Source: Methanolobus sp. (lineage in GTDB: Archaea; Halobacteriota; Methanosarcinia; Methanosarcinales; Methanosarcinaceae). From it: DNA of 47,662 nucleotides. Below the pieces are notes generated by a model, which saw nothing but the letters and a program-made list of their open reading frames with translations, was not told the origin of the DNA and searched no databases. The DNA is taken from positions 1 through 47,662 of the forward strand of contig JARVGJ010000018.1 in assembly GCA_029762595.1 (NCBI GenBank). Direction: 5' to 3'. Positions 1 to 47,662 of this stretch are shown piece after piece; position 1 is the stretch's first letter, and the number at the start of each line of letters is the position of its first letter. The translations under genes and the position numbers were made by a program.

Positions 1-18
1 AGGAGGAGGGTGCAAACA

Positions 19-1128
19 ATGGAAGAAATGACATCAAAGGAACGGTTCATAAATGCTCTTGAAATGAAAGAGGTAGACAGGGCACCACTGGGTTATCTGT
101 GGTTTGGAGCGGGTGATGCTGTGCTTGATCGTATGAATGCAAGTATGAAGGATGTTTATTATTCTGCCAGAGGGATTGCAAGGGCACAGATACTGGCCAG
201 GGAAATGTACCACCATGATAATGTGATGTCCCCATGGGGCTGCCTGCTTGTAGAGGCTGAAGCCCTTGGTGTAAAAATAAATGTCAAAGACAATGCTTAT
301 CCTTCAATTGCAGAATTCCCTTTAAAGTCGGCCCTGGAATATGAAAAGATAAATCCCCGGGACATGGAGAGGTCACAAAGGGTCAGGACCATAGAAGAGT
401 CAATAACCCTGATGAAAAAAGAACTTGGTGATGATGCTTTTATATGCTGTGCCACACTCACCCCATTGATGCTGGCCTCTCAGTTGATGGACGGAAGTAG
501 AATGTGCATGGAAATGATCAAGGATGCGGATAATCTGCACAGGTTGCTGGAACTTCTCACTGAAAGTTGCATGATCTTTGCAGACAGGATGCTTGATGCA
601 GGAGCAGACGGTATATTTGCAGAGAACGGTGGAAGTGCCTCCGATCTTTTCAGTCCTGAAATGGCAAGGGAATTCGGTTTCAAATATACAAAGGAGATGT
701 ACTCCCATATACAGGACAATGGAGGATATGTTATATCGCACAACTGTGCCTCCCATGCCTTCCATGGACTGGAACTTGAGCTTAAACCCGATGCCCTTAA
801 CTTTGCTTTTGGTAATGTGAATACGTTAAAAGAACAATATGGTGTGGAATGCGAGAAACTCCACAACCATAAGAACATAGGGTGCAGTCAGAGATATTGT
901 TTCAGGGATTTCAGTAATTTCCACGATTCAGGAATATGTCTTATGGGTAACATCAATCCCTATACATTTTCCTCAGGGATGATGAAAGACATCGCTTCTG
1001 AAGTTAAAGCTTGCATGTCAGCAGCTCCTGAGAGAGGATTCATACTTTCCACCGGTTGTGAGGTCCCTCTGGGTACGCCTGCAGAAGAGATGGAAGTTCT
1101 CTGGGATACAATGGTATCATGTCTTTGA
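19..1128 (+). CDS. URO-D family methyltransferase, MtaA/MtbA/CmuA-like
   Basis: A 369-residue protein of the uroporphyrinogen decarboxylase-fold methyltransferases, which move methyl groups between substrates, corrinoid proteins and coenzyme M. The N-terminus (MTSKERFINAL...VDRAP) is the usual family opening. A zinc-type motif H-x-C lies near residues 241-243 (ISHNCAS) and a third ligand near Cys347 (STGCEVPLGTP), matching the HxC...C of MtaA/MtbA. I chose ATG at 19, about 10 bases after the AGGAGGAGG at 1-9; GTG at 10 is too close to that site and ATG at 28 is also possible. It is followed 14 bases later by a RamA-like activase, so it belongs to a corrinoid methyl-transfer operon whose upstream part is outside the window. 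It is clearly diverged from the MtbA-like protein at 2909, so it could be the substrate:corrinoid methyltransferase rather than the CoM methylase. The methyl donor is unknown. Confidence 0.8.
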   Translation: MEEMTSKERFINALEMKEVDRAPLGYLWFGAGDAVLDRMNASMKDVYYSARGIARAQILAREMYHHDNVMSPWGCLLVEAEALGVKINVKDNAYPSIAEFPLKSALEYEKINPRDMERSQRVRTIEESITLMKKELGDDAFICCATLTPLMLASQLMDGSRMCMEMIKDADNLHRLLELLTESCMIFADRMLDAGADGIFAENGGSASDLFSPEMAREFGFKYTKEMYSHIQDNGGYVISHNCASHAFHGLELELKPDALNFAFGNVNTLKEQYGVECEKLHNHKNIGCSQRYCFRDFSNFHDSGICLMGNINPYTFSSGMMKDIASEVKACMSAAPERGFILSTGCEVPLGTPAEEMEVLWDTMVSCL

Positions 1129-1142
1129 AAGGGGTGATCTAA

Positions 1143-2828
1143 ATGTATGGAATAGCAATAGACTTGGGTACAAGTGGTTTCAGGGCTCAGCTAATTGATC
1201 TTGGGTCCGGGAAAGTTATTGAGGCATCAATGACTGCAAACCATCCCCTTCCCGGGGGCAACATCACAGACCATCTTGATTTTGCAATAACCGTAGGACA
1301 GGATGTTGCACATGAAATAATAATTGACACCATATGCAAGCTTATAAACAGTTTCAATGTGGACAATGCACAGATAAACAAGATATCTGTATGCGGAAAT
1401 CCCATCCAGTTATCACTTTTCCAGAATTCGGAGATACGGGACCTTGCCTATGCAGGCAGGAATATGCAGAGAAGACTGGGTATTGAAAATGTGGAGCGCC
1501 CTGCAAGGATATTTGAGGCTCATGAGATCTTTAAGGATCATATCCATCTTGATAACTGTAAGGTCATTGTTCCCCCTGCAGTCCGGCATGAGATTGGGGC
1601 GGATGCACTTGCAATGATGATGGAGACTGATTTCCTTGAACAATCCGTTCCTACACTTGTGACCGACTATGGAACCAATGCCGAAATGGCTATCAAGGTG
1701 GGCAACAGAATCATAACCGCAAGTGCCGCTGCAGGTCCGGCTATTGAAGGACAGGGTGTTAGTTGCGGTATGCTTGCCAGGCCCGGTGTTATCTCGGATG
1801 TCAATATTGAAGGAAAGTACTGGAGACTCACAGTCCTTGATGAGAATATGAAGGGACGCTCATCACATCTTATTGATCCTTTAACTGGTGAGATTATAGA
1901 AAGGTCAGTTCTTTTGCCTATTGGTATTACGGGTACCGGTATGATAGCTTCCCTTGCATTGGCAATGCAGACAGGTCTCATTGAAAAACCCCCAAAGATA
2001 AAAAACGGTCATTTGATACTGAGTGAAGGTTTGTTCATTTCAGATGATGATGTTAAGGAAGCAGGCAAAGCCATAGGTGCCATAAGGGCTGCACAGCTGA
2101 CACTGATAATTGAATCAGGGCTCACTTATGAAGAGCTTGAAAATATGTATATGACGGGGGCCTCCGGAACTTATGTGGACCCCCGCAAAGCGATGTACAC
2201 AGGCTCATGCCTTAAATATACCAGGAAGATCGTCCAGTTTGGGAACACCTCGCTATCTCTTGCCAGGAAGTTATTGACAGATGATTCAAAACTGGCAGAG
2301 GTTAGCGAACTTGCTAAAAAGCTGACGGTTGATCATCTTATGATGGCCACAAGTACCACTTTTAAGAATATATACACATGTGAGCTATCTTACTGGACCG
2401 AAGGCATGGATATGGATTCATATAACCGTTTCCTGAAGATATATAAGCTTCCGCCCCTTCCATCGACTTTCAAAGAGCCGGAAATGGAAAAGCATAGCTC
2501 TGATATAGAACCGACAGAAGAGTTCATCACCAGAATATTAGATAATATAGGTGTGGTTGTTGAAGAATCGGCTATCGGTTGTATAAGTTGCCACAAATGC
2601 GAAAAAGAATGCCCGGAAAAAGCAATGACTATTGTTTGCAAGGACGGCCATGTATATGCGGAATATAATGCAAACCTTTGTCTGGGAACCAGTTGCAAAA
2701 GATGTGTAGGTGCGTGTCCGGTACACGCTATAAATTACAAGGAGATAAAAACTTTATCTGATGGTAATGAATATAATAAGGTTGGTGGGAAAGTAGAACA
2801 TCATACAAAGAAACAGGATGTAAAATAA
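1143..2828 (+). CDS. ramA: RamA-like ATP-dependent corrinoid reductive activase
   Basis: 561 residues, close to the length of Methanosarcina RamA. The N-terminal part has ASKHA/RACE ATPase features (IDLGTSGFRAQLID at the start; DYGTNAEMA and AAAGPAIEGQGV near residues 175-205). The C-terminus carries two [4Fe-4S] ferredoxin motifs: C-x2-C-x2-C-x3-CP near residue 480 and C-x4-C-x2-C-x3-CP near residue 520. Such proteins use ATP to reduce inactivated Co(II) corrinoid proteins back to Co(I). A GGGGTGAT ribosome site precedes the ATG. The gene sits between two URO-D methyltransferase genes and overlaps the reading frame of the downstream one. It could be a RamA paralogue dedicated to this operon rather than the methylamine RamA itself. 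Confidence 0.85.
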   Translation: MYGIAIDLGTSGFRAQLIDLGSGKVIEASMTANHPLPGGNITDHLDFAITVGQDVAHEIIIDTICKLINSFNVDNAQINKISVCGNPIQLSLFQNSEIRDLAYAGRNMQRRLGIENVERPARIFEAHEIFKDHIHLDNCKVIVPPAVRHEIGADALAMMMETDFLEQSVPTLVTDYGTNAEMAIKVGNRIITASAAAGPAIEGQGVSCGMLARPGVISDVNIEGKYWRLTVLDENMKGRSSHLIDPLTGEIIERSVLLPIGITGTGMIASLALAMQTGLIEKPPKIKNGHLILSEGLFISDDDVKEAGKAIGAIRAAQLTLIIESGLTYEELENMYMTGASGTYVDPRKAMYTGSCLKYTRKIVQFGNTSLSLARKLLTDDSKLAEVSELAKKLTVDHLMMATSTTFKNIYTCELSYWTEGMDMDSYNRFLKIYKLPPLPSTFKEPEMEKHSSDIEPTEEFITRILDNIGVVVEESAIGCISCHKCEKECPEKAMTIVCKDGHVYAEYNANLCLGTSCKRCVGACPVHAINYKEIKTLSDGNEYNKVGGKVEHHTKKQDVK

Positions 2829-2908
2829 TTAACAGGATTAGCGAATCAAAAACCGATCTGAAAATAATATTTAAGGATATCCTTGAAGGAAAAGATGTAA
2901 GCAGGCCG

Positions 2909-3865
2909 TTGGTAGGTACGGTTACAACCGCAGGTATACTTGAACTGATGGATATTTGCGGATCTGCCAGGCCTGATGCAGACAGGGATCCTTTAAAGAT
3001 GGCTCAACTTGCAGGTTCCCTTCACACAGTTGCCAATTTAGAGGTAATCCGTTTTCCCTTTGACGTGACCGTACTTGGCGAGGCACTTGGATGTTCGATA
3101 GACACAGGCACAAAAGCAAGAACCCCGGCGATAACAAGTCATCCTTTTAGTGATCGACCCGCAGAGCTCTGCATACCATCTGATCTTCTAAGTCAGGGAC
3201 GTATACCTGTGGTGCTTGAGGCTGCAAGACTTCTCAAAGATCGGGAAGGGAAAAAAGTCCCAATTGTAGCAGGAGTGGAAGGGCCCGGTGATCTTGCGTC
3301 CTATCTTTGTGGTATTAAGCCATTAATGGTATATTTTATCCGGAAACCTGACATTGCAGCACAGGTTATCAATAAGTGTGTTGACGGGTGCATAAGATAT
3401 TCCAATGAATGCCTCAGTGCCGGTGCTGATGCAGTGGTGATTGCAGATGCGTTTTCCTCCCCTGATATGATAGGTCCGGATATTTTCAGGCAGATCTTAA
3501 AACCGGAACTTATAAGACTTGCAGAGAATATCGATGGTCACAGCATACTTCATATATGCGGCAGGACAGACAGCATAATCCCTGACATGCTTGAATGTGG
3601 TTTTAATGCGATCAGCATTGAAGACAGTGTGAGTGACCTCGGGCAGATAATCGATATGGCACATGCTAAGAATGTTGCTGTAGCAGGAAACATCTCCACA
3701 TCACAGACACTTTACAGCAAAAGCCCTGAAGATGTAAGGAATGAAGCTTTCAACTGCCTAAAAGCCGGAATCGACATACTTGCACCCGGATGTGGCATTG
3801 CGCCTGAAACACCTTTGAAGAACTTGCATGCAATGGTGAAAGCAAGAGATGAATACTTCGGTTAA
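2909..3865 (+). CDS. Methylcobamide:CoM methyltransferase-like protein (MtbA/MtaA type)
   Basis: Strongly resembles MtbA/MtaA, the zinc enzymes that methylate coenzyme M from a methyl-corrinoid protein: TGTxxxGxxELMD-like opening, a GxxEGP segment, His215-x-Cys217 in LHICG and Cys295 in [12 protein letters not shown], then the usual KALV-like end ([12 protein letters not shown]). The coordinates use the TTG at 2909, giving 318 residues, but homologues are about 20 residues longer at the N-terminus. The upstream in-frame codons 2858-2908 encode LKIIFKDILEGKDVSRP, which fits that missing part. That frame is open back to 2780, yet contains no ATG, GTG or TTG, so the true start is probably non-canonical (ATT 2828 or 2837, CTG 2858) or hidden by an indel. 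It ends the operon. Confidence 0.8.
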
Positions 3866-4078
3866 GGTAAAGGATTACGGATAATTTTCCTTCTGAAAGG
3901 GGGCATAATCTTTCTACATACCTTTGAAGTTGGGGTTTCCACTTAGTCTGAAATTGACAAAAATGTATTATGTAAATGTAGTGTATAGCAACCATATAGA
4001 CATATTTGCCTACCGGAGGTTCTTACAAAGCGATTACCCAATAGCAGACGAAACCGCGAATCACAACAAAGGAGAACT

Positions 4079-4261
4079 ATTGCAAGAATTGCCAGAGATG
4101 CGTCCGGTAATGCAATAGCAAGTGCATTTAAGTGCGGGATACCCGTAACCAGACAGCAGGGTGAAAACATTGTCAGGATTTACCCGGACGGGAGCACAGA
4201 ATTCATTAAAAAAATTGAAAATCGTTCTGTTAAGCCAGATAAAAGGCGTTATCACCTATGA
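4079..4261 (+). pseudogene. Small partner (antitoxin-like) of a zeta-type P-loop protein, start lost
   Basis: The frame at 4079-4261 reads as a protein ending with pattern ...GIPVTxxxGxxIVRIYPDGSxEFIKKI...KPDKRRYHL. Short proteins with this pattern commonly sit directly before COG4185/zeta-toxin-like ATPases. The frame is open back to 3989 but has no ATG, GTG or TTG; the only plausible initiation is ATT 4079 after AGGAGA. Its TGA overlaps the ATG of the next frame (ATGA at 4258), the arrangement of a translationally coupled toxin-antitoxin pair. Family assignment is by memory of the pattern. Confidence 0.45.
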
Positions 4262-4490
4262 AGCAGCGTATGAGGGTATTTGCGGGGCCAAACGGATCCG
4301 GCAAAACCACGCTGGTTATAATCAGTTGATCAGAGAAGGAAATAAACTGATCAACCCTAATCTTCATCTAAATCCCGATGACCTTAATTCAGGTGATATG
4401 CTTGATTTCGATAACTTTGGATTAAAAGTTGATGAAAACGATTTTCGGGATTTTGTGCTCAATCATCATTTTTTTAAAATTAATTTGGTG
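4258..4490 (+). pseudogene. Zeta-toxin-like (COG4185) P-loop ATPase, frameshifted and truncated
   Basis: ATG 4258 opens a frame reading MRVFAGPNGSGKTTL, a perfect Walker A motif of the zeta-toxin/COG4185 ATPases, but it stops at 4327-4329. Homology continues in another frame from about 4315: NQLIREG...NPDDLN...LDFDNFGLKVDENDFRDFVL. The motif 'NxDDL ... FGLKVxExxF' is typical of the same family. Removing GT near 4313 would restore one frame. After about 4490 the similarity ends, so the 3-prime part is also gone. This is a dead toxin gene. The 4490-4700 stretch that follows holds nothing I recognise. Confidence 0.6.
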
Positions 4491-4708
4491 ACAACAACCC
4501 ATAAATACTACTTCCTTCCATTCATCTTTGATGTCAAACTCTGCCACAAGCTACAACGTACCTAATGTATCTGTCGTAGCTGTAGTAGTGGTAGTGCTAT
4601 TCGCTTGAGCTAACAAAAGAAACTTTTCTGGTTCAAGTGCGCTGTTTTTGGTCAATTTACTGATTAGTGTATCCTGTGCCGGGATCGTTTCTTTCACGGA
4701 GAATTGAA

Positions 4709-6475
4709 ATGGAAGAAATGAATGGAGCAGAAGTCCTTGTTAAATGCCTGGAGGACCTTGGGGTCAGACACGTCTTTGGTTATACGGGAGCGGCAATACT
4801 TCCGGTATTCCATGCCCTAAGGAAAAGCGGTATAGAGATAATCATCAATTCCAATGAGCAGTCGTCGGCTTTCAGCGCGGCGGGGTACTCGCGGTCCGGC
4901 GGGCAGGTCGGTGTCGCAATAGTCACATCCGGACCTGCCATCACCAACACCCTCACAAGCGTTGCGGATGCTTTTGGTGACAGTATTCCGTTGCTGGTAT
5001 TTGCGGGGCAGGTCCCGGAGCATAAGATAGGCACCGACTCCTTCCAGCACATCAGCGTCAGGAACGTCTTCGGGGACGCCGCCAAGAGGGTCATCCAGCT
5101 ATCCAATGATGATGATGTCGAAACAATAGTCAAGGACGCCTACTACTTTGCAAAGTCTGGGAAGCCGGGACCGGTTGTCATAGATTTTCCCATGGACAAA
5201 CAGCAGAAGGTCCACGAGTATCAGGGCATGAACGTCATGAGGTTTAAGGAAAGTTATCATGACGACAGGCACCTGTGTGAGGAACAATGCGCAGAGTTCT
5301 TCCGGCTGCTGCTCAACTCCAAAAAGCCACTGCTCTACCTTGGCGGTGGCCTGAACTCGGAAGCAGGAAGCAAGGCCATCCGGGAGTTCAACGAACGCTT
5401 CAACATTCCCTCGGTCAACACCCTCATGGCAAAAGGTGTCATCGACGGGCGGGATAATCTCAACCTCGGGATGCTGGGAATGTTCGGCACACCGTATGCC
5501 AATATGCTCATCCAGGAGAACGACTTCTTCTTCGCCATCGGGGTCCGGTGGGATGACAGGGTCGCGGAGAAGGTCGGGTTTGCAATAGGCACCGACATAG
5601 CCTACATAGATATCAATCCGGAGAAGATGCACCAGATAAAGATCGAGTGCGGCCCGAAATTCACATTCATCGGTGATGCTGCCACCGCCATCCGGGACCT
5701 GCTCAATTATGCCAGAAAGCACGATATCACTCTGGATATACACGAGTGGCAGAAGCGTGCAGGATACCTGAAAGAAGCATGGCCACTTGATCATAACAGA
5801 GAATCCGAGAGAATACAATCTGCCGAGGTCATGGCCCTGCTGGCAGGCTATATCGACGGGAACACGAAGATAACCACAGGTGTCGGCAATCATCAGATGC
5901 TTGCGGCCCAGTATCTGCCAATGCAGAAGGCCAAGTCCTTCATGACATCAGGCTCTTTCGGAACAATGGGTTTTTCCCTGCCTACAGCCATCGGTGTCTG
6001 CTATGCCAACCCGGATGCAAGGGTCATTGCAATAGACGGTGACGGCAGCCTGAAAATGAACCTGGGGGAGCTGCACACTATTGCGTCACTGGACCTGCCC
6101 GTCAGGATACTAATGCTGAACAACCAGAGTGACGGCATGGTCCAGAACCTGCAGGATGTTGCTTATCAGGGCTTCCGGACAGGCACAGAGAGAATGAAAG
6201 ATGTCTGTTTCGCGGATATCGCAGCCTCCTTTGGCTTTGGCTACGCATCAAGGATAAAAGACAGGAGCAAGTTGAAAGATGCCATGGAGGCCTTCCTGGA
6301 TGCTGAAGGTCCATGCTTCCTGGAGATCTGCACTGACCATGAAGAGGTCCTGTATCCGAAAGTTCCGGCCGGGGGAGCCTATAAGGACATGATCCTGGGG
6401 CCTTACATAAGGCAGGTATCTGAGGAAATATATGAGGAGATACAGGATAAAAAGGGAACCTGGGCAACAATTTGA
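4709..6475 (+). CDS. Acetolactate synthase-like ThDP-dependent enzyme
   Basis: 588 residues with the three-domain layout of acetolactate synthase/pyruvate oxidase enzymes. The Pyr domain contains FGYTGAAILP (acetolactate synthases have GYPGGA) and the cofactor-activating Glu in SNEQSSAFSAAGYSR. The middle domain has GTDSFQ. The PP domain has the ThDP/Mg motif GDGSLKMN...NN near residues 450-480. Acetolactate synthases carry NNGYLGMVRQWQ there, but this protein has NNQSDGMVQNLQ, so the 2-keto acid substrate is uncertain. No regulatory small subunit (ilvN) or other ilv gene is nearby. Start is ATG 4709 after CGGAGA. Base composition is unlike the neighbours (43 of 60 bases are G or C at 4861-4920), which suggests a different history, perhaps transfer together with the adjacent toxin remnant. 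Confidence 0.75.
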   Translation: MEEMNGAEVLVKCLEDLGVRHVFGYTGAAILPVFHALRKSGIEIIINSNEQSSAFSAAGYSRSGGQVGVAIVTSGPAITNTLTSVADAFGDSIPLLVFAGQVPEHKIGTDSFQHISVRNVFGDAAKRVIQLSNDDDVETIVKDAYYFAKSGKPGPVVIDFPMDKQQKVHEYQGMNVMRFKESYHDDRHLCEEQCAEFFRLLLNSKKPLLYLGGGLNSEAGSKAIREFNERFNIPSVNTLMAKGVIDGRDNLNLGMLGMFGTPYANMLIQENDFFFAIGVRWDDRVAEKVGFAIGTDIAYIDINPEKMHQIKIECGPKFTFIGDAATAIRDLLNYARKHDITLDIHEWQKRAGYLKEAWPLDHNRESERIQSAEVMALLAGYIDGNTKITTGVGNHQMLAAQYLPMQKAKSFMTSGSFGTMGFSLPTAIGVCYANPDARVIAIDGDGSLKMNLGELHTIASLDLPVRILMLNNQSDGMVQNLQDVAYQGFRTGTERMKDVCFADIAASFGFGYASRIKDRSKLKDAMEAFLDAEGPCFLEICTDHEEVLYPKVPAGGAYKDMILGPYIRQVSEEIYEEIQDKKGTWATI

Positions 6476-6533
6476 GACTTACGTAGAGATCCTTCTCCGG
6501 ACTTTGAGCTTGAATGCCGAGTTTTGAATATGC

Positions 6534-9500
6534 TTATGTTGTTATCTTCTTGTAAAGCAAAGGAAGTGTTTCAGGAAGTTTGCGGGCATCATCCATTATA
6601 GTGTAACCTACGTCTGAGAATATGTTTTCCAGGTAGTCCCCGGGACTTGAGTCCACTGTGATACAAAAGAGATGCATGCCCTTTGCATTAACTTCCTGTA
6701 TCGCTATCCTTGTGTCCTCTTCGGCAAAACGGCCCTGATAGGCGCTTTCACCTTTACATGTATCATATGGCTCTCCGTCGGATAATAATATGATTATTTT
6801 CGTTTTAGCTTTGACTTCTTCAAGCTTACTGATGGAATGGCGTATTGCAGAACCAAGCCGTGTATTGGATACCGGCTCCAGGATACTTATCCTTCGTGCA
6901 ATATCAGCAGACATTTCCTCTTCAAAACCCTTTACAACAAAATATTCGACCCCATCACGATTATGACCTGAAAATGCATTGATGGCATATTTGTCCCCTA
7001 TGCTCTCAAGTGCATGGGTCATTATGATCAGAGCATCCTTTTCCACATCTATTATGCTGCGTTTTTCCTCCCCAAGTGTCTTACGTGTGGAAGCACTGAC
7101 ATCAACAAGGAAAAGAGTGGCAACATCACGTTTTTGTTTTTCCCATCTTACATAGAGCCGGTCATCGGGATTTATTCCACATTTTTTTTCCATCAGTGAA
7201 TCTATGAAAGAGTCTATATCTATCTCACTTCCATCTATCTGTTGCTTAAGTTTCTGGAAATCCACAGGTTTCATGATGCTGAAAATGCGTTTAATAAGGG
7301 CAATTTCATTTCTGTAATGTTCTGTAGTGATGTCATAGTAACCGGAAGTACCACCAACCGGCTCGATCTCACTTACGGTGCACCAGTCCGATTTATAGTC
7401 ATTGATCACAAAGTCCCACTCATCATATCTGTAAGTGCCAAGTATCTTCCAGTTCTTGTCAAGGGCATATGTTACTTTTTTCTCTTCCTTTTCATCTATA
7501 TGCTCTGGTATTCTTTTCTTTTCCTCTTCTTTTACATCATCTTTTTCCGGAATGAAGTTCCTGATAAGAGTTTTAGTATCTTTGCTGTCGCTACTACCAG
7601 AGCTACAGGCACTTATGCTGACACCACGATAATCAATGTTTTTGAACATCTTCCATTCTCTTATTTCCAGTGGTCCCAGGTGATCATCTACCAGTTCGTA
7701 TATTTGAAAAGCTGCTTTAAGGGCATCAAGGACCGTAGATCTGGCTTTGAATACCCAGTCATGTATAATTTCACGTATCCTGTGCAGAATATTTTCATCG
7801 ATTTTAAAATACTGTGGATCAGGTTCATGATCTGTAGAGAGCCAGAGAAGTAAATCCATTATCTTTTCTATATCTCCTTCTGGAACTGGTCTTGATGATA
7901 ACATCTCATATCGTATTCTTTCAAGTTCCAGCCGTACACCTCTGTACTGGTCCATTATCATATACTCTATCCGTGCATCTTCAAGTATGCCCAGTATAGT
8001 TCCCGCAATTGCAGGATTGGGGAACAGGCCCAGAACTTCCGGTATTCCAATTGTTTCCATTCCATATAGTTGAATACGATTCTCCAGGCAGGGATCGATC
8101 GTACCATATTTTTCCTTTGGATAACGTCCGGATATCCTTTTCAGCAATCCGGAAGACTCATTAAGAGAGACTTGCATGGAACTGTGTTTGATATGTCCCA
8201 CCTCATGCATTATGCTTAGCTTGTATATCTTGAAATTGTTCTCCTGATTGCTGTATATACTCATTTTTGGTGCCAGATATATCGTTTTGCCATCAACTAC
8301 AGGATTGATGGAAGCTGCTCTATCTGCCATGGGCAGGAATTTTTTGGACCTTATGGTGAAATTAACACCACTGAGTCCCAATCCATAATAGTGAAGGATC
8401 TTTGAGACCTTTTTAAGTGCAACAGAACCGGTAAGTTCTGCAACGAACTCCTTTGAGATCTTTGATCTTAGAGAGAAATATGGTCTGCCACCCAGGTGAT
8501 TATCCTCTGAGATCAGGATTCCATTCAATGCCCATTCTTCAAGTTCCCCTATATCCAGCTCTGATAGAAGCTGCGGAGAATATGTAAAATAATCCACTGC
8601 AAATCTTTTATCCCGTTCGTATATTTTAACCCCTATGCCGGCCCATTTCCTTATTTCAGGTGTTTCCAGCTTTTCAATAGCTATAGGTAGTTTATCTATG
8701 AACATTCCGGCAAGAAGCCAGTCTTTTTCAAGTAGTATATGTGCTGTTGTAAGTATCTCCCCACAAGCATTTACAGGAAGGCGGTTGAAAATTATAACAG
8801 AGTTTCTGTAATAAGCGGAAGCAAAAACAGAGCTATTCCTTGCTATTTCTTCCCCTATGCTTATCCAGTCATTGAACCTGTTCTCTGTAAGCAGATCAAA
8901 TACTTCAGGAGCATGTGCGAAATAAGCTTCCAGATTATCTGGGTTTATAAGTGCAAGCCTGGCCCCTATATCAAGAAAATATGAACGCTCTTCTTTTTGA
9001 GTAGTTGATTTATATCTTGCCAATCCTTGAAAGCTACAATGTATGAATTGTTCAAGAGCATAGCCATTAAGACCAAACACTTCTATGAATCGGGTTATCC
9101 ATCCCTCTATCTCTTTCACTTCAATGACATCAAGAACTTCCAGGCCCTGATCTAAAAACGAAATCGATGCATCAATATTTGTTTTAGCAATATTACAAGC
9201 AATACAGGTCCATTCATGGAAACTTCTTTGATCAAGCAACATCATTAAACGAGGTGCATTTCTGAACAAAGCCAATGCAGGTGTGCTTCCATAGCCAAGG
9301 ATCATATTCATTGACATGAGTAATATTTCTTTGCTGTTGGCAGGAACGGATGAAAATACTTCCTTGCTTTTTTCCAGTATCTCAACAGCAGTTGCCCAGT
9401 TATCCCGTAGAATTTTCTCAATGATAAGATAAAAGACCTTTAGTTCCTCATATGAAAGAACATCCCCCAACCCCGAAAGATTCTCAAAATAGGATTCAGC

Positions 9501-10037
9501 AACCTGCACATTAGAAACAGCGAGTTCTTTACCGATGTCTGTTAGTTCTTCAAACCTCTCTGGTCTATTTTTTATCAGTACTTCCACACTATTTTTGAAA
9601 TAGGCAATCGCAATACTTTTGTTGCTCTTTGCCAGATCTATTCCAATATCTGTCCATTTCTCAAGAAGCCCGATATCCCCATTTTTAAGAACTGAAGGGG
9701 TAGACTCAAGGAAACCCTCTAAACAGAAGATGTTCAGTTGTGATACTTTTTCTGACAGCTGCGTCCAATTATCAAACTTTTTATCTCCGGTTAGTACATA
9801 CACAGTTGGCGCAACCCTGAGATAAGTTAAAAGAATCCTTCTTCCTTTTTTTGCAATCTTTATTCCTTGATTGAGTACAATTCGAAGCTCATTTACCGAA
9901 AGAACCTCGAAATTTACAATAATCGAAGAAATGTTTTCCTGATCAAGTTTGGGAAAGTAGGAACCTATCAACTCAATTAGCTCATTTTTCCTTAGATGAT
10001 CATCGTTTTTTATACTTGATGTCAATAGATCCTTCAC
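6534..10037 (-). CDS. Very large NorD-like VWA-domain protein with HExxH motif
   Basis: 1167 residues. The C-terminal ~230 residues form a von Willebrand A domain with the MIDAS motif DVSAST (near residue 977) and a later LLSDGEP motif, typical of NorD/CobT-like proteins that work as chaperones with MoxR-type AAA+ ATPases. The middle has a metallopeptidase-like HEVGH (near residue 610) inside a NorD-like region. The N-terminal ~500 residues contain degenerate helical repeats of about 35-40 residues, each with W/F-xx-IG-xx-A and a Y/F-F-x-x-S/A-P pair, reminiscent of HEAT-like repeats. A charged segment rich in K and E precedes the VWA domain. The start is GTG 10037; TTG 10025 after GAAGGA is an alternative. 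No MoxR gene is in the window, so its partner is elsewhere. Gene stands alone and converges with the ThDP enzyme. Confidence 0.75.
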   Translation of the reverse strand: MKDLLTSSIKNDDHLRKNELIELIGSYFPKLDQENISSIIVNFEVLSVNELRIVLNQGIKIAKKGRRILLTYLRVAPTVYVLTGDKKFDNWTQLSEKVSQLNIFCLEGFLESTPSVLKNGDIGLLEKWTDIGIDLAKSNKSIAIAYFKNSVEVLIKNRPERFEELTDIGKELAVSNVQVAESYFENLSGLGDVLSYEELKVFYLIIEKILRDNWATAVEILEKSKEVFSSVPANSKEILLMSMNMILGYGSTPALALFRNAPRLMMLLDQRSFHEWTCIACNIAKTNIDASISFLDQGLEVLDVIEVKEIEGWITRFIEVFGLNGYALEQFIHCSFQGLARYKSTTQKEERSYFLDIGARLALINPDNLEAYFAHAPEVFDLLTENRFNDWISIGEEIARNSSVFASAYYRNSVIIFNRLPVNACGEILTTAHILLEKDWLLAGMFIDKLPIAIEKLETPEIRKWAGIGVKIYERDKRFAVDYFTYSPQLLSELDIGELEEWALNGILISEDNHLGGRPYFSLRSKISKEFVAELTGSVALKKVSKILHYYGLGLSGVNFTIRSKKFLPMADRAASINPVVDGKTIYLAPKMSIYSNQENNFKIYKLSIMHEVGHIKHSSMQVSLNESSGLLKRISGRYPKEKYGTIDPCLENRIQLYGMETIGIPEVLGLFPNPAIAGTILGILEDARIEYMIMDQYRGVRLELERIRYEMLSSRPVPEGDIEKIMDLLLWLSTDHEPDPQYFKIDENILHRIREIIHDWVFKARSTVLDALKAAFQIYELVDDHLGPLEIREWKMFKNIDYRGVSISACSSGSSDSKDTKTLIRNFIPEKDDVKEEEKKRIPEHIDEKEEKKVTYALDKNWKILGTYRYDEWDFVINDYKSDWCTVSEIEPVGGTSGYYDITTEHYRNEIALIKRIFSIMKPVDFQKLKQQIDGSEIDIDSFIDSLMEKKCGINPDDRLYVRWEKQKRDVATLFLVDVSASTRKTLGEEKRSIIDVEKDALIIMTHALESIGDKYAINAFSGHNRDGVEYFVVKGFEEEMSADIARRISILEPVSNTRLGSAIRHSISKLEEVKAKTKIIILLSDGEPYDTCKGESAYQGRFAEEDTRIAIQEVNAKGMHLFCITVDSSPGDYLENIFSDVGYTIMDDARKLPETLPLLYKKITT

Positions 10038-10150
10038 TCCACTGATACTTTAAAACTGGCTGGTATTTAGAAACAGGCAAGTAGGCAAACCTGTATATAA
10101 CTTAAGTGTACGAAGCTTTTGTTCCTTTTCCTTTATATCTCCTGTGCATG

Positions 10151-10161
10151 GTTTATATAAA
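10151..10161 (+). promoter_or_regulatory. TATA-like box for the small wHTH gene
   Basis: The sequence TTTATATAA lies about 115 bases before the ATG at 10270, which predicts a transcript start near 10180-10185 and a leader of about 85 bases. A second A/T box (AATATATAG) lies near 10180. The same short interval must also hold the promoter of the divergent VWA gene. Confidence 0.35.
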
Positions 10162-10269
10162 AGCCGCTGAAACAGAATAAATATATAGTACTCTGTTGTA
10201 ATCAATAGCAAATAAACCTCTTATAGAACACATAAAGACTTTTCAGACGCTTGATGAGATGAAAGGATC

Positions 10270-10548
10270 ATGAAAGAAGATTTAACAGATGAATATGTGA
10301 GATGGATTTTAAGTGTTGACCGCAGGCTCATTCTAATGGACTACTTTAAAAAGAACACAATAGCAAGGGCATCTGATATAGCTCATGATGCCCAGCGGTC
10401 GACCCAGAACATCAGCCGTGCATTAAAAGAATTTGAAGACAAAGGCCTCATAGAATGTCTTACACCCTCAAAGTCCACATGGAAGAAATTCATTCTGACA
10501 GATACCGGAAAAGCTGTTATGGAAAAAATGGATGGAAAATTTATTTGA
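10270..10548 (+). CDS. Small winged helix-turn-helix regulator
   Basis: 92 residues forming one wHTH domain: helix (RLILMDYFKK), a DxA helix-turn-helix (ARASDIAHDAQRSTQNISRALKEFEDKGLI) and a wing ending in TDTGKAVMEK, as in archaeal MarR/ArsR-type regulators. There is no ligand domain. GAAAGGA precedes the ATG at a good distance. It is divergent from the giant VWA gene and may regulate it or itself; the target cannot be told from sequence. Confidence 0.8.
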   Translation: MKEDLTDEYVRWILSVDRRLILMDYFKKNTIARASDIAHDAQRSTQNISRALKEFEDKGLIECLTPSKSTWKKFILTDTGKAVMEKMDGKFI

Positions 10549-10603
10549 TCACAAATGTTTTCATTTATATTCAATTCATACCAATGATATGATGCATTTT
10601 TAT

Positions 10604-11149
10604 TCAGACTTCCTTTGCCATATTCCGGTAACCATCCACCAGCTGGACGTTGATGTTGCTAACGGAACTCTTGAACTTCATAAGATCGGGAGTTATTTCC
10701 TTTAGATTTTCCACATCATCCTGATCTGTGAGCACCTGTCCATCGGCTACAACTTTTGCGGAAGGGATCTTAACAGCCCGGACCGTGGAATTATGTAGCA
10801 AGAGTACATCATCTCCTATGTTACAGTCAAATACTACTGTACCAAATCCTACAAAGCATCCTTTTCCAAGTGTGCAGGGACCGTGTACAATACATCCATG
10901 TGCAAGTGAAGTATTGTTTTCAATAACAACCTCAGAGTTGGATAATGAATGTATTATCACATTGTCCTGGACATTACATCTGTCCCCTATCCTTATTGAA
11001 GAACCGGGTTCATCAGCCCTTATGATTGCATTGTGGGCTACATATACATTGTCCCCTATGGTCACATCTCCGACAATGATCGCTGTTTCAGAGACCCAGG
11101 AGTTTTCGCTGACCTTAGGATACTGGTTTTGGGGATTTGGATATAGCAT
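10604..11149 (-). CDS. Gamma-class carbonic anhydrase-like hexapeptide protein
   Basis: 181 residues of left-handed beta-helix hexapeptide repeats ([IV]GD..). The residues that define gamma carbonic anhydrases are present: Arg-x-Asp-Glu in IIRADE, Gln and His in NVQDNVIIHSL, and the zinc histidines in SLAHGCIVHG. Unlike secreted Cam of Methanosarcina, it has no signal peptide and lacks the acidic loop, so it resembles the cytoplasmic CamH type. A probable role is CO2/bicarbonate interconversion for acetate or methyl metabolism. The leader has AAGGTGG before the ATG, directly preceded by a (TAAC)n microsatellite (see 11171-11222) that may affect expression. Confidence 0.8.
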   Translation of the reverse strand: MLYPNPQNQYPKVSENSWVSETAIIVGDVTIGDNVYVAHNAIIRADEPGSSIRIGDRCNVQDNVIIHSLSNSEVVIENNTSLAHGCIVHGPCTLGKGCFVGFGTVVFDCNIGDDVLLLHNSTVRAVKIPSAKVVADGQVLTDQDDVENLKEITPDLMKFKSSVSNINVQLVDGYRNMAKEV

Positions 11150-11167
11150 TTAGTTACCACCTTTATG

Positions 11168-11222
<55 letters not shown>

Positions 11223-11588
11223 TTTTTGCTGGAATTTGGCTTCAGATTAGTATATGATAATTTATGACAATTTATTTAAATCTATTGATTAGATCATGAA
11301 CTCCTATTGATTATTTTATTAAAGTCTATAGATCAGATAATGAAAAAGAAAATAATACTTTAAAAATAAGAGATTGGAAGTACAGACATCAAAAATCACC
11401 AGAATATATTTTATCACAAACATGTATTTTCATCATGAATTCTTTAAGATAAACTCACTTATGAACCTTTTCAGGACATATCCTAACGCCTAAGAGCTTA
11501 TCAAGCTTCTTCGCACAATGTTAATGTAATATCGTCAGTTACCAATTACATAAATATGAATCCATACTATCTTAATACGGAGATATCC
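11223..11588. other. Intergenic region with direct repeats upstream of pfkB
   Basis: No gene seen. It contains an imperfect direct repeat, TCTATTGATTAGATCATGAA (11281-11300) and TCTATAGATCAGATAATGAA (11325-11344), 17 of 20 identical and 44 bases apart. These could be operator sites for the divergent genes on either side. Confidence 0.5.
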
Positions 11589-12536
11589 ATGAAGAAGATT
11601 GTCACTTTGAATATGAATCCTGCCATTGATAAAAGTACTAAAACCCAGCATGTAATAGCTGAGCACAAATTGTACTGTGGTCCGGTTAGCTATGAACCCG
11701 GAGGTGGAGGTGTTAATGTCTCAAGGGCCATAAAAAAACTAGGAGGAAATTCACTACTGTTATATCCGGCTGGCGGTATGGCTGGTAAGATGCTAAAAGA
11801 GCTTCTTAAACAGGAAGAAGTGGATCAACTATCATTGCCCATAAAAGGAAGCACGCGGGAGAACCTTATTGTCCTGGAGGAATCTACAGGTCAACAGTTT
11901 CGCTTTGGGATGCCCGGTCCAAATCTTGAAAAAGATGAATGGGAATACTGCCTTCAAGAACTTTCCTCAATTAACCCTGCAACGGGTTATCTTGTCGCCA
12001 GCGGAAGCCTTCCTTTGGGTGTACCATCAGATTTCTATGCTCGTGTTGCCCGTATTGGAAAAGACATGGGGGCAAAGGTTATCATTGATGCATCGGGCGA
12101 TGCCCTTAAACATGCTCTGCAGGAAGGTGTATACCTTATCAAACCCAATTTCCGTGAGTTTAGAGAGCTTGTGGGAAATGACATTAAAGAGGAATTACAG
12201 ATATCTCAGGCAGCTCAGGACATGATCAGGGATGGAAAATGCGAAGTTATGGTCATATCCCTTGGAGCAGGGGGCGCTCTACTGGTTTCAGAGGACAGAG
12301 TAGAACATGTGGTACCACCAACTGTGACCATCAACAGCAAGGTGGGAGCAGGTGATAGTATGGTGGCAGGTATTGCCCTTAGTCTGTCAAAAGGAAAAAC
12401 TCTACGTGAAGCTGCCCTTTATGGAATAGCTGCCGGTTCTGCTGCGGTGATGACCCCTGGAACAGAACTATGCCAAAAAGACGATACAGAGCGTCTTTTT
12501 GCAAAAATGATATTGCAGGCAGGAAACCAATTTTGA
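11589..12536 (+). CDS. pfkB: PfkB-family sugar kinase, 6-phosphofructokinase 2-like
   Basis: 315 residues of the PfkB/ribokinase fold. It opens with VTLNMNPAIDKS like Pfk-2 and 1-phosphofructokinases, has the substrate-binding GGGGVNVSRAIKKLGG, and the ATP/anion-hole motif KVGAGDSMVAG with catalytic Asp near residue 255. It probably phosphorylates fructose 6-phosphate or a related sugar phosphate with ATP. The start ATG 11589 follows CGGAGA; an upstream in-frame ATG at 11556 lacks a ribosome site. It is 18 bases upstream of the glucan phosphorylase gene, so the two form a glycogen-breakdown/glycolysis operon. A tagatose-6-phosphate or 1-phosphofructokinase role cannot be excluded. Confidence 0.8.
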   Translation: MKKIVTLNMNPAIDKSTKTQHVIAEHKLYCGPVSYEPGGGGVNVSRAIKKLGGNSLLLYPAGGMAGKMLKELLKQEEVDQLSLPIKGSTRENLIVLEESTGQQFRFGMPGPNLEKDEWEYCLQELSSINPATGYLVASGSLPLGVPSDFYARVARIGKDMGAKVIIDASGDALKHALQEGVYLIKPNFREFRELVGNDIKEELQISQAAQDMIRDGKCEVMVISLGAGGALLVSEDRVEHVVPPTVTINSKVGAGDSMVAGIALSLSKGKTLREAALYGIAAGSAAVMTPGTELCQKDDTERLFAKMILQAGNQF

Positions 12537-12554
12537 TCTAATAGGAGGAATTAC

Positions 12555-14264
12555 ATGCAGGATTTACTCATTGACCGAAATATTATAGCATATTTTTCCA
12601 TGGAAATAGGCATTGATGAAAAAATACATACTTATAGTGGAGGACTTGGTATACTTGCAGGTGACACTATACGTTCATCTGCCGACCTGAAAGTGCCAAT
12701 GGTAGCAATTAGTCTTCTATACAGGAAGGGGCACTTCCATCAGAAGCTGGAAAAGAATGGATTGCAACGTGAGGGACCTGACCCCTGGCCTGTGAAAGAG
12801 TTCATGCAGGAGATGTCTGCAAGGACCCATGTCATAATCCATGGAAGAACCGTTCATTTAAGAGCCTGGAAATATGAAGTGAAAGGTATCACCGGTCTTG
12901 TAGTTCCTGTATACTTCCTTGATGCAGACCTGCCCGAGAACTCCGAATGGGATCGGACGCTCACCCATCATCTCTATGGGGGAGATAATTACTACAGATT
13001 ATGCCAGGAAGTGATACTTGGTGTGGGCGGTGCACGGATGCTCAAAGAACTTGGCTATAATAATATCCGCAGTTTCCATATGAATGAAGGGCATTCAGCA
13101 TTGCTTACCATGGAACTTCTTGATGATGAGGCAAAAAAAGCAGGAAGGAATCATGTAACAGAAGAAGACTGTAAAAAGGTCCATAAAAAATGCGTTTTCA
13201 CCACACATACCATAGTTCCTGCAGCCCATGATAAATTTACCAGGGAAATGGCTGAGATGATCATTGGAAAGAGGGATGATTTCTTTGGACTGGATGGAGT
13301 GCTTTACAATGGAACTGTTCTCAATATGACCTATCTGGCCCTTAAAATGAGCCGCTATGTAAATGGAGTGGCCAAAAGTCATGGGGAGATATCAAGGGAA
13401 CTATTTTCTGGCTATTCTATTAATTCCATTACAAATGGCGTTCATGCAGGCACTTGGGTATCAGATCCTTTCAGAGAATTGTTTAATAAACATATCCCAA
13501 TGTGGCAAAACGACAATTTCAGTCTTCGTTATGCTTTGAGTATCCCAAAGGACGATATATGGGAAGCCCATATGCTGGCAAAAAGAAAACTGATCGATCA
13601 TGTCAACAAAGAAACCCGCCTCTATATGGATGAGAATGTGCTGACAATCGGTTTTGCCAGAAGGGCTGCTGCCTATAAGAGAGCTGATCTGCTATTCCAT
13701 GACATTGAACGCTTAAGGACTATATCTAATAATATCGGGAAGATACAGGTGATATTTTCCGGCAAAGCGCACCCAGCAGATAACGGCGGAAAGAACCTGA
13801 TAAAAAGGATATTCGATGCAAAAAATGCTCTTTCCAACGACATCGAGATAGTTTATTTAGAGAATTACAACATGAATCTTGGGGCAATGATCACCTCGGG
13901 TGTTGATATCTGGCTTAATACTCCTGAACCACCTAAAGAAGCCTCCGGTACAAGCGGGATGAAAGCTGCCTTAAACGGCGTTCCTAACCTGAGTGTACTG
14001 GACGGCTGGTGGATAGAAGGGAATATAGAAGGAGTGACTGGCTGGTCAATAGGCAATGGTGCTCTAGCTGATGAAAAGAACAAGAACTTGCTGGATGCCA
14101 GATCAATGTATGACAAGCTGGAAAATATCATTCTTCCTTTGTATTATCATGATCGCAACAGTTTCATTGATGTCATGCGTAATTCGATTGCCATAAATGG
14201 ATCATTTTTCAATACACACAGGATGATACAGGAATATGTGCTCAATGCATATTGCTGCTATTGA
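12555..14264 (+). CDS. glgP: Alpha-glucan phosphorylase (GT35)
   Basis: 569 residues, the short archaeal/thermophilic form of glycogen phosphorylase. The N-terminus [12 protein letters not shown]...[11 protein letters not shown] is characteristic. [10 protein letters not shown] and TNGVHAGTW are conserved catalytic-domain motifs. The pyridoxal-phosphate Lys lies in [14 protein letters not shown] (Lys470). It releases glucose 1-phosphate from glycogen in the cytoplasm. GGAGGAAT precedes the ATG. Operon with the PfkB kinase upstream, consistent with using internal glycogen during starvation, a known trait of Methanosarcinales. Confidence 0.9.
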
Positions 14265-14294
14265 TTAACGTTTCTATCAGGAAACATTATTCCA

Positions 14295-15203
14295 TTATAG
14301 ATGAGTTATCTGCCCATCACCTTCATTTTCTTTTTTCAGATGCTTTAAGTGTAAAGTCGCAGCAGCCTGCTCCGCTTTTTTTTTATTATCACCTGAGCCG
14401 GTTGCAAGTAGTCGATCATCAATGTAAAGTCCGACTGTAAACTGTTTTTTATGGTCCGGACCATCTTCATCAATGAGCTTATAACAGGGATTTCCAAGTC
14501 TCATCTCATGGAATCTTTCCTGCAGCATTCCTTTAGGATTAGATACGGGTATCTTTTCAATAGCATTGTATATATCAAAGAAGCGGTAGACAAAATCCCT
14601 TGTTGCTAAATAATTAGAATCAGCATGCTTTCTATTTTCTTTATGTGAATCTCCTTTATCTGAATCGGGGTTTTCCATGCACAATTCATCGGTTAGATTG
14701 CAGAGGTTTTTGCTGCCTTCATTATTTAGATCGCAGCCGCCGTCAAGATAGATTGCACCAATAAGTGCTTCTATTATATCAGATAGTTTTCCGTCGATGT
14801 TAACATACTCCCCGGACAATATGAACCGTGAGAGTTTTATCTTTGTGGCTACAGGTTTCAGGCTCACGTTTGAGGCAAGTACTTGCCTGATCTTTGTGCA
14901 AACACCTTCTATAGTAAGGCAGTTTTCTTTTGCATATTCGTCTATATTCCTGTCATGATAAGCATACTCGGCAATTATCATGCCTAGTACCGAATCACCC
15001 AGGTATTCGAGTTTTTCATAATCCTTGTTCCCAAGATTGTTTTTATTTCTAAAAGCCAGCATCTTTTCCTTATTTCCGCTAAAAAGCGAACCGTGCAGCA
15101 AAGCCTGTATAAGATAACCCTGGTCCTTGAATCTGAATCCGATGATCTGCTGGAATTCTTCCAGATCACTCTCATTTACACTGAGGTCTGCATTAACTCG
15201 CAT
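14295..15203 (-). CDS. rnc: Ribonuclease III (bacterial type) with dsRBD
   Basis: 302 residues: RNase III catalytic domain at 15-165 and double-stranded RNA-binding domain at 225-295 (GMLQERFHEMRLGNPCYKL ... DNKKKAEQAAATLHLKHL). The catalytic residues are in place: Glu63, Glu66 and Asp70 in YEKLEYLGDSVL, Asp142 and Glu145 in SDIIEALIGAIYLDGG. An insertion of ~20 residues lies before the signature motif and a charged linker of ~35 residues separates the domains. RNase III is uncommon in archaea, so this is probably an acquisition from bacteria kept in part of the methanogens. It lies convergent with glgP (31 bases). Confidence 0.88.
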   Translation of the reverse strand: MRVNADLSVNESDLEEFQQIIGFRFKDQGYLIQALLHGSLFSGNKEKMLAFRNKNNLGNKDYEKLEYLGDSVLGMIIAEYAYHDRNIDEYAKENCLTIEGVCTKIRQVLASNVSLKPVATKIKLSRFILSGEYVNIDGKLSDIIEALIGAIYLDGGCDLNNEGSKNLCNLTDELCMENPDSDKGDSHKENRKHADSNYLATRDFVYRFFDIYNAIEKIPVSNPKGMLQERFHEMRLGNPCYKLIDEDGPDHKKQFTVGLYIDDRLLATGSGDNKKKAEQAAATLHLKHLKKENEGDGQITHL

Positions 15204-15207
15204 TTAT

Positions 15208-15298
15208 TCTCACTTTTAATTGCATTGATCTCGCTTTTAATATCACTTTTAGTCTCACTTTTAGTCTCACTTTTTATTTCGTTTTTCCTTTCCCTTTA
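15208..15298. repeat. Degenerate ~12-bp tandem repeats in the rnc leader
   Basis: The plus strand reads as repeated TCTCACTTTTAG-like units: TCTCACTTTTAA, TCTCGCTTTTAA, TATCACTTTTAG, TCTCACTTTTAG, TCTCACTTTTTA, with an interruption after the first. The tract lies directly upstream of the RNase III start, so the mRNA leader would be A/G-rich (repeated AAAAGTGAGA). Confidence 0.7.
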
Positions 15299-15323
15299 AA
15301 GCTTTGCCTACTCTTAGGTATAT

Positions 15324-15860
15324 TCAATCAAGTAGCAAAATACCAACGCATTTTATCCTTGCAAAGTTACAGTATCTAATTTCCAGTCCTTGTTTCTCCA
15401 TTAGACTGGACAGGTTTATTCCCACGGCTTCAGGTGGAAAACGCCTCATTTCCGGTTTATTGCATTGTTCGCCGCATGTCTCACATTCATTGCATGCACC
15501 GGGACGGATCAATTGCGCAAAGATGAATCCTTTTCTGAAAGCCATGTGTTCCAGTTCCAGCATCTTATGGAAGGAACCCTTGCGAAGTCCTGACCATGCC
15601 TTGAGTATATCTTTTTCGGCAGACGTTTCATGCTCTTCTATCAAAAGGATCGCCTGACTGTATTCCTTCAAAATTTCCCTGAAACTGTTAATGGAAATTA
15701 TATGTGGTGGACAGCTCAGGCGTTTTCCGTATCCTCTGCATCCAAAAGCACATTTTAGCTGCGCCCTGTTCTCCACATTGATCTCAGAGACATCAAGCAG
15801 GTAAGCTTCAAGCCCAATCTCTTTTGCTTTATCAAGAATTACTTGGGGATCCTTTATCAT
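15324..15860 (-). CDS. DUF2284 cysteine-rich metal-binding protein
   Basis: 178 residues with the DUF2284 (COG5423) cysteine pattern: CAFGCRGYGKRLSCPP near residues 37-52, then GACNECETCGEQCNKPEMRRFPPEAVGI near 122-149, and two more cysteines near the C-terminus. These proteins are predicted to bind iron-sulfur clusters or other metals; the reaction is unknown. AAGGGA precedes the ATG. It lies about 40 bases after the iscU-like gene and so probably ends the sulfur/Fe-S operon. Confidence 0.8.
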   Translation of the reverse strand: MIKDPQVILDKAKEIGLEAYLLDVSEINVENRAQLKCAFGCRGYGKRLSCPPHIISINSFREILKEYSQAILLIEEHETSAEKDILKAWSGLRKGSFHKMLELEHMAFRKGFIFAQLIRPGACNECETCGEQCNKPEMRRFPPEAVGINLSSLMEKQGLEIRYCNFARIKCVGILLLD

Positions 15861-15901
15861 AAGATATCCCTTTATATCTTCGAATAAAAAAGAAAGTTGT
15901 C

Positions 15902-16537
15902 TTATTCTGTAAAGACAACATTGACCTCAGTCACGTCCCATAGGGACTCGACCTTTTCCAGTATATCCTCTTTGATGGCTGCTGCAAACTGGTGATTGGA
16001 AGGCAGATCCAGAAGTATCCTGACAATCCCATCATTGACATCTATCTTTGTAACCAGCTCCGTCCTGATTATATCAAGCCCTGCCATGGGATTCATCACG
16101 TGTTTAAGCCTGCTTCTGACCACATCAGGTGTAGTGACTTCTTTTTCACTCACAAGGCCGTGCTTTTCTTCATAATCGCGGATTGAGGCCCTCAAACCTT
16201 CAACTGCAAGCACCGAGCAATGTGCTTTCACAGGTGGCAGTCCTCCAAGCTCCTCTGTTGCCTGCTGCCATGTTATGTTCTTTGCTTCATCTATGGTCTT
16301 TCCTTTTGCAAGTTCTGTGATTATGGAAGCTGTGGCAATATTGGAGGCACATCCATATGATTCGAACTTGATATCCTCAATAACCTGTGTTTCCGGGTTT
16401 ACCTGCAGGTAAACAGCAACCATGTCCCCACAAGCCGGACTGCCTTCCAGTCCCTTACCATCCGGATTCTCCATTTTTCCCACGTTACGGGGGTTTTTGA
16501 AATGCTCAAGCACCTTTTCAGTATACGGGAATTTCAT
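15902..16537 (-). CDS. iscU: IscU-type Fe-S scaffold fused to a DUF59-like domain
   Basis: 211 residues. The first ~125 are IscU: the three cluster-binding cysteines occur in SPACGDMV, YGCASNIATAS and AHCSVLAVEG, and the conserved Asp follows the first Cys. The remaining ~75 residues (RSRLKHVMNPMAGLDIIRTELVTKIDV...VRILLDLPS...VESLWDVTEVNVVF) resemble a MIP18/DUF59 assembly domain. It should assemble and deliver Fe-S clusters in the cytoplasm. GAGGTG precedes the ATG. It follows the IscS-like gene by 32 bases, the usual IscS-IscU pairing. LPPVKAHC replaces the usual LPPxKxHC, so the scaffold appears intact. Confidence 0.85.
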   Translation of the reverse strand: MKFPYTEKVLEHFKNPRNVGKMENPDGKGLEGSPACGDMVAVYLQVNPETQVIEDIKFESYGCASNIATASIITELAKGKTIDEAKNITWQQATEELGGLPPVKAHCSVLAVEGLRASIRDYEEKHGLVSEKEVTTPDVVRSRLKHVMNPMAGLDIIRTELVTKIDVNDGIVRILLDLPSNHQFAAAIKEDILEKVESLWDVTEVNVVFTE

Positions 16538-16569
16538 TTGTTACACCTCAGTATTATCAATGATCTATC

Positions 16570-17736
16570 TTATTTGTTGTACAGTGGACTGATGGCCCTT
16601 AACTGGCTGACGATCTCTTTTATTGCATCTACAACAGCATCCACATCCTGCATGCTGTTGTAGCGTCCGAATGTGAATCTTATGGAACCGTGTGCCCGTT
16701 CATGATCACCACCAATGCCAAGTATGACATGGCTGGCCTCAAGTGAACGGCTGAAACAGGCTGAGCCGGTGCTTACTGCAAAACCTCTCATATCCAGGTG
16801 CAGTGTCATTGACTCTCCCTCTACATAATGGAAAGTGATATTTGCATTATGTGGTGTCCTCTGGTTCTTACTTCCGTTAAGGGTCACGTGAGGGATCTCC
16901 TCAAAGACCCTCTTGATTGTGTAATCACGCAGTGAAGAAAGGAATTCATTCTCTTTCTGGCTCACAAGTTCCACTGCCTTTGCAAAACCAACTGCACCTG
17001 GTATATTCTCAAGCCCACCGCGGCGGTTTGATTCCTGGTATCCGCCATCCATCCACTTCTCAAGGGGTGTGCCTTTACGAACGTATAATGCACCAACACC
17101 TCTTGGACCATGTATGGTATGTGCTGACATTGTTATCAAGTCCACCGGTGTTTTTGATACATCCATAGGACTCCTCATGTAACTGTGGGTGGCATCAGTG
17201 TGCAGCAGCACGTCTTTTTCTTTACATATCAGCGCAATTGCATCCATATCCTGAAGCGTTCCTATTTCCTGATTGGCATGCTGTATGGACACAAGCACTG
17301 TATCATCACGTATCTTACCTTTTAATTCCTCAAGATCTGCTATACCATCTGCATTCACAGCGATGTAGTCTACTTCCCAGCCCTGCTTCTCAAGGTTTTT
17401 TGCAGTGTTCAGTACGGGGAAATCCTCTATCTTTGATACAATCAGGTGTTGTCCCTTTTTTTTCTTTAAAGCGGCACATACACCTTTTATTGCCATATTA
17501 CTTGACTCGGTATCTCCTGATGTGAATACTATTTCATCTGCTGTGGCACCAAGAGAAGATGCGATTACACCGCGGGCCTGTTCCAGTCCTTCTTTTGCAT
17601 CAATACCCATCGAGTATCCGAATTCTGATGTAGCCACTGCATATGTATCAAAATAATAGGGCTTCATTGCGTCCAGTACCTTTTCATCCAGTCGTGTGCT
17701 GGCAGAATTATCAAGATATATCATTTTATCGAACAT
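16570..17736 (-). CDS. IscS/NifS-like protein lacking the PLP-binding lysine
   Basis: 388 residues of the class V aminotransferase/cysteine desulfurase fold: YLDNSASTRLD start, SGDTESSNMAI, SIQHANQEIGT, HTDA, and the mobile-loop cysteine in STGSACFSRSLEASHV (Cys327). However the Schiff-base lysine of S-x-H-K is Thr207 (SAHTIHGPRG), and the PLP-stacking histidine of the IEH-x-AV motif is Asp (KIEDFPVL). I checked both in the DNA. It therefore should not be a normal PLP desulfurase. Archaeoglobus fulgidus IscS, which also lacks this lysine, is known to be inactive as a desulfurase and to offer its cysteine as a cluster ligand to IscU. Start ATG 17736 follows GAGGAGA; the neighbour is its likely IscU partner. 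Confidence 0.85.
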   Translation of the reverse strand: MFDKMIYLDNSASTRLDEKVLDAMKPYYFDTYAVATSEFGYSMGIDAKEGLEQARGVIASSLGATADEIVFTSGDTESSNMAIKGVCAALKKKKGQHLIVSKIEDFPVLNTAKNLEKQGWEVDYIAVNADGIADLEELKGKIRDDTVLVSIQHANQEIGTLQDMDAIALICKEKDVLLHTDATHSYMRSPMDVSKTPVDLITMSAHTIHGPRGVGALYVRKGTPLEKWMDGGYQESNRRGGLENIPGAVGFAKAVELVSQKENEFLSSLRDYTIKRVFEEIPHVTLNGSKNQRTPHNANITFHYVEGESMTLHLDMRGFAVSTGSACFSRSLEASHVILGIGGDHERAHGSIRFTFGRYNSMQDVDAVVDAIKEIVSQLRAISPLYNK

Positions 17737-17836
17737 AGTCTCTCCTCTGAAAATCAATATTTTCAGTAATTAAGCTGCTTATTCAAGCTGTTCATTTGTT
17801 CATTGCTTTACAGTTTGATCATTATGTTTGTGCATA

Positions 17837-18256
17837 TCATATGAAAAGCGTTATGCCAGCATCTTTTGCTTCCATTATATAAGTGCCCACTGCACCATAA
17901 TCATCTATCCATTCCTGCTGCAATTGCTCGGGTTTTATTCCCATGATCTCCATTGTCATCTCACAGGCTATGACCTTACCTCCAAGTTCCCTGAAGTCGG
18001 TCATAAGCTTCTCAAGCGAAACAACATTTGCTTTTTTCATCCTGCTTTTAACCATCCACTTCCCAAGACCCAGGAAATTCATCTTAGAGAGCGGACCTTT
18101 ATCGAGTCCGTTCTTCTTCAGGCGTTCAAGTCCCCAGAAAGTAAAGAAAAGAGAAGCATCCATGCCCATGGAGAGCGCACCATTGCCAACTATAAGGGCA
18201 CTGTAGATCTTGTCGATGTCCCCGCTATGAACTATTATTACTGTCTTTCCCGTCAT
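17837..18256 (-). CDS. DsrE/DsrF-like sulfur-transfer family protein
   Basis: 139 residues: KTVIIVHSGDIDKIYSALIVGNGALSMGMDASLFFTFWGLERL is the DsrE-like (COG2210) opening, and VIACEMTMEIMGI holds the usual conserved cysteine near residue 100. Such proteins carry persulfide sulfur or associate with sulfur-relay partners. The start ATG 18256 follows GGGGGAGG; an earlier in-frame start would overlap tusA. It lies 31 bases after tusA and 100 bases before the IscS-like gene. Confidence 0.8.
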   Translation of the reverse strand: MTGKTVIIVHSGDIDKIYSALIVGNGALSMGMDASLFFTFWGLERLKKNGLDKGPLSKMNFLGLGKWMVKSRMKKANVVSLEKLMTDFRELGGKVIACEMTMEIMGIKPEQLQQEWIDDYGAVGTYIMEAKDAGITLFI

Positions 18257-18287
18257 TTTCCTCCCCCGTTCATATTCCAATCTCTGA

Positions 18288-18509
18288 TTATCTCTTAATA
18301 CGGATCTTCCATTCGTTGTCGTTCCCTTCAACTTCCATGACTTCAAGTCCCATTGACTCACATGCCATTGGTATCTCTTTCTTGGAAGCAGGATGAGTGC
18401 CCACTATGATTATCTCATCTCCAGGTGCTGCCTTTTTAAGTGCTTTACGGCATTCCACCAGAGGAACAGGACATGTCTGCCCTCTTACATCAATATTCGT
18501 TTCTGTCAT
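18288..18509 (-). CDS. tusA: TusA/SirA-family sulfurtransferase
   Basis: 73 residues. The signature CPxP motif occurs in DVRGQTCPVPLVECRKAL (Cys near residue 13), followed by the GDEIIIVGTHPASKKEIPMACESMG beta-alpha-beta pattern of TusA. These proteins hand persulfide sulfur along relay chains. It heads a minus-strand gene set with dsrE-like, iscS-like and iscU genes. AAAGGG precedes the ATG. Confidence 0.88.
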   Translation of the reverse strand: MTETNIDVRGQTCPVPLVECRKALKKAAPGDEIIIVGTHPASKKEIPMACESMGLEVMEVEGNDNEWKIRIKR

Positions 18510-18619
18510 ATGATAGCCCTTTATATGGTTCCTTATGCGGATTATTTGAGTCCTGATTATTTATATATGAATTCCTCGCTATTTAACAATTGTGAATCAA
18601 ACATATTATCAAATATCAA

Positions 18620-19450
18620 TTATTCAGTGGCATGCCCTTGACAATTGATTATTCCATAACTGCTGTTTACTTTCTTTCCAAATATGAAAACGGAAACTTT
18701 GTCTTTTTTTAGAATGGCAAAAGCACCGAGATTCTTCCTGCCTGTATGGTCCGGTGATGAGAACAGAGAAAGCAGCTGGCCATTGAACCACCATGCATAT
18801 CCCCTATAAAGAGCAGCATGCGCCCTTATCATCATTGAAAGATGATTACGGGCCATAAAACCATTGAAAACATCCGGTCCGAAACATTCTGGGCGTATCC
18901 CGCGAAAAGAAGGCGTCATACCTTTTGCATCCGATGGGTCGTTCCACAGATAAGGGAATGGATCTTCCTTTCTTATTTCTTCAATCCCAACAGGTCCGGG
19001 AATGCCGCCATGAACACAGAAAACTGTATCATTTATCACAGCTGCTACAGGCATTTCCTGAAAGGCATTGTTTGAAGCCATAAACAATTCTTCATCATTA
19101 AGCTCTTCATAAAATCCATATGACCTGTTCATTTCCGGAGTTTCATGATTCCCTCGCAAAAGGATCACGGTTTGTGGTTCCCTTAGTTTCAGTTCAAGCA
19201 ATCTGCTGAGGACAGCAACGGAATTTATTCCCCTGTCTACATAATCTCCCAGGAAAATTATGCTGGTAATGTTCATTTCCCGCTTCATTTGCACCAAAAA
19301 TTCCAGTGCCATAAGGTTCCCATGAATATCACCTACTACCATTGTATTTGTTGATCTTACATGAATAAGTGCCGGCTCTTTTCTGAAGATCCTTGTTGTT
19401 TCCTGCAGAAGTAAATTCAATTCAATCCGGTCCAAGGCCATCGCCTTCAT
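18620..19450 (-). CDS. PPP-family serine/threonine protein phosphatase
   Basis: 276 residues with all metallophosphoesterase PPP motifs in order: GDIHGN (near 41), GDYVDRG (near 67), RGNHE (near 99), HGG (near 148) and a later HAALYRGYAWWFN. It should dephosphorylate proteins using two metal ions in the cytoplasm. The ATG at 19450 has no clear ribosome site; the second ATG at 19441 is possible. It is downstream of an exported phosphatase-superfamily gene in the same direction by 45 bases. Confidence 0.88.
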   Translation of the reverse strand: MKAMALDRIELNLLLQETTRIFRKEPALIHVRSTNTMVVGDIHGNLMALEFLVQMKREMNITSIIFLGDYVDRGINSVAVLSRLLELKLREPQTVILLRGNHETPEMNRSYGFYEELNDEELFMASNNAFQEMPVAAVINDTVFCVHGGIPGPVGIEEIRKEDPFPYLWNDPSDAKGMTPSFRGIRPECFGPDVFNGFMARNHLSMMIRAHAALYRGYAWWFNGQLLSLFSSPDHTGRKNLGAFAILKKDKVSVFIFGKKVNSSYGIINCQGHATE

Positions 19451-19495
19451 TATCTGTTACAGCTGTTATGTATTATTCCAGCTGCGACATATTAT

Positions 19496-20920
19496 TTATT
19501 CTTTCAATACTTTGCGTATCAGTACAAGTCCGGCGAGGTTCACTATCCCTATGACGCCCCCGCCTATAATATATCGTGGGTTCTGGGAGGATTTATGTCT
19601 TTGGGAATGTTCTGAAGATGCATGTATATCAACAACCATACTTGATACGGTGTTGATCTGCATTTCAATTTCTTTATCCGTATCTGATGAAGATGTGTAT
19701 TTTAGAATGTGATTGCTGTCAGGCACCAGACCCAAAAAGGCTATGCTTTCATGGACAGTGTTTTCAAAAAGTATGACTTCATCTTTCATAAGTAGAAGAT
19801 TACCAGTACCAGGAACATTGACCTTGATGTTCACATAGTCTTTTACAGGAATGGAAATTCCGTCAGCAACTCTCAGTTTTCCTGGTATGTTCAGGATCTC
19901 AAGGATAGTAGGGGCTATATCCTCCTGTCCGAATTGTCCATCGATTATTCCGGTGTTGACATCCTTTGCAGCAATGACAAAGGGAACTTTCTGGGATTCG
20001 GGCATCCCTGAATATTTATCTGACTGGTGGCCGCCTCTTGAATCCCTGGTAGGAAAACCCATTCCATGATCTCCTGTCAGTATGAAAGCAATGTTGTTCT
20101 CAAGGCATGCCAGATACAATTCCATTGTAGCATTATCTATGCCTTCAATACTTGCAAGGTACCCACTGTCTTTTTTGTAATGTCCGGCACTATCTATTGC
20201 CCCTGCATTTATTGTGAGGAGATAATTCTGGTCAGGGTACTCTGTGCTCATGAGATCAATAATGCCTATTCCGGCCTCTATAGCCCATATGTTGTATATA
20301 TCGTATCTGTGCTGGGAACCTTCCGGGTGTTTGTTAAGAAGTGGCTGCAATGTAGTAAAATGATCCTGCATCAGTTCTGCAACCGCAAAGGAAATACTCT
20401 TATCGGAATCTGAGATCATGTTCATTTCCGTTACCATTACAGGTTTATTTACTGAATTACTGATGTCATGGATTATTACGTGCTGTTTGCTGCGCATGCC
20501 TGATGAATCACCTTTTTGCATGACTCCAAAGGTCATGTATCCATAATCATGGGCTATATCATAGATAGTGGTCCCGGAAGAACCGACGAGTATTCCGTCT
20601 GCTTTAGAATAACCTGTTGCAAGCACCGAATGCCCGCCTTCGGTATATGTTTGGGGTGCTGTTACATCCAAAACCCTGCAACTCTGGTCAAATATATAAT
20701 TCATTTTATCCATGTCGGCTTTGTCAAGCATATTGCCGTCAATAGCATATGGTGTGTATTCCGGGTATACATAACAGGAGCTCAAACCGTCAGCGATGAA
20801 GATGACGGCACCTTGTGGGGTGTTCACATTATCGATCTCTATGATCTCCGTTGCAGCACAGGTCGAAAAGGTGAACAATATCAGGATTAAAAGTAATGGG
20901 AACTTTTTTACAGCTGTCAT
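19496..20920 (-). CDS. Exported, membrane-anchored alkaline phosphatase-superfamily protein
   Basis: 474 residues. The N-terminus KKFPLLLILILFTFSTCAATE looks like a signal peptide, and a C-terminal hydrophobic helix (YIIGGGVIGIVNLAGLVLI) followed by RKVLKE would anchor it outside the membrane. Catalytic-domain features: IADGLSS near residue 43, nucleophile region TYTEGGHSVLATGYSKADG, metal ligands in IDSAGHY and TGDHGMGFPTRDSRGGH. These match alkaline phosphatase/phosphoglycerate-mutase-like hydrolases. After about residue 350 there is a beta-rich region of unknown role. The natural substrate cannot be told. Confidence 0.8.
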   Translation of the reverse strand: MTAVKKFPLLLILILFTFSTCAATEIIEIDNVNTPQGAVIFIADGLSSCYVYPEYTPYAIDGNMLDKADMDKMNYIFDQSCRVLDVTAPQTYTEGGHSVLATGYSKADGILVGSSGTTIYDIAHDYGYMTFGVMQKGDSSGMRSKQHVIIHDISNSVNKPVMVTEMNMISDSDKSISFAVAELMQDHFTTLQPLLNKHPEGSQHRYDIYNIWAIEAGIGIIDLMSTEYPDQNYLLTINAGAIDSAGHYKKDSGYLASIEGIDNATMELYLACLENNIAFILTGDHGMGFPTRDSRGGHQSDKYSGMPESQKVPFVIAAKDVNTGIIDGQFGQEDIAPTILEILNIPGKLRVADGISIPVKDYVNIKVNVPGTGNLLLMKDEVILFENTVHESIAFLGLVPDSNHILKYTSSSDTDKEIEMQINTVSSMVVDIHASSEHSQRHKSSQNPRYIIGGGVIGIVNLAGLVLIRKVLKE

Positions 20921-20990
20921 CTATTTGTGGGAAATGTTCAATACATAATAAAGTTTCGATTTTGTTTTACCATTATATGCATTGCAACAT

Positions 20991-22109
20991 TCAACTCTCA
21001 CTTTTTATCCCATCTTTCAAGAGTAGGGAGAGAATCATTACAAGGGCAGCTAGAGTAACCATTGTGGGATAACCAAAACCTATGAACATTCCGGCAATCA
21101 TTGGCATAAATGCAAGGCCTGCATATGTGTATGTATTTAAGATACCCATTGCAAGACCCCTGTCAAAAGGCATGTTGGATACTGCAACGGGTAATCCTAT
21201 CATCCCGGTTCCAGAACCTATGCCTACCAGTGCAAAACCAAGGAACGGAAATTTGACAGATATCAAAATACCGGTAGCAGCGATCAGTATCCCTGAATAG
21301 ATCATTGTTCTGAATTGCAGGGACATTCTCCCGACCAGTATATTAGTGATCATGGAACTGATGTAAAGGGTAGCAATGGCAATACCAAGCTCCGGTTTAG
21401 TTAAAATATTCCTGGCATATTCAGGGTAAAATGCAAGCATCAATCCCGAGATGCCGAATAAAAGGAAAGCAATGATCCATATGCGAAGAAAGTCAGTATT
21501 AATTATTTTGTTTTTAACCAGTTCAACATCAGGGAAACGAACTTTTTTGATAATTCCCGCTTTTTCAGTTTTATTGGTCATTATCAAATAAATACTATAT
21601 ATCAGTATGAAGAAGGAAAGGATTGTGAAAAGGAGAATTGAACCTTTTATAGACCAGGGAGCAAGAAAACCAGCAGATGCAACCCCCAGAGCAAGTCCGG
21701 CATTCAGCAGGAAGTTGAATTCACCTATATAGCGCTTCTTTTCCTGAAATTCAGATAACATCGCATATGCTGCAGGGAAAAAAGCCCCACATGCAACACC
21801 TTCTATGAACCTGGCAATGATGAGTAAATGGATATTTTCAGAAAATAGAAGTATAGTTCCTGCAAAGAAAGTGAGGAATATTGAAAAAACTACCAACCTT
21901 AAATAACTATAAATATCTGCCACAAATCCAAACGGGATCATTGTCAGCAAAGCCCCTATGAAGTACCCTGAAAATAGCAATGTATATGTAAGTGTTCCGA
22001 CAGATTGGGAATCAAAAGAAGCTATTTCTGGCAAAACCGGGATGACCGAATTAGATAGTCCCATTATGAGGAACACAGTGCAATAGATTAAAAACCGGTT
22101 TTTATCCAT
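20991..22109 (-). CDS. MFS transporter
   Basis: 372 residues with about 12 hydrophobic helices in two halves. Features are GFVADIYSYLRLVVF between helices 2 and 3 (an MFS motif-A-like loop) and ARFIEGVACGAFFPAAYAML on helix 4. It is probably a drug or metabolite exporter; the substrate is unknown. The start is ATG 22109, with AGGTGG five bases before it; the GTG at 22118 lies inside that ribosome site. A strong palindrome upstream (22167-22199) may control it. Confidence 0.85.
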   Translation of the reverse strand: MDKNRFLIYCTVFLIMGLSNSVIPVLPEIASFDSQSVGTLTYTLLFSGYFIGALLTMIPFGFVADIYSYLRLVVFSIFLTFFAGTILLFSENIHLLIIARFIEGVACGAFFPAAYAMLSEFQEKKRYIGEFNFLLNAGLALGVASAGFLAPWSIKGSILLFTILSFFILIYSIYLIMTNKTEKAGIIKKVRFPDVELVKNKIINTDFLRIWIIAFLLFGISGLMLAFYPEYARNILTKPELGIAIATLYISSMITNILVGRMSLQFRTMIYSGILIAATGILISVKFPFLGFALVGIGSGTGMIGLPVAVSNMPFDRGLAMGILNTYTYAGLAFMPMIAGMFIGFGYPTMVTLAALVMILSLLLKDGIKSES

Positions 22110-22166
22110 TATTTCCACCTTTACAGAATAATCAATTATGTAGCCATTCTATTTAGTTTTAGAAGC

Positions 22167-22199
22167 TATTATCAGTAATAATTGGTATTATTGATAATA
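22167..22199. promoter_or_regulatory. Operator-like palindrome upstream of the MFS gene
   Basis: Arms TATTATCAGTAATA (22167-22180) and TATTATTGATAATA (22186-22199) are complementary at 13 of 14 positions with a 5-base spacer. It lies about 58 bases before the MFS start codon, where a repressor or activator would sit. Confidence 0.5.
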
Positions 22200-22763
22200 A
22201 CACTATGATCTGAATGATGAATAAAATGTTAATATATTAATTTAAGTCAAAATAATGCAGGATTTATGGAAAAGCATATACTATAGTATATAGTATTGAT
22301 TTTTGGATTTCAGTGTTAGATCAACGCTAGAAGATAAACATAAAGTATATACTATATTATGTACTTTAAAATAGTCATATAGTACTTGTTTATAAAATCA
22401 CGAATTTAATAAAATAATATATAATTTACATAAATTTATTGTTGCTAATCTTATATTTTTTCTATTTAGCAAAAAATATAAGCCTATTATTATATATGTG
22501 TTTTCTTGTGTTTTAGTATAGACTAAAAAGAACTAAAAGTAATATATAAATATATACTTATATTAAAACAAAGTAAAAAATACAGTAGTGTGTTTTTTAC
22601 TTGTAACATAACATTATTTATAAATAAAGTTAATAATTTAATTAAATTGTGATTGTGCTCAGACCAATTAATTTTTTTATACACTTATCGTTGTATCTAT
22701 TAAAGATTACTTTCCTTTTCAAAATTCATACATAATTCCTGGAAACATTCGATTACTATTAAT

Positions 22764-22780
22764 TACATATAGTATAAGAA
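22764..22780 (+). promoter_or_regulatory. Promoter-like repeat 1 (TATA region)
   Basis: ACATATAGTATAAGAAT occurs here and recurs with one change at 22941-22957. The TATA-like part lies about 25 bases before the start of a hairpin-bounded transcript candidate at 22795. Confidence 0.35.
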
Positions 22781-22794
22781 TACAACTGTTTTTT

Positions 22795-22912
22795 GTAGAG
22801 GTATGTTGTTTATCTATATTTTTGTGCAGATCATGGTGAGGTAGTAGGTCATAATCAGCATATTCATATAGACTATGTAATTGCCTTCTTCAGTAAAACA
22901 TACCTTTTTTTG
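22795..22912 (+). ncRNA. Candidate small RNA, ~115 nt
   Basis: A locally G+C-richer island in the desert. Its ends are complementary: AGGTATGTT (22799-22807) and AACATACCT (22896-22904), with extended T/A pairing, and the second arm runs directly into a TTTTTTT tract like a terminator. A TATA-like box sits at the right distance upstream. The interior contains GATCATGGTGAGGTAGTAGG and a partial palindrome near 22860-22878. No coding frame fits. It is an inference from layout only; no known RNA family is recognised. Confidence 0.35.
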
Positions 22913-22940
22913 TAATTTCAAAGGACGGTACTCTCCAAAC

Positions 22941-22957
22941 ACATATACTATAAGAAT
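22941..22957 (+). promoter_or_regulatory. Promoter-like repeat 2
   Basis: ACATATACTATAAGAAT matches the element at 22764 in 16 of 17 bases. Downstream by ~25 bases is a small GAGTT/AACTC hairpin (about 22980-23005) followed by TTTTT, possibly a second short RNA. Confidence 0.25.
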
Positions 22958-23405
22958 GAAAATATACATGATTTGTAAGGAGTTGGAATCTAAAAATAAA
23001 AACTCATTTTTGGAAAGTTAAAAACATCATCCTAAAATAAATTTTATTGATGGTAATATACTTTATGTAAAATATGCATGATTTGCTCTAGTATTATTAT
23101 GTATTTTTATGGCTTTTACCTATCACTAAATGCCTGTAAAACATTTATATAAATATATGCATATTTATATTTTGCAGAAACTGAGAACATCAATAGTAAT
23201 TCAAGCTAATATTATTTCAAGTAATAAGTGGGAGTACTTTTATTAATAATATTGTGTATTGTTAAGTGGCTTGTATATATCTCAATTTAGTATAGTAATT
23301 CCAAAACTATATTCAAATGTAACGTTTAAATAAATACGTATTTATAATTAAAGCAATATATAAATTTGTATTATTACTTTTTAAAAGTTATAAGTCACAG
23401 AATAT

Positions 23406-23458
23406 AGTTACTTTTAATTGTATACTTTAGTATCTAATGACAATTGTAAAAAGTAACT
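23406..23458. repeat. Inverted repeat / hairpin in the A+T-rich desert
   Basis: AGTTACTTTTAATTGT (23406-23421) pairs with ACAATTGTAAAAAGTAACT (23440-23458) as a ~16-bp stem with a small bulge and an 18-base loop. No neighbouring gene ends here, so it is not an obvious terminator. Confidence 0.5.
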
Positions 23459-23807
23459 GATTTATGTTACATCATCTTATTTGATTTTATATGAATAAAG
23501 ATAATATTTTTTTAATTTAAAATCAATTAGTGCTTTTTTAATTTTTTTGTAATCATAACTTATAATGTTATTAGTTTCCTTTAATTTTTAATGCCATGCA
23601 TTTTAATTTTTATACATTTATAGGCTATGTTTTTCATAACATTTATGACATAAAACCTATAGACAAATCAATGTAAAATATATTATATAATAATAGAGCA
23701 ATATTAAAGATGCGCTAACCATAACTTCCAACTCTTATTTCACATGACATGCTTTAAATTCTATTTTCCGAATTTTTTACAAAAATATCTGAAGTCAAAT
23801 AATTTAT

Positions 23808-24257
23808 TCAAATGTTTAGCTGGACGTCAAATAGCTCTTTAAAGTCAGTATATTTTTTCCTGGCCCTGTAAAGATATTGTCGGACATACTTTTCTCCACG
23901 CGCTTTAGCATACATGGCTGTTGTCTCGGCCGGGGTGAAAACAGTAGCAAGCTTCTTTTTATCGATACTATCCAAGATCCTAAGATCATTACTGTCCTTC
24001 AACTTAAAGAACTGAGTGATGGCTTCTTCACCCTGCCAGTTCCAGTCCTTATCATATACAATAGAGTAGATGGTCTTGCATGAACCACATTTTGCGACCA
24101 CTATCGTATTTTCAGCATTTGAGTGATAACTAAGACTGGCCACATCTGCATTACAATTGTTGCAAAGGCCAATGAAATTCTCATCAAGGCTTTGGGGATA
24201 CAGATCATTGCCATCTATCTGCAACACATTCTTTTCAATATCATATCTAATAACCAT
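23808..24257 (-). CDS. Zinc-ribbon protein of unknown function
   Basis: 149 residues. Two CxxC pairs (CNNC near residue 32 and CGSC near 57) form a zinc-ribbon-like module after a short N-terminal segment. The rest is charged and probably helical, ending in RQYLYRARKKYTDFKELFDVQLNI. I do not recognise the family. The layout (zinc ribbon plus basic C-terminus) suggests nucleic-acid contact. It is divergent from the DUF2551 wHTH gene, and the shared 207-base interval probably holds both promoters. Confidence 0.65.
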   Translation of the reverse strand: MVIRYDIEKNVLQIDGNDLYPQSLDENFIGLCNNCNADVASLSYHSNAENTIVVAKCGSCKTIYSIVYDKDWNWQGEEAITQFFKLKDSNDLRILDSIDKKKLATVFTPAETTAMYAKARGEKYVRQYLYRARKKYTDFKELFDVQLNI

Positions 24258-24464
24258 GTAGTCACCAAAAACTGAGAGTAGATTTTATTCTACCATATGG
24301 GGTATATCATAGAGATTACATTTTAGACAATCATATTATTAGTCATTTTGGCATAATTTTAGTATTATCTTTGTCTTATTATTAGATTTACCTTATAACA
24401 ATTTAAAAACCTATATATAGATTGAAGTACATATAAAAATTTGTGCTATATATGAGGTGAAGCT

Positions 24465-24788
24465 ATGGACTCAATTCGCGCAAAAATAAAACGAAGACTT
24501 CAAAAGTTCGTGGAACTTGATGTAAACGGACTTCGTAGTCATATATTATCGCTATTCCTTAAAGTCAAAGAGACAACTGTAGATGAGTTACATGCAAATA
24601 TAACCCAGAAATATGAGATCTCGCGCAGTGCAGTAGCATCAATGGTAGGTTACATCTATTCAAAATTAGGTGTGCTTAGGTCCTACAAAGAGTCTTACAA
24701 GACTCCCATAGTATATTCTCTAAAAGAAGAATATGAAGACCTTATAAGGTCTGCACTGGAATCAAAACCATCTTCATCAAGCTGCTGA
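24465..24788 (+). CDS. DUF2551 winged-helix protein
   Basis: 107 residues resembling archaeal DUF2551: IRAKIKRRLQKFVELDVNGLRSHILSLFLKVKETTVDELHANITQKYEISRSAVASMVGYIYSKLGVLRSYKE is a helix-turn-helix followed by a wing. The start follows GAGGTGA. It is probably a DNA-binding regulator; its targets are unknown. The next gene starts 28 bases on, so the two are co-transcribed. Confidence 0.75.
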   Translation: MDSIRAKIKRRLQKFVELDVNGLRSHILSLFLKVKETTVDELHANITQKYEISRSAVASMVGYIYSKLGVLRSYKESYKTPIVYSLKEEYEDLIRSALESKPSSSSC

Positions 24789-24816
24789 AGTTTTATCCTG
24801 TCAGGTTAGATTGCAA

Positions 24817-25221
24817 ATGTCTATTGTAAAAAACGCTCCGCGTAGTTCTACTACATTAGTTGTGCGTTCAGATGCGAATTCCAGGATAACACATTCCAGG
24901 GATCCCTATTATAACTTAATGCGACGACTGTTCCAGGAAGAAGCAACAGCTGTACGTGGGCAGAAATTCCTTATGATGGTTGAAGACCGGCAGAAAAGCG
25001 GCAACCCGATCAAGACAAATGAATGGGAAAGCCTGCTTAAAGAACTTGATATAGGACGCGCATCTTTCTATGCAATGAGAAACAAACTATTAGGCGCTGG
25101 CATGCTCACGCACAAAAACAAAGAATATCGGTTATCGGGACAGTTCAGTAAAGACCTTGTGGATATGGCCAGATGGTGGTGGACTGCAGTCCTCAATGAA
25201 AACCCGGAAAGTCTTGATTAA
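24817..25221 (+). CDS. Small HTH-like protein, unknown family
   Basis: 134 residues. The middle (KTNEWESLLKELDIGRASFYAMRNKLLGAGMLTHKNKEYRLSGQFSKDLVDMARWWWTAVL) reads as a winged-helix domain with a hairpin wing (KNKEYRLS), followed by an unusual WWW helix. The N-terminal 25 residues are polar and probably disordered. Start is ATG 24817; TTG 24811 is in frame. It pairs with the DUF2551 gene and lies just before the tRNA-Gln. Confidence 0.6.
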   Translation: MSIVKNAPRSSTTLVVRSDANSRITHSRDPYYNLMRRLFQEEATAVRGQKFLMMVEDRQKSGNPIKTNEWESLLKELDIGRASFYAMRNKLLGAGMLTHKNKEYRLSGQFSKDLVDMARWWWTAVLNENPESLD

Positions 25222-25290
25222 CGTTTTCTAAGTTGATTCAACCGATATCTTAATATCTAACCTTTACAATTAAGGGAATGCATTCACCGT

Positions 25291-25366
25291 AGCCCGGTAG
25301 TGTAGTGGTCAATCATGCAGGACTCTGGATCCCGCAACCTCGGTTCGAATCCGTGCCGGGCTACCA
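25291..25366 (+). tRNA. tRNA-Gln (anticodon CTG)
   Basis: The acceptor stem AGCCCGG pairs fully with CCGGGCT. The D arm is normal, the anticodon loop is CTCTGGA with anticodon CTG, the variable loop is CAAC, the T loop TTCGAAT, discriminator A, and CCA is encoded (25364-25366). Two inner-stem mismatches stand out: A28-C42 in the anticodon stem and T50-T64 in the T stem. In methanogens this tRNA is charged through Glu-tRNA amidation. Confidence 0.92.
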
Positions 25367-25401
25367 AAATATTAACAGCGGTTAAAGTTTTTCTGAACCG
25401 A

Positions 25402-26274
25402 TTAGTAGACTATTTTTAATATATCCATCTCAAGGATGTCCTCTGCTCCCAATGCCTTAAGTTTTGGTATCAGGAGATTTACCTCATTTTTGTTGACCAC
25501 GGTCTCAACGGCGTAATACTCGGACTTGTACAACTGTGAAACTGTAGGCCTTTTCATAGAAGGCAGGGCCTCGATGACTTTATCCAGCTTGTCTGCAGGT
25601 ACATTCATATCAAGGAGTACTTTCCCTCGTGCTTCGATAACGGAAAGCAAAAGAGTCTTGATCTCTTCTATATCCTGTCTTTTTTCGGGGTCTTCCCAAC
25701 TCTTCTTGTTGGCAATGAGCTTGGAGGATGACTCCATGATAATATCCACTATCTTAAGACCGTTCTTGCGAAGTGTCGAACCGGTTTCGGTCAAATCCAC
25801 TACAACATCCATGAGGTCAGGCACCTTGGCTTCGGTAGCGCCGTAGGAGAAATGAATGTCCACAGGAATGTCACGCTCATCAAAGAACCTTTTTGTCATC
25901 CGGGGGTATTCAGTGGTCACCCTACTGTTTGGCTTAACATCCCTTGCACTCTCAATAGGGGATTCCTTTGGCACTGCTATGACTATTTTCACATTGCCAG
26001 CACCCTGTTTGCTATATGGCAGGTCAGCAACTTCCACTACATCAGCACCAGATTCACTGACCCAGTCAAGGCCTGAGATACCAAGGTCAAAATAACCCTC
26101 CGAAATATAGCCCGGAATTTCCTGTGGCCTCAGAATCTTGATTTTACCTATCCTTGGATCATTGATCTTCGGATTGTATCCCCTGTCTGTCTTTTTTATC
26201 TCCAGGTCCGCCTGCTTGAACAAAAGGAAAGTCTGTTCTTCTAAACTGCCTTTAGGAAGAGCTATGTCTATCAT
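25402..26274 (-). CDS. hisG: ATP phosphoribosyltransferase, long form
   Basis: 290 residues: HisG_L with catalytic domains to about residue 210 and the C-terminal HisG_C regulatory domain (NVPADKLDKVIEALPSMKRPTVSQLY...EDILEMDILKIV). Motifs: IALPKGSLEE at the start, YFDLGISGLDWV, and the PRPP-binding DLTETGSTLRKNGL. It performs the first step of histidine synthesis in the cytoplasm and is usually inhibited by histidine through the C-terminal domain. Start ATG 26274; GTG 26280 is in frame. No other his gene is adjacent. Confidence 0.93.
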   Translation of the reverse strand: MIDIALPKGSLEEQTFLLFKQADLEIKKTDRGYNPKINDPRIGKIKILRPQEIPGYISEGYFDLGISGLDWVSESGADVVEVADLPYSKQGAGNVKIVIAVPKESPIESARDVKPNSRVTTEYPRMTKRFFDERDIPVDIHFSYGATEAKVPDLMDVVVDLTETGSTLRKNGLKIVDIIMESSSKLIANKKSWEDPEKRQDIEEIKTLLLSVIEARGKVLLDMNVPADKLDKVIEALPSMKRPTVSQLYKSEYYAVETVVNKNEVNLLIPKLKALGAEDILEMDILKIVY

Positions 26275-26656
26275 TTTCACATCTCGGTTTATTGTTTGAA
26301 GATTATTCTTTTAAAAGCATCCTATCATAATACAAGAGAGTTTTGCTTTAAAACCAGGCATGGAATTTTACTTGTAATTTTCATTTTCAAAAATGTTCAC
26401 GACTATTATTACATATGATTTTTGAGTATTGTTTATAGACTGGCACAAAAACATATATCCCCATTTGGAGTATGTCAGAGGATCATAATTCGTTCTTATT
26501 TTCCATTGAAAAAACGGGCTAGCCCACAAAGGTTTAAACAAATCGGGCGGGATACCTATTTAAATATTTGAAATATTAATTTAAATAGAGGTTAGATTAT
26601 TATTAATATGATTACAAAACAAGGATAATTATAAAAGAATTATAGCTGGTGATACG
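26275..26656. other. Divergent promoter region
   Basis: No gene seen between hisG and the membrane-anchored protein. It is A/T-rich with several TATA-like boxes (for example AACATATATCC near 26450 and TTTAAATATTTG near 26560) that could serve the plus-strand operon. Confidence 0.4.
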
Positions 26657-27391
26657 TTGAGTGAAAACAAAGGGAAATTCAAGTATGTTTTTTTGGCTGT
26701 GACTGTGTTAGTCATAGGTAGTCTTTTCTGGACCTATGCAAGTTTTTCATTATTGGGACCAAAGGACCTTGGAGTTCGATACACATATGAGGACTATCAA
26801 AGCGCTCTGGAAAAAACCGGGATTCTGGTAGAATATGAAGGTTTGACCGGAGATGAACTGGAAGAACACAAGAAGAACGTAGAAAAAAAATCCATCCATG
26901 ACTATGATTTTGAGTTCGCTGACTATGAAAGAAAGCAATTCACTTTATCCAACGAAGAGGCAACGGCATTATTGAACGAGCTTGCCCCTGGCTTCTGGTG
27001 GTTCAATGACCTGCAGGTCAAAGTCCTTCCTGACGGAACGATGGAAGGATCAAGTAAAGCAGATATAAAGAGACTGAAGACAGACCTGTATTCTGATGTT
27101 GCAGACGATGTTCCTTTTCCACTTCCGGATAGCCTGAACATCTATAGCAAAGGCCATGTAAGTGTTACAAACAATCAATTGAGTGGAGACCCTGAAAAGT
27201 TTACTCTTGGGCCGGTCTCACTTCCGGATAAATACCTGGAAGAAGATAGTGTAAGTGTAATGGAAGAGTATTTCCCACGGATCTATACAGTTGTCCCGGG
27301 GCTTGAAATAAAGAGTTTGAGTTCTAATTCAGATGGTGAATTCGTTTTTGATGGGGTTATTCCACAAAAAGTGTCCGTAACTAAAAAATAG
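26657..27391 (+). CDS. Membrane-anchored protein of unknown function
   Basis: 244 residues with one N-terminal transmembrane helix (YVFLAVTVLVIGSLFWTYASFSLL) after a short basic cytoplasmic end; the rest is soluble, acidic and probably outside the cell. I recognise no domain. It starts with TTG 26657 after GGTGAT. The radical SAM gene begins 16 bases downstream and the hydrolase overlaps that, so the three are one operon. Confidence 0.7.
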   Translation: MSENKGKFKYVFLAVTVLVIGSLFWTYASFSLLGPKDLGVRYTYEDYQSALEKTGILVEYEGLTGDELEEHKKNVEKKSIHDYDFEFADYERKQFTLSNEEATALLNELAPGFWWFNDLQVKVLPDGTMEGSSKADIKRLKTDLYSDVADDVPFPLPDSLNIYSKGHVSVTNNQLSGDPEKFTLGPVSLPDKYLEEDSVSVMEEYFPRIYTVVPGLEIKSLSSNSDGEFVFDGVIPQKVSVTKK

Positions 27392-27407
27392 GTATGAGGT
27401 TTTGCAA

Positions 27408-28688
27408 TTGAGGTATTTAGTGATTAACGGGAAAAGAGAGGAAATACCCCCTTTCCCACACCATAAGGCTTACGTTTACCAGTGCAAACAATTCTTTTTT
27501 GCCAAAGGAATGACCACACACTTTACCATGACAAATTATGTTACTCTGAAAGAGCTATACCAGGGAGTCAGGAACAAGTGTTCTATTCCAAGAGATCTCT
27601 TGCTTGACCCCACAAGCGATTGTAACTTGAAATGCAAGGGATGCTGGTCGCAGGATTATAAAAGCGGGCATAACATCCCATATGAGAAACTTGATGATAT
27701 ACTGGACCAGGCTGAAAGTTTAGGTATCATGGAATGTTTAATGACCGGCGGCGAACCCTTACTCCGAAAAGAAGATATCATTAGATTGTGCAGAAAACAC
27801 AACAAAATGACCTTTGGGGCTTTTACCAATGCAACCCTGATCGATGAAGCACTTGCCGATGAAATGGTCGAACTGGGTAATTTCAATGTATTTATAAGTA
27901 TAGAAGGGACAAAGGAAGAAACAGACTTCAGGAGAGGCGCGGGTGTTTATGACAAAGCGATAAGAGCTATGGATATCTTAAAGTCCAGAGGTATAGCATT
28001 TGCTTTTTCGGCATGCTATCATTCAAAGAACTACAAGACCATAGCCAGTGAAGAATTTCTGGACCATATGCGTGAAAAAGGAGCCTGGTTCGGTTGGCTG
28101 TTCCAGTACATTCCTGTTGGAAATGATGCGGATATTTCTCTTGTATGTAATGCTAAGCAGCGGGCATACGTGCAGGAAAGGATCAGGGATTACTGTATAA
28201 AACATGACTATGTGATCATAGATTTCTGGAACAACGGCCATCTATCTTTTGGCTGTATAGGTGCAGGTGTCGGTTTTGTTCATATAAATGCCAGGGGTGA
28301 TGTTGAGCCTTGTGCTTTCTGCCATTATTCCGATTCTAACATCTACGAGGTATCGCTTGCTGATGCCCTCAGATCAAAATTCTTCACCACCTTCAGGAAT
28401 GCCCAGCCTTTCTCAAACAATCCATTGAGACCCTGCCCCTTGATAGATAATCCGCAGGCTATCATCGATGTGGTCAATGCCGGCGGAGCAAGGTCCACTC
28501 ATCTGGCCAGCCCGGAATCCGCTGAAGCACTTGCCGGGAAAAGTTTTGAGAGGGCAAAGGAGTGGGAAGAGAAATCAGAGGAATTGTTTAAAAGGATGCC
28601 TGAATACGTACAGCGCAATTTCCCACGATTTTTGAGGTATTTTGCTTTCAAGAAAGGAATTACTGATGGCAGAAGAAAGAATATTTAG
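27408..28688 (+). CDS. Radical SAM enzyme of unknown specificity
   Basis: About 426 residues. The radical SAM cluster motif C-x3-C-x2-C is at residues 72-79 (SDCNLKCKGCW), followed by the GGEPL motif (MTGGEPLLR). C-terminal cysteines (FGCIGAG, EPCAFCHYSD, RPCPLID) suggest a partial SPASM/twitch-type auxiliary cluster. The last ~90 residues are charged and helical. Start is uncertain: TTG 27408 is best spaced from GAGGT, TTG 27402 is also in frame. The 3-prime end overlaps the alpha/beta hydrolase by 23 bases. Its overall build resembles lipid-modifying radical SAM proteins (HpnH-like), but this is only an impression. Confidence 0.8.
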   Translation: MRYLVINGKREEIPPFPHHKAYVYQCKQFFFAKGMTTHFTMTNYVTLKELYQGVRNKCSIPRDLLLDPTSDCNLKCKGCWSQDYKSGHNIPYEKLDDILDQAESLGIMECLMTGGEPLLRKEDIIRLCRKHNKMTFGAFTNATLIDEALADEMVELGNFNVFISIEGTKEETDFRRGAGVYDKAIRAMDILKSRGIAFAFSACYHSKNYKTIASEEFLDHMREKGAWFGWLFQYIPVGNDADISLVCNAKQRAYVQERIRDYCIKHDYVIIDFWNNGHLSFGCIGAGVGFVHINARGDVEPCAFCHYSDSNIYEVSLADALRSKFFTTFRNAQPFSNNPLRPCPLIDNPQAIIDVVNAGGARSTHLASPESAEALAGKSFERAKEWEEKSEELFKRMPEYVQRNFPRFLRYFAFKKGITDGRRKNI

Positions 28689-29439
28689 CGCCCGGAAATA
28701 CTATGAAAATGACTCTGCGGACTGGATGATCCTTGTCCATGGCTTCGGTGGCAGTGCAAGAACATGGAAAAAGCAGATAGGATTCTTTTCAGAACATTAT
28801 AACTTGCTTGTGCTGGAAATGCACAAGCTTCAATCAAATAATAGGCTGGACCTTGATGAAATTTGCAGGCTAATTAAGAATACCCTGGATCACTACGGAA
28901 TAGAGAAGGCTCATATACTGAGCTTCTCTTTCAGTTCACTTATATGCCTGCGATTTGCAATACTTTATCCTGAGAAGGTAAAGTCCCTGGTCATGGGTGG
29001 CGGAATCCTCAAATTCAATCTGAAGACAAAGGTACTGCTTTACCTTGCAATTACATTCAAAAAAACCGCCAATTACATGATTCTTTATAAGTTCTTTGCG
29101 TATATCATCATGCCCCGAAAGAAGCATGAAAGATCAAGAAGCATTTTTGTGGACGAAGCAAAGAAACTGGGCCATGATGAGTTTTGCAGATGGATGGATG
29201 TCATACCCCAGACACTTAATAGTCTTAACTGGCTGGATGAAATGGATGATAAGATAAGTGTCTTATATATTTCAGGAAGTGAGGACTATCTCTTTTTAAC
29301 GGATACTCAAAAATATAGCAAGAGAATAAAGAACTCACTTGTAGAAGTTATTGACGATTGCGGACATGTGTGTTCCATAGAATGTCATGATAAGTTCAAT
29401 AATATCGTTTTCAATTATCTGGAATCAAATAAAGTCTAA
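28666..29439 (+). CDS. Alpha/beta hydrolase
   Basis: 257 residues. Oxyanion HGFGGSARTW near residue 20, nucleophile elbow ILSFSFSS (S-F-S-F-S in place of GxSxG), acid in SGSEDYLFL and catalytic His in DCGHVCSIE. A hydrophobic cap region (VLLYLAITFKKTANYMILYKFFAYIIM) suggests a lipid-like substrate or membrane contact. The ATG at 28666 lies inside the end of the radical SAM gene, so the two are translationally coupled. Confidence 0.82.
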   Translation: MAEERIFSARKYYENDSADWMILVHGFGGSARTWKKQIGFFSEHYNLLVLEMHKLQSNNRLDLDEICRLIKNTLDHYGIEKAHILSFSFSSLICLRFAILYPEKVKSLVMGGGILKFNLKTKVLLYLAITFKKTANYMILYKFFAYIIMPRKKHERSRSIFVDEAKKLGHDEFCRWMDVIPQTLNSLNWLDEMDDKISVLYISGSEDYLFLTDTQKYSKRIKNSLVEVIDDCGHVCSIECHDKFNNIVFNYLESNKV

Positions 29440-29476
29440 TAGATAGATCCAATATAAGTAGATCCAATTTCTTTTT

Positions 29477-30082
29477 TTATTTCCCATCATATCCCTTTAA
29501 TCGGGGGATTATCCTGTGAACCTTTTGCTGGTACTCACGGTACTCGTCCCCAAACTGTGCCACCAGCCTGCTTTCCCAGTGCAGTGACCCAAGTACAAGG
29601 TATATTGTAGCCAATATGTATAATACCAGCAGATTAACTGTCATGAAGGGTGTGAGCCATATAATCACCAGGCCCGAGAGCAGGAAAGGATCCCTTACCC
29701 AGCGGTATATTCCCCGGACATCCAGTTTACCGGCATCTGGTGTTTGTGGTACTGATAATTGAGAACGTAACCTGAACCTGTGTGGTGCATCCAGCAAAGC
29801 CCGGGGGGCCACCAGCGCAGCAATTGCCTGCCCGCCTGCCATGAACCAGAACCATGGAGATGGCATCACATACAATATCTCGCCAGGATTCATATAGAGC
29901 AGATAGACCAGTGGTGCAAGTGTTATTACTGCAATGATACTGTACAATGGCATGTATAAACTGTCTATTTTGGATCCAAGGGCATTGCTGATCATGCGCT
30001 TAAAACGCAGGCTGGCCAGAATACTGTGAATGACGGCAAATGCCAGCAGACAGAATATCAGGACGATAGTAGGTGAAAGCAC
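29477..30082 (-). CDS. NnrU/ICMT-like integral membrane protein
   Basis: 201 residues with about five transmembrane helices. The C-terminal GIYRWVRDPFLLSGLVI and ESRLVAQFGDEYREYQQKVHRIIPRL match the isoprenylcysteine carboxyl methyltransferase/phospholipid methyltransferase/NnrU group. It may methylate a lipid or other hydrophobic substrate using SAM at the membrane. It is convergent with the hydrolase gene. Confidence 0.75.
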   Translation of the reverse strand: MLSPTIVLIFCLLAFAVIHSILASLRFKRMISNALGSKIDSLYMPLYSIIAVITLAPLVYLLYMNPGEILYVMPSPWFWFMAGGQAIAALVAPRALLDAPHRFRLRSQLSVPQTPDAGKLDVRGIYRWVRDPFLLSGLVIIWLTPFMTVNLLVLYILATIYLVLGSLHWESRLVAQFGDEYREYQQKVHRIIPRLKGYDGK

Positions 30083-30280
30083 TTTGTTTATCTCCGGGTT
30101 TTGTTTAACTAATGTTATATTCAGGGATATTTAGGGATTGTGCGTGGAATTATTGTGAATATAAAAGTAATATAACCATAAACGTTTAAATGCTTCTTGC
30201 TTCTTTTACAAACTGATAAGCTATTTATTGGAGCATGTACCATCCTGTATTATTAAGAACTGAATATGTGAGTGATAAAA

Positions 30281-30697
30281 ATGTCTGTACAGGCATACAT
30301 AAATTTTAGTGGTAACTGCCGGGAAGCAGTGGAATACTATGCAAGGGTATTTGGAACTGAAAAGCCTCAGATCATGTTATACAGGGATTTACCACCTGGG
30401 GAGGATTTTCCAGTCACTGATGAAACAACAGACCTGGTAATGCATACCTCTCTTGATATAGAGGGAAGCACGGTGATGTTCTCAGATGTCCCACCTGATA
30501 TGCCCCTTATTGCCGGGAACAATATCAGTCTTATGATCATAAGTAACGACATGGATAAGATAAGGTCAATGTTTGATCAAATTAAAACCGAGGGCACTGT
30601 TGGCATGGAGCTTCAGGAAACGTTCTGGAGCAAACTGTACGGTTTTGTGACCGATAAGTTCGGGATTGGATGGCAGTTTAACTATGAAAGCGAATGA
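30281..30697 (+). CDS. PhnB-like VOC-superfamily protein
   Basis: 138 residues. Typical PhnB/glyoxalase-like pattern: YINFSGNCREAVEYYARVFG at the start, a central LDIEGSTVMFSD, and ETFWSKLYGFVTDKFGIGWQFN at the end. Function within the group varies (demethylase-like or fosfomycin-resistance-like) and cannot be told. Start ATG 30281 follows GAGTGAT. Confidence 0.85.
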   Translation: MSVQAYINFSGNCREAVEYYARVFGTEKPQIMLYRDLPPGEDFPVTDETTDLVMHTSLDIEGSTVMFSDVPPDMPLIAGNNISLMIISNDMDKIRSMFDQIKTEGTVGMELQETFWSKLYGFVTDKFGIGWQFNYESE

Positions 30698-30928
30698 GTT
30701 TAAATAGTTCAGCTCTCTGATTTAGAAATCCGCAAATCCAGGAAGATCATGAATGTAGATGATGTGTTTTTGTTTGATGTTTTATTTGTTGATAATTGTG
30801 TTGATATTCGTTGATATCTGTCTATTCCCTATAATGTAAAAACAGCTTGCTGTAACTTCAAATTGATTCGAAGTCAAAGTAATGACTAAATAATCATAGT
30901 TACTACTCAGGTACACGGAGGAATAAAT

Positions 30929-31795
30929 ATGTTAAACACACAAAAAATACTGACATTACTTTTCATATGTGCTCTGGTAAGTGCCGCACTTCTAGTATCC
31001 GGGTGCGCTGACACTACAGATGTTACCGAAGAGACAAGCAACGGACTATCAGATACACAGCCAGATTCTGAAGCTGTATCCATGGATGATATCACTGACA
31101 TTAAATGGCATTGGTCAGCATTGACCGGAGATGATGCCGGCAATCTGTCAGCTATCCCTGATCCGCAGAGATACACAATACAGTTCTCAAAGGATGGGAC
31201 ATACGGTGTAAGAGCAGACTGTAATGTAGGAGGCGGTGAATATGCTCATGTGGGAGATAAACTCACAATAGAGCCCGGATTTACGACTCTTGCATACTGC
31301 GGGCCGGAATCACTTGATACCCAGTATCTTTCCCTTCTGCATGATGTCACAGGTTTTTCAATGGTAGATGAGAAACTGGTCCTTAGCTTTGAAGAAGAGG
31401 GCAAGCAGATGATATTCGTTAAAGAAAGTCCTGCCTCTGCAGAGGACATCCAGGATATTGAATGGCAGTGGACCGGAATTGTTGAAGCCACCGAAGGTGC
31501 TATCAGCCAGACTGCCGTTGCTGAGCCGGAAAACTATAATATCATATTCCAGGCCGATAAGCGATACTCTATCAAAGCAGACTGCAATGTCGGAAATGGA
31601 CAATATTCAATTGAAGGGAACAACCTTACATTTTCAACACCAGCCCTTACAAGGGCATACTGTGGTCCGGATTCCATGGACATGCTATATCTCTCCATGC
31701 TGAGTAATGTGACAAACTTCTCACTGGAAAACGACCGGCTTGTTCTCAGTCTGGGACATAGTGGCGATGAGATGATATTTGACAAAGGGGAATAA
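30929..31795 (+). CDS. Lipoprotein with two META-like (HslJ) domains
   Basis: 288 residues. N-terminal signal with lipobox LLVSGC (Cys near residue 26), a short acidic linker, then two repeats (about 50-163 and 173-287) sharing I-x-W-x-W, a Y-x-I-x-F strand, ADCNVGxGxY, AYCGPxSxDxxYLSxLxxVTxFSxxxxxLVLS. The pattern DCNVxxGxY is typical of META/HslJ domains. It probably acts at the outer face of the cell membrane; role unknown. GGAGGAAT precedes the ATG. Confidence 0.82.
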   Translation: MLNTQKILTLLFICALVSAALLVSGCADTTDVTEETSNGLSDTQPDSEAVSMDDITDIKWHWSALTGDDAGNLSAIPDPQRYTIQFSKDGTYGVRADCNVGGGEYAHVGDKLTIEPGFTTLAYCGPESLDTQYLSLLHDVTGFSMVDEKLVLSFEEEGKQMIFVKESPASAEDIQDIEWQWTGIVEATEGAISQTAVAEPENYNIIFQADKRYSIKADCNVGNGQYSIEGNNLTFSTPALTRAYCGPDSMDMLYLSMLSNVTNFSLENDRLVLSLGHSGDEMIFDKGE

Positions 31796-32152
31796 AGCAG
31801 GCAGTGAAAACTGCTCATCCCATATCATTTTATTATCTCCGATTCTAAGGCACGCCATATTGCCCATAAATATGACGGCATATATTGAATTGCTGAATTA
31901 ACATTTGAATTTTTAACCCATACTTGGATTTATAGGCTGGGAAATGAGTATCTAACAAAATATCCCTTCAACAAACAAAAATCAGATTGTTAGAATGGCT
32001 ATTATAATATAAATGAGCAGTATGATCATAGTTGTCTTGCACATATATATAAGTAAGAACATGCACACGAACAGAAAAATAGAATGGAAGAACAGTATTC
32101 TGGCCTTCCAGTAGTTGTTTGAACAGATGGTCTGATCAAACCAGAAAAATAA
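31796..32152. other. Intergenic region, possible promoter and TRAM-gene terminator
   Basis: No coding frame found. A TATA-like CACATATATATAAG lies near 32040-32053 on the plus strand. GGTCTGATCAAACC near 32130-32143 is a near-perfect palindrome just past the TRAM stop codon; on the minus strand it comes after a T-rich tract. Possibly a terminator. Confidence 0.3.
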
Positions 32153-32344
32153 TTAAGCAAGTTCTCCAAAGGCAAATTTACTTAATACTTTATTGACCTT
32201 TATAGTGACTTCATCGCCAACTTCAGTGTTTGGGACAAAGACTACAAATCCGCTTACTCTTGCAATTCCATCGCCTTCTCTTGCAATATCTTCAATTGTT
32301 ACTTCATAGTTCTTTCCGGCTTCTACCGGAGCAGTTGAATTCAT
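32153..32344 (-). CDS. TRAM-domain RNA-binding protein
   Basis: 63 residues; nearly the whole protein is a TRAM domain: YEVTIEDIAREGDGIARVSGFVVFVPNTEVGDEVTIKVNKVLSKFAFGEL. Single-TRAM proteins are abundant in methanogens and act as RNA chaperones, with proposed cold-response roles. Start ATG 32344 is chosen because it matches the usual short N-terminus; GTG 32365 is in frame and sits next to AGGA. Confidence 0.9.
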   Translation of the reverse strand: MNSTAPVEAGKNYEVTIEDIAREGDGIARVSGFVVFVPNTEVGDEVTIKVNKVLSKFAFGELA

Positions 32345-32620
32345 GTTACTAAACAAATATTTCACGTCCTAATTAATTAGCTTAAAAAGAAATACAACCA
32401 TTTGGTCAAAGGTGTGAAAAACAGTAGATACAATAAAAGTAATACCATCTAAACCTATTATGTCTCAAATCAGTTTCAAACTCTAAAAGCACTTTCCTTA
32501 GGGTAAATATACTATATATAGATGTTCCTTAGAGTTGTTGCTCTACCTGCTCCTGTATCCCATGAATTAAACTAATCGATGCTGTTATTATATTTCTTAT
32601 TAAAATGAATTTACAACCGA

Positions 32621-33235
32621 TCATTCGTTTTTTCCTGGAAACATGGCCTCAAGGTAACTTGCAAGCACCTGTTGAACATTGGTATCCCTGGCTGGCATTT
32701 TTCCACATTCCATATAATCCATGATATATTCCGGAAAAACGTATACCCAGCCGCCGCCTGTGCTATCCATGACAGCACGGAGCTTGCTTCCTCCATCCAT
32801 GAGAGAGAATCTTAGCTGGGACAGACTGGTCATGCCATCCGGAACTAACAGGACAATGGAACCTGTGAAGAAATGGTAGATGAGGCCTTCTTTTAAAGCA
32901 GGTTCAAAAGACATGGTGAATTTTTGATCCCTTGATGTATTTTCCATGATATCATCAAGAACAGTGCCGTAAAGGTTGCATGTTCTGGTGAACGGAGCAA
33001 TGAATTGCATGGCATCACCATCTTCGCAAAGGGATAGTGAGTTGCGGTTCTCAGTAACTGTATACAGTATGTCAGAGTCTGTGATTCCAAATCCTTTTGC
33101 ATCTGTCAGGATCCCTGCTATTGGAACCTTAAAAGTAAGAGGATTATCGCGGATCCGGAGAGACGGATTATTCTCAGTATACTGCAGGATCATTGCCTCT
33201 AAAAAAGCATGCTTTAAAGATGGGGGTAATTTCAT
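32621..33235 (-). CDS. Conserved-looking protein of unknown function
   Basis: 204 residues, soluble, no transmembrane segment. I do not recognise a domain. Features are a GFGITDSDILYTVTENRNSLSL stretch, a hydrophobic strand GSIVLLVPDG and a C-terminal GGGWVYVFPEYIMDYMECGK. Start ATG 33235 follows TAAGGAG at good spacing. It stands alone between the TRAM gene and the first FilR1 regulator. Confidence 0.65.
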   Translation of the reverse strand: MKLPPSLKHAFLEAMILQYTENNPSLRIRDNPLTFKVPIAGILTDAKGFGITDSDILYTVTENRNSLSLCEDGDAMQFIAPFTRTCNLYGTVLDDIMENTSRDQKFTMSFEPALKEGLIYHFFTGSIVLLVPDGMTSLSQLRFSLMDGGSKLRAVMDSTGGGWVYVFPEYIMDYMECGKMPARDTNVQQVLASYLEAMFPGKNE

Positions 33236-33583
33236 TAGCATGACTCCTTAAATGTTATGTTAGTTCACTTTATCGCTTTTTAATTAACTCCTCATTATCG
33301 TTTTTGTGGAGGCTGAGGGTAGATGGCTGACCTGATTATCTAATTAAAGCGCTAATCCTTAAATACTTGTAATACAGCATCTTTGTACTTATCTTATATT
33401 ATTTAAAATTATGTACTATCCTCGTAACTTCATCAAAATATTTTGAAACTCCCTGATGTCGGCATGAAGCAATTTTATGGAATAATCGATTACAATTGAC
33501 TATATTTGCTTTACTTTAAATAATATCTATACATAATTTGTATTATTGGATTGTATATGATTTGCGGGTAAGATGTGCTTAAA
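33236..33583. other. Intergenic region before the first FilR1 regulator
   Basis: No gene seen. A strong GGAGG near 33308 precedes only a six-codon frame. The A/T-rich end (TTTAAATAATATC near 33516) could be the regulator's promoter. Confidence 0.35.
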
Positions 33584-34354
33584 ATGAGTAAAAAACTGCT
33601 GGATATAATATTTGCATCTGAGAAGAGAAAGAATGTGCTCCTATTGTTGCTGGATGGAGCAAAGGAAATGAATACTCTTTTCAACTTACTGGAAACTTCA
33701 AGGAATTCACTGCTCCCGCAGATAAGATTACTGGAAGATCACTATCTGGTAAATCGTCATAATGATACTTATGAATTGACTAATATAGGACAATTGATAG
33801 TAAAGGAGATGCTTCCTTTATTGGAAAGCATCGATGTCCTGGACCAGGATATTGATTACTGGGGAACTCATGACCTTGGTTTTGTTCCTCCCCATCTTTT
33901 AAAAAGTATAGGTAAACTTAGAGAATGCAAGGTTATTACTCCATCTTTTAAAGATATATATAAGCTCAATGACGAAATTCTGGAAACATCCCCAATTTCA
34001 AAATATCATTATGGAATTGTGACATTTTACCATCCTTTGTTTCCTCAGTTTTTATCAAAAATGATATCAAACAATGTAAATGTACATATGATAGTATCTC
34101 AATCTGTTATGGAGGGATTTAGAACTGAACACTCCGCAGAATTTGAAAAGCTTATGCAAAATGAGTTTTTTCATTTTTCAGTATACAATGGAAATATGAG
34201 TTTTGTGGGCTTTGCATGTAACGATTATTACTTTATGATGAGACTGTTAAAAAGTAATGGTGAATATGACACCAAATATATCCTCTGTAACGATAAAGAA
34301 GCATTGGAATGGGGAAAAGAACTCTTTGCACATTGCTTAAAATATTCGACTTGA
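33584..34354 (+). CDS. FilR1/DUF1724 winged-helix regulator, copy 1
   Basis: 256 residues: N-terminal wHTH (KKLLDIIFASEKRKNVLLLLLDGAKEMNTLFNLLETSRNSLLPQIRLLEDHYLV...YELTNIGQLI) and a FilR1_middle domain (DIDYWGTHDLGFVPPHLLKSIGKLRECKVITP...). The family includes the Msr regulators of methanol methyltransferase genes in Methanosarcina. It is paralogous to genes at 37039 and 40825; shared words are SEKRK, LLPQ, YELT, DYWG and WGKELF. Ligand and targets are unknown. Start ATG 33584; GTG 33575 is in frame. Confidence 0.85.
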   Translation: MSKKLLDIIFASEKRKNVLLLLLDGAKEMNTLFNLLETSRNSLLPQIRLLEDHYLVNRHNDTYELTNIGQLIVKEMLPLLESIDVLDQDIDYWGTHDLGFVPPHLLKSIGKLRECKVITPSFKDIYKLNDEILETSPISKYHYGIVTFYHPLFPQFLSKMISNNVNVHMIVSQSVMEGFRTEHSAEFEKLMQNEFFHFSVYNGNMSFVGFACNDYYFMMRLLKSNGEYDTKYILCNDKEALEWGKELFAHCLKYST

Positions 34355-34453
34355 AAAAAATAAATAGAGTTGAATAATTAACTGTATCTTTGATAAATAA
34401 GAGACATTGTAGTTTTAAAAACGTTAAAAAAGCTAATAAGGTGGTCACAAGAA

Positions 34454-34722
34454 AATGAAGTTTGTTACGGGGTCGGGTTCTACTCCGCCCTGAATGTCCC
34501 TTCATTTTGGCTACAGATCAATGAAGTATATTATTATTGGATCAGGCTTCAATTCACCTTGTACGCAACTCCATTTTGACTACGCACCAATAAAGTATAG
34601 TGTTACAGAATCGGGGTTTAATCCGCCCTGAAAGTTGCTTAATTTTGACTACGCATCAATGAAGTTTATTGTTCCAAGGTTGAGCTTTAATCCGTCCTTA
34701 ACGTTGCTTCATTTTTAGCCTA
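34454..34722. repeat. Four-copy degenerate tandem repeat, 66-69 bp unit
   Basis: Copies at 34454-34519, 34520-34588, 34589-34657 and 34658-34722. Each begins AAT(G/A)AAGT, passes TTTAATCCGCCCT-like and GTTGCTTCATTTTGACTACGC-like blocks, and ends ATC. Within a unit AATGAAG and CTTCATT are complementary, so each copy can form a hairpin. Frames in all copies are interrupted by stops, so it is probably not coding. Confidence 0.85.
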
Positions 34723-34853
34723 TTTACTTGTGACCAAATTATATGTATCTAACTGATGATATAAACAGCTTGCGGTTGAATAGCTTTTGATTAATATCCT
34801 ACATATCCACGGACCCGAACTTGTCTTTATAATTCATAGTAACTAGTCTTTAT

Positions 34854-36143
34854 TTACTTTTGCTTCTGGTCTGTGATATCCTCAATCACGCCCATGTAAT
34901 GGGTAACAACCATCTCTTCATTGCGCTTGATGAAGGTTTGCTCCTTCACCCATCTTTCTTCTGCGGACTTTGTCCTTATCCTGTACTCAGTGACAAAGTC
35001 TTTCCCACCCTCCTTGGTAACCTCTGAAAGTTCTATCTGCACATAACGAAGATCATCAGGATGGATTATTTCGCCATAGAGGATTGCTCCCGAGAGAAAA
35101 TCATCCACGGAGTATCCAAACTTGCTTATATTATCTGAAACGAACTCAACAGGCCATAACTCTTCTTCACTCTCAGGATCTGCCTTCCAAAGAAAAGCAA
35201 TCAACGGGCTGTTATTGATAATTGTCTCAAGGGCCTGCTTTCTCTCCAGTAGTTCAGCCTGCTTCTCAAGGGATCTTTTAAGTGCGATCTCATTTTCTTT
35301 CTGCTCCGTGATATCCTGGATTATTCCCTGGAAATAAATAGCATTTCCATGTTCATCCCTTTTAATAAAAGTATTTTCCCGTACCCACAATAAGTCTCCT
35401 CCCCTGGCAATCACACGATATTCCTGAGCATAATTGTCGCTTCCCTCTTCACATTTCTTTGCAAGTGTTTCTTTAACCAGCCCATAATCTTGCGGATATA
35501 TCAGATCACTATAGACAATCCTGCCATGCATGAAATCCTCTGCTGAATATCCAAGCTTAAAAACGTTCTCAGTTGCGTACTCTGCGGGCCAGAATTCCTC
35601 TGCCCTCCAGAGAAAGGCCATTACAGGACTGCGGTTTATGATCTCTTCCAGAAGTTCCAGTTTCCTCATAGATTCTTTAAGATCCATGATACGCTTTTTC
35701 TGTTCTGTTATATCAAATATCGTACCCCGATAATGTGTGACATTACCGTCCTTATCACGCAGAATATAAGTTCTCTCATCCACCCAGCGCACATCACCGG
35801 ATTTAAGGATTATTCTATATTCATGATCAAAGAAATCAATCCCTTCTTTACAACACTGTGTAAGAGCATCCTGCACCTTCCCCAGATCATCCGGATGAAC
35901 AATGTCAGCATAATCAAGGTGTCCGGATGTGAAATCCTCGGCAGTGTAACCCAGAAGGTCCACATTGCCCAAAACATATTCTACCGGCCATTTTTCATCG
36001 CAACTGTCTTCTGCCTTCCAGAGAAAGGAAATAACAGGACTTTTCTCTCTTACTTTCTCAGGTAACTCTCTTATGTCCAATACCCAACTAATTCTGTCCT
36101 CATAACCATTTTCATCTTTTTTATCTGATGTGTTAGAGTCCAT
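34854..36143 (-). CDS. Protein of three PAS/PAC domains without output domain
   Basis: 429 residues: three PAS-PAC units at roughly 25-155, 165-290 and 310-429, each with SPVISFLW/SPVMAFLW/SPLIAFLW, an LGYSAEDF-like helix, a HPDDL-like loop and a final GTIFDITEQK/GIIQDITEQK/GVIEDITDQK. It stops directly after the third PAC. No histidine kinase, GAF or methyl-accepting part follows, in any frame I could see. Start ATG 36143 follows AGGGGG. It may sense a signal and act on a partner protein, or be a truncated sensor kinase. Confidence 0.85.
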   Translation of the reverse strand: MDSNTSDKKDENGYEDRISWVLDIRELPEKVREKSPVISFLWKAEDSCDEKWPVEYVLGNVDLLGYTAEDFTSGHLDYADIVHPDDLGKVQDALTQCCKEGIDFFDHEYRIILKSGDVRWVDERTYILRDKDGNVTHYRGTIFDITEQKKRIMDLKESMRKLELLEEIINRSPVMAFLWRAEEFWPAEYATENVFKLGYSAEDFMHGRIVYSDLIYPQDYGLVKETLAKKCEEGSDNYAQEYRVIARGGDLLWVRENTFIKRDEHGNAIYFQGIIQDITEQKENEIALKRSLEKQAELLERKQALETIINNSPLIAFLWKADPESEEELWPVEFVSDNISKFGYSVDDFLSGAILYGEIIHPDDLRYVQIELSEVTKEGGKDFVTEYRIRTKSAEERWVKEQTFIKRNEEMVVTHYMGVIEDITDQKQK

Positions 36144-36379
36144 CGAATTCCCCCTGAAATTATCATCTTTTATTTTGTTGTTTGTTTGGTAAGTATAAAT
36201 ACTAGGCGACTCTGAAGCAGAGATTAGATTCAACTGTGTTCCGGTACAATTCCGAAAACCACTTTTTGGTCTTCTTCATGTTCTTTTTGTCCGGGAATTG
36301 AATTCTACACGTTTTTAGAAGAGTAATCACTGTCAAATTTAAGCACTTCTGTGTGCAAGAACTTTCGTCTGCGAACAGG

Positions 36380-36559
36380 TTAGTTTTCCTTAAACTCGAT
36401 GGTCATTACCACCACCTGATTTGTCATACTCTTTGACAGCATCCCGGGTTCCAGCCTGCATATGTACAGAATACCAATAGGTGTGATCCATACGGGACAA
36501 CAATGGGATTTTTGTGTCTTGTTCATCACATAGTTGTCTTTGACATCCAGGGTTTCCAT
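36380..36559 (-). CDS. Possible small protein, 59 residues
   Basis: An uninterrupted frame from ATG 36559 with GAGGT seven bases before the ATG. It contains SHCCPVWITPIGILYICRLEPG and ends VVVMTIEFKEN, a plausible beta-rich small protein with three cysteines. No family recognised. It lies 236 bases upstream of the PAS gene on the same strand. The remaining interval 36144-36379 shows nothing else. Confidence 0.4.
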   Translation of the reverse strand: METLDVKDNYVMNKTQKSHCCPVWITPIGILYICRLEPGMLSKSMTNQVVVMTIEFKEN

Positions 36560-37038
36560 TATGGGAACCTCAATATGTAATCTTTCTTATATCTTTTTAC
36601 AAGGCGTTTAAATAGCTAGCAGCATTATAAGCAGTACACCGCGAGAAGGCATTTCGAAGGGACCTGAAATTGAAATGAATAGAACCAATAATCCCATAGC
36701 AGCAATTCTGGCCGCAGTAAATTATCCACAACGAAGATATAACATCAATAACATTAATTGCAGATAAAAATGAATCTCCTCTTGATTGTTCGGGCAAATT
36801 TGCAAGGGATTAATTTAAGTACCTGTCCAAATATACTGGCTATATCCTGAATATAAGCTGATATGTTATCTCATGATATGGGTTTGAACTATCAACTTGC
36901 ATTTAGAATCCGGAGAATTACTCATTCTCCAGTAGATAAATGAGATATTATTGTTGAAATAAACCACACGATGTTAAAGAGAAATATAAAAATTTGATGT
37001 CCTGTTAAATTACAACAGTCGGAATGGAGAGAAAAGAA
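36560..37038. other. Intergenic region with palindrome before FilR1 copy 2
   Basis: No clear gene; a 30-codon frame at 36675-36767 has no convincing ribosome site. GGAGAAT (36912-36918) and ATTCTCC (36924-36930) form a perfect 7-bp palindrome about 60 bases before a TATA-like GAAATATAAAAAT (36981-36993), so it may be a regulator site for the gene at 37039. Confidence 0.4.
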
Positions 37039-37824
37039 ATGAGTAAACCATTGTTGGATGTTGTTTTTAATTCTGAAAAAAGAAAAAAAGTTCTCTTGTT
37101 GTTGCAGGATGGACATAAAGAAATGGATTCCCTTCTCAAGTCACTGGATACAACAAGACAGGCCTTACTTCCTCAAACGAAGATCTTAGAGGAACACCAT
37201 CTTGTGTTCCATTATGATGATATCTATGAATTAACAACTCTCGGGAAAATTATTGTTGAAGATATGATGCCTTTAATAGATATTATTGAAGTTTTTGAGC
37301 ATGATACTAATTATTGGGGAAATCATAAAATCGATTTTATTCCACCTTTTCTCCTGGAAAGATTAAGTGATCTCAAATGTTGCAAAATAATAAAGCCCTG
37401 TTTGGCTGATTTATATGAAGTGAACAAGGATTTTATTGAAAGATCTGATCATTCAAAATCATTATTCTTTATATTCACATTTATGCATCCAAGTTTTGCT
37501 CCCCTTATATCACAATTCATAGAAAATGACATTGATACAAAAATAATAGTCACAAAAGAATTACTTGAAAAACTAAAGGCTGAGTGGCATGATGAAACTA
37601 ATGCCTTTATTGGCAGTGGAAAAGTGAAATTATTTTTATTTCAGGAACCTCTCAAACTAGTTTCGTTATCAGTCAGTGATGTTTGTTTAGCTCTTCGGCT
37701 ATTAAACAACGACAACCGGTATGATAACACACAAATATTCTGCTGTGGTCCCAGCTCACAACATTGGGGACAAGAGCTGTTCAATTATTATTTGGGATTT
37801 TCAGTGCCAATTTACGAAGTCTGA
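37039..37824 (+). CDS. FilR1/DUF1724 winged-helix regulator, copy 2
   Basis: 261 residues with the same layout as the gene at 33584: wHTH at 1-80 (SEKRKKVLLLLQDGHKEMDSLLKSLDTTRQALLPQ) and FilR1_middle domain (DTNYWGNHKIDFIPPFLLERL...). The closest relative in the window is the copy at 40825. The C-terminal part carries more cysteines (KCCKIIKPCL, FCCG) than the others, which could alter ligand or redox sensing. Start ATG 37039 follows GGAGAG. Confidence 0.85.
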   Translation: MSKPLLDVVFNSEKRKKVLLLLQDGHKEMDSLLKSLDTTRQALLPQTKILEEHHLVFHYDDIYELTTLGKIIVEDMMPLIDIIEVFEHDTNYWGNHKIDFIPPFLLERLSDLKCCKIIKPCLADLYEVNKDFIERSDHSKSLFFIFTFMHPSFAPLISQFIENDIDTKIIVTKELLEKLKAEWHDETNAFIGSGKVKLFLFQEPLKLVSLSVSDVCLALRLLNNDNRYDNTQIFCCGPSSQHWGQELFNYYLGFSVPIYEV

Positions 37825-38179
37825 TCATTTTATGCTTAAACATTAAGAAGATTCGTATTTTCCGCAAACATTCTATTTCATCCAATTTTCTCAAGTGTTT
37901 CAGAGCAAACATAAGGAAAAATGAATATGGATAAAAAAGACACTTAAAGATATGAAAATACAATATGAAATCAGGGATATGGATTTCCCGAAGGCACTCT
38001 CAATTACATGAAAAAGAACTCTGAAGCTGAGAAGCCATTTATTCTAAACACTCTCAAAATTGAGCACAAATTTGCATTAAGTATCGTCCGCTATTTTTGC
38101 AGTCACAATTGCTGACATGTTTTATAATGCATATCATGTAATGGAATGATATCTGATTGGAATGTTTGCATATTTTTAT
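37825..38179. pseudogene. Gene remnant related to the fragment at 40600-40660
   Basis: The frame near 37985-38113 reads GFPEGTLNYMKKNSEAEKPFILNTL... and matches, with changes, the frame near 40600-40660 (STLRYFKKNYEVYKPFTLKI). A stop lies just upstream of this fragment, so only a decayed 3-prime piece remains. The parent gene is not recognised. The rest of the interval shows nothing. Confidence 0.4.
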
Positions 38180-38659
38180 TCAGTAGTTGATCCATTTGGA
38201 ATATTCTTCAACAAAGGCTTCTATTATATGGTCCTTATTAATTTCTTCCACATCATACTCCGTAAGGGTTCCGTTCCTGAGCAACATTTCAATCTTTGTT
38301 ATCCTTGGTTCTCCCTCTTCTGCATGTGCAGGAAATGCAAATCCTGCTTTATGATATGCTCTGCCCTTTATTTGGAAATAGAATTCTTCTATTTCTTTGT
38401 GCCTATCTTCTTCTGAGCAAGTGTACACAATAATTGTAGCAGAGTTTAAACCTGTATCATCAACCTTAATCACTACTTTTCGACCATATTTTTCAATTTC
38501 CTCTTTAAGTTCATCAAGTGCAGGAATTACAATATCTTTAAATACTTTTCTTAATTTATATTGCGCGAATTTAACATTTACCTTCTCTGGATGCTTATTA
38601 TTCTCTGATATTGAACTCTTTTGAATAATACTCTGAAGTTGCTCTTTCCACCAGCTCAT
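38180..38659 (-). CDS. Unknown soluble protein coupled to the BCCT transporter
   Basis: 159 residues, no transmembrane helix, acidic, with predicted alpha/beta character (KVVIKVDDTGLNSATIIVYTCSEEDRHKEIEEFYFQIKGRAY). No domain recognised. Its ATG overlaps the stop of the transporter gene (ATGA at 38656-38659) and AGGTGA precedes it inside that gene, so translation is coupled. It may be a regulatory or accessory partner of the transporter. Confidence 0.7.
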   Translation of the reverse strand: MSWWKEQLQSIIQKSSISENNKHPEKVNVKFAQYKLRKVFKDIVIPALDELKEEIEKYGRKVVIKVDDTGLNSATIIVYTCSEEDRHKEIEEFYFQIKGRAYHKAGFAFPAHAEEGEPRITKIEMLLRNGTLTEYDVEEINKDHIIEAFVEEYSKWINY

Positions 38660-40251
38660 TGTTCACCTCTTCCTAGCAAATCTTTTATTAATTTCTTTGT
38701 TTTCACCTCTGATGTACTTTCTGGTGGAAGCGATATGTCTGCATCAATGACATTATATCCAAGCTTTTCTGTCTTCAGTCCTTTATAGAGACTATAGCAC
38801 ATAAGCACCATCACAAAACTGAACGGCAGGGCCGTTGTGAGTGCTGCGGTTTCAAGACTGGCCAGTCCGCCTGTTATAAGAAGTATTGCTGCAACTGCTC
38901 CCTGAAGAAGAGACCAGAAAACTCTAAGGACCATTGGTGGATGAGGATTTCCACCAGATGAAAGTATGGAGATAACCAAAGAACCTGAATCCGAAGATGT
39001 AACAAAAAATGTGACTATCACTATGGTGGCTATAAGGGTTGTGATACCAGCTCCTGGTAACTGATCAAGGAGTACGTACAGCGAAGTTGGTACACTTTCC
39101 TGAACTGCTTCTATAATTCCTCCCAAACCAAATAACTCCATATGAATTGCTGTATTTCCAAATACAACGATCCAGAGAAATGTAACCAGAGTAGGAACTA
39201 GCAGAACACCCTGTATAAATTCACGGATAGTTCGCCCTTTTGATATTCTTGCTATGAACATACCTACAAAAGGAGACCATGATATCCACCATCCCCAGTA
39301 AAACATAGTCCATGATTTTTGCCATTCAAGACCTATGAAAGCATCAGTCTGGAAGGTCAAATAGACTATATTCTGCACATAAAATCCAATACTCTGAACA
39401 TAGGAACTTAGCAAAAATATAGAAGGGCCCACGATCAAAACAAAAATGACCAGCAATATGCCCAGTATTATGTTAAACTGGCTAAGAATTTTAATTCCCC
39501 TATCAAGTCCCGATGCAACTGATATGGTGGCAAGTACGGTAATCACAGCGATTAGCAGAATCTGGTTATTGAGAGAATAGGAAAACAATCCAATATAATC
39601 TATACCCGCATTGATCTGCATAACTCCTAATCCCAGGGATGTAGCAACACCAAACAGAGTTCCAAAGATTGCGATTACTTCAACAATATCTCCACGGATC
39701 CCATATACCTTTTCTCCTAAAATTGGATACAATGTTGAACGGATTGTTAACGGGAGATCATGCCTGTATGAAAAATATGCAAGTGATAAACCGACTACTA
39801 TGTATATTGCCCATGCATGAAGCCCCCAGTGGAAAAAAGTCAGGTTCATAGCTTCAATTGCAGCGCTTATGGTTTCCGGGGATGCTTCTTTTGGTTGTGA
39901 GAAATGAAGGATTGGCTCTGCGACACTGTAGAATAAAAGACCTATTCCCATACCTGCACTAAAGAGCATTGCAAACCATGTACTATTCTTGTATTCAGGT
40001 CTGTCAGAATCCTTACCAAGTCTTATCTGTCCGTATTTACTAACATAAAGTCCTATGACAAATATAAGAAAAAAAGCAACAACCAGTACATAGAACCATC
40101 CAAAATTTGTAACTATAAGATCCTGAATAGTACTAAATATAGAAGACATCCTATCAGTGAACAAAACTCCCATTATAACAAAGAGCAATACGATAATTGC
40201 AGAAAAATAAAATACATGCGGATTAATTCTATACATATGCAGATCTTTCAT
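38656..40251 (-). CDS. BCCT-family betaine/choline/carnitine transporter
   Basis: 531 residues, 12 transmembrane helices. Family signature in helix 8: WTMFYWGWWISWSPFVGMFIARISKGRTIREF; the tryptophans form the trimethylammonium-binding box of BetP. SAGMGIGLLFYSVAEP matches the helix with the sodium and substrate sites. The substrate is probably glycine betaine or a similar methylated amine, serving osmoprotection or, in some Methanolobus/Methanococcoides, methanogenesis. Start ATG 40251; TTG 40254 adjoins it. The C-terminal tail is short. FilR1-type regulators lie on both sides. Confidence 0.9.
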   Translation of the reverse strand: MKDLHMYRINPHVFYFSAIIVLLFVIMGVLFTDRMSSIFSTIQDLIVTNFGWFYVLVVAFFLIFVIGLYVSKYGQIRLGKDSDRPEYKNSTWFAMLFSAGMGIGLLFYSVAEPILHFSQPKEASPETISAAIEAMNLTFFHWGLHAWAIYIVVGLSLAYFSYRHDLPLTIRSTLYPILGEKVYGIRGDIVEVIAIFGTLFGVATSLGLGVMQINAGIDYIGLFSYSLNNQILLIAVITVLATISVASGLDRGIKILSQFNIILGILLVIFVLIVGPSIFLLSSYVQSIGFYVQNIVYLTFQTDAFIGLEWQKSWTMFYWGWWISWSPFVGMFIARISKGRTIREFIQGVLLVPTLVTFLWIVVFGNTAIHMELFGLGGIIEAVQESVPTSLYVLLDQLPGAGITTLIATIVIVTFFVTSSDSGSLVISILSSGGNPHPPMVLRVFWSLLQGAVAAILLITGGLASLETAALTTALPFSFVMVLMCYSLYKGLKTEKLGYNVIDADISLPPESTSEVKTKKLIKDLLGRGEQ

Positions 40252-40824
40252 CAATAAATGTCCCCGTAAATCTCCTGATACTATAATTTTACTTATGTAA
40301 ATCTATGATATCTTTTTCATTAGTGGACTTAAAATACATATGCAAACCTTAAAAATCTACCTTTTTATTTTTACAGAATATCTTTTTATTTCTACAGAAT
40401 ATCGCTCTATAATCAATAATTAGAGGTTCAGCCGATAAATAAATATATTTTTTCAATAGATGTTATGTATCTTTTTAATCATCATGTATACTTATAATCA
40501 GAATCGTGAAGCTAGTCGCCTAAAAGCACTCCATAATCCGGTTCAAAGACAAATATTGTTGCCTGTAAGATCAACTATGGAATATGATGATATTCTCTAG
40601 AAGCACTCTCCGTTATTTTAAGAAGAATTATGAAGTTTACAAGCCATTTACACTTAAGATTTGAGATGTAGGAAGGAAGCCCGTTAGGTTTTAAAAGTTC
40701 ACTTTGCTAAGAAATCATATTAATATTGGCTGTATAATTAAATATCTATAACTAATACTGATCCTAAACTAAAATATGTATGTGGAGTTAAATGAGATCA
40801 TATGCATTAAAGAAGGTGGATTAC
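40252..40824. pseudogene. Intergenic region with decayed gene fragment
   Basis: A 38-codon frame (40484-40600) reads ...REASRLKALHNPVQRQILL...MEYDDIL and stops; in the next frame 40600-40660 continues STLRYFKKNYEVYKPFTLKI, matching the remnant at 37985-38113. One frameshift would join them. The first part looks vaguely like an ArsR-type HTH opening. The other parts are A/T-rich promoter-like DNA for the flanking divergent genes. Confidence 0.35.
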
Positions 40825-41610
40825 ATGAAAAAACCGTTAACTGATGTTCTGTTTATGTCTGAAAAGAGAAAAAATGTTCTCCTATTGTTACAAGATGGGG
40901 CAAAGGAAATGGAGTTTCTTCTTGATTCCCTTAGTACTACAAGACAGGCTCTACTTCCACAAGTAAGGATTCTGGAAGATTATCATCTGACAACTCACTA
41001 TAATGATACCTACGAACTAACAACTATCGGAAAAGTAATAGTTAACAAAATGTTTCCTTTACTAAATACTTTGCTTGTCTTTGATGATGATATTGATTAC
41101 TGGGGAAAACATAGAATTGATTTTATTCCACCATATCTTTTGAAAAGAATAAATGAGCTTGGAAAATGCAAGATTATAACACCACCTCTGATAGAAGCTT
41201 ACGAACTTTTGCAAGAGTTTCAATTATCCTCTTACAATTCAATGTCTCTCTATGGTGTTACTACCTTTTTCCATCCACATTTTAATAAGCTGTTTTATGA
41301 ACTTATCAGTAATAATGTAAACATATATGTTATTATCACTGAAGAATTACTTAATGACTTACTATTGCATCACCGTGCCGTTTTTGAAGGACTTATCAAA
41401 AACAGTTTATTTCATGCCTTTGTCTGTCAGCACATAGATGGTTTTCTGTCATTTGCATTTAATGACAAATATATTCTCCTAGATCTTTTAATGGATAACG
41501 GAGAATATGATAACAAACATATATTGTGCTCTAATTCTGAATCACTAAAATGGGGAAAAGAACTCTTTGATCATTACTTAAAAAATTCTACAGCAATTAC
41601 AGATGTCTGA
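40825..41610 (+). CDS. FilR1/DUF1724 winged-helix regulator, copy 3
   Basis: 261 residues: wHTH (KKPLTDVLFMSEKRKNVLLLLQDGAKEMEFLLDSLSTTRQALLPQVRILEDYHLTTHYNDTYELTTIGKVI) and FilR1_middle domain (DDIDYWGKHRIDFIPPYLLKRINELGKCKIITPPL...). It is divergent from the BCCT transporter and is the best local candidate for its regulator. ATG 40825 follows AAGGTGG; an in-frame upstream ATG at 40792 has no such site. Confidence 0.87.
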   Translation: MKKPLTDVLFMSEKRKNVLLLLQDGAKEMEFLLDSLSTTRQALLPQVRILEDYHLTTHYNDTYELTTIGKVIVNKMFPLLNTLLVFDDDIDYWGKHRIDFIPPYLLKRINELGKCKIITPPLIEAYELLQEFQLSSYNSMSLYGVTTFFHPHFNKLFYELISNNVNIYVIITEELLNDLLLHHRAVFEGLIKNSLFHAFVCQHIDGFLSFAFNDKYILLDLLMDNGEYDNKHILCSNSESLKWGKELFDHYLKNSTAITDV

Positions 41611-41761
41611 GTAGGATTTGTTTTTTATAAATACTAAAAGATAAAAATATATGCATGATACATTATTAATATTCTTATTTGGGCATAACTCAAAAGAACT
41701 ATTCTCTTCAATCGAAAAAGCCATATATGTCCTATTATCACTTATTATTGGGGGCGATAAA

Positions 41762-41980
41762 GTGACTGAACCAGAGAAAGAAATTGAAAAGAACTATTCA
41801 TACGATAAACAGCAACTTATTAAATTCCTTGACAATCTAAAAAATGAAATTGATTCCGGAGAAATAAAGATTGGAGAGGAACAAGTAAAGATACCTGATA
41901 GCAATATGGATGTTGAGTATGGTTTTAAAATCGAGGGTGGGCAAAAAGAGATTGAAATAGAAATAAAATGGAATAAATAA
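41762..41980 (+). CDS. Amphi-Trp domain protein
   Basis: 72 residues from GTG 41762, preceded by GGGGGCGAT. The pattern YDKQQLIKFLDNLKNEIDSGEIKIGEEQVKIPDSNMDVEYGFKIEGGQKEIEIEIKW is the amphi-Trp domain: a helix, then a beta sheet ending in an alternating E-I-E-I-K-W strand. These small proteins are common in haloarchaea and methanogens; the function is unknown. An upstream in-frame start at 41651 is less likely. Confidence 0.75.
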   Translation: MTEPEKEIEKNYSYDKQQLIKFLDNLKNEIDSGEIKIGEEQVKIPDSNMDVEYGFKIEGGQKEIEIEIKWNK

Positions 41981-42020
41981 ACAGAAAATGCAAGAGGATT
42001 TCTACAAAGCCCAAACTTTA

Positions 42021-42126
42021 ATTACTTATCACACAAGCCGTTAAATCAAAGATCTAAGAGTGGTGCCAGATTTTTAATATGGAATAAACACAACCATCCT
42101 CTTTGTGTTTTCTTGTGATAAGTAAT
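42021..42126. repeat. Nested inverted repeats (structured RNA or MITE-like element)
   Basis: ATTACTTATCACACAAG (42021-42037) pairs with CTTGTGATAAGTAAT (42112-42126), a 15-bp stem with a 2-base bulge. Inside, AAACACAA (42086-42093) pairs with TTGTGTTT (42103-42110). AAGAGGAT (41992-41999) is also complementary to ATCCTCTT (42096-42103), an alternative fold. It lies between the amphi-Trp gene and the next. Confidence 0.5.
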
Positions 42127-42207
42127 ATTCATGGGATTTATCCTGTTTAATTTATTATGTTAAATGAAATGTAAAGCAGTTTTTCTATAGAGCCAAAAGG
42201 GGATATT

Positions 42208-42729
42208 ATGGTTAAAAATGAGCAAGAGATATTAAATAAAGCCTATGATAAAGGTTTTGAATACGAGCAAAAATATGGATACTGTGCTCAAGCGGTTCTT
42301 TCAGCAATTCAGGATATCTTTGGTGAGATAAATGATGAAGTGATCCAGGCTTCACACTCACTTGCTGGCGGGGGATCACTTGATGGTGACGGAACCTGTG
42401 GTGGATATAGTGGAGCTATGATGGCTATAAGTGCCTTTTTTGGTAGAAAAAGAGATCAGTTTGGCGAAGGAGAGATCTTTGATTGGATGGAGTCGTCTAA
42501 ATTATCAAAAAGAATCAAACAAGAATTCATTGATGAATATGGCAGTATCATATGCAACGATATTCAAAAAGAAGTGTTTGGGAATTCCTATGATCTATGG
42601 GACCCGAAAGAATTTGAAGCTTTTGAAAAAGCCGGGGCACATGTTGATAAATGTCCAAGTATAACAGGAAACGCGGCCAAATGGACGGCTAAAGTCTTGT
42701 TAGAAGAGGGTGTTGAACCTAAGCAGTGA
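42208..42729 (+). CDS. C-GCAxxG-C-C family protein
   Basis: 173 residues. The cysteine pattern of this family is present: GYCAQAVL near residue 27, GTCGGYSGAMMAIS near 72, IICND near 113 and DKCPSITG near 149. Such proteins are predicted redox or metal-binding proteins, often beside electron-transfer genes. Here it stands with no redox partner. AAAGGGGAT precedes the ATG. Confidence 0.82.
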   Translation: MVKNEQEILNKAYDKGFEYEQKYGYCAQAVLSAIQDIFGEINDEVIQASHSLAGGGSLDGDGTCGGYSGAMMAISAFFGRKRDQFGEGEIFDWMESSKLSKRIKQEFIDEYGSIICNDIQKEVFGNSYDLWDPKEFEAFEKAGAHVDKCPSITGNAAKWTAKVLLEEGVEPKQ

Positions 42730-42775
42730 GTATTATAGTCAAAAACATATATAGTCACCTATAATTGTATCCAAT

Positions 42776-43117
42776 ATGAATTTTAAAATATGGTTTAAAT
42801 CAAAACCGGAGTGGTTTCAATATAGTATACTGGGAGCAATAAGCTACCCAGCTCTTATCTTATTTTTAATGATACTTGCATTTATGGCTTCTCCAACCAG
42901 GTTAAGATTTATTTTTGAGACCATGATCTCGATTATTATCTACCCTGCCTCTTTTTTAGCAATGCACTTTACCTATAAAATATTTACAATAGAAAGCTAT
43001 GATTCTTTCGTATTCTATTTCATTGGAATGATTATATTTTTCACTATAATCATTGGGTCCTTAATTGGAATGATGACCTTTTTCTCACGACATATCTATC
43101 ATAAACTAAAGTCCTAA
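42776..43117 (+). CDS. Small integral membrane protein, unknown
   Basis: 113 residues with three predicted transmembrane helices (about 18-38, 46-68, 80-103) and positively charged ends. No family recognised and no clear ribosome site; the TATA-like AACATATATAG at about 42743 suggests a very short or leaderless transcript. Confidence 0.6.
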   Translation: MNFKIWFKSKPEWFQYSILGAISYPALILFLMILAFMASPTRLRFIFETMISIIIYPASFLAMHFTYKIFTIESYDSFVFYFIGMIIFFTIIIGSLIGMMTFFSRHIYHKLKS

Positions 43118-44133
43118 AAATGGTCTTTCTGCCAATATACACTTCTTTATAGCTATACTCCTGCACGAAGCTCCGCTTTAGGCTATCGTGTCAGATGATT
43201 TAACAAGATCTTAACTGAAAATGCACCAGTAGTATTTTTTCTTACAGGATCAAAAACAACAATTTCAGTAAACAAATACTAAAGAGATCTATATTTGAGA
43301 AAATAGTGAATATTAAGAATTATGTTAATGAATAAGGAACATTGTTACTATCGTAATATCAGACAGGACAAATTGCAGGCTATGTTAAAATTTTGATTAA
43401 CTTTGTAAACAGTAATCGGATTTTTCGACTTCGTCTCACCCGATTGCCAGTTTTGCTGCCTCCCAGTCTGCCCGCAAAGACATCTGTGTCATGAAACCAA
43501 ATAGCGTATAATGATTGATAATATAATCGTCACTCAGTTCTCAGTTTTTTCTGTTCCAATGAATGCCACAATATGTACAGTAATGCTTTGATCCGGTCTT
43601 CATTTGTTCTTATCTTCAAGTAATTGAAAATGGATAAGGGGTGGTGAGCCTATCTGGACAGCACCACCCTTCTTTATATAAGGCTCTCCACAAGCCTTAT
43701 AGTGAATCCACTCCCAGGATTGGGTCTTATCTACCTCTTATTTATACCTGGTTTGAAACCCCCCGATTTTTATCTCCAAGGTATATTTGTGCGGGATTTT
43801 AATTCCCAGCATCATAATGAAGTTCTAACGATATATACTTAATTCCTTGAAATAAATCATAGGGTACTGAATTATAACGCCATTGTAATCTTAAATCCCG
43901 CTTTCATGAATGGAATCAATGTTCTGTTCATGAACAAGACCTATAAGATCCTGGTGTTTTTGCTCTTTGCAGGAGGGGCGAGGAAAGGGATATCTCTTTG
44001 GTATAAGAATTGTATTGATAAATATTTGCGCATCTTAAGAGCTATTATTCAAAGAATAGAACAGGGTCTTGCAAAAAAAACAGGACTGGCACAAAGTGCC
44101 AGCAACATGTCGTTATATTTTATGGTAAGCTGT
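43118..44133. other. 1-kb region without intact gene; decayed coding traces and hairpins
   Basis: The minus strand between about 43740 and 43440 shows short coding-like pieces in different frames: EVDKTQSWEWIHYKACGEPYIKKGG..., a zinc-knuckle-like HYCTYCGIHW (43541-43603) and MSLRADWEAAKLAIG, with stops between them, so a degraded gene is likely. A hairpin with arms CACGA/TCGTG lies at about 43150-43190. The part after 43740 shows nothing recognisable. Confidence 0.35.
43632..43735. repeat. Cluster of three hairpins with possible closing stem
   Basis: AGGGGTGGTG...CACCACCCT (about 43637-43670), ATAAGGCT...AGCCTTAT (43678-43685 / 43693-43700, perfect) and CCCA...TGGG near 43718-43728, enclosed by GATAAG (about 43633) and CTTATC (about 43729). 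It reads like a multibranched RNA or an insertion-sequence end. Confidence 0.45.
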
Positions 44134-45054
44134 TTATTTCCTGGCCTTTGCATATTCCACAAGTGCTTCCTTAATGCCCCACTTAAATGCGACCACCACA
44201 GCTATACCCCATGCTAGCGGACCAATGAAAGCATAGAAGATACTTGTATCGATAAGCAGTGCATCCAGTGCCAGAAGAATAACGATGAATGCAAGGAATC
44301 CTCTAAGTGCAGGTATCCATATTCCAATACCTCCTACATTCATGTTTTCTAAGATGCTGCCTATATAACCCGCAAACAGGTCAATAGCCAACAGACCTAT
44401 CAGAAGTATTAAGGCTCCGACAAAGAGATGTGGTATGTATGCAATGATTGATTGTACTACTCCTGCAATAATATCCAATTTAAGGATGTTCAATGCTGCC
44501 ATTATGAAAAGCAGATAACCAAACACCTGTACGATGCCAGCAATAGTAGCTGATGCTGTCAGCCCACTTGCCTTCATAGCATTTCCAATACTTAGACTGG
44601 ATACACGGTCATCAACTCCCGTTGCTATCAGTACATTTTTTATAAGATTTGCAACAAAATCAACAACAAGCAAACCGATAATCAGGACCACTAGTGCAGA
44701 GAGTATTATCGGGATATAGAGTATTATACTTGTGATAAAGTCAGCAACTATCTGAATCTGTAATAGATCTATTATTATAACTGCAAATATTAAATACACA
44801 AACCATCTGATAGCAGCATCAAAAAACTGAACGGTTGTTATCTGTGATCTCTCTATCATGTGACCAATGGCTGTCTTATCCAGTAGATTATCAACGCCCA
44901 TCCTGTCAAGTATTTTTGAACCTATCTTGCCCAATGCCTTGCCTGCAATTTTTCCTACAATAAGCAATACTATTATTGCTATCAAAGTAGGAATGAAAGC
45001 TATTATGCTGTCTAACATAGCGTATAAACTATTCATTATTGGCAATGTTGCCAT
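44134..45054 (-). CDS. TM-helix repeat (MscS-like) membrane protein
   Basis: 306 residues, about nine hydrophobic segments arranged as repeats of the 'conserved TM helix' found at the N-terminus of small-conductance mechanosensitive channels: FIPTLIAIIVLLIVGKIAGK, YIPIILSALVVLIIGLLVVD, YIPHLFVGALILLIGLLAID. The cytoplasmic beta domain of MscS is missing. It may form or regulate an osmotic-release channel, fitting the nearby betaine transporter. ATG 45054 follows GGAGTGG. Confidence 0.8.
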   Translation of the reverse strand: MATLPIMNSLYAMLDSIIAFIPTLIAIIVLLIVGKIAGKALGKIGSKILDRMGVDNLLDKTAIGHMIERSQITTVQFFDAAIRWFVYLIFAVIIIDLLQIQIVADFITSIILYIPIILSALVVLIIGLLVVDFVANLIKNVLIATGVDDRVSSLSIGNAMKASGLTASATIAGIVQVFGYLLFIMAALNILKLDIIAGVVQSIIAYIPHLFVGALILLIGLLAIDLFAGYIGSILENMNVGGIGIWIPALRGFLAFIVILLALDALLIDTSIFYAFIGPLAWGIAVVVAFKWGIKEALVEYAKARK

Positions 45055-45611
45055 ATTTTTCCACTCCATTAATATTTATTTAAAAAAATATGAATAACCC
45101 TGTTACCCACTAAAGTAATTATGCAGGATATGCATAAATAGTTTATTCACCTAGAAGTGCATAAATATATTAATATTAATCACTTGAGGTACGATCATTT
45201 CTTATGTGAATGTGATTTTTATGTAAGCTTTAATCAACCAGATATACAAGCAAAGTGTAGAGTTAAATTTTTGCCGGGATGACAGAAACAGGAGTCAGGC
45301 TCATCTGGTAGCTGTATTCTGTGTTTTTGCAAAAATAGGTCAGAGCACTGCGGAGTTCACGTTAAAAAACTATGGTTCAGAGAGCTCCACAGGTTGCCTG
45401 CCTGTCTTTTAGGGGGTTAAAGAAGTTGAGTTCGATGCATCATTATAGTTAAAGCTCATTATAGCACCAAAGAGTCGGTGATCTAACCCCTACTAATATT
45501 TACTCTTTAAAATATATATAACTTGCCAACCAACACACAGGCAGTCAATAGGTAGCTATTATATTCTATGTTATTGGAGTCTTTTTTGATTGAAACCAGG
45601 AGCTTAAGAAC
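45055..45611. other. Intergenic region with structured element
   Basis: No gene seen. TAGGGGGTTA (45410-45419) and TAACCCCTA (45484-45492) can close a ~64-base loop that holds two copies of CATTATAG and a CACC...GGTG hairpin; an ACAGG...CCTGT hairpin followed by TTTT precedes it. It may be a structured RNA or terminators. Confidence 0.35.
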
Positions 45612-45719
45612 ATGCAAAGAAGACTCTTTCAGAACGGGTTTTGGGAATGGGTTGCGGACAGAAAACGGCAGTATGGCATCCTGTTAAGCCGGGATGAGAT
45701 GGATCTGCTGGAGGGCTGA
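45612..45719 (+). CDS. Possible small protein, 35 residues
   Basis: ATG 45612 after CAGGAGC opens MQRRLFQNGFWEWVADRKRQYGILLSRDEMDLLEG. The composition is protein-like (amphipathic, W-rich, charged) and coding-like sequence continues after the stop in frame (IAGLYLLELRLLKRIKYK), so it may instead be a remnant of a longer gene. No family recognised. Confidence 0.3.
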   Translation: MQRRLFQNGFWEWVADRKRQYGILLSRDEMDLLEG

Positions 45720-45785
45720 ATTGCAGGGCTTTACCTACTTGAGTTAAGGCTGCTGAAACGAATTAAATATAAAAGCGGGAACTGT

Positions 45786-46181
45786 TTATCCTTTCACAAG
45801 GAACCTGACAAAGTCCGGACTCAGTCTGGTTTCCCATATCATCTTTTCTTCATCTTCCTTGTCTGAAAAACCTTCCTGCTTGTACTGTGCAATACGGTCA
45901 TAAACGCTCTGTGAAACTTCAGAGTATTCGTTTATGTCTTTTCTGTGTCCACATACGTCTCCTTCTAAAAGCTCGATTCCCTGCATCCCCAGGTACATCT
46001 TTGCAGAATTAGAAATGGTTCTCTTGTAGGAGTTGGGCATGTGAAGAGCTTTTAAGGTGGGGCATTTTTGAACAAGTGCAAAGATATCCGTGTTTGAAGG
46101 TCTGAATGCAAGGTGGACTATTTGCTCATTCGGAACAAGTGTTTCTACTTCATCTTTTGAACTTACTACTCTTATTTTCAT
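45786..46181 (-). CDS. DUF1699 family protein
   Basis: 131 residues matching the methanogen DUF1699 pattern: MKIRVVSSKDEVETLVPNEQIVHLAFRPSNTDIFALVQKCPTLKALHMPNSYKRTISNSAKMYL...GDVCGHRKDINEYSEV. The family is restricted to Methanosarcinales and has no known function; the first half looks like one leucine-rich-repeat-like beta-alpha unit. No strong ribosome site is visible before the ATG. Confidence 0.82.
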   Translation of the reverse strand: MKIRVVSSKDEVETLVPNEQIVHLAFRPSNTDIFALVQKCPTLKALHMPNSYKRTISNSAKMYLGMQGIELLEGDVCGHRKDINEYSEVSQSVYDRIAQYKQEGFSDKEDEEKMIWETRLSPDFVRFLVKG

Positions 46182-46403
46182 ATATCTAACCTTATAAAGT
46201 TTAGCTAGTAAATTATGAGGATGTTTGGAATATATTTAAAGTTGTTGTATATACAGTGGTAAGTGGAAACGACAGTTTATATCTGTAGAATATGGGCATT
46301 TAATTGTGTAGAAGTGCAACCATAACACTGAAGATAGATGATCAAAATATTGTGGAAGATATATTGTGTTACTATTTGATTAATATATGGCGAAGTGTTT
46401 ATA

Positions 46404-46478
46404 TGTTAACGGTGTTAACATGACTTATATATGGTGTGCGTTCTAATTTTACCACCCCATTTCCTCCTTTCGCACACC
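46404..46478. promoter_or_regulatory. Palindrome, TATA box and hairpin
   Basis: TGTTAACGGTGTTAACA (46404-46420) has perfect 7-base arms and abuts a TATA-like CTTATATATGG (46424-46434), an operator position on the plus strand. GGTGTGCG (46433-46440) and CGCACACC (46471-46478) are fully complementary. On the minus strand the loop exposes AAAGGAGG followed by ATG and a two-codon frame (GGG TGG TAA), so a minus transcript would present a ribosome site in a hairpin loop about 270 bases before the DUF1699 gene. Confidence 0.45.
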
Positions 46479-46699
46479 TCTATATGTATTTTTCATGATT
46501 TAACGGGTCCATAGTATCATGTTTGCTCCATAGGTTAATCTGATTAGGCCAAACAAGGTGCAAGTGGGAACTAAGAGATTGTAAAACAAAAATGCGATGC
46601 GAAACTTTTAGTATGCGTGATAAGGAACGTATATATGTAATAGGCACCATTAACTGTTAGCAAATTATTGTAAAGGTGTTATGAACAGGAGTGTCAAAA

Positions 46700-47095
46700 A
46701 TGGTTACAAAATATACACACATTAAAGATCCTATTATCGGTTATGTAGTCACTGAAGTAAAAACCACAGAGGGGCGTAAGGGAGGGATTTGTTTTCATGC
46801 AGTAACCGATTCATCTTATCTTCCAGTGGCAAAAGGAGACATATTGATATCGGACGATGAGACCGCAGATATTGGATATGAACTAGGTAAATATGAAAAT
46901 TTTGTCGGGATCTTGCCGGCATTGCCAGGTTCATATGTACATAGCGTTTTGATCGAGAAGCCCTTTATAGGTGAAGTAATGACCCTTGGAAGGGAATTTA
47001 AAGGCGCAACAAATCTGGATTGGGACAAATTCTGTAAAAGTGCTGTTGAAGATGCAGTTGAGAACTATAAGGCAGAAGCAAAAAAGAAAAAATGA
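46700..47095 (+). CDS. Conserved-looking protein of unknown function
   Basis: 131 residues, soluble. Features are VGILPALPGSYVHSVLIEKPFIGEVMTLGREFKGATNLDWDKFCKSAVEDAVENY and a lysine-rich tail (KAEAKKKK). No family recognised. Start is ATG 46700, eight bases after AGGAG; GTG 46691 overlaps that site. A TATA-like GTATATATGTAA at 46629-46640 fits a leader of about 40 bases. The long A/T-rich upstream region suggests its own regulation. Confidence 0.65.
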   Translation: MVTKYTHIKDPIIGYVVTEVKTTEGRKGGICFHAVTDSSYLPVAKGDILISDDETADIGYELGKYENFVGILPALPGSYVHSVLIEKPFIGEVMTLGREFKGATNLDWDKFCKSAVEDAVENYKAEAKKKK

Positions 47096-47212
47096 GATTT
47101 TCTTTAGAGGATTCAGATTAACCCTCCTTTATTTAAGTATCTGATAAATTCAAGTTGTAACTCGTCCTTTTGATCCCATATTTTATGTTTTTGTTCCTTT
47201 TCACCTTAATTT

Positions 47213-47234
47213 TAGGATAGCTTACGCTATCCTA
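47213..47234. terminator. Perfect hairpin at the transposase stop codon
   Basis: TAGGATAGC and GCTATCCTA form a 9-bp perfect stem with a TTAC loop. It overlaps the transposase stop codon at its edge and is the likely end of its transcript, or part of the insertion-sequence end. Confidence 0.6.
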
Positions 47235-47662
47235 GATTGTCCCCTTCCTTTTCAGTGTCCTCAATTGATGAAGATTAAAGGAAAAAACTGTCATTAACAT
47301 CTTCACATTCACTCTTTCCACAGTTGTGACAAGTACTTTTCCTGCTTTGAACACTTCCTTTGCTACTGCATAGACTCTTTCACATGGAACTCGCTGCACA
47401 CTTATTCGTTCATTTCTGAGAATATCCGCTATTTCCAATGGATGTCCTCTTACCGCTCTTTGCATTGTTGCTGCAAAACCCTTTGCAACCGCTCCAAAGT
47501 ATCCTTTGTCACGGTAGACTACTTCACCTACTTCTGATAGATCTACCTGTGAATCATGTACCGATGCAGTTGTTGTTTCGAATCTTCTGATTAGTTCATA
47601 ATCCTTATCAATTATTGTATGGAGCTTGTAACCGAAATGAGATTTACCACCTTTTTTTGCCC
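47232..47662 (-). mobile_element. IS5-type DDE transposase, C-terminal part, cut by window end
   Basis: An open frame enters at the window end (codon at 47658-47660) and runs to the stop at 47232, at least 142 residues. KKGGKSHFGYKLHTIIDKDYELIRRFETTTASVHDSQV is the classic IS5-family block after the first catalytic Asp, followed by VVYRDKGYFG with the second Asp, and a later Glu-containing helix (LEIADILRNERISVQR). The frame is intact here, so the element may be active. The N-terminal part and one end lie beyond the window; I could not mark the terminal repeats. Confidence 0.88.

Follow-up and report, generated by a model that had tools for sequence, protein, structure and literature searches.

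What can an IscS protein contribute to Fe-S cluster assembly when it has lost the Schiff-base lysine of the cysteine desulfurases? The question is raised by a gene, here called iscS*, in a stretch of 47,662 nucleotides (the window), which is the whole of contig C9 of a Methanolobus genome of 2.43 Mb in 58 contigs. A sequence-only reading of this stretch had proposed that the product, paired with IscU and accompanied by TusA and DsrE-like proteins, forms an Fe-S or persulfide system that does not use cysteine as its sulfur source, and perhaps uses sulfide directly. The features concerned are collected in Table 1. Elsewhere in the window, a 1167-aa ORF (6534-10037, minus strand) has a C-terminal part that resembles a von Willebrand A domain.

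Table 1. Features of the iscS* region, in window coordinates
Feature	Position	Strand	Description
DUF2284 gene	15324..15860	-	Downstream of iscU*; Pfam
iscU*	15902..16537	-	IscU/NifU_N scaffold with C-terminal FeS_assembly_P (DUF59/MIP18-like) domain
iscS*	16570..17736	-	388 aa, IscS fold without PLP lysine; ORF, Pfam, alignment, AlphaFold
Cys327 codon TGT	16756..16758	-	Mobile-loop Cys retained, motif STGSAC-F
Thr207 codon ACC	17116..17118	-	Replaces Schiff-base lysine (SAHK to SAHT)
His184 codon CAC	17185..17187	-	Replaces PLP-contacting Gln (DAVQ to DATH)
Asp105 codon GAT	17422..17424	-	Replaces PLP-stacking histidine (IEH to IED)
dsrE2	17837..18256	-	DsrE2-family sulfur carrier, 139 aa, conserved Cys in ACxMTMEIMG
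tusA	18288..18509	-	TusA-family sulfur carrier, 73 aa, CPVP motif

An IscS fold with an altered cofactor pocket

The reading frame of iscS* is intact, as had been claimed: it opens with the ATG at 17736, is preceded by AGAGGAGAG upstream of this codon, and holds zero internal stops. Its product matches Pfam Aminotran_5 with an E value of 8.7e-73, which places it in the aminotransferase class V fold, and its AlphaFold model (mean pLDDT 92.8, below 50 only at residues 326-331, in the mobile loop) reaches TM scores of 0.91-0.96 to the IscS of E. coli, human and Archaeoglobus fulgidus. Alignment to solved IscS structures confirmed the replacements of the lysine by Thr207 and of the histidine by Asp105, as well as the retention of Cys327. 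Both losses had been named by the sequence-only reading, which had missed a third change in the pocket, Gln to His184. Asn155, Asp181 and Arg353 are retained. Mapping of the residues on class V desulfurases and on A. fulgidus IscS upheld the loss of the lysine.

Compared with the canonical IscS/NifS enzymes (E. coli 1p3w, human NFS1), IscS* thus shares the fold (TM 0.93-0.95), the IscU partner and the mobile loop with its persulfide-carrying cysteine, but lacks the PLP lysine, the stacking histidine and the glutamine. Its scores lie below every listed NCBIfam desulfurase cut-off, for example 424.8 against 530.75 bits for TIGR03402, and 377.5 against 548 bits for NF010611.

The search for a second intact IscS in the genome gave a lysine-bearing (K-type) gene on contig C11 (246069-247214), intact and with its own IscU partner (245654-246037). 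Two more lysine-bearing, SufS-like class V proteins are encoded, so that cysteine desulfuration is still possible in this cell. As a statement on the whole cell, the proposal of a cysteine-free system therefore does not hold.

A clade spread over two domains

The same substitutions were found in the Methanosarcinaceae orthologues first compared, wherever these were covered. GTDB species genomes were then scanned with the alignment of these orthologues, and 80 of the 146 candidates were analysed (65-89% identity). The residue counts refer to 81 members, which form one clade with 100/100 support, called T-type below. Among the matches listed, 80/81 members have Asp105, 81/81 His184, 80/81 Thr207 and 81/81 Cys327. 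At the sites of the three replaced residues, His, Gln and Lys occur without exception in the lysine-bearing comparators. The departures are Leu in place of Thr207 in an Anaerolineae copy, and Asn in place of Asp105 in a Halanaerobiales copy (L120/L122). Other cofactor or substrate contacts of IscS (Asp181, Asn155, Arg353, Thr76) are kept. Among the matches listed, His206 is present in 79/81 members, and the phosphate-binding Ser204 is changed to Ala in 19/81. Lys227 is invariant in the 81 members listed and specific to T-type, not being conserved in K-type. His303 and His313 are likewise near-invariant and T-type-specific, and are variable in lysine-bearing IscS.

Methanomicrobia provide 42 of the 80 listed loci; the other hosts belong to Methanofastidiosia, Thermoplasmatota, Heimdallarchaeota, Chloroflexota, Bacillota, Atribacterota, Nitrospirota, Actinomycetota and more, about ten phyla from both domains among the matches listed. 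The genome scan thereby ruled out that we are dealing with an oddity of Methanosarcinaceae. The bacterial members come mostly from MAGs, and include one cultured isolate, Anaerobium acetethylicum, and two chromosome-level MAGs of Dehalococcoidales. The fused IscU described below was found in 56 of 393 sampled genomes of the window's phylum, all 56 in the window's family, in 7 of 301 sampled Chloroflexota genomes, and in 2 of 199 from the phylum of Anaerobium. Common in Methanosarcinaceae and scattered elsewhere, it is distributed as would be expected of horizontal transfer.

In some hosts IscS* has no close homologue at its side. It is the sole IscS of a complete Methanococcoides-like genome (G028), where only more distant SufS-like proteins are found besides it, and where IscU* is the sole IscU. 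In five MAGs it is present with no other IscS/SufS-like protein.

A four-gene cassette

TusA and DsrE2 are encoded directly upstream of iscS* on the same strand, in the order tusA-dsrE2-iscS*-iscU*. The four genes are complete in 64 of the 74 listed T-type loci with both flanks, nearly always in the same order, and the genes outside them differ or are unrelated from one locus to another. The gene for DUF2284 that follows iscU* in the window was considered as a fifth member; it adjoins 10 of the 80 listed iscS* copies, a minority of the archaeal ones, and is therefore probably not part of the cassette. In three Dehalococcoidia loci (L107, L111 and L118), one or two Asp/Glu-racemase-like genes stand between iscS* and iscU*, with a radical-SAM-like gene nearby. 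At L088, L097 and L104, the T-type cassette is followed on its 3' side by an FdhD-like gene and by an IscS-IscU pair whose IscS bears the lysine.

The partner named by the sequence-only reading is indeed an IscU scaffold, although not a plain one, as it carries a C-terminal FeS_assembly_P/DUF59 domain (49.4 bits against a Pfam gathering score of 23.5), which in the window copy is without cysteine. This fusion is present in all 78 listed T-type loci having room downstream, and the cluster-site residues Cys36, Asp38, Cys63 and Cys107 are conserved (79 and 46 aligned sequences). The carriers are recognised by Pfam: TusA scores 79.3 against a gathering score of 28.6 bits and has its CPxP motif, and DsrE2 scores 116.7 against 25 bits for DrsE_2, with a conserved AC motif, and 60.1 against 210 for the NCBIfam DsrE2 equivalog, below that cut-off. 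Each is the sole gene of its Pfam family in the window genome; the position of tusA in the cassette thus ties the only TusA of the cell to the lysine-less IscS, and not to the lysine-bearing one.

Relation to the IscS of Archaeoglobus fulgidus

The sequence-only reading had likened IscS* to the IscS of A. fulgidus. Both are lysine-less, with the IscS fold, the loop cysteine, an IscU and adjoining tusA/dsrE genes (4eb5, 4eb7 and 4hvk for the A. fulgidus pair), but they belong to different lysine-less clades. In A. fulgidus IscS the lysine is replaced by Asp, the stacking histidine is kept, Gln is replaced by Ala, His206 by Asn and Arg353 by Leu, and its IscU is without the DUF59 fusion. The same replacements define the A. 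fulgidus type (D-type), in which the Arg353 site is mostly Leu or Val. The site pattern is DHHTCR in IscS* against HANDC[LVEI] in D-type, which places the window copy outside the latter. D-type forms its own clade with 100/98 support. T-type and D-type were joined with 70/64 support in the careful tree and separated in the quick tree, and a single clade uniting the two was not rejected by the AU test (p 0.805).

Both iscS copies of A. fulgidus are D-type (genome G692, 2,178,400 bp, with 100% identity to 4eb5); one lies in a tusA-dsrE-iscS-iscU operon, and its counterpart in a dsrE-iscS-iscU operon. In both operons (L312:687-3862 and L313:2545-4796) iscU is followed by a helix-turn-helix-like gene, the two being closely similar, and one of the operons also has a DsrE2-like gene downstream. 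Elsewhere in D-type the orders are tusA-iscS-iscU, tusA-dsrE-iscS-iscU and dsrE-iscS-iscU, and in the last of these IscU is often fused to a thioredoxin-reductase-like flavoprotein. Such an IscU-Pyr_redox_2 fusion lies directly after the genes for DsrE and the K-to-D IscS at L226 (597-1928, minus strand) and in order-level relatives (L230-L239); at L226 it is followed by a rubrerythrin-like gene.

Sulfur carriers accompany lysine-less IscS

Carrier neighbours were sought with iterated TusA and DsrE profiles, on the same strand and within about 1.6 kb, after removal of duplicates. Loci were typed by their actual residues, by which L292, L294, L296 and L298 are lysine-less and L241 is K-type. 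A TusA or DsrE neighbour was found at 43/43 distinct D-type loci, at 70 of the 80 listed T-type loci, and at 0/44 K-type loci, several of which share a genome with a lysine-less locus. Taken together, 113 of 123 lysine-less loci have carriers against none of the 44 lysine-bearing ones (Fisher p 5e-31, a value that ignores shared ancestry); the association may go back to one or two independent origins only. The relevance of TusA and DsrE, noticed from the window, is thus far stronger than the window itself shows. The linkage also favours carrier-bound sulfane sulfur over the free sulfide that had been envisaged.

Six of the ten T-type loci that lack a carrier neighbour belong to Methanococcoides, whose copies have no tusA-dsrE2 near iscS*; two border on a contig end, and in the remaining two tusA stands at a distance of 2.2 kb. 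In G028, the tusA-dsrE2 pair is found about 130 kb from the iscS*-iscU* pair, both pairs being retained.

How might a lysine-less IscS be used?

We favour a reading, in which our confidence is evenly balanced, where IscS* is not a desulfurase but a partner for docking and persulfide relay, through whose Cys327 sulfur from the carriers would reach IscU*. TusA and/or DsrE2 would bring sulfane sulfur to IscS*, either onto Cys327 or directly onto docked IscU*, and IscS* would serve as docking platform, as persulfide relay and perhaps as temporary cluster ligand. The cluster would be assembled on IscU* and handed on, possibly with the help of the fused DUF59 domain, while cysteine desulfuration would be left to other enzymes or bypassed. 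The carriers might themselves be loaded from sulfide, polysulfide, thiosulfate or another desulfurase. Structures in which the IscS fold docks TusA (3lvj) and IscU (3lvl) are among the matches of the IscS* model. In E. coli sulfur flows from IscS to TusA, so that gene adjacency argues for a functional linkage and not for a direction of sulfur flow. A further point against this reading is the invariant, T-type-specific Lys227, which may lie in the pocket.

Three further scenarios keep a functional IscS* at the service of IscU* or of a substrate of its own. IscS* may dock IscU* as a co-scaffold without any persulfide relay, Cys327 being a cluster ligand and free sulfide the sulfur source. This is unlikely, though several observations speak for it: A. 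fulgidus IscS, for which the same has been proposed, provides a cysteine ligand to the IscU-bound cluster and has no desulfurase activity (according to the passages of PMC7585200 dealing with this protein), sulfide can feed clusters in E. coli without IscS given IscU (PMC13015791), the hosts are anaerobic, and neither Cys327 nor any of the three IscU cysteines varies. The near-perfect linkage to TusA/DsrE would have no explanation here, however, and A. fulgidus too has tusA-dsrE-iscS-iscU. We find it improbable that IscS* binds PLP or PMP, non-covalently or via Lys227, for some other PLP/PMP chemistry on a cysteine-like substrate. The joint loss of histidine, glutamine and lysine, with Ser changed to Ala in a quarter of the members, exceeds what is expected of PLP use, even though Asp181, Asn155, Arg353 and Thr76 are kept, and Lys227 is both invariant and T-type-specific. 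In favour of such chemistry, the ColD and E1 dehydrases function with His replacing the lysine. More doubtful still is a conversion of the PLP pocket into a metal site, made of Asp105, Asp181, His184 and His206, by which IscS* would supply iron, not sulfur, to IscU*. Metal-type ligands are fixed there (Asp105 in 80 and His184 in all of the 81 members listed, beside Asp181 and the His206 of 79), but the invariant Cys327 loop argues for a role in sulfur transfer, and the D-type replacements differ (His kept, Ala, Asn, Asp).

The last two scenarios deny IscS* a pathway of its own. As a regulatory pseudoenzyme, it would tune the K-type IscS of the cell, as a heterodimer or as a competitor for IscU. 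Both kinds of IscS are indeed encoded in the window genome, but IscS* is the sole IscS of G028 and the sole IscS/SufS-like protein of the five MAGs, has its own fused IscU, and is only 42-50% identical to K-type IscS, which makes this very improbable. That IscS* is a decaying paralogue is hardly credible, although it has been suggested that the homologous IscS1 of Methanosarcina acetivorans may be non-functional (PMC7585200). The 81 members fix the same changes, the loop cysteine among them is invariant, the operon is intact across domains, and dN/dS among Methanolobus copies has a median of 0.04 and a maximum of 0.07 (68 pairs), the mark of purifying selection; iscS* is therefore not a decayed copy.

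Relation to known systems

The missing lysine is already known, both in A. fulgidus IscS and in M. acetivorans IscS1, which Deere et al. (2020; PMC7585200) likened to each other. These authors placed the IscS1-IscU1 locus (MA0808-MA0807) in a cluster with four further genes whose function is unknown, and took IscS1, which ended up in inclusion bodies, no further; they mark this protein as present in the proteome, whereas their text has only IscS2/IscU2 consistently detected. IscS1 resembles IscS* in having no catalytic lysine and an STGSACFS loop, and IscU1, at 24.2 kDa, is as large as the fused IscU*. Judging by the traits that the window pair shares with the IscS1 group (no lysine, an STGSACFS loop, an adjoining fused IscU of about 24 kDa), the two pairs are almost certainly orthologous, and many Methanosarcina members are found among the T-type loci L071-L109. 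The main text of PMC7585200 mentions no DUF59 fusion, does not name TusA or DsrE2, and describes no bacterial lysine-less form. The rhd-tusA-dsrE2 and dsrE3A-dsrE2B-tusA clusters (PMC4175335) likewise have adjoining TusA and DsrE2 as putative sulfur carriers, but are tied to Hdr/Dsr sulfur oxidation, whereas the cassette is tied to an IscS-IscU pair.

No report of a lysine-less IscS together with TusA/DsrE was found in the literature searched, which lay mostly outside the subscription journals. As far as this literature shows, three things are new: the clade with three fixed changes across both domains, its constant association with an IscU fused to DUF59, and the TusA/DsrE linkage of both lysine-less clades.

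Conclusions

Judged from sequence and gene order, our analysis suggests that cells with the cassette may draw the sulfur of their Fe-S clusters from carriers and not from cysteine: if TusA/DsrE hand sulfane sulfur to IscU by way of an IscS that is no longer catalytic, cysteine would not be required as the direct donor for ISC. Somewhat more tentatively, the two lysine-less clades, one of them including A. fulgidus, may represent a general carrier-fed, PLP-independent ISC system of anaerobic archaea and bacteria. The question bears on the sulfur supply for Fe-S clusters in many anaerobic archaea, and on the puzzle of an A. fulgidus IscS unable to free sulfur from cysteine, for which, as for the second clade with members in both domains, TusA/DsrE provide a concrete and testable missing partner. 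Should the relay be wrong, the conserved changes of the pocket would be the sign of another function in a very common fold. If it is right, IscS would act widely in a capacity other than that of an enzyme, and clusters could be assembled independently of cysteine.
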